This document shows, piece after piece, positions 1 through 24,257 of a stretch of 24,257 nt of DNA; the first letter of the stretch is position 1, and every line of letters begins with the position of its first letter. The position numbers and the translations under genes are program-made. The stretch is from a virus: IMG/VR virus record IMGVR_UViG_3300025598_000176, positions 1 through 24,257 of that record. The stretch is one strand, 5' to 3'. The notes under the pieces were generated by a model, which was not told the origin of the DNA, ran no database searches, and saw nothing but the letters and a program-made list of their open reading frames with translations.

Positions 1-400
1 CAGTTGATGCTTGTTGTGAAGTAAGTGTTGCGCTTGTTGTTAATGTTGCCCAAGGCACACTAGGATCAATTTGTGGGTTTCCACCAAGAGCATTTGGATT
101 TGGTAAATTGTTGCTATAACTTGAATTAGTTGATGTAATCAACTGATTACTGCTATTATAAAATTCAATTTTAACGTTTGCTGTATCACTTTGACCAGCA
201 CGACCGCCACCGTTGTGTGCTAGCACACTAAAAGTAAAAGTTCCGCCACCTTGCATAGTGCTATTAAACACTACAAATTGGCTAATTGTTGTTGTTACAT
301 ATGCTGTTGCAATACTATTATAAACTGCTTGCGCATTTGCGTGAGATGACGCAAAAATACCTGCCATTGCTGCAATGGCAATAATAAGTTTTTTTAACAT
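1..400 (-). CDS. Secreted protein with signal peptide, 3' part outside the window
   Basis: This open frame begins with ATG at 398-400 and runs without a stop off the left edge, giving about 133 residues. It is preceded by an AAGGAAA Shine-Dalgarno. Residues 1-24 form a classic Sec signal peptide: basic start (MLKKL), hydrophobic core (IIAIAAMAGIF), and a cleavage site near SHANA-QA. The mature part is Ser/Thr/Asn-rich, with a Gly-rich stretch (STMQGGGTFTF, AHNGGGRAG) that looks like beta structure. I do not recognise the family. An exported phage protein might act in the periplasm, at the cell surface or in lysis, but this is inference. It diverges from the lipase gene at 544, and an AACAAATA element lies 19 bases upstream. 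The missing C-terminus prevents a firmer call. Confidence 0.7.
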   Translation of the reverse strand, partial: MLKKLIIAIAAMAGIFASSHANAQAVYNSIATAYVTTTISQFVVFNSTMQGGGTFTFSVLAHNGGGRAGQSDTANVKIEFYNSSNQLITSTNSSYSNNLPNPNALGGNPQIDPSVPWATLTTSATLTSQQAST

Positions 401-419
401 AATTTTTCCTTGATTTGAT

Positions 420-427
420 TATTTGTT
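420..427 (-). promoter_or_regulatory. Possible late promoter octamer (AACAAATA)
   Basis: The minus strand reads AACAAATA 19 bases upstream of the ATG at 400. It differs from the TATAAATA late-promoter consensus at two positions, so this is the weakest member of the series. Its placement matches the leadered genes elsewhere in the window. Confidence 0.3.
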
Positions 428-514
428 GAAATTATTAAAATAATTGAATCGTTGAAAAACTATGTGTAATTGAATACGAGATATTTAGTCCAACATATAT
501 AACAATTGTGTTCC

Positions 515-522
515 AATAAATA
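515..522 (+). promoter_or_regulatory. Late promoter-like octamer AATAAATA for the lipase gene
   Basis: AATAAATA on the plus strand ends 21 bases before the ATG at 544, with AGGAG (531-535) in between. It is the plus-strand counterpart of the octamers before many minus-strand genes. The 401-543 gap therefore holds two divergent late-type promoters and nothing else I can support. Confidence 0.5.
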
Positions 523-543
523 ATATAAACAGGAGAATCAACT

Positions 544-1302
544 ATGTTAAAAGACCAAAGCCTACCTGAATTAGCAGTTACTATGGCACAAATTGCCAGT
601 GATGCATACAAAGACAATTATTTTGAAGTATTTGATAATCTTGGTTTTACCAAGCATAAGTTCCTTGATAATGAAGGCGCACAAGGTTATGTTGCAGCAA
701 GTAAAACAGAGGTAATTGTAAGTTGCCGTGGAACACAGCCAACACAACCAAATGATTTACTTGCTGATCTTGATACTATTCCTAAACGCCATGGTAAAGG
801 TTGGGTTCATGAAGGATTTCGTCGTGAAGCACGTAAGATTCTTGACCAAGTTTTAGATTGGGTTGCAAAGAACAAAGGCAAAGACATCTATGTTACTGGA
901 CATAGTTTAGGTGCTGCAATGGCACTTTATATCACACAAGAACTAGAATTTGCTGGTTATCCACCAGTAAAACTTATGACATTTGGTCAACCACGTCTTG
1001 GTAACGCAGATTATGTGGAAGGTATTGCAACTGAACATTATCGTTTTGTAAATTGTAACGATATGGTTACACATGTTCCACCAAGTGCGCTGCTATTCAA
1101 GCATCATGGCACATTATGCTATATCAACTTCTATGGCAATATCCGTCCGCTAAGTCGTTATCAACGATTTAAAGATAGCATGAGAGCGCATTGGCGTTGT
1201 TGGAAGAAAGGTCAGTTGTTTGATGGACTATATGACCACAACATGAGTCTTTACATTGATAAGTTAAAGAATATACGTGACACGGGACAAAGCATTAATT
1301 AA
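544..1302 (+). CDS. Class 3 (fungal lipase-type) alpha/beta-hydrolase, probable lipase
   Basis: This 252-residue protein matches the lipase class 3 fold motif by motif. It has an oxyanion-region strand IVSCRGTQ (58-65), VHEGF (88-92), and the nucleophile elbow TGHSLGAA with Ser121. These are followed by TFGQPRLGN (146-154), VNCNDMVTHVPP with Asp173 and, near the C-terminus, YDHNM with His232. Ser121-Asp173-His232 form a complete catalytic triad. Such enzymes hydrolyse ester bonds of acylglycerols or phospholipids. No signal peptide or membrane segment is visible, so it is cytoplasmic or carried in the virion. AGGAG lies 8 bases before the ATG. It is the only plus-strand gene in the left half and its stop overlaps that of the SleB-type hydrolase by three bases. 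Acting on membrane lipids during lysis or entry is an inference; the substrate is unknown. Confidence 0.88.
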   Translation: MLKDQSLPELAVTMAQIASDAYKDNYFEVFDNLGFTKHKFLDNEGAQGYVAASKTEVIVSCRGTQPTQPNDLLADLDTIPKRHGKGWVHEGFRREARKILDQVLDWVAKNKGKDIYVTGHSLGAAMALYITQELEFAGYPPVKLMTFGQPRLGNADYVEGIATEHYRFVNCNDMVTHVPPSALLFKHHGTLCYINFYGNIRPLSRYQRFKDSMRAHWRCWKKGQLFDGLYDHNMSLYIDKLKNIRDTGQSIN

Positions 1303-1817
1303 CGATCACCGTGACCATGGTGCATAATATAAGCATCTATATCAGTGTAAAAATAATGATGTCCTATTTTTACTAAAAAGATAAGATTTTTATCTTTGCG
1401 AGGTTTGTTGCTAAAATATAATGCACCAAGTGTTGGATCAAATTGGTAAGAAGAATATAGCACCATCATAGCTATGCTGTAAAAGTCAGCATTTTTTTCC
1501 ATATCTACTCGTGTAAATGGTGAACAAATAAATGTAAATTGGCAATCGCTGCCTTGCTTTTGATAAACAATTTTACATGCTGTGTTTGGAAATTTACCAC
1601 TATATAATCTGTTACGGATTACCCATGCAACAGCTACTTGTCCTTTCCAATCTTCGCCGCCAGCTTCGTTTTTAATAGCTTGAGCTACACACTCACTTGG
1701 AAACTCCAGTGTGGATTGTTTTTTACTAATCATATATTGTGATGGGAGTGGGTCTTGTGCCGCAACAGAATAACTCACTGTTAGGAATATTGCCAAAGAC
1801 ACTAAAAATTTTTTCAT
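1299..1817 (-). CDS. Exported SleB-type cell wall hydrolase (Hydrolase_2 family)
   Basis: I start this gene at the ATG at 1815-1817, giving 172 residues, because it opens with a signal peptide (MKKFLVSLAIFLTVSYSVAAQ); 18 more in-frame codons upstream would overlap the tmRNA. The mature domain has the SleB/CwlJ hallmarks: CVAQAIKNEAGG with the presumed catalytic Glu, GQVAVAWVIRNRL, FPNTACKIVYQKQG, CQFTF, GALYFSN, and a terminal IGHHYFYTD. Enzymes of this family cleave peptidoglycan glycan strands, so with Sec export this is a candidate signal-type endolysin. The Shine-Dalgarno is poor: GTGGGG ends only two bases before the ATG and lies in a hairpin (1821-1838). No promoter of its own is visible, so it is probably transcribed with the tmRNA upstream. 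Confidence 0.85.
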   Translation of the reverse strand: MKKFLVSLAIFLTVSYSVAAQDPLPSQYMISKKQSTLEFPSECVAQAIKNEAGGEDWKGQVAVAWVIRNRLYSGKFPNTACKIVYQKQGSDCQFTFICSPFTRVDMEKNADFYSIAMMVLYSSYQFDPTLGALYFSNKPRKDKNLIFLVKIGHHYFYTDIDAYIMHHGHGDR

Positions 1818-1820
1818 AGC

Positions 1821-1838
1821 CCCACATAAAAAAGTGGG
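1821..1838 (-). other. Hairpin between tmRNA and the hydrolase start codon
   Basis: CCCAC (1821-1825) and GTGGG (1834-1838) pair across an A/T loop. On the minus strand the stem covers the only G-rich sequence before the hydrolase ATG. It could mark the 3' end of the tmRNA coding piece, limit translation of the hydrolase, or both. It has no trailing U-run on the minus strand, so it is not a standard terminator. Confidence 0.45.
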
Positions 1839-1875
1839 CCCGTTCTGTTTCGAGGTGGAACCCATACCCAATGAA

Positions 1876-1920
1876 TTACGCTACAAGAGCGTGTTCAAAT
1901 GCGAAGTTATCGTTCGCTGC
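1876..1920 (-). other. tmRNA proteolysis tag reading frame, (A)ANDNFAFEHALVA-stop
   Basis: Fifteen codons from GCA (1920-1918) to TAA (1878-1876) encode AANDNFAFEHALVA. Resume could be at GCA or the following GCG; by analogy with known tags the encoded peptide is probably ANDNFAFEHALVA, added after the charged alanine. ANDNFA is the alphaproteobacterial tag start. The C-terminal ALVA is close to the usual ALAA and fits ClpX recognition of a small hydrophobic end. Confidence 0.9.
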
Positions 1921-2002
1921 GTTTACTTTTTTTTGGTCTATAAAGCAACCAACCTACTATCTACTTCAACCCTTTCAACGTCAATCGATCCCTTGCTGGC
2001 CC

Positions 2003-2069
2003 AACAAAGATACATTGGTCGATGCGCTCTAGTTATCCCTTTATCGCTATTAGGGAACCAATGTATCTA
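2003..2069 (-). other. Intervening loop of the permuted tmRNA precursor, with 12-bp inverted repeat
   Basis: Between the CCA end of the acceptor piece and the 5' end of the coding piece lie 67 bases. AGATACATTGGT (2008-2019) and ACCAATGTATCT (2057-2068) are perfect inverted repeats that extend the acceptor stem, and a smaller TCCCT/AGGGA stem (2036-2040/2052-2056) lies inside. In known permuted tmRNAs this loop is excised, with RNase P making the 5' end of the coding piece; the base before 2002 is the expected cut. Confidence 0.85.
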
Positions 2070-2136
2070 TGGTGGACCAGGAGGCAGTCGAAGCCTCGTC
2101 TTGCCCATCTATTAGTTGCTATCAACGATAGTATAT

Positions 2137-2144
2137 TATTTATA
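2137..2144 (-). promoter_or_regulatory. T4-type late promoter TATAAATA for the tmRNA
   Basis: The minus strand carries the exact T4 late promoter octamer TATAAATA. A start five to seven bases downstream (about 2131) falls just before the segment needed for the acceptor piece helix. This suggests the tmRNA is made late, by polymerase carrying a phage late sigma factor. Confidence 0.7.
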
Positions 2145-2156
2145 GCAGCTTTTTTA

Positions 2157-2621
2157 TTATTTGTCAAGAACAAAAGGATTTGTTTTTTTCATTACCGACT
2201 TTAATCTTCCTCGATTCCAGCCCGTTGGATAATCTTCTAATGAATATTGACCTTCAATATTTCCATCATTGAACCAATATCTTTTATTTCTAATTTTTCT
2301 TCCATCTATTCCTTTTGGGTATGGCGATGGAATACCTTTGTCAATAAATTTTCCTGTTGAAGATATTTTTGGTTTTTTTGCAATTTTTCTACCTTTTTTA
2401 CCGCCTTCAATCATTGCGATATAAGAACATTCATCGCTTGTAATTAAGCCAAGTAATCCTTTATATGCAATGAGGTCTTGCCAATGACCGTGCTGTTCAT
2501 ATAATATTCTATGTGCTTCTGCGTGTTCTTCTATTGAGAGTTCAATAATATTGGATGGGTCATTTGTACCACCCATATGTTTTGGTATAATGTGATGTTT
2601 ATGTTTAATTCTGCCGTTCAT
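2157..2621 (-). CDS. HNH family homing endonuclease, free-standing
   Basis: The 154-residue protein opens almost directly with an HNH fold. HHIIP (9-13) is followed by a GGTNDPSN loop with Asn24, then a helix with H33 and H37, the typical phage HNH layout. The C-terminal half is basic and contains GRKIRNKRYWFNDG, plausibly a DNA-binding segment. Such proteins nick or cut a specific site and spread by gene conversion, often into neighbouring conserved genes. It lies between the tmRNA and the baseplate lysozyme gene, so either could be its target. There is no Shine-Dalgarno, and a CCTAAATA octamer ends only five bases before the ATG, fitting a leaderless late transcript. A shorter start is unlikely because the histidines lie so close to the N-terminus. 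Confidence 0.8.
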   Translation of the reverse strand: MNGRIKHKHHIIPKHMGGTNDPSNIIELSIEEHAEAHRILYEQHGHWQDLIAYKGLLGLITSDECSYIAMIEGGKKGRKIAKKPKISSTGKFIDKGIPSPYPKGIDGRKIRNKRYWFNDGNIEGQYSLEDYPTGWNRGRLKSVMKKTNPFVLDK

Positions 2622-2626
2622 AATAT

Positions 2627-2634
2627 TATTTAGG
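2627..2634 (-). promoter_or_regulatory. Late promoter-like octamer CCTAAATA, leaderless spacing
   Basis: CCTAAATA on the minus strand ends five bases before the ATG of the HNH gene, which has no Shine-Dalgarno. The same octamer precedes the genes starting at 17080 and 21383. Confidence 0.45.
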
Positions 2635-2665
2635 ATAGACAGAAATAAGTTTAGGATAGACAGAA
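2629..2665. repeat. Two direct copies of a 16-base repeat between genes
   Basis: TTTAGGATAGACAGAA occurs at 2629-2644 and again at 2650-2665, a 21-base period, filling the gap between the lysozyme gene stop and the HNH start. The first copy overlaps the CCTAAATA octamer. It could be a footprint of endonuclease insertion, a regulatory repeat, or slippage. Confidence 0.75.
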
Positions 2666-5600
2666 TTATTTTCTAATAACGGTAGTTTGACCATCAGGAC
2701 CAGCCACACCCCAAGGTGCAACAATGTTACGGTCCATGCTTGTATTTGTAACTTGCAATAATTGGTTGAATACTGCTGTAAATTTGCCCAATAATCCATT
2801 AAGACTTATACTGCCTAATAGTGTAGCACCCAACGCATCAATATTTGTTGGAGTAATCTGAGATAACATTTCTAACGTGCCATAAACCATTTGGTCAGTA
2901 TTAAAAGGATTATCATATTTTGTGGTGCCTATATTTCCATAAAGCATTTTATTAAGGATGCTCATAAGTGTAGCCACAAAAACATCATTATTTGTTAGAA
3001 CCAAACCTTTTTCATTAATTTCAGCAAATGGAATTTGATTGCGATTTAAACCAATAATATATGCTTGATTACCCACAACAATAATATTGCTGTCAACTGC
3101 TTGTTTTAATAAATTAAGTCCAATATTTTGACGCACTTGTTGACTTACGTTTGACCATTGTAAATCATAATACGTTTCATCAGCTTGAGCAGGTAGCATG
3201 GTGCTTGGATTATAGCCAGCGTTAATAAGTGCAGTGTTGCGTGTATCAACATAAATGTCTTGTGGTGTTTGTGGTATATATTGATCTGCAAGATGGTCTG
3301 GCACTATTGGTAAATTACCAGTATAAGCTGCAAGATAAAAACTACCAGGATCACGATAATATTGACTGTGAGGCAATTTAAATCTCTCTACGTTAACACC
3401 AAGTGGTTCAAGCGCAGCAGCATTACGACCCATACGCATTGCACCTTTAATTGCATCACCATAAATGTTATCACTTGCTACACGTTCTAGGTATTCACCA
3501 ATTTGTCCATAGCCATTTTGCTGGCCATAATATGGTAATCCATCGGCAAATACATAAGCATTAATAGGATTATTAGTATTATATTGTTCAAACAAATTAA
3601 TACCAAAATTAGTAATATGATGATTTTCTTTTAAGATTTGTGAACAACTTGCAGTATGTGCTTGTTCACATGCTTGGATTGCGGCTTGTATAGTTGGGTC
3701 AGTGTTGTTTTTAATTGAAGTCAATTTTGATTCAATTTGATTCACAAGTGCGAAAACTGCATCATCAAGTGTTGTATATGTAATACCATTAATCACAATA
3801 GTGTCTGGACTTGAAGGTTGACCACCACCACCAGAGTTGCCTGGAACATGATAGCCACCAGTTAACAAAGTTTGTAATTGAACTACTAATCCATTTAACG
3901 CCTGACCATCAGCAGTCCCCATAATTTTATTATTTGCATCAATAATATATGGTAGCGTATCGTTATGAACATATCCAGCTGGTGTTCCAATAAAATCAGC
4001 CATTGTTATTTCGCCAATACTACCACCACCAAAACCCCATGTTTGATAAAGTTTATCAGTCGCTCCTTTATACATTGGTGTGCTCATTTGACTTAAATGA
4101 TTTAAGTCTAAACCAGCATCGGTCTTACTCAATGCAGTTCCAACTTCCTGAAAAGTTTTTGCTTTTGTAATCCCAAGACTTATAAAATGCTGACCTAAAT
4201 CACTAAATGATTTGCTTGGACTTGTAGCTGCAAGGTTGGGACACATGTGATTCAAATCTGTTAGCTGTCCAAGATGGTCTAATGGCACTCCCACATTAAA
4301 AGCACTACTAACTGCACCAACTGCTGTTGGGTCAGTAATATTATTCAAAATATTTTGAACTTTTGTATCATGCAGCGGATTATCAATACCAGCGAGTGGA
4401 ATATTATTTTTAACAAGTTGTTGGGTAAGTCCTGTTACACTACCCAAGCCAGCAGTAACTATTTGATTTGCAATATTACTTGGTTGTTGTAAACGTAATA
4501 AATTTGTTGTTACAAAAGTTCCTATATTGGTTAAATCACTAGCAGCAGCGGGTAAATTACTTGTTAGCGCACTCATACCAAAGCTAACAACACCATTATT
4601 GTTTAAAAAATTAGCACCAAGACCGCCAGGTCTATTTGCACCAAATGCAAGACCAGCAGCTTCACTAACTGCACCTACAACATTATTTGCAATTCCACCA
4701 TAGGCATTAGTAATACCAATTTGCTGCATAAACGCAGTTGTTCCACCAAATGCTGCACCACCAATCATGTTATTAGCAACACGATTAATCATACCATTTA
4801 AGCCACCATTTACTGCAAATTGTTGGATAGCATTAGGCAAAGCAAGTGGGTTTTGCAATACACCATTAAGCGGACCAAGTAAACCACCAACCGCACCGCC
4901 GAGTGCACCATTTACTACATTAGTGATACCACTTGGTAATACGCCAGTTAAACTTGGTAAAATATTAGAACCGATTCCACTAAGTGCATTCAATGCGCCA
5001 CCACCCAATGACGTAAGCGGACCAGCAACTTGACCTAAAACTTGTGATAGTCCACCACCTAAAACGTTTCCAATAGAACCAAGTGCTCCACTCATGGCAC
5101 CAGTGATACCAGTAGCACCAAGTGCACCAGTCAACCCACCAAGAACACTATTCAATCCTAAACCTAAACCACCAAATAAACCAGCACCAGCTATCGCACT
5201 TAAAATACCTAAACCGCCACCTGCGCAACCTGCGCCTGTGCCAGGTGCTGCACCTTTGGCATTTGCTGGTAAGTTTGCACTTGGTCCACCTTTGCTAACT
5301 TGGCCATTATAAGTGCCGTTGATAAGAGCAGCTTCATCAGCACGACGACCTGGATTACTACTTAAGGCTCCAAGTTGATCTGCCATTGCATTACTGTCAC
5401 CACTTTGTGCAGCAGCAACTGCATCACTCAAGCAAGAACTGCCTGGTCCATAATTATAGGCAGCATCAACATAAGCTGCTTGTTGTTCTGGCGTCATATT
5501 GTCCCAAGCTGGTCCAATACGATTAGCAATCGCAGGTGCATATGTGTTTACAATCTGCTGTTGCATCAAATTTTGTGCATCAGCTTGACTAATTGTTTGA

Positions 5601-5746
5601 CCAGGTTGCACTGGACTACCATCTAAATTATAGTGATTACCATAACCAATAGCATAACCATTGACATCATAATATGGCGTTGAACGAAATCCTTCGTGAC
5701 TTGCAATAAAACTTGATGTAAGTGACGGGTCTTTAAGTGTAGTCAT
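2666..5746 (-). CDS. Baseplate/tail-associated lysozyme protein (GH24 muramidase domain, large)
   Basis: The 1026-residue protein begins with a phage lysozyme domain (about 1-150): SHEGF with catalytic Glu18, YYD with Asp27, GYAIGYG, then AAYNYGPG and NPGRRADEAALINGTY. This is followed by a Gly/Ala/Leu-rich hydrophobic stretch (about 170-460) with repeated GGLLG/GALG units and a long C-terminal region (about 470-1026) I do not recognise. GH24 domains cut peptidoglycan; in T4, gp5 carries one in the tail spike to pierce the cell wall. The position directly after a structural protein and a PAAR tip gene supports a virion role. The residue matching T4 lysozyme Thr26 appears to be Ala32, so activity may differ. 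The start overlaps the upstream gene's stop in an ATGA arrangement. Confidence 0.82.
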   Translation of the reverse strand: MTTLKDPSLTSSFIASHEGFRSTPYYDVNGYAIGYGNHYNLDGSPVQPGQTISQADAQNLMQQQIVNTYAPAIANRIGPAWDNMTPEQQAAYVDAAYNYGPGSSCLSDAVAAAQSGDSNAMADQLGALSSNPGRRADEAALINGTYNGQVSKGGPSANLPANAKGAAPGTGAGCAGGGLGILSAIAGAGLFGGLGLGLNSVLGGLTGALGATGITGAMSGALGSIGNVLGGGLSQVLGQVAGPLTSLGGGALNALSGIGSNILPSLTGVLPSGITNVVNGALGGAVGGLLGPLNGVLQNPLALPNAIQQFAVNGGLNGMINRVANNMIGGAAFGGTTAFMQQIGITNAYGGIANNVVGAVSEAAGLAFGANRPGGLGANFLNNNGVVSFGMSALTSNLPAAASDLTNIGTFVTTNLLRLQQPSNIANQIVTAGLGSVTGLTQQLVKNNIPLAGIDNPLHDTKVQNILNNITDPTAVGAVSSAFNVGVPLDHLGQLTDLNHMCPNLAATSPSKSFSDLGQHFISLGITKAKTFQEVGTALSKTDAGLDLNHLSQMSTPMYKGATDKLYQTWGFGGGSIGEITMADFIGTPAGYVHNDTLPYIIDANNKIMGTADGQALNGLVVQLQTLLTGGYHVPGNSGGGGQPSSPDTIVINGITYTTLDDAVFALVNQIESKLTSIKNNTDPTIQAAIQACEQAHTASCSQILKENHHITNFGINLFEQYNTNNPINAYVFADGLPYYGQQNGYGQIGEYLERVASDNIYGDAIKGAMRMGRNAAALEPLGVNVERFKLPHSQYYRDPGSFYLAAYTGNLPIVPDHLADQYIPQTPQDIYVDTRNTALINAGYNPSTMLPAQADETYYDLQWSNVSQQVRQNIGLNLLKQAVDSNIIVVGNQAYIIGLNRNQIPFAEINEKGLVLTNNDVFVATLMSILNKMLYGNIGTTKYDNPFNTDQMVYGTLEMLSQITPTNIDALGATLLGSISLNGLLGKFTAVFNQLLQVTNTSMDRNIVAPWGVAGPDGQTTVIRK

Positions 5747-6969
5747 GAAACATTAGTCCTGCTAAATGTAGGCGGTGTCCAAACAACACCATTTGGATAA
5801 TATGTATCTGCGTGTGCATTTAACAAACCAGGTATTGCAATAGGAGCACCAGTAGCAACTAATTTTTTAAGACCTTGCGGTTCTTTGCGCAATTTAACAT
5901 CTTGATTAATGCTTAAGTTAGTTCCACTATTATCTTTGAGTTGTTTAAGTGGTGTATCAGCAGTAAAGTAACTTATTGCGCCATTATATGTGTCAGTTAC
6001 ACGAGGAATAGAGTTAGCGTTAATAAATTTAGTTGCATAATCAGCAGCAGTTTGAGGCAATAGATTTGTAGGAACATTATAATTATTAGGATCGGCGTTA
6101 AGCACTGCTGCTTTAAGTTCGTCAGAATTATGTAGCGAATCATGAACATAACTCAAATCAGTACCAAATGCGGTTTGGTTTGTATCAAAATCTTTAACAA
6201 CAAAATTTACACCAGTTGCTGTTATAGTGGTTCCAATATTATAATTAGTATTGCCAATGTTGCTTGTTCTTGTGTAGATACTTGCTGGTAAATTAACTAA
6301 AACACCTGTCACACTGTCAGGAATTGGTGGATGATAATTGTTTACAATACTTACATTAGGTAATAATCCACTGCGTGTCCAACTAAACAATTTTGAATTA
6401 ATATTAGTTAAACCGCTAAAAAGATTTGGTTCATTAAATGCTTGTCCTGGTCCAAAGTTACTTGTTGCGTATGACAATGGCACGTTATAGTATTGAAGAT
6501 TACTAACATTTGCAAGTGAGTTTGTGTTGAGATATAAACTTGTATTACTTGTAATTAACTCAACAGTTCCAACATAAGTGTTAGGACCAGCAACGCTATT
6601 TGCAATCCATAATTGGTCACCATAATTTAATTCAGTAGAAAAATGTGTGCCAATACCCGTAACGTTGCCATTAGCAGTGTATGCTGTAATGTTACCAGTA
6701 GTATAATATGTATATGTAAAATTATTTGCAACTACTGGACGATAATTAAAACTGCTGCTATTAAGAGCTAAATTAGCATTTGTGCTTAAAAGTAAACTTG
6801 TATTACTAAACACATAACTTACATAACCAACAAACACACTGGTTGCATTACCAATAACACTACCAGGTTTTAATTGCGTTAAAAAAGTAGTTCCACTACC
6901 AAAAACATTGGCATTGCCAGTAAAAGATGTAATTGTACCAGTGCCGCTAGTGTAATTTCCTAATGCCAT
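5743..6969 (-). CDS. Phage structural protein with duplicated N-terminal repeat, probable baseplate/tail component
   Basis: This 408-residue protein is rich in Asn, Thr, Ser and Gly and predicted beta-rich. Two repeats of about 60 residues cover residues 9-66 and 90-152. Each has a T-G-x-I-T-x-(F/Y)-T-x-x-x-N-V start, a (F/H)-x-(T/S)-x-L turn, and ends SNTSL-(L/Y)-L. A Pro-rich link (YHPPIPDS) and a less repetitive C-terminal half (about 240-408) follow. I do not know the family. It is translationally coupled at both ends: its start overlaps the PAAR gene's stop and its stop overlaps the lysozyme start. That placement, between the spike tip and the lysozyme protein, points to a baseplate or spike-associated role. 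Confidence 0.7.
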   Translation of the reverse strand: MALGNYTSGTGTITSFTGNANVFGSGTTFLTQLKPGSVIGNATSVFVGYVSYVFSNTSLLLSTNANLALNSSSFNYRPVVANNFTYTYYTTGNITAYTANGNVTGIGTHFSTELNYGDQLWIANSVAGPNTYVGTVELITSNTSLYLNTNSLANVSNLQYYNVPLSYATSNFGPGQAFNEPNLFSGLTNINSKLFSWTRSGLLPNVSIVNNYHPPIPDSVTGVLVNLPASIYTRTSNIGNTNYNIGTTITATGVNFVVKDFDTNQTAFGTDLSYVHDSLHNSDELKAAVLNADPNNYNVPTNLLPQTAADYATKFINANSIPRVTDTYNGAISYFTADTPLKQLKDNSGTNLSINQDVKLRKEPQGLKKLVATGAPIAIPGLLNAHADTYYPNGVVWTPPTFSRTNVS

Positions 6970-7250
6970 TAAAACGGACCTATCAGCACATCGCTTTCAT
7001 GAGGAATAGCATTATGTCGTAATGCTTCAAATACACCAAGATATCCAAGTGGTCTACCGCCTACCAAAATACTTGGAGAACCAGTAATAATAGGATTTGG
7101 TGGGTGAGGAATTGGTCCAAAGCCAGGATGACTTGTATACATATCACCAATACGTGCGGCGGGTCTACCATTAATTAAAACAGTCAAATCGCCCATAAAA
7201 TTAACACCGCCGCCTGTATTAAAATTTCCTACTTTTGTTGGAATTGGCAT
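6969..7250 (-). CDS. PAAR-motif spike tip protein
   Basis: The 93-residue protein has the PAAR layout: TVLINGRPAARIGDMYTSH (24-42), a Pro-rich turn (PIPHPPNPII), then GSPSILVGGRPLGYLG (57-72). PAAR proteins fold into a small cone that caps the trimeric spike of phage tails and type VI secretion tubes, often with bound metal. His residues (42, 49) are available as metal ligands. In T4 this is the role of gp5.4. A strong AAAGGAG Shine-Dalgarno precedes the ATG. The stop overlaps the next structural gene, so it heads the spike/baseplate operon. Confidence 0.9.
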   Translation of the reverse strand: MPIPTKVGNFNTGGGVNFMGDLTVLINGRPAARIGDMYTSHPGFGPIPHPPNPIITGSPSILVGGRPLGYLGVFEALRHNAIPHESDVLIGPF

Positions 7251-7260
7251 TGACTCTCCT

Positions 7261-7557
7261 TTAGGCAGTTGCCAAAGTCAGTCCTGTTGTTTTAGCAAGA
7301 TACTGAGTGGCGATGTCACTTTCTGTTTTACCAAAAAGCGCAACTGCTCTTTTATTTAACATTACAGGATCAGTAGGATTAACACTAAAAATGGCTGGTG
7401 CCAATCCAAATCCACCATTTGGTGTAGAAATCATAACTAATGGTTTTAGTAGAGTATATGTAGTAGCATCGCTATCACTTACACGACTAATGATTTCTTC
7501 ACCAGTAACAGTTTTAAATGTGTATACGGTATTCTTATCAGTCTTGTTGATTAACAT
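7261..7557 (-). CDS. Small conserved-type phage protein, possibly Sm-like fold
   Basis: This 98-residue protein begins with a beta-strand pattern, TVYTFKTVTGEEIISRV, then TYTLLKPLVMI. That resembles the short Sm-like proteins found beside nrd and baseplate genes in T4-like marine phages: a strand, a TGEE turn, then a KPL strand. The rest (FGLAPAIF, ALFGKTESDIATQYLAKTTGL) is a helix-ending tail. No catalytic residues are visible and the Sm-like reading is only a pattern impression. The start overlaps the end of the glutaredoxin gene by 20 bases, so the two are probably co-translated. Confidence 0.7.
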   Translation of the reverse strand: MLINKTDKNTVYTFKTVTGEEIISRVSDSDATTYTLLKPLVMISTPNGGFGLAPAIFSVNPTDPVMLNKRAVALFGKTESDIATQYLAKTTGLTLATA

Positions 7558-7795
7558 TCTTTCTTTCCTGTAATTCGTTGTATGATAGTTTACTTAGACC
7601 TGTGTAACCACCCTCTATCAAAAGTTTGCTATTATAATAAATTTGTGGAACAGTTTTGTGACCTTCATTTACCAACCAATCACGAACACCATCTTCATTG
7701 ATGTCAATTTCTTCGTAGTCTTCATTCCAACTTTTAAGCAATTGCTTTGCACCATCGCAATATGGGCAGTTATCTTTTGTATATAATGTAATCAT
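7538..7795 (-). CDS. Glutaredoxin
   Basis: The 85-residue protein is a compact glutaredoxin: strand ITLYT, the dithiol active site CPYC (10-13), TVPQIYY with the cis-Pro at 50, and GGYTGLSKL (62-70). It would reduce the C-terminal cysteines of ribonucleotide reductase, and its place just after nrdB supports this. Its ATG overlaps the TGA of the zinc-ribbon gene upstream (ATGA). T4 encodes a similar reductant, NrdC, though with a different active-site sequence. The start is fixed by the overlap and the first beta strand. Confidence 0.92.
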   Translation of the reverse strand: MITLYTKDNCPYCDGAKQLLKSWNEDYEEIDINEDGVRDWLVNEGHKTVPQIYYNSKLLIEGGYTGLSKLSYNELQERKNVNQQD

Positions 7796-7959
7796 TTATT
7801 TTCCTTTAGCATACTTGGTTTTTCTGGACGTTCGTGGCAGTAATCACATTCAGGATCATTACAAGCCTTTTCTAGCCATACATCGCAAGACTCGCAATAG
7901 TAAGCATCATGTTTAGCGTTATATTTTTTATCGCTATTACAAGTCTTGCATTTTTTCAT
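7792..7959 (-). CDS. Small zinc-ribbon protein (55 aa)
   Basis: The frame from ATG (7957-7959) to TGA (7792-7794) encodes 55 residues with paired cysteines: C4-x2-C7, C22-x2-C25, C33-x4-C38-x2-C41 and a nearby His42. This spacing suggests one or two structural zinc sites. It overlaps the nrdB stop upstream by four bases (ATGA) and the glutaredoxin start downstream in the same way, so coupled translation makes it very likely a real gene. Similar zinc-finger proteins accompany ribonucleotide reductase in phages, but the function is unknown. A rubredoxin-like redox role is possible, though the spacing fits a zinc ribbon better. Confidence 0.8.
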   Translation of the reverse strand: MKKCKTCNSDKKYNAKHDAYYCESCDVWLEKACNDPECDYCHERPEKPSMLKENK

Positions 7960-9071
7960 AGACTAAATCCACTGAATGTATTTTTATCAACGTCTTGTTT
8001 AGTTCCGCCAATTACATATGAACTAATTTCTGTCTCTTGTGGCGCAACTTGAACTTCTGCACCAGCAATCCACTTTTGTGTCCAAGGTAGCGGATTATTC
8101 TTTGTAGGATATGGCTGACCAAGACCAACTGCTTGCATACGCTTGTTTGCAATAAACTCAACATATTCAGCAAGTAATTGATAGTTTAAACCAATCATAC
8201 TGCCATCTTTGAATAGATATTCTGCCCATGCCTTTTCTTGCTTGACTGCATCATCAAATAACTTGATAGCTGCTTCACGGCACTCTACTTCAATCTTTTC
8301 ATAGGCTGTGTCATCTTTTGGCAATAACTTAAGTAGCGTTTGGGTGCCAGCAAGATGTAGATTTTCATCACGAGCAATGAACTTGATAATCTTTGCATTG
8401 CCTTCCATCTTCTTTAATTCAGCAAATGCCCAACTGCAAGCAAATGACACATAAAAACGCACACCCTCAAGAATGTTGACACTCATAAGCGCAAGCCACA
8501 GTGCTTTCTTGTGTTCATAATTAAACCCACCCCAATCAGGTGGATCGAAGTCATCTAAGGTTCTTTGGTTATTCAGAGTAATAAGTTTATCATATAGCGC
8601 AGTGATATCGCCAGCACAATCAACAATTTCCTGAATGTCCATCAGTTCATCAAAGATTTTACTTGGATTAGCATACACATTACGGATAATATGTGTATAA
8701 GAACGACTGTGAATAGTTTCACTAAATGTCCACGTTGTAATCCAAGTTTCTAATTCTGGCAACGAACAGATAGGACCAAATGCTACTGCTGGCGCACGAC
8801 CTTGAACGCTATCAAGTAGAATCTGGCGTTTTAGATTACTTGTGAAGATATGTTGCTCACTTGCTGTCAAATCTTTGAAATCTTTAGCATCACGAAGAAT
8901 ATCAATTTCTGTTGGCAACCAAAAAAACGACAATTGTTTTTCAGTAAGTTTTTCAAATTGACGATATTTCAAGGTATCATATCTTTGAATACTAACACCA
9001 CCATTTGGGTCCAGAAACGCAAGTGATTTAGTGTGATCGCTTTTGTCCATAGCATTAAAAACTGTGCTCAT
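7956..9071 (-). CDS. nrdB: Ribonucleoside-diphosphate reductase small subunit, class Ia (beta, R2)
   Basis: The 371-residue protein is close to E. coli NrdB throughout. All di-iron ligands are present: Asp87 (LLDSVQGR), Glu118 and His121 (SETIHSRSY), Glu202 (NILEGVRF), Glu236 and His239 (ARDENLHL). The radical tyrosine is Tyr125. The C-terminal tail that docks in the large subunit is present (NTFSGFSL). With NrdA it reduces ribonucleoside diphosphates to dNDPs in the cytoplasm for phage DNA synthesis. Shine-Dalgarno GGAAG precedes the ATG. It is separated from nrdA by the GIY-YIG endonuclease gene. No frameshift, intron or missing residue is seen. Confidence 0.97.
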   Translation of the reverse strand: MSTVFNAMDKSDHTKSLAFLDPNGGVSIQRYDTLKYRQFEKLTEKQLSFFWLPTEIDILRDAKDFKDLTASEQHIFTSNLKRQILLDSVQGRAPAVAFGPICSLPELETWITTWTFSETIHSRSYTHIIRNVYANPSKIFDELMDIQEIVDCAGDITALYDKLITLNNQRTLDDFDPPDWGGFNYEHKKALWLALMSVNILEGVRFYVSFACSWAFAELKKMEGNAKIIKFIARDENLHLAGTQTLLKLLPKDDTAYEKIEVECREAAIKLFDDAVKQEKAWAEYLFKDGSMIGLNYQLLAEYVEFIANKRMQAVGLGQPYPTKNNPLPWTQKWIAGAEVQVAPQETEISSYVIGGTKQDVDKNTFSGFSL

Positions 9072-9098
9072 TTTACATATCTTCCTTTTTATTACTCG

Positions 9099-9887
9099 TT
9101 AAAAAATATAACACCATTCAGACCATTTGTCAATTTTAGATAAACATCTATCTCTAACTTGTTTTGTAGATGACAAATTATAATGTTTAACTACTGCCGT
9201 CACTGTTGGAAATATTCCGTCTGGTGTTTTAATTTTTTTCTTTCCTTTTGTATTTTCTGGTTTTACCGTAGGTGTAATATTATCATTGTAGGACCACATA
9301 TAACCGTGAGCATTCATAAACTTTCCATCACAGGTATATTTTATATTACTTGGACTTTTAACTCCAATGGAACTGGCAGCATCGCACAAACTATCATATC
9401 TGGCAATTTTATTTCCACTTAAATCAAATTGATATACTGGTTTTTTTAACATTTTGTCTGCCCATTTATGCCATCCTTCAAATCTTCTTTTATTTGAATC
9501 TGATGTATGTTTTTTTCCTAACATACCTTTTGGATGTTGTTTTTCTTTCCATTGATTTTTTAATCTTGCAATATTTTTTTCTTTAATAGTAGAATTATTG
9601 TTTATAAAATCAAAACCTCCACCTGCTTGTTGTTTCATATTGTAAAAATTTTCATTAGATGCTGCCTTATATAAGTCCAGATAATATTGTTCTCTTTCTA
9701 ACAGTTTTTCTTTTTCAACAATTTCTAATATTACTCTTTCAAAAGAATCAATACTATATTTTTTAACTGCTCTCTTAAATGCAACTCCACTCCCAAGATA
9801 GCCATCATCTTGTTCTCCGAGATGGCTACCTATATATTTTTTACCATTTATCTTATTTGTCCATTCATAAATGAATCCAGTTGCCAT
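9099..9887 (-). CDS. GIY-YIG homing endonuclease with NUMOD motifs, between nrdA and nrdB
   Basis: The 262-residue protein has an N-terminal GIY-YIG domain: FIYEW (5-9), YIGSH (18-22), GYLGSG (29-34) and EREQYY with the catalytic Glu66. Two DNA-binding modules follow. One is a NUMOD3-like segment (HPKGMLGKKHTSDSNKR, 118-134); the other is a NUMOD1-like segment (KPVYQFDLSGNKIARYDSL, 149-167) ending in GYMWSY. A basic linker and another helix-turn-helix-like tail complete it. This is the SegA-type layout of free-standing phage homing endonucleases. It occupies the nrdA-nrdB gap, where T4 carries MobE, and probably cuts in a neighbouring nrd gene of unoccupied relatives. It has its own GATAAATA element and AAGGA ribosome site. 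Confidence 0.9.
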   Translation of the reverse strand: MATGFIYEWTNKINGKKYIGSHLGEQDDGYLGSGVAFKRAVKKYSIDSFERVILEIVEKEKLLEREQYYLDLYKAASNENFYNMKQQAGGGFDFINNNSTIKEKNIARLKNQWKEKQHPKGMLGKKHTSDSNKRRFEGWHKWADKMLKKPVYQFDLSGNKIARYDSLCDAASSIGVKSPSNIKYTCDGKFMNAHGYMWSYNDNITPTVKPENTKGKKKIKTPDGIFPTVTAVVKHYNLSSTKQVRDRCLSKIDKWSEWCYIF

Positions 9888-9907
9888 AGTTAAAATATCC
9901 TTTTAAC

Positions 9908-9915
9908 TATTTATC
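9908..9915 (-). promoter_or_regulatory. Late promoter-like octamer GATAAATA for the GIY-YIG gene
   Basis: The minus strand reads GATAAATA, 20 bases before the ATG at 9887, with AAAAGGA in between. It would give the endonuclease late expression separate from nrdA, as for several T4 homing endonucleases. Confidence 0.55.
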
Positions 9916-9931
9916 TATTACTTCAACACTT

Positions 9932-12238
9932 TTATATTTTACACGATTCGCAGTCGTCGTCATAATCTTTATTGGTTTCAAGTTCAGTCGTTGATGAATC
10001 TTCAACAAACTTGGCAACATTAATTTCACCTTGATTATCTTTTGTATTAAAATAATACAAAGTTTTAATTCCCAGCTTATAGCACATCAACAAATGACCA
10101 ATCATAACACTCATTGGAATCTTTTCATCTTCATAGAATGTTGGATTGTATGAAGTATTGGTTGAAATACTTTGGTCAATATATTTCTGTAGGATAGCAA
10201 CAAGTTTTAGATAACCTTCTGGTGACTTTTGGTCCCATAGCAATTCATACTTGTTCTTTAATTTACGGAACTCTGGCACGACTTGCTTCAACACGCCATG
10301 CTTGCTTTGCTTAACACTAATAAGGCTACGTGGTGGTTCAATGCCGTTTGTAGCATTAGCAACTTGTGCACTGGTTTCTGCTGGCATAAGTGCCATGAGT
10401 GTGCTATTGCGGATACCGTGTTCTTTTAGGCTTTCACGAAGTGATGCCCAATCCATGCGTTCAGTATGTGGAACAAGTTCATCAACTTCACGTTTATAGG
10501 TATCAATAGGTAGAATACCATTGCCATATTTGGTTTCGCTGTTCTTTGGTGCAGCACCCTTTTCAATGGCAAGTTGATTACTTGCACGAATAAGATAATA
10601 ACTCCATGCTTCTGCATATTCATCAACGAGTGCAAGTGCACGTGGGTCACTATATGACACATCATTCTTTGCTAGGAAGTATGCAAAGTTAATAATACCA
10701 ATACCAAGTGGACGACGATTCATAGTGCTTAATTGTGCTGCAATAACAGGATAGTTTTGATAATCAAGCAATTCATCAAGTCCACGAACTGCTAGGTCAC
10801 ACATGCGTTCAAAGTCTTTTGGTTCTTTAACATTGCCCCAATTGATAGCACTTAATGTGCAAAGACTAATTTCACCAGACTCATCAAAGATATGATTTAG
10901 TGGTTTTGTGGGTAGTGCAATTTCAGCACACAAATTGCTTTGCTTGATTGGCGCAACGCTTTCAACAAATGCACCGTGAGTATTTGCATGGTCAACATTC
11001 ATAAGATAAATGCGACCTGTATTCTTGCGTTCTTCCATAAACTGTGAGAATAAATCAATTGCTTTATAAGTTTTCTTGCGGATTTTTGTATTCTTTTCCG
11101 CTTTCTCATAAAGTTCTTTGAACTTGTCTTGGTCTTGGAAGAATGCTTCGTATAAGCCTGGCACATCACTTGGAGAGAAGCAAGTGATATCGCCGCCTTG
11201 GAGAAGACGCTCATACATTAATTTGTTAAATTGTACACCATAATCCATATGACGAACACGATTATCTTCTGTGCCTTTGTTATTCTTTAAAACTAACAAA
11301 TCTTCAATTTCATAGTGCCATAGCGGATAGTAAAGCGTAGCAGCACCATTGCGAACGCCACCTTGTGAACAACTGCGCACTGCACTTTGGAACAATTTAT
11401 AAAATGGAATAAGACCTGTATGGCTGGCGTCACCTTTGCGAATTGGTGAACCAATCGCACGAATAGATCCAGCACCAATACCAATGCCTGCTTTCTGACT
11501 TACATACTTTACAATAGCACTGCTTGTAGCATTAATGCTGTCAAGGCTATCATCAGTTTCAATCAAAACGCAACTGCTGAATTGACGCTGTGGTGTGCGG
11601 ACGCCAGCCATCACAGGAGTCGGTAAACTAATATCATGCTTACTAATAGCATCATAATAATCTTTTACATAACGTAGACGTGTTTCACTTGGATATTTGG
11701 AAAACAGTGTTGCAGCAATAAGTGCATAAGCAACTTGTGGTGTTTCCATAATTTGACCTGTAACACGGTTCTGCACAAGATACTTGCCACGTAGCTGTTC
11801 CATAGCAACATATGCAAGACTACAATCACGTTCATGGTCAACGAACTTGTTGATAGTATCCCATTCTTCTTCGCTATAATCTGTTAGCAGTGCAGGATCA
11901 TAAAATCCACTTGCAATATTCTTTTTAATAATATCAATTAGCGGCCATGGATGATAGTCACCATAAACTTCTTTGCGTAAGTGATAATTTACAAGACGAC
12001 CTGCGACATATTGGTAGTTTGGTGTTTCTTCGGAAATTAAATCAGCAGCAGCCTTGATCATAGTTTCCTGAATTTCAGTGGTTTTAATGTTATTATAAAA
12101 TTGAATTTGACTTCGTAGTTCTAGTTCACTTGCACTTACATTACTGATGTTTTCTGTTGCCCAGAATACTACTTTATGAAGTTTCTCAATATTCAATGGT
12201 TCTTTGCGACCATCACGTTTAATAACATTAATTGCCAT
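9932..12238 (-). CDS. nrdA: Ribonucleoside-diphosphate reductase large subunit, class Ia (alpha, R1)
   Basis: The 768-residue protein aligns end to end with E. coli NrdA. The N-terminal ATP-cone (about 1-90, VIKRDGRKEPLN) carries the allosteric activity site. Active-site residues are Cys223 (FSSCVL), Asn435, Cys437 and Glu439 (SNLCAEI), and Cys460 (SLCTLSAIN). The YY pair of the radical path lies in TLYYFNT near 735, and the C-terminal shuttle cysteines are in CESCKI. It makes dNDPs with NrdB and is re-reduced by glutaredoxin, encoded downstream. The ORF is continuous, with no intron or intein. Shine-Dalgarno GGAAAG precedes the ATG. It is the first gene of the nrd run; I saw no convincing promoter directly upstream. 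Confidence 0.97.
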   Translation of the reverse strand: MAINVIKRDGRKEPLNIEKLHKVVFWATENISNVSASELELRSQIQFYNNIKTTEIQETMIKAAADLISEETPNYQYVAGRLVNYHLRKEVYGDYHPWPLIDIIKKNIASGFYDPALLTDYSEEEWDTINKFVDHERDCSLAYVAMEQLRGKYLVQNRVTGQIMETPQVAYALIAATLFSKYPSETRLRYVKDYYDAISKHDISLPTPVMAGVRTPQRQFSSCVLIETDDSLDSINATSSAIVKYVSQKAGIGIGAGSIRAIGSPIRKGDASHTGLIPFYKLFQSAVRSCSQGGVRNGAATLYYPLWHYEIEDLLVLKNNKGTEDNRVRHMDYGVQFNKLMYERLLQGGDITCFSPSDVPGLYEAFFQDQDKFKELYEKAEKNTKIRKKTYKAIDLFSQFMEERKNTGRIYLMNVDHANTHGAFVESVAPIKQSNLCAEIALPTKPLNHIFDESGEISLCTLSAINWGNVKEPKDFERMCDLAVRGLDELLDYQNYPVIAAQLSTMNRRPLGIGIINFAYFLAKNDVSYSDPRALALVDEYAEAWSYYLIRASNQLAIEKGAAPKNSETKYGNGILPIDTYKREVDELVPHTERMDWASLRESLKEHGIRNSTLMALMPAETSAQVANATNGIEPPRSLISVKQSKHGVLKQVVPEFRKLKNKYELLWDQKSPEGYLKLVAILQKYIDQSISTNTSYNPTFYEDEKIPMSVMIGHLLMCYKLGIKTLYYFNTKDNQGEINVAKFVEDSSTTELETNKDYDDDCESCKI

Positions 12239-12249
12239 TTAATTCTTTC

Positions 12250-12708
12250 CTATATGTGTAATTTTTTTGCAGTCACTGTGTTAATCAGTTCTGCTGTGGG
12301 ACTGATAGTGAGGTTATTTACAACCTGCCCTTCATGATAATTCAGCGTATATAATCCACCCTCGCACCTGACTAAATTAAGGTATTCATGATTTTTGCGA
12401 TCACGATAAATCTCAATTGCCATACTATCCTTTTCTGCGTAAGAAGTAAAGTATAAAGTGTAAAAAATACCTAATGCACGTGCAGTATCGTCATAAATTC
12501 CTTCACTTACAAGCGTCCAAGGATCGGGCCAATGTCGCGGGTCATCAAATTCAAGGTATGAATCTATTACAGGACATTTACGCCATGCGTCTGCAACAAC
12601 GCTGACATGATTGTTTGTAATGCTACGTCTAAAATTTCGCCATTGTAAGATGTTTTCTGTGGGTCTACTACTAAACCAATCACAACATTTCAAAGTATCT
12701 AATAGCAT
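12250..12708 (-). CDS. Phage protein of unknown function, coupled to the tailspike gene
   Basis: I choose the ATG at 12706-12708 (MLLDTLK), giving 152 residues. A start seven codons upstream at 12729 is also possible, and neither has a strong Shine-Dalgarno. The gene overlaps the 3' end of the tailspike gene by 29 bases. It contains a Trp/Pro-rich segment (FDDPRHWPDPWTLVSEG) followed by YDDTARALGIFYTLYFTSY, which I recall seeing in hypothetical proteins of T4-like marine phages. A beta-rich C-terminal half follows (MAIEIYRD, YLNLVRCEGGLYTLN). Tight coupling to the tailspike suggests a tail assembly or chaperone role, but this is inference. Confidence 0.65.
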   Translation of the reverse strand: MLLDTLKCCDWFSSRPTENILQWRNFRRSITNNHVSVVADAWRKCPVIDSYLEFDDPRHWPDPWTLVSEGIYDDTARALGIFYTLYFTSYAEKDSMAIEIYRDRKNHEYLNLVRCEGGLYTLNYHEGQVVNNLTISPTAELINTVTAKKLHI

Positions 12709-15700
12709 AGTTGATGAGACCTGTTCCATTAGCGTCAGTGGTATAAGTTATATCAGTGCTACCATTGTAACCAAATGTAACACCTACGTCTCCACTTTGC
12801 GTTCTGTCATCTTCTATACTATATAAACCACTACTTGTCAAGGTAAACTTTGCTAAACCAGTAGCAACTTGATTATTTCTTGTAATAGTGTATTCAAATT
12901 CAAAACCGAATGTTTCACCGTAATCATCAAGAGTGCTAAACAAAGGCGCAGTGGTATTATTAGCAAGTGTTATACTATTACCTTTTTTAAAGTTTACAGT
13001 TCCAAGACGTAGACCATGCGCATAATCCCACTCTACTGTATTAATAGTTTCAGCAACATAAGGTATCCCTGTTATACTACTAGTTGCACTATAAGCACGG
13101 TCAAAACTATCGCCAATACTTGCACCACTTACTGTTGCACTATCCCAATTTACAATGATATAATATGGGTTACCTGCACCTGTTAATTTATTGCCAACGT
13201 CTTTAAAATAATTTGCAACACTTCTGAAATTAGTTGAATTATAAAGATTAACACCGCTATTGTAAATTGCATCCATTACACTATTAGATAGTGTCATACC
13301 AGTTGCACTTGTTCCATTTAAATATACACCATAATAAAGATTTTTAAATGTGCAACTTATGAAAAGTCCATTTGATGCATATTGATTTGATGGCACATAA
13401 ATTCCAACATTAAAGCCATTAATTAAACAGTCTGTTAAATTAATATCAGATGCAAATACAAGACTACGACCGAGTAATTTTACACCAGACGTGGTGTTTC
13501 CACTGACACTATCGGTAAGTGTTGTTACAGTGCTATTTGGTCCTTGCAAACGAACATTTTCAAGAGTAACTCTGTTTGCACTATCAATAACAATACCATC
13601 ATTTAAACTATTGAGCGTCATGTTACTGATAGTAATATCAGTTGGAAGACCTGCACCATTTAAACCAGCATTGTTGCCAATTTGTTGCAAATTATCTGCA
13701 GTATACATTACCCAAGTTGTATATGGATATATGTATGGATTAGCTGTTTGTGTAATAATAGTATTATAAGTTCCCTCACCACTTAAACGAGCATGACTTG
13801 GAACATTAATACTGCCGTTTACGATATAATTGCCCGCTGGAAACCATAGAATCTTTCTTGCAGCGTATGATGAAGTGCGGCAATATAGTTCATACATTGC
13901 GCGATTAATAGCTTCGGTATCATCGGTAACGCCATCACCTTTTGCACCAAAGTCTTTTACGCTTACAAAATCATCAAGTTTCTTTTGTATAGGACGTTGA
14001 GTAGTAACACCACCATAACTGAAACTTTGAGTTGACCAAGTTTTTCCATCGGCAGCGGTGCTAATATGCCCATAATCACCCACACTATAGAAGTTTGAGT
14101 TTAAGTAAGCGATTGAACGATTATTATAACTCGTGCTTATTGTTTCTTTTCTATAATACTTAAATTGATTTGTGCTATAATAAAAGAATCCATATTGAGA
14201 ACTTACTACATTTGTTGTGCCGTTTGTAGCAATATTGTAAAGGTCAGGTGCTAAATTGTTTGTTGTAAAATAAAGGCTATTATCAACATAATTTACTGCA
14301 TCTTGACTTGTCAAATATGTAAGACTGGTATCGCCACTGACATAAAAATATGAACTTACATATGTAATGTTTGTTAAATTGCTGGTAGTTAATGTTGTTT
14401 TAGTAAACCAACTTGTACCATTGCTACTTGTTGCAAGTATACCATGGTCACCAACAACTATCCACAGATTAGTTGGACTGCCGCCTGGTGGGGTAAATGA
14501 AAAATAACCTATATTATTAAGGTCGCTTAATGAAACAGTGTGACCATTTGGATCAGTTGCGCTATTTGATATTGCACTACTCCAAGTTGCGAAACTGCTA
14601 CCATTGGTGCTACTGATTCCAACACCACCAGTTCCAACTGCTATTGCTTGGTAAGTGCCGCCACCAAAATTTGCAACAGCAATATCACGCAACTCAACTG
14701 CTGTTCCACTACTTTGTGTAGTCCAAGTATTAGCAGCATTTGTTGAACTTGTAATCACAGTTCCGCTTGCGCCCACTGCAATCCATATGCCACTTGCACC
14801 ATTAACTGAACGCACAATACCTTTTAAATTATTGGTTGTTCCACTTGTTTGACTAGTAAATGTTGTTCCATTGCTACTTGTTAAAACTACACCACTATCA
14901 CCAACTACTACCCATGTAGTGCCATCAAAATATACAGAATTTAAAGCAGTTGACACACCACTTGTTCGCGATGTCCATGTAAGACCATTGCCACTTGTAT
15001 AAATTCTACCGCTGCCTGTTAACGCAGTAAAAAGACCAGCATTATTATAATAGATATATGTAAAATTTTCTATACCACTTGCAATACTTGTTTGGTAAGT
15101 TAAATTACCATTAGTTCCGCTGTAAACATCGCCCCAACTTGTAATTGCCCAACTATTTGTGCCATCATTTGTTACACTAATCAATGCATCAACAAAAGAA
15201 CGATACCATGTAGTTCCGTTTGAACTATAATAAATTTTATTATTTGTGCAAGCTGCTACAAAGTTACTTGCACTGCCGTCTACTATATAATTTAAACCTA
15301 AAATATCATAATATCCAAATGAATTAGTGCTCCAAGTTACAGCATCACTACTTGTAATTACAGTGCCACCACTGCCACCTGCAACAAATGTACTATTGCC
15401 ATAAGCAATTGCGTAAAGTGGAACATTTACGCCACTTGTTTGTTTTGTCCAAGTTATACCATTATTGCTTGTAAAAACTTCACCTAATTCAGTTACAGCA
15501 ACAAATTTGCTTGCAGCATAAGTGATAGCGTTTATATTTGTATATGATACAGCACCACTTGGTTGCCACACAGTTCCATTACTTGAATATAAAACTGTGC
15601 CATTTGCGCCAACAGCGACAAATAAACCTCCACCATAAGCAATGCCTAATAAACTTTGATTAGTTCCACTTATAGTATTAGTCCATGTAGCACCATCACT

Positions 15701-16033
15701 GCTGGTTAAAATATTACCACTGGAACCTACTACAACATATAAACTGCCATTGTATGCAATGCCACTATAAACTGATTTTGCATTTCCAGTTTGTGGATTA
15801 TAACCAGCATCACTATTTTTAAAATTATATAAATTTGCTAAATTTAGAATATCGCTGTATTCTGTTAAAATTTCGGTAAGACCAGCTTGCGGTGCACCAT
15901 CTGTAACAAGACCGTTACCAATAAACAAGCGACGTTGATCTACTGCATAACCTAATTCTGCTTTTGCTAACTGTGGTAAATTTTCATATAATCCACTGCG
16001 GTGCTGAATACGTGATATTTGGACGATTGACAT
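12680..16033 (-). CDS. Tailspike: BNR-like propeller plus pectate-lyase-type beta-helix
   Basis: The 1117-residue protein has three parts. Residues 1-65 form a virion-attachment head (RSGLYENLPQLAKAELGYAVD, then RRLFIGNG), typical of myophage tail appendages. Residues about 75-680 hold roughly thirteen BNR/Ycf48-like blades, each an (I/L)-x-Y-x-x-x-x-(F/Y)-V-A-V-G strand followed by a SSNGTTW-type turn, likely one or two beta-propellers. From about 690, VSVKDFGAKGDGVTDDT opens a Pectate_lyase_3-type right-handed beta-helix, followed by a C-terminal sandwich-like region. Such proteins bind and often cut host capsule or O-antigen polysaccharide. No catalytic pair can be assigned by eye. A CATAAATA element lies 22 bases upstream with GAGAG as ribosome site. 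Confidence 0.88.
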   Translation of the reverse strand: MSIVQISRIQHRSGLYENLPQLAKAELGYAVDQRRLFIGNGLVTDGAPQAGLTEILTEYSDILNLANLYNFKNSDAGYNPQTGNAKSVYSGIAYNGSLYVVVGSSGNILTSSDGATWTNTISGTNQSLLGIAYGGGLFVAVGANGTVLYSSNGTVWQPSGAVSYTNINAITYAASKFVAVTELGEVFTSNNGITWTKQTSGVNVPLYAIAYGNSTFVAGGSGGTVITSSDAVTWSTNSFGYYDILGLNYIVDGSASNFVAACTNNKIYYSSNGTTWYRSFVDALISVTNDGTNSWAITSWGDVYSGTNGNLTYQTSIASGIENFTYIYYNNAGLFTALTGSGRIYTSGNGLTWTSRTSGVSTALNSVYFDGTTWVVVGDSGVVLTSSNGTTFTSQTSGTTNNLKGIVRSVNGASGIWIAVGASGTVITSSTNAANTWTTQSSGTAVELRDIAVANFGGGTYQAIAVGTGGVGISSTNGSSFATWSSAISNSATDPNGHTVSLSDLNNIGYFSFTPPGGSPTNLWIVVGDHGILATSSNGTSWFTKTTLTTSNLTNITYVSSYFYVSGDTSLTYLTSQDAVNYVDNSLYFTTNNLAPDLYNIATNGTTNVVSSQYGFFYYSTNQFKYYRKETISTSYNNRSIAYLNSNFYSVGDYGHISTAADGKTWSTQSFSYGGVTTQRPIQKKLDDFVSVKDFGAKGDGVTDDTEAINRAMYELYCRTSSYAARKILWFPAGNYIVNGSINVPSHARLSGEGTYNTIITQTANPYIYPYTTWVMYTADNLQQIGNNAGLNGAGLPTDITISNMTLNSLNDGIVIDSANRVTLENVRLQGPNSTVTTLTDSVSGNTTSGVKLLGRSLVFASDINLTDCLINGFNVGIYVPSNQYASNGLFISCTFKNLYYGVYLNGTSATGMTLSNSVMDAIYNSGVNLYNSTNFRSVANYFKDVGNKLTGAGNPYYIIVNWDSATVSGASIGDSFDRAYSATSSITGIPYVAETINTVEWDYAHGLRLGTVNFKKGNSITLANNTTAPLFSTLDDYGETFGFEFEYTITRNNQVATGLAKFTLTSSGLYSIEDDRTQSGDVGVTFGYNGSTDITYTTDANGTGLINYAIRYFEML

Positions 16034-16055
16034 TCATATCTCTCACTAATAGAGA

Positions 16056-16063
16056 TATTTATG
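16056..16063 (-). promoter_or_regulatory. Late promoter-like octamer CATAAATA for the tailspike
   Basis: CATAAATA on the minus strand ends 22 bases before the tailspike ATG and overlaps the stop codon of the nuclease gene upstream. The spacing matches the other leadered late genes. Confidence 0.55.
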
Positions 16064-16760
16064 GTTTATCTACATAGAATTGCCAAACTCTATCCCACCA
16101 AGCACCAGTCCAGTTGTCAAATTCATCGCCAGTAATAATCCAACGCTGCGGTTCGCAGTCTTTGCTACACATTAGGATTACTATTTGTTTGATGTCCGTG
16201 CCAAAAACCTCATTGTGAGCAGCCGCATAAGCAGCACCTTGCATAAAATAATCATGAATCCACTCTGTTTTCTTAGGTTTGTTAGTTTGTTTGTAGTCAA
16301 TAATACTTGGTTTACCATTGTAAACACCTACAAGGTCAGTGGTTCCAGCATAAAGTTCAGGATAATATAATCCCGCTTCCATGCCCCAATATTCCTGTAA
16401 TTGACCTTTAAGATATTCTTCTATAATTGTAGTTGCCATACGTGCACTTTGTTGATGCACAGTATTGCTACCAGTTTTTAATTCACCATGTTCAAGCCAA
16501 TTTTCTAACTGCTTGTGCATGCTAGTGCCACGACCAGCGGCTTCTGTAGTAATTTGTTGTGCTTTTTCTACACCAACACGCTGTTTCCATTCACGAAGTG
16601 CTTGAACTTTTTCTTGAGTTTTGGTTTTATCAATAATAGTTGTTACGCTTGGAACAATATCACCTGTTGGGGTTAGATACCTACGACCAGCTTCTGTTTC
16701 TTTGCGTTTGATTTCGCTATAATTGTATTGATTATTATGTTTTACCAGGATATTTGCCAA
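16059..16760 (-). CDS. PD-(D/E)XK superfamily nuclease, RecB/exonuclease-like
   Basis: The 233-residue protein shows the RecB-family nuclease core. RGTSMHKQLE (77-86) has the conserved His82. GMEAGLYY has Glu128, AGTTDLVG has Asp142, IIDYKQTN has Asp155 and Lys157, and YFMQGAAYAAA has Gln174. These cover the metal-binding Asp, the (D/E)XK motif and the trailing Gln of this superfamily. Such enzymes degrade or process double-stranded DNA ends in phage recombination or host DNA breakdown. The Trp-rich C-terminus (GAWWDRVWQFYV) ends at the tailspike promoter. Its start overlaps the upstream gene by 19 bases. The exact polarity and substrate cannot be read from sequence. Confidence 0.85.
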   Translation of the reverse strand: MANILVKHNNQYNYSEIKRKETEAGRRYLTPTGDIVPSVTTIIDKTKTQEKVQALREWKQRVGVEKAQQITTEAAGRGTSMHKQLENWLEHGELKTGSNTVHQQSARMATTIIEEYLKGQLQEYWGMEAGLYYPELYAGTTDLVGVYNGKPSIIDYKQTNKPKKTEWIHDYFMQGAAYAAAHNEVFGTDIKQIVILMCSKDCEPQRWIITGDEFDNWTGAWWDRVWQFYVDKP

Positions 16761-17080
16761 GAGATATTTGTCCCATCAGTTGATATACGACTGATAGTAT
16801 AACCTAATCTAGCAAAGTTGTCAAGAACTGATTGCATTTGTCCGCTGGCAAGTGCATTGGCTGTGCTTGTCTGCCAAGCAGTGTAATATTGTGTGCCTAA
16901 TGTCATTGGTGTGCCAACAACAGTATTACCATTTAGGGCAGTATGTGTTAATTTGTTGACAGTTACAGTCACATTACCAGAAGAAACTGCGTTCAAAATA
17001 TTCAAATTTAACAATGCAATTTCTGTTTCTGTTGCTGCACTTGTGATGGTTTGGGTTCTGGCATTAGTAGCTGTAAACAT
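16742..17080 (-). CDS. Small Thr/Asn-rich phage protein, probably structural
   Basis: The 112-residue protein has an N-terminal Ala/Thr-rich helical stretch (residues 1-35). A beta-like centre follows (NVTVTVNKLTHTALNG, then GTPMTLGTQYYTAWQ), and the protein ends with LDNFARLGYTISRIS and the Trp-containing NISWQISW. No family is recognised. GGAAAA precedes the ATG, and a CCTAAATA octamer lies 16 bases upstream, so late expression and a virion role are plausible. It overlaps the nuclease gene start by 19 bases, implying coupled translation. Confidence 0.65.
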   Translation of the reverse strand: MFTATNARTQTITSAATETEIALLNLNILNAVSSGNVTVTVNKLTHTALNGNTVVGTPMTLGTQYYTAWQTSTANALASGQMQSVLDNFARLGYTISRISTDGTNISWQISW

Positions 17081-17096
17081 ATTATTTTTCCATTAA

Positions 17097-17104
17097 TATT
17101 TAGG
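17097..17104 (-). promoter_or_regulatory. Late promoter-like octamer CCTAAATA
   Basis: CCTAAATA on the minus strand ends 16 bases before the ATG at 17080 and overlaps the stop codon region of the nucleotidyltransferase gene. Confidence 0.45.
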
Positions 17105-18032
17105 ACACGCTTTTGCTTTTTGTTTTACCGCCTGCTTGACGTTTACGTCTGCCAGCACAATGAGCCTTTTGACTAAATCCTTTAGGATGACTGCAATTAA
17201 TACTTTTCTTGTATTTTTTTGTCCATGCTTCTGTTACTTTTTGCATAGATTTTTTTACTTTATATTTCTTGCCGTCAACAATAAAGTATTCTAAACCTTT
17301 TTCACGTGCTGTTCGCAGTGCACCGCTAAAAGCATTGCCTTCACTTAAACTTAAATCATTATCAACAGCTTGTAAGTGTGCATCATTGAGTTTATCTAGA
17401 TCGCCTTCATTACGAAGTAATTTAAATGTTAGATTTTCTACACCGTATTCGCCTTCACGTTCTAATCCACTTTGACGGATTTTTCTAATACGTTCTTTTA
17501 ATCGCTTAATAGTAGCACGGTCACCACTTTCTACTGCTTGCTCTATTTCACTGTGTAAATGTTTAAATTTATCTTGGATATTTGTTGTGTCAGGATTAGC
17601 AACAATGGTTTTAGGAAACTTAATCCAATTATCATTGTAAACACTGTAGATACCATTAGAGATATGTTTTTCGTCGCTGCGTTGAACATATACTTCAACT
17701 GCATGACCATAAATGTTGATATCATGTTGATCGTTAAACGCACCTTTCTTAGCCATAAACAATTGTTCAAGGTCTGCTTCACAAGGACCATTTACGTCTG
17801 CAACAAGGTGTAAATCAATATCACTATTTGCATTATAGTTATAACTTGCGTTGCTGCCGCTAATTGTTACATCAGTTAATTGCAAATCTGGAATGTTAAT
17901 AAATTCAATAAATGCTTTGGCAATTTTGAATAATGCAAGTCGCACTTCTGGCTTAAGGCGATTGTTTTGCCATAAATCAGGATTCAACTTGTCATGGAAT
18001 TTTGTAAGTTGTTCTAAATCACCAATGCGCAT
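17100..18032 (-). CDS. Nucleotidyltransferase-fold protein with Cys-containing basic tail
   Basis: Residues about 30-120 of this 310-residue protein form a minimal nucleotidyltransferase domain. The G-S motif is SGSNASYNYNANSDIDLHLV, with Gly59-Ser60 and the metal-binding Asp71 and Asp73; a likely third acidic residue lies in HAVEVYVQ. This is the pattern of Pol beta-type transferases that add a nucleotide to RNA, protein or small molecules. The middle (about 145-230) is helical and charged. The C-terminus carries a basic Cys motif (CSHPKGFSQKAHCAGRRKR, from Cys280), which I recall from other marine phage proteins. The target is unknown; RNA repair or protein modification are options. There is no Shine-Dalgarno, and a TCTAAATA octamer ends only four bases before the ATG. 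Confidence 0.78.
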   Translation of the reverse strand: MRIGDLEQLTKFHDKLNPDLWQNNRLKPEVRLALFKIAKAFIEFINIPDLQLTDVTISGSNASYNYNANSDIDLHLVADVNGPCEADLEQLFMAKKGAFNDQHDINIYGHAVEVYVQRSDEKHISNGIYSVYNDNWIKFPKTIVANPDTTNIQDKFKHLHSEIEQAVESGDRATIKRLKERIRKIRQSGLEREGEYGVENLTFKLLRNEGDLDKLNDAHLQAVDNDLSLSEGNAFSGALRTAREKGLEYFIVDGKKYKVKKSMQKVTEAWTKKYKKSINCSHPKGFSQKAHCAGRRKRQAGGKTKSKSVS

Positions 18033-18036
18033 ACTG

Positions 18037-18044
18037 TATTTAGA
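18037..18044 (-). promoter_or_regulatory. Late promoter-like octamer TCTAAATA, leaderless spacing
   Basis: TCTAAATA on the minus strand ends four bases before the ATG at 18032. No ribosome binding site fits in between or upstream, so a transcript from here would be leaderless. Confidence 0.45.
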
Positions 18045-18479
18045 TTAAAAACGTGCTGCTCTTGCAGCCATTTTGTCAACAGTTGCACGTTCTGGACTAC
18101 GACCATCGGCAATATCTACTTCTGGTTCTGATGGTGGTTCTGCACTCATGCCCATGTCTGGATTATTCATTGGTGGTTCTTCTATACCCATGCCATTTTG
18201 TTCTGGTTCTGCTGATATTTCAGGTTCTTCTTCACCGCCAAGTGTCAAACTATCTTCATCAAAATCACCAATAAGATCATCTAGTGCTTTATACTTTTTC
18301 TTTAGACCTTCTAAAGCTCGCCAGTTAAAAGGATAACCAGCATTATTCATTAGATTGGTAATATTTTGCATTGGAATTTTTGTGCCAGGTTCTACTTTGT
18401 TTTGTAGCATCTGTAAGATAGTCATAAGTGAACCTACTTCACTTCTTACAAAATCTGGCGCAACTTCCAAGAGTTTCAT
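18045..18479 (-). CDS. Phage protein of unknown function with acidic, Pro/Met-rich tail
   Basis: The 144-residue protein has a helical N-terminal half (VGSLMTILQMLQNKV, then LEGLKKKYKALDDLIGDF). From about 88 it has a disordered-looking acidic tail with repeated E-P and M-G-(M/I) steps, ending ERATVDKMAARAARF. The neighbouring gene at 18482-19405 ends in a similar tail rich in P-D-M-G repeats, so the two may work together. The gene follows that neighbour by two bases and has GAGAG as ribosome site. No function is recognised. Head assembly or scaffold-type proteins often have such acidic tails, but this is only a possibility. Confidence 0.68.
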   Translation of the reverse strand: MKLLEVAPDFVRSEVGSLMTILQMLQNKVEPGTKIPMQNITNLMNNAGYPFNWRALEGLKKKYKALDDLIGDFDEDSLTLGGEEEPEISAEPEQNGMGIEEPPMNNPDMGMSAEPPSEPEVDIADGRSPERATVDKMAARAARF

Positions 18480-18481
18480 TA

Positions 18482-19405
18482 TTAAACTCTCTTACCACGA
18501 CCTAATTCAGCAGCACCGCCAGCGGCACTATCTGCTGTTGCCAAATCCTCATCACCACCATCACGTGGTGGCATTACTGCACCACTTTCAGGTGAGGCAC
18601 CCATATCAGGAGTAGCACTCATATCTGCGCCGCCCATATCTGGCTCACCCATTGATGGTTGGTTATAAACACCGCGTGCTGCATTATCTAGCGTATCACG
18701 AGCATGATTTGCAGCATCTAATAAACCTTGAAGAACTTGCTTGGTAGAATCATTAAATGAAGTAGCTTGTTCCATACCAATTTCATCTTTCATAGCACTA
18801 ACAAGTGCTGGTAGCTGTTCGTTCTGCATATCGCTGATTTTTGCAACAATATCTTGAACTGTATCAGCAAGGTCACGAGCAGCCATAGTAACACGTGCTT
18901 GTTCAATTTCACCTTCTGTTAGGGCTGGTGGAAGCTGATAGCTTTCATTCTTTGCCATCTTTGTAGCAGTGGCATACATGACTTCTTTACCACGCTTGCC
19001 ATAACGCTTTTCAAAATCACCCGCTCTACTTTTGAGAGCCTTTGCATAATGCTCACGCTTCTTAAGTTCTGCTGGTGTCAATTCACGTTCGTTCAAGGTA
19101 ATCATGCAATATTCATCAATTGCCGCCATTTTTTCTGCAATAATTTTGCGTCCGTGTGCCATTTCATTCTTCCATGTTTCGAGGACTTTAGTAACCATGA
19201 CCGCTTCCATATATTGTGGATTGCGTTCCGCATGATGCGCTTGTGAACTTTTACGAATTGTGCTCATCTTATTTTGTAATGTTGACAACATAGAATTGAC
19301 AGCACCTTCTTTAAGATGACCAAGATTTAATTGCCACTTATAAACTTTTGCCAACTGTTGATTTAGTTCGCTGGCAGATAAATTATTAAACTCATTCACA
19401 AACAT
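18482..19405 (-). CDS. Helical phage protein with KRYG-VMYATATKMA motif, possible head assembly protein
   Basis: The 307-residue protein is mostly alpha-helical. A central block (about 105-160) contains ERELTPAELKKREHYAKALK, GDFEKRYGKRGKEV and MYATATKMAK. The last two strings resemble a short conserved motif at the ends of many marine T4-like phage proteins. A second helical region (about 165-240) is followed by a Pro/Gly/Met/Asp-rich tail with repeats such as PDMGG, DMSATPDMG and ASPESG, ending LGRGKRV. No enzymatic motif is seen. Shine-Dalgarno AAGGAC and an AATAAATA element 20 bases upstream indicate late expression. Confidence 0.7.
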   Translation of the reverse strand: MFVNEFNNLSASELNQQLAKVYKWQLNLGHLKEGAVNSMLSTLQNKMSTIRKSSQAHHAERNPQYMEAVMVTKVLETWKNEMAHGRKIIAEKMAAIDEYCMITLNERELTPAELKKREHYAKALKSRAGDFEKRYGKRGKEVMYATATKMAKNESYQLPPALTEGEIEQARVTMAARDLADTVQDIVAKISDMQNEQLPALVSAMKDEIGMEQATSFNDSTKQVLQGLLDAANHARDTLDNAARGVYNQPSMGEPDMGGADMSATPDMGASPESGAVMPPRDGGDEDLATADSAAGGAAELGRGKRV

Positions 19406-19425
19406 AATAATGTCCTTGTTTAAGT

Positions 19426-19433
19426 TATTTATT
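19426..19433 (-). promoter_or_regulatory. Late promoter-like octamer AATAAATA
   Basis: AATAAATA on the minus strand ends 20 bases before the ATG at 19405, with AAGGAC in between. It overlaps the end of the upstream gene. Confidence 0.5.
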
Positions 19434-19863
19434 GCAAAGAGAGACTTTTTTCTAATTCTAACAATTGTTGTTCAAGAAGTGATAGCTCATTTTCAGTGCG
19501 GCTTAATCTATCAGACATTACAGGATTATCTTTTTGTTTTAATCTAATGCTAAAATAATTTTTATCTTCTAAAAAGATATCTAACTGTTGATCAAAACCC
19601 GCCATTTTATTGCAGTCAAGTTTTCTTTTTTTGCTTGCAAGTGCAGCAAACAATATAGCAATTCTGCGTTGTCTAAAACTTCCCAATGCAGTATTGTTTT
19701 GCTCAACCACCCATAAGTTATTATTTTGTCTTACCAAAATATTGTTTACCATAAAACCATTACGCACTGACTTTACAACAACTACGCCTTTTGTAGGCAA
19801 AGTGTTGTAAGAATCAGTGATAAATTGCGTAATTTTGTTGAAGTTGTGTTTTTCGCTGCTCAT
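19429..19863 (-). CDS. Small phage protein with C-terminal coiled coil, from a leaderless-type sigma-70 promoter
   Basis: I start this at the ATG at 19861-19863 (MSSEKHNFN), giving 144 residues. A longer frame back to a TTG at 19899 runs through the promoter and is rejected. Residues 20-75 look beta-rich (GVVVVKSVRNGFMVNNILV, NLWVVEQNN). A basic helix follows (RQRRIAILFAALASKKRKL), and residues 115-144 form a Leu/Glu coiled coil (RLSRTENELSLLEQQLLELE). No family is recognised. It is the only gene here with a consensus host-type promoter, so it may be expressed early, using host RNA polymerase. Confidence 0.7.
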   Translation of the reverse strand: MSSEKHNFNKITQFITDSYNTLPTKGVVVVKSVRNGFMVNNILVRQNNNLWVVEQNNTALGSFRQRRIAILFAALASKKRKLDCNKMAGFDQQLDIFLEDKNYFSIRLKQKDNPVMSDRLSRTENELSLLEQQLLELEKSLSLQ

Positions 19864-19870
19864 AATACAA

Positions 19871-19899
19871 ATTATAGATGACAGCGTGATACTTGTCAA
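19871..19899 (-). promoter_or_regulatory. Perfect sigma-70 promoter, TTGACA-17-TATAAT
   Basis: On the minus strand TTGACA (19899-19894) and TATAAT (19876-19871) are both exact consensus and separated by exactly 17 bases. Transcription should start about seven bases on, at 19864-19862, which coincides with the ATG at 19863. The mRNA would be leaderless or nearly so. There is no Shine-Dalgarno. Confidence 0.85.
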
Positions 19900-20169
19900 T
19901 TAAATATGCGATTTTGCAATATAAATTACAAGTCCTACGAGTGTAGTCAATAATGAGCCAATAATGCCAATGCCAATGCCAACGAGTTTTTTATAAGCCA
20001 AAGTTTCTTTTTCGATTAACATATTTTTGATTTCGCTGACTATGGTTTCAACCTTTTGAAGTCTGATTTCCATAGTTTCCATTTTTTCATCCATTTTGTT
20101 ATAACGCTCTGCGCACAAGTCAACATGTGCTTCTAAACTTTCACGTTCATTCGCATAAATTGTTGTCAT
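19900..20169 (-). CDS. Single-helix membrane protein with coiled coil, XhlA/holin-accessory-like
   Basis: The 89-residue protein has an N-terminal charged helix with heptad character (RYNKMDEKMETMEIRLQ, then VETIVSEIKNML) and one C-terminal transmembrane segment (about 63-85: LVGIGIGIIGSLLTTLVGLV). It ends with a short tail, AKSHI. This resembles the layout of XhlA-type hemolysin/holin-accessory proteins and many small phage membrane proteins. A role in lysis or superinfection control is plausible but unproven. GGGAGAAA serves as ribosome site. An exact TATAAATA late octamer lies 61 bases upstream, inside the preceding gene. Confidence 0.72.
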   Translation of the reverse strand: MTTIYANERESLEAHVDLCAERYNKMDEKMETMEIRLQKVETIVSEIKNMLIEKETLAYKKLVGIGIGIIGSLLTTLVGLVIYIAKSHI

Positions 20170-20189
20170 GTGTTTCTCCCAAAGCAGTA

Positions 20190-20552
20190 TTATTTACTTT
20201 GCTTATTCATTAATAAAAAGCTGATATTTTTATTTATAGTATCAGTTAATATTGTTTTTAGGGAAAAATTTGTAGTTTCATTAAGTCCACATATAATTGG
20301 AATGTGATTTAAAACTTGTTCAAATTCATCTGTATTGTGCATTGATGTGCAGGTAAAATCAAATATCCAAGTGTTGTGGAAACCACTATAATTATTGCCA
20401 AAATTTAAACCATTTACATCACGATAAATTTTTTTTGGGTAACATAAAATTTCAAAATCTGTATAAAGACTTATTCCTTGCAACAAACTTATCCAATTTT
20501 TATTTGGATTTTGTTCTGTGCCAAAGTCTACTAAACTAAAACAACGAATCAT
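20190..20552 (-). CDS. Hypothetical 120-aa phage protein
   Basis: The ORF has an ordinary globular composition: aromatic residues, FGTEQNPNKNWISLLQG, YTDFEILCYPKK, HNTWIFDFTCTSMH, and a C-terminal helix (LKTILTDTINKNISFLL). No domain is recognised. The start codon follows an AT-rich sequence with no clear Shine-Dalgarno. A short interrupted palindrome (ATTGT-6-ACAAT, 20554-20569) sits just upstream and might be an operator or nothing. It lies after the strong terminator of the upstream gene, so it must have its own promoter; TATATACAAT near 20562-20553 could supply a -10 element. Confidence 0.55.
   Translation of the reverse strand: MIRCFSLVDFGTEQNPNKNWISLLQGISLYTDFEILCYPKKIYRDVNGLNFGNNYSGFHNTWIFDFTCTSMHNTDEFEQVLNHIPIICGLNETTNFSLKTILTDTINKNISFLLMNKQSK
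20231..20238 (-). promoter_or_regulatory. T4-type late promoter TATAAATA
   Basis: An exact TATAAATA on the minus strand lies inside the 120-aa gene, 61 bases before the ATG of the membrane protein gene at 20169. It is one of only two exact octamers that I place before a gene or RNA. Confidence 0.55.
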
Positions 20553-20569
20553 AATTGTATATAGACAAT

Positions 20570-20597
20570 AAAAAAAGGCGGTAAAAATACCGCCTTT
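20570..20597 (-). terminator. Rho-independent terminator
   Basis: A perfect 10-bp stem, AAAGGCGGTA (20574-20583) with TACCGCCTTT (20588-20597), closes a four-base loop. On the minus strand it is followed by a run of seven T (20576-20570). It ends transcription of the 144-aa protein gene at 20621. The A-run on the other side could let it work weakly in both directions. Confidence 0.92.
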
Positions 20598-20620
20598 AAT
20601 TACATTAATTGTATCAACTA

Positions 20621-21055
20621 TTAAGTGAATGATAGCTTGAAACCACGGTTTACAACAACTGAACCAGTTGCGTCAACAGCGTTGTTACCATAGTAACCAG
20701 CACCGTTACCACCGTTGCGGATCATGCTTTGAACAGTTGAAGCAATTGCGCTATCAGTTGAACCTAGACCAGCAGCGCCTTCAAGAAGAACACTGATGTT
20801 ACCATTTGAACCTGGTTCAACTTGGTAAGCTAGAACTGTAGTGTTTGCGCTAAGTGCCTTGAAGATACCTTCAACTGCATAGTTAACACCTAGTTCACTT
20901 GCAAGGTTTTGTGCACTGTTGGTACCACTTGCAATATACATTGCAAGAGCTACTGGGAACTTGCCGATGAAACTTGCACCAGCAGCAGTTGAAACAAAGC
21001 CCTTACCATCACCGATAACACCAACGTTACCACTAACACGATAAAAATCTGCCAT
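20621..21055 (-). CDS. Abundant-looking Gly/Ala-rich phage protein, probably structural
   Basis: The 144-residue protein is low in charge and rich in Gly, Ala, Ser and Val, for example GNVGVIGDGKGFVSTAAGASF and NGGNGAGYYGN. Its codon use differs from its neighbours, favouring AAC, TTC, AAG and GGT, as expected of a highly expressed gene. It stands alone as a transcription unit: a CATAAATA element 41 bases upstream, a TGGAGAAA ribosome site and a strong terminator just after the stop. These are signs of a major virion component such as a decoration or tube-type protein, but no family is recognised. Confidence 0.72.
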   Translation of the reverse strand: MADFYRVSGNVGVIGDGKGFVSTAAGASFIGKFPVALAMYIASGTNSAQNLASELGVNYAVEGIFKALSANTTVLAYQVEPGSNGNISVLLEGAAGLGSTDSAIASTVQSMIRNGGNGAGYYGNNAVDATGSVVVNRGFKLSFT

Positions 21056-21096
21056 TTTATTTCTCCAAAAATATCTGCGTTATTATACGCTGATAG

Positions 21097-21104
21097 TATT
21101 TATG
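21097..21104 (-). promoter_or_regulatory. Late promoter-like octamer CATAAATA
   Basis: CATAAATA on the minus strand lies 41 bases before the ATG at 21055. A small GCGT-ATAATA-ACGC hairpin sequence sits in the leader (about 21077-21090), which might stabilise the mRNA. Confidence 0.5.
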
Positions 21105-21134
21105 TATCAAAGTCAAAATGCTTATGATATACTA

Positions 21135-21383
21135 TTATTTGCTTTCATTTATTTTACGTAAACCACGAACAAATTTTGCTGGTTCTTGTGTGCGTATACT
21201 GTTTAGCAATCTGCGCTCTAATTCATCTGCTTCTGGCGCATCATATGTTTCACGAATCTGATTAATTAAATTAATAGCACTATTGATGATATGATTGGCG
21301 CGGCTTTCTAAAACCAAACCATTATTTTGACTAACATTCATGGAACTTAGTTCGTCAAGAATAGAACGGGTTTGTTTGCGCAA
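21135..21383 (-). CDS. Small helical phage protein, TTG start
   Basis: The 82-residue protein starts at TTG (21383-21381), supported by a GGAG Shine-Dalgarno nine bases upstream and a CCTAAATA octamer 18 bases upstream. It is all-helical: ILDELSSM, SRANHIINSAINLINQIRETY, ADELERRLLNSIRTQEP, FVRGLRKINESK. The pattern of ESRA.HIINSAINL followed by ELE.RLLNSI resembles short conserved proteins in T4-like marine phages. The function is unknown. There is no evidence for an ATG start. Confidence 0.68.
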   Translation of the reverse strand: MRKQTRSILDELSSMNVSQNNGLVLESRANHIINSAINLINQIRETYDAPEADELERRLLNSIRTQEPAKFVRGLRKINESK

Positions 21384-21401
21384 AATTTAATACTCCAAAA
21401 T

Positions 21402-21409
21402 TATTTAGG
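21402..21409 (-). promoter_or_regulatory. Late promoter-like octamer CCTAAATA
   Basis: CCTAAATA on the minus strand ends 18 bases before the TTG start at 21383, with GGAG in between. Confidence 0.45.
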
Positions 21410-21414
21410 GCAAT

Positions 21415-22425
21415 TTATGCAGTTTCTAATTTACCACAGGCAATATCACACTGTATTAAACGACCATCTTTGACACTTGTTTTAGTCCAACTTGATTCTA
21501 CTTTACTGAACCAACGTATGGCTTCTTCAAGAGTTGTTTCATGCAAATTGTTATTTTGTATTAATGGTTTAATTTGGGAATTAACAAATCCGTGAAACCC
21601 TTTATCATAAGTAAGAGGACTAAATCCCATATAACAGCATGGATAAATTCTACCATCAGCAGCAATATAAATTGATTTTGCTGTTTTTGTAAAACAATCT
21701 AATTTTCTTTTTGGATTGTATATTGGGTATTTGTATTTTTTAGTTTTGTCTGCATGGAAAGCAATAATATCTTCAATATTAGTGTGTGCATCCCAATCAC
21801 CCATGATGTGAACTAGATTTCCTTTTCTGTCAAATACTGGTCCACTGTTTCTGCCGTGATCTTCTAATCTAAATTCATTAAATCCATATTCTAAACTACG
21901 TTGTTGTGCTTCTGCAATTTGGTGTTGATTATGATCAAACTTAATCATTTTCCAAACTGCATATCCGCCCGAAGCAATATATGTTTTTGCGTTTTCTATA
22001 ATTTTATTAAAATCTGTATCTTGACGATACAAGTGATGTGTATCTTCTAATCCATCCAAGCAAAATTCTATTTTTGTATTTGTAAACTTTCCTAATTCTG
22101 CCCAAAATTCAGCATTTCTTGCACTACCGTTTGTGCTTATTTGAACTGTTAAATTTGGATTGTGTTCTTTAAAATATTTTATAATGTTTATACTTTCTAA
22201 ATTAGCAGTAAAATCACCAAAATTCCCATTTATTAAAATCATGTTTAATTGTTTTATAAAGTCTGGACTAAATGATTTTTTTATTAATTCTAAAGTTAAA
22301 CTTGTTTCTTCATATCCACGATTATAAGGATAACCATATAAATTTCTTGGACATAGTGGACACCTAGCATTGCACAAACTACTAAATTCCATGTGCAAAT
22401 GTGTAATTTCTTCTAAACTAATCAT
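21415..22425 (-). CDS. Radical SAM enzyme with SPASM-like C-terminal cysteines
   Basis: I start at the ATG at 22423-22425 (MISLEEIT), giving 336 residues. The frame stays open a further 133 codons upstream, but that part is the shadow of the polymerase gene. The radical SAM cluster motif is CNARCPLC (Cys18, Cys22, Cys25), followed by NGNFGD (66-71), ISTNG (96-100) and FCLDGLEDTHHLYR (121-134), typical of the MoaA/SPASM branch. A C-terminal set of cysteines (Cys244, CC at 263-264, Cys326, Cys330) could bind an auxiliary iron-sulfur cluster. Such enzymes mature peptides, modify nucleic acids or make cofactors; the substrate cannot be read here. No Shine-Dalgarno; an AATAAATA octamer ends eight bases before the ATG. 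Confidence 0.85.
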   Translation of the reverse strand: MISLEEITHLHMEFSSLCNARCPLCPRNLYGYPYNRGYEETSLTLELIKKSFSPDFIKQLNMILINGNFGDFTANLESINIIKYFKEHNPNLTVQISTNGSARNAEFWAELGKFTNTKIEFCLDGLEDTHHLYRQDTDFNKIIENAKTYIASGGYAVWKMIKFDHNQHQIAEAQQRSLEYGFNEFRLEDHGRNSGPVFDRKGNLVHIMGDWDAHTNIEDIIAFHADKTKKYKYPIYNPKRKLDCFTKTAKSIYIAADGRIYPCCYMGFSPLTYDKGFHGFVNSQIKPLIQNNNLHETTLEEAIRWFSKVESSWTKTSVKDGRLIQCDIACGKLETA

Positions 22426-22433
22426 GCAAAAAA

Positions 22434-22441
22434 TATTTATT
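22434..22441 (-). promoter_or_regulatory. Late promoter-like octamer AATAAATA, near-leaderless spacing
   Basis: AATAAATA on the minus strand ends eight bases before the radical SAM ATG at 22425. No ribosome site is visible, so the transcript would have at most a few leader bases. Confidence 0.45.
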
Positions 22442-22451
22442 GCTATATAAT
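22441..22451 (+). promoter_or_regulatory. Possible extended -10 promoter for the polymerase gene
   Basis: TGCTATATAAT on the plus strand offers an extended -10 (TG-n-TATATA) and an overlapping TATAAT. I find no good -35. A start near 22458 would give a leader of about 45 bases before the ATG at 22502. A CGTAAATA octamer at 22456-22463 is an alternative signal. Confidence 0.35.
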
Positions 22452-22501
22452 ACAACGTAAATATTCTATTATTGGCACATTTAAGGCACAAAGGGCAATC
22501 A

Positions 22502-24205
22502 ATGAAACTACCAGAAAATGCACAGGCACAATGCGAACAACTATTACGAGAATTTAGACGACAAATACCAGATGATGCGGCATATACTGACCGCCTTGTT
22601 GAAGAAATAGAAATCATCTTGGGTCTGCGATTTACAGAATACTTCCTACAAATCCGTGAAATATTAGACATGACTACTGACCTACCACACATGACTCGTG
22701 GTAGTGCAGGCAGTAGTCTTGTTTGTTGGGCGTTAGGAATTACAGATGTTGATCCTATAAAATGGGATATACCACTATCACGATTCTTAAATCCACACCG
22801 TGATGACTTACCAGACATTGACATAGACTATCCACATTGGGCACAAACCACAGTAATGGAACGTATATTCAAACGCTGGCCTGGTAAAAGTGCACGAATC
22901 AGTAACTATGTTACATTTAAAGAAAAAAGCGCCAAGCGTGAAGCAGCAAGACGCCTTGGTGCAAAAGGAAAATTACCACGCAACTTCAAATATGATGATC
23001 TTGACATTGACATAGGGGAAGCTATTCGTATTGAAAAGAAGTTGCTTGGTAAGAAACGAGCCATTAGCAAACATTGCGGTGGCATACTTGTGTTCAAACA
23101 TAATCTACCAAAGAGTTTAATAAATGCAGACAATCAAATCCTATTAGACAAACATGAAGTAGAAGACCTTGAACACTTAAAAGTTGATATACTTGCTAAT
23201 CGTGGGTTAAGTCAACTTTATGAGATAGAACCCAATATGGGGTTAGAAGATTATCCTGACTATGATGAAGCAACTATACAATTACTGTGTAATGGTGATG
23301 TGTTGGGAGTTACACAAGGTGAATCACCAGCAATGCGGCGATTGTTCCGTGCAATACAGCCAAAGTCACGCAGTGATTGTGTATTTGCAACGGCACTTAT
23401 ACGCCCTGTTGCAACTACTGGTCGTCAAAAAGCAAGTTTCTTCCATGATTGGACAGAACAACGGCTAGAAGAAAGCATTGTGTATGAAGATGATGCTATC
23501 AAAAAGATAAGCAAACTTATTGGTTGTGACATATATGAAGCAGATATGTATCGCCGTGCATTTGCCAAAAAGAATGAAGAAAAAGTTTATGAGTTTATGC
23601 ACCGCATGGGCACACATCCAAATAAAACTGAAATTATAGACGAACTATATCAGCTTGGCAACTTTGGATTATGCCGTGCACATGCTGTAAATCTTGGGCG
23701 ATTGATTTGGGCACTTGCATATCAAAAAGCACATAATCCAAAACCATTTTGGGCTGCATATCTTAAACATTGCGAAGGCAGCTATCGTCGTTGGGTTTAC
23801 AAGAATGAAGCCAAACGTGCTGGTTGGGATTTGCGTGAACTTGGATATAATTATAGCCTATTAAATGACCCTATATATGAATATAGAAAATATGGATGGT
23901 GGGGCGATGCCGATTTTTTACCAGGTTTTTATTGCAATAATCAGTATCTTGACCGTTTTGAATTTGCTGGTCTTGTTGCCAATGGTCGTGTATTCAAGGG
24001 AGAAGGCGGGAAGTATATCACCTTTCTTACCCTTGGTGTTGGTAACGGAAAATATATTGACTTATTGGTAAAAGGTCCAGTTGCATATCATGATTATGAT
24101 GTTGTATGCGGCGTAGGCAAAGTCAAAACAAGCAACGGCAGTCAGTATATTGAATGTCAAAATGTGCGCACATTAAAGCTAGAAAAGTTTAACTCTTCTG
24201 CTTAA
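22502..24205 (+). CDS. Miniature C-family DNA polymerase (DnaE-like), no PHP domain
   Basis: I choose ATG 22502, with AAAGGG seven bases upstream, over a TTG at 22472; the protein has 567 residues. It carries the DnaE palm and fingers: RGSAGSSLVCWALGITDVDP (66-85), PDIDIDY with catalytic Asp105 and Asp107, KHCGGILV (190-197), LKVDIL with the third Asp229, TQGESPAMRRLFRAIQP (271-287), and FGLCRAHAVNLG with a KAHNPKPFWAAYL helix (388-421). An OB-fold-like segment ends it (about 485-560). E. coli DnaE has about 1160 residues; the N-terminal PHP domain and the tau-binding end are missing, so proofreading by PHP is absent. It may replicate phage DNA or act as a repair/translesion polymerase. The 3' end overlaps a minus-strand gene tail to tail. 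Confidence 0.85.
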   Translation: MKLPENAQAQCEQLLREFRRQIPDDAAYTDRLVEEIEIILGLRFTEYFLQIREILDMTTDLPHMTRGSAGSSLVCWALGITDVDPIKWDIPLSRFLNPHRDDLPDIDIDYPHWAQTTVMERIFKRWPGKSARISNYVTFKEKSAKREAARRLGAKGKLPRNFKYDDLDIDIGEAIRIEKKLLGKKRAISKHCGGILVFKHNLPKSLINADNQILLDKHEVEDLEHLKVDILANRGLSQLYEIEPNMGLEDYPDYDEATIQLLCNGDVLGVTQGESPAMRRLFRAIQPKSRSDCVFATALIRPVATTGRQKASFFHDWTEQRLEESIVYEDDAIKKISKLIGCDIYEADMYRRAFAKKNEEKVYEFMHRMGTHPNKTEIIDELYQLGNFGLCRAHAVNLGRLIWALAYQKAHNPKPFWAAYLKHCEGSYRRWVYKNEAKRAGWDLRELGYNYSLLNDPIYEYRKYGWWGDADFLPGFYCNNQYLDRFEFAGLVANGRVFKGEGGKYITFLTLGVGNGKYIDLLVKGPVAYHDYDVVCGVGKVKTSNGSQYIECQNVRTLKLEKFNSSA

Positions 24206-24257
24206 GATTGTTTAGCATTTGTTTTAGTGCACTACTATTAACATCAGCAACAATTTT
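24189..24257 (-). CDS. C-terminal end of a minus-strand gene, rest outside the window
   Basis: From the right edge the minus strand is open for 22 codons to a TAA at 24189-24191, reading KIVADVNSSALKQMLNNLKQ followed by KS. This looks like a helical protein tail. It overlaps the polymerase stop by 17 bases, convergently, as seen at the lipase/hydrolase junction. Too short for identification. Confidence 0.4.
   Translation of the reverse strand, partial: KIVADVNSSALKQMLNNLKQKS

Follow-up and report, generated by a model that had tools for sequence, protein, structure and literature searches.

Comparative sequence analysis makes it highly likely that this locus is a working, phage-encoded, permuted tmRNA gene of the alpha type with a homing-endonuclease gene at its edge. 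The tmRNA itself belongs to a known class; the novel part is an HNH family tied to permuted tmRNA genes. We think it probable, with rather less assurance, that permuted tmRNA genes are a splice-free refuge for this specialised HNH family: the whole endonuclease gene would lie in a segment that is discarded, the ends of that segment (often the last HNH codons) would keep its closing helix, and the family would drive the exchange of tmRNA modules among phages. The member studied here sits just outside the tmRNA, with the tmRNA promoter within its frame. The arrangement opens to experiment the question of how selfish endonuclease genes carry translation genes from phage to phage, in parallel to SegB and phage tRNA genes. 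Throughout, the window is the whole stretch analysed, a complete virus record of 24,257 bases, and related loci carry L numbers.

A permuted tmRNA gene upstream of a cell wall hydrolase

The original prediction placed a phage-encoded, circularly permuted two-piece tmRNA at 1835-2144 on the minus strand, and both Rfam model RF04321 and ARAGORN match there. The prediction hinged on a match to a permuted tmRNA model; the whole of RF04321 (tmRNA_permuted) aligns to 2130-1876 with 78.5 bits (gathering score 47, E 8.8e-14). ARAGORN returns a single permuted tmRNA at 1785-2162 (-) with the tag AANDNFAFEHALVA, and the RF04321 match together with this tmRNA* call puts the acceptor piece, with its T-arm and CCA, 5' of the coding piece, as had been proposed. 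The model suggested as a check, RF01849 (alpha_tmRNA), gave a significant match (E 2e-12) that stays below its gathering score (48.0 vs 50 bits), implying that the gene is alpha-like but divergent; some relatives reach that threshold, for example L050 at 85.9 bits. Every checkable detail of the predicted identity (phage-encoded, permuted, two-piece, of alphaproteobacterial type) proved right. The features of the locus are as follows.

1299-1817, minus strand: gene for a cell wall hydrolase (Hydrolase_2), conserved neighbour on the downstream side of the tmRNA
1828-1833, minus strand: run of six T after the 3' hairpin, a possible terminator
1835-1864, minus strand: 3' hairpin, loop ACCUCGAAACAGAA
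1835-2002, minus strand: coding piece, with acceptor 5' strand GGGCCAG, D-loop, P2 5' strand, PK1-position hairpin, tag and 3' hairpin
1876-1920, minus strand: tag reading frame, AANDNFAFEHALVA and TAA; resume codon GCA at 1920 or GCG at 1917
1933-1952, minus strand: PK1-position hairpin, UUGGU/ACCAA
2003-2069, minus strand: intervening segment of 67 nt, closed by a 12-bp repeat
~2132-2070, minus strand: acceptor piece, with P2 3' strand, T-arm, acceptor 3' strand CTGGTCC, discriminator A and CCA at 2072-2070; its 5' end is placed from the promoter and P2
2137-2167, minus strand: promoter, with TTGACA at 2167-2162, a 17-nt spacer, TATAAATA at 2144-2137 and the TG of an extended -10
2157-2621, minus strand: HNH endonuclease gene, 154 aa, abutting the tmRNA, whose -35 box lies inside its last codons

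The structural details foreseen from the sequence were all recovered. The seven-base acceptor stem, CTGGTCC (2080-2074) with GGGCCAG (2002-1996), pairs 7/7, G3-U70 included. The perfect inverted repeat of 12 bp consists of AGATACATTGGT (2068-2057) and ACCAATGTATCT (2019-2008) and closes the intervening segment; this closing stem is retained and covaries in most relatives. The T-arm reads GAGGC-TTCGACT-GCCTC, its stem GAGGC/GCCTC pairing 5/5. The expected tag frame with its stop runs from 1920 to 1876 (-), and the tag is of the ordinary degradative type, with a resume alanine, a stop codon and a hydrophobic end. In the window and its relatives a TTGACA-17-TATAAATA promoter lies close to the start of the acceptor piece, and the run of six T is found in the window's family and absent from other phage groups. 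The tmRNA folds with an MFE z-score of -3.0, none of 200 shuffles being equally stable.

At the position of the pseudoknot PK1 the window is supported as having a hairpin. The stem there covaries among relatives (GGU/ACC, GGA/UCC, GAA/UUC, GAC/GUC); the second helix that a pseudoknot needs is not consistently possible among them. Read by eye, only about 12-20 nt separate P2 from the resume codon in the sisters L046, L049, L052 and L059 and in further phages including L003, L005, L006 and L028, which leaves no room for PK1. PK1 thus appears to be altogether absent from some phage permuted tmRNAs.

Conservation of the locus was assessed in 20 viral contigs selected solely for their match to the downstream cell wall hydrolase. 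A permuted tmRNA was detected by ARAGORN or Rfam directly upstream of the hydrolase gene in all 20; in L051 only the tag and 3' end of the tmRNA are present, the contig ending there. Among 16 distinct family sequences, standard pairs make up 97.3% of pair cells, compared with 81.9% in shuffles (maximum 84.9%), and both partners have changed in 22 pairs, where 300 shuffles gave 18 at most. The covarying stems are the acceptor, T and P2 stems. RNAalifold missed the outer P2 and the 3' stems of the family alignment owing to alignment shifts; the 3' stems, checked separately, average 7.1 bp vs 5.7 with shuffled partners, and the outer P2 was checked by eye. The 45 distinct viral tmRNAs have 14 different acceptor stems, each pairing 7/7 with G3-U70, a count that is illustrative and no test, since the scanner demands good pairing. 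At tag positions N, D, N, L, A and A the residue is mostly kept while the codons vary (AAC/AAT, GAT/GAC, GCA/GCG/GCT), and the stop codon is TAA or TGA depending on the relative; the middle residues of the tag differ from phage to phage. The conserved locus, the covarying stems and the synonymous variation of the tag lead us to conclude that the tmRNA is very probably functional.

The genes are also mosaic. The tRNA-like domain of the window is 100% identical to that of L048. For the intervening segment, identity is 97% with L050 and 62% with L048; for the 3' element, it is 93% with L046 and L052 and 67% with L048. L049 pairs an L046-type core with an L048-type 3' element. Phosso is the only named relative that has a short 3' element in common with the window. 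These module mosaics could be the trace of homing-driven conversion; ordinary recombination would leave the same. Overall, the phage two-piece tmRNAs of this uncultured group are not stray host copies: they form a class of genes that is conserved, under selection and recombining.

As predicted, the tmRNA lies among virion and nrd genes: a phage lysozyme protein, PAAR, glutaredoxin, NrdB, NrdA and a tail fibre are encoded upstream. A GIY-YIG/NUMOD1 endonuclease gene (9099-9887) has nrdB on one side and nrdA on the other, and a 99% identical copy occurs in L191. The DNA polymerase III alpha-like gene at 22472-24205 (+) has its best match, at 37% identity, in a 484-kb uncultured phage, which may point to a large genome. 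Other phage groups, too, have permuted tmRNA genes at the same loci as distant Hydrolase_2-like cell wall hydrolases (L119, L122-L124, L139, L155, L156, L017 and L038).

The isolates matched by window proteins are all distant. An alphaproteobacterial host is suggested by the alpha type of the tmRNA, though this is no proof, because Melnitz infects an OM43 gammaproteobacterium (PMC9004378). We did not find an SmpB gene in 12 related viral records, which include the complete 469-kb Phosso and are otherwise mostly fragments; the phage tmRNA very probably works with the SmpB of the host. A recent copy of a host gene was considered and rejected: the phage-type core pattern, an exact and hence insensitive query, gave two matches in 84,980 species genomes, a Desulfomonilaceae MAG and Larkinella knui. 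A plasmid search with a phage tmRNA as query gave no match.

An HNH family at permuted tmRNA genes

The gene abutting the tmRNA, on which the original prediction made no comment, belongs to a family whose members matched the PHROG homing endonuclease phrog_655 in 10 of 10 cases. The HNH motif residues are invariant in the family, with Pfam HNH scores near or under the cut-off. An AlphaFold model of the window protein (pLDDT 73.5) had no significant PDB match by Foldseek.

We then looked at where this family resides, using a search that started from the HNH family alone and keeping the best 80 of 564 loci, the closest part of a larger family. In all 17 of the closest relatives among these 80, the HNH gene is located within a permuted tmRNA's intervening segment and shares its strand. 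Five lower-ranked ones (L132, L133, L139, L179 and L189) bring such cases to 22 of the 80, and 32 of the 80 fetched loci contain a permuted tmRNA. The tmRNA, of alpha or beta type, lies beside the HNH gene in L129, L138, L141, L142, L144, L145, L155, L156, L167 and L188. By contrast, control loci fetched with the window's GIY-YIG endonuclease contained a permuted tmRNA in 0 of 31 cases, and reversed sequences in 0 of 80. A tree of 57 HNH proteins places the window protein in a clade with seven proteins from intervening segments and no others (support 98/99). More distant relatives, such as those of Synechococcus phages, are not at tmRNA genes, and most relatives of the window locus keep the tmRNA without an HNH gene. 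These comparisons suggest that the window HNH protein is probably a homing endonuclease recognising permuted tmRNA genes. Upstream of one HNH relative, in the viral contig L157, lies a manA RNA motif (RF01745, 1294-1468).

In phages of the L021 and L008 types, an intervening segment of about 490 nt is taken up by an HNH gene that is homologous to that of the window, with 59-64% identity. The first and last bases of filled segments pair over a mean of 9.7 bp, vs 5.2 with shuffled partners, implying that the precursor can still form the usual closing helix, around a loop that contains the reading frame. In most filled-segment types the 3' arm of this stem is formed by the last HNH codons, and in 9 of 11 types the leader carries TAAATA or TATAAATA in a hairpin before the start codon. 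Five of the 11 types (L121, L122, L125, L132 and L179) score below Rfam gathering and were recognised by the stem scanner, with readable tags and 3' loops. Occupied and empty alleles can be compared directly: the coding pieces of occupied L111 and empty L005, L014, L034 and L040 are 96-97% identical, with recognisable flanks, and the window's own locus offers a similar comparison, the window being occupied and L048 and L053 empty. The contigs are metagenomic, and the arrangements recur across independent samples.

A search of the open-licence literature for permuted tmRNA together with HNH found no paper. The filled segments suggest a niche for homing endonucleases that is apparently unreported, a stretch of precursor RNA taken out by ordinary tRNA processing. 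No self-splicing intron would be needed for such an insertion, because tmRNA maturation should remove the segment.

The window gene departs from this pattern: it lies outside the tmRNA, and its leader lacks a hairpin or clear ribosome-binding site, so it may be displaced or weakly expressed. Upstream of it, 2622-2666 contains two copies of TTCTGTCTATCCTAAA, like the left arm of the promoter hairpin in the HNH relatives within tmRNAs. We rejected TATAAATA as a late promoter in the window phage: the window holds two copies vs 3.6 expected, and a gp23 capsid gene was not found in the 130-kb relative G001, so that a T4-type late programme is not shown for this group. In L047 an HNH-like frame of a different kind (9286-10001) stands between the tmRNA and the hydrolase gene; endonuclease genes therefore occur on either side of the tmRNA locus.

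Proposed working and alternatives

The sequences themselves show the gene anatomy and its conservation, the covarying stems, the constraint on the tag codons, the HNH-tmRNA linkage and the module mosaics. The steps of tmRNA action proposed here, from processing through charging to tagging, follow what is known of tmRNAs as a family, and cleavage and homing are inferred. The TTGACA/TATAAATA promoter would start the precursor near 2132. RNase P and 3' trimming at the CCA would release the 67-nt intervening segment, leaving the acceptor and P2 helices to hold the acceptor and coding pieces together. Host AlaRS would charge the RNA via G3-U70, and host SmpB and EF-Tu would bring it to stalled ribosomes whose mRNA is cut or incomplete, where AANDNFAFEHALVA would be added and the product passed to host proteases. 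During infection, the phage RNA would top up host rescue while mRNA is being degraded; because the tag is of the ordinary degradative type, supplementing host rescue seems the simplest reading among the effects first suggested, which also included replacement of that rescue, a change in tagging and relief of stalling in late translation. For HNH relatives inside the intervening segment, the frame would do little harm, the segment being discarded on maturation. Cutting and repair would spread the endonuclease and segments of the tmRNA between co-infecting phages. That a tmRNA-tied endonuclease acts on a translation-rescue gene as SegB acts on tRNA genes is speculation.

Could the RNA instead work against the host? 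It might bind SmpB or AlaRS and block host trans-translation, as proposed for the RNA of mycobacteriophage DS6A, which consists of a tRNA-like domain only. Such phage RNA is a strong inhibitor of tmRNA (PMC4131195; PMC11915505), and the 12 related viral records in which phage SmpB was not found would fit a decoy; but the complete tag frame, the selection at codon level and the conserved 3' stem and P2 region would be superfluous for one, and we judge this quite improbable. We hold it to be unlikely, too, that the phage tag steers rescued proteins, or those of the host, towards degradation so that their amino acids are recycled, an idea suggested for Melnitz (PMC9004378): the middle of the tag does vary between phages, but its start and ends are of the ordinary bacterial type, and no special destination is visible.

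The HNH linkage and the mosaics raise the prospect that the tmRNA brings the phage no benefit and is maintained by spread through homing endonucleases. Most relatives, however, keep the tmRNA without the HNH gene, with its own promoter and a selected tag, and a mere passenger is in our view a poor prospect. Finally, tmRNA genes are common integration sites (PMC11915505, PMC4383910), and a piece of host ssrA might have been acquired by a temperate ancestor; a complete gene with its own promoter, held at one conserved place in 20 phage loci, and the absence of an integrase among the annotated window genes make such a remnant extremely improbable. A working phage tmRNA that supplements host rescue remains our preferred reading.

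Comparison with known systems

Phage two-piece tmRNAs are already known, Melnitz and Mosig being examples, and that of the window is not the first: tmRNA was found in 402 of 18,146 phage genomes, and of 53 two-piece forms counted by 2021, 50 are aquatic (PMC9004378). With the alphaproteobacterial two-piece tmRNA (RF01849; RF04321) the window gene shares the permuted order, an acceptor piece with T-arm and CCA, G3-U70, an ANDN-type tag and a 3' loop ending in AACAGAA. It differs in its RF01849 score (48.0 of 50 bits) and in having only a hairpin at the PK1 position, which is apparently empty in the sisters L046, L049, L052 and L059. Like the tmRNAs of OM43 phage Melnitz, Pelagibacter phage Mosig and other aquatic phages (PMC9004378), it is phage-encoded, permuted and of alpha type. 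Unlike them, it lies upstream of a cell wall hydrolase gene, with an HNH gene adjacent, in a different, uncultured phage group; a further difference is that the window gave no riboswitch match.

Two phages proved to carry unannotated permuted tmRNAs. That of Sinorhizobium phage Phosso (PV764938.1; L002, 7370-8059) scores 113 bits with RF04321, was missed by ARAGORN and has an intervening segment of 410 nt without a long reading frame. Erythrobacter phage vB_EliS-L02 (L110, 79-3350) has 23 tRNA genes and a permuted tmRNA with the tag VNDNDVVVARDEVRLAA; behind it lies a gene with the annotation proteasome subunit alpha/beta, an order in which a link between tagging and proteolysis is possible.

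Endonuclease genes in removed parts of tmRNA precursors also have a precedent: a tmRNA survey mentions LAGLIDADG genes housed in tmRNA group I introns and, for permuted intervening segments, a tRNA or a repeat but no endonuclease (PMC11915505). The relatives of the window HNH gene differ from these in lying in the intervening segment of a permuted gene, with tRNA-type processing and no intron, and in belonging to another endonuclease family.

The closest parallel in gene arrangement is T4 SegB and the free-standing seg and mob endonucleases (PMC2988022, PMC13096335), which likewise lie beside small RNA genes and carry the promoter of the next gene inside their frame. Such embedding is on record for T4 segG, among others, and has been suggested to help retention, and control by a late promoter plus hairpin is known for I-TevI, segB and mobE (PMC2988022); most HNH relatives in intervening segments similarly have a late-promoter motif in a hairpin ahead of the start codon. 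T4 SegB favours the inheritance of the phage tRNA region and, in T6, the amplification of a tRNA gene that counters the Septu defence (PMC2988022, PMC13096335). SegB, however, is a GIY-YIG enzyme linked to tRNA genes, whereas the family of the window is HNH and linked to permuted tmRNA genes.
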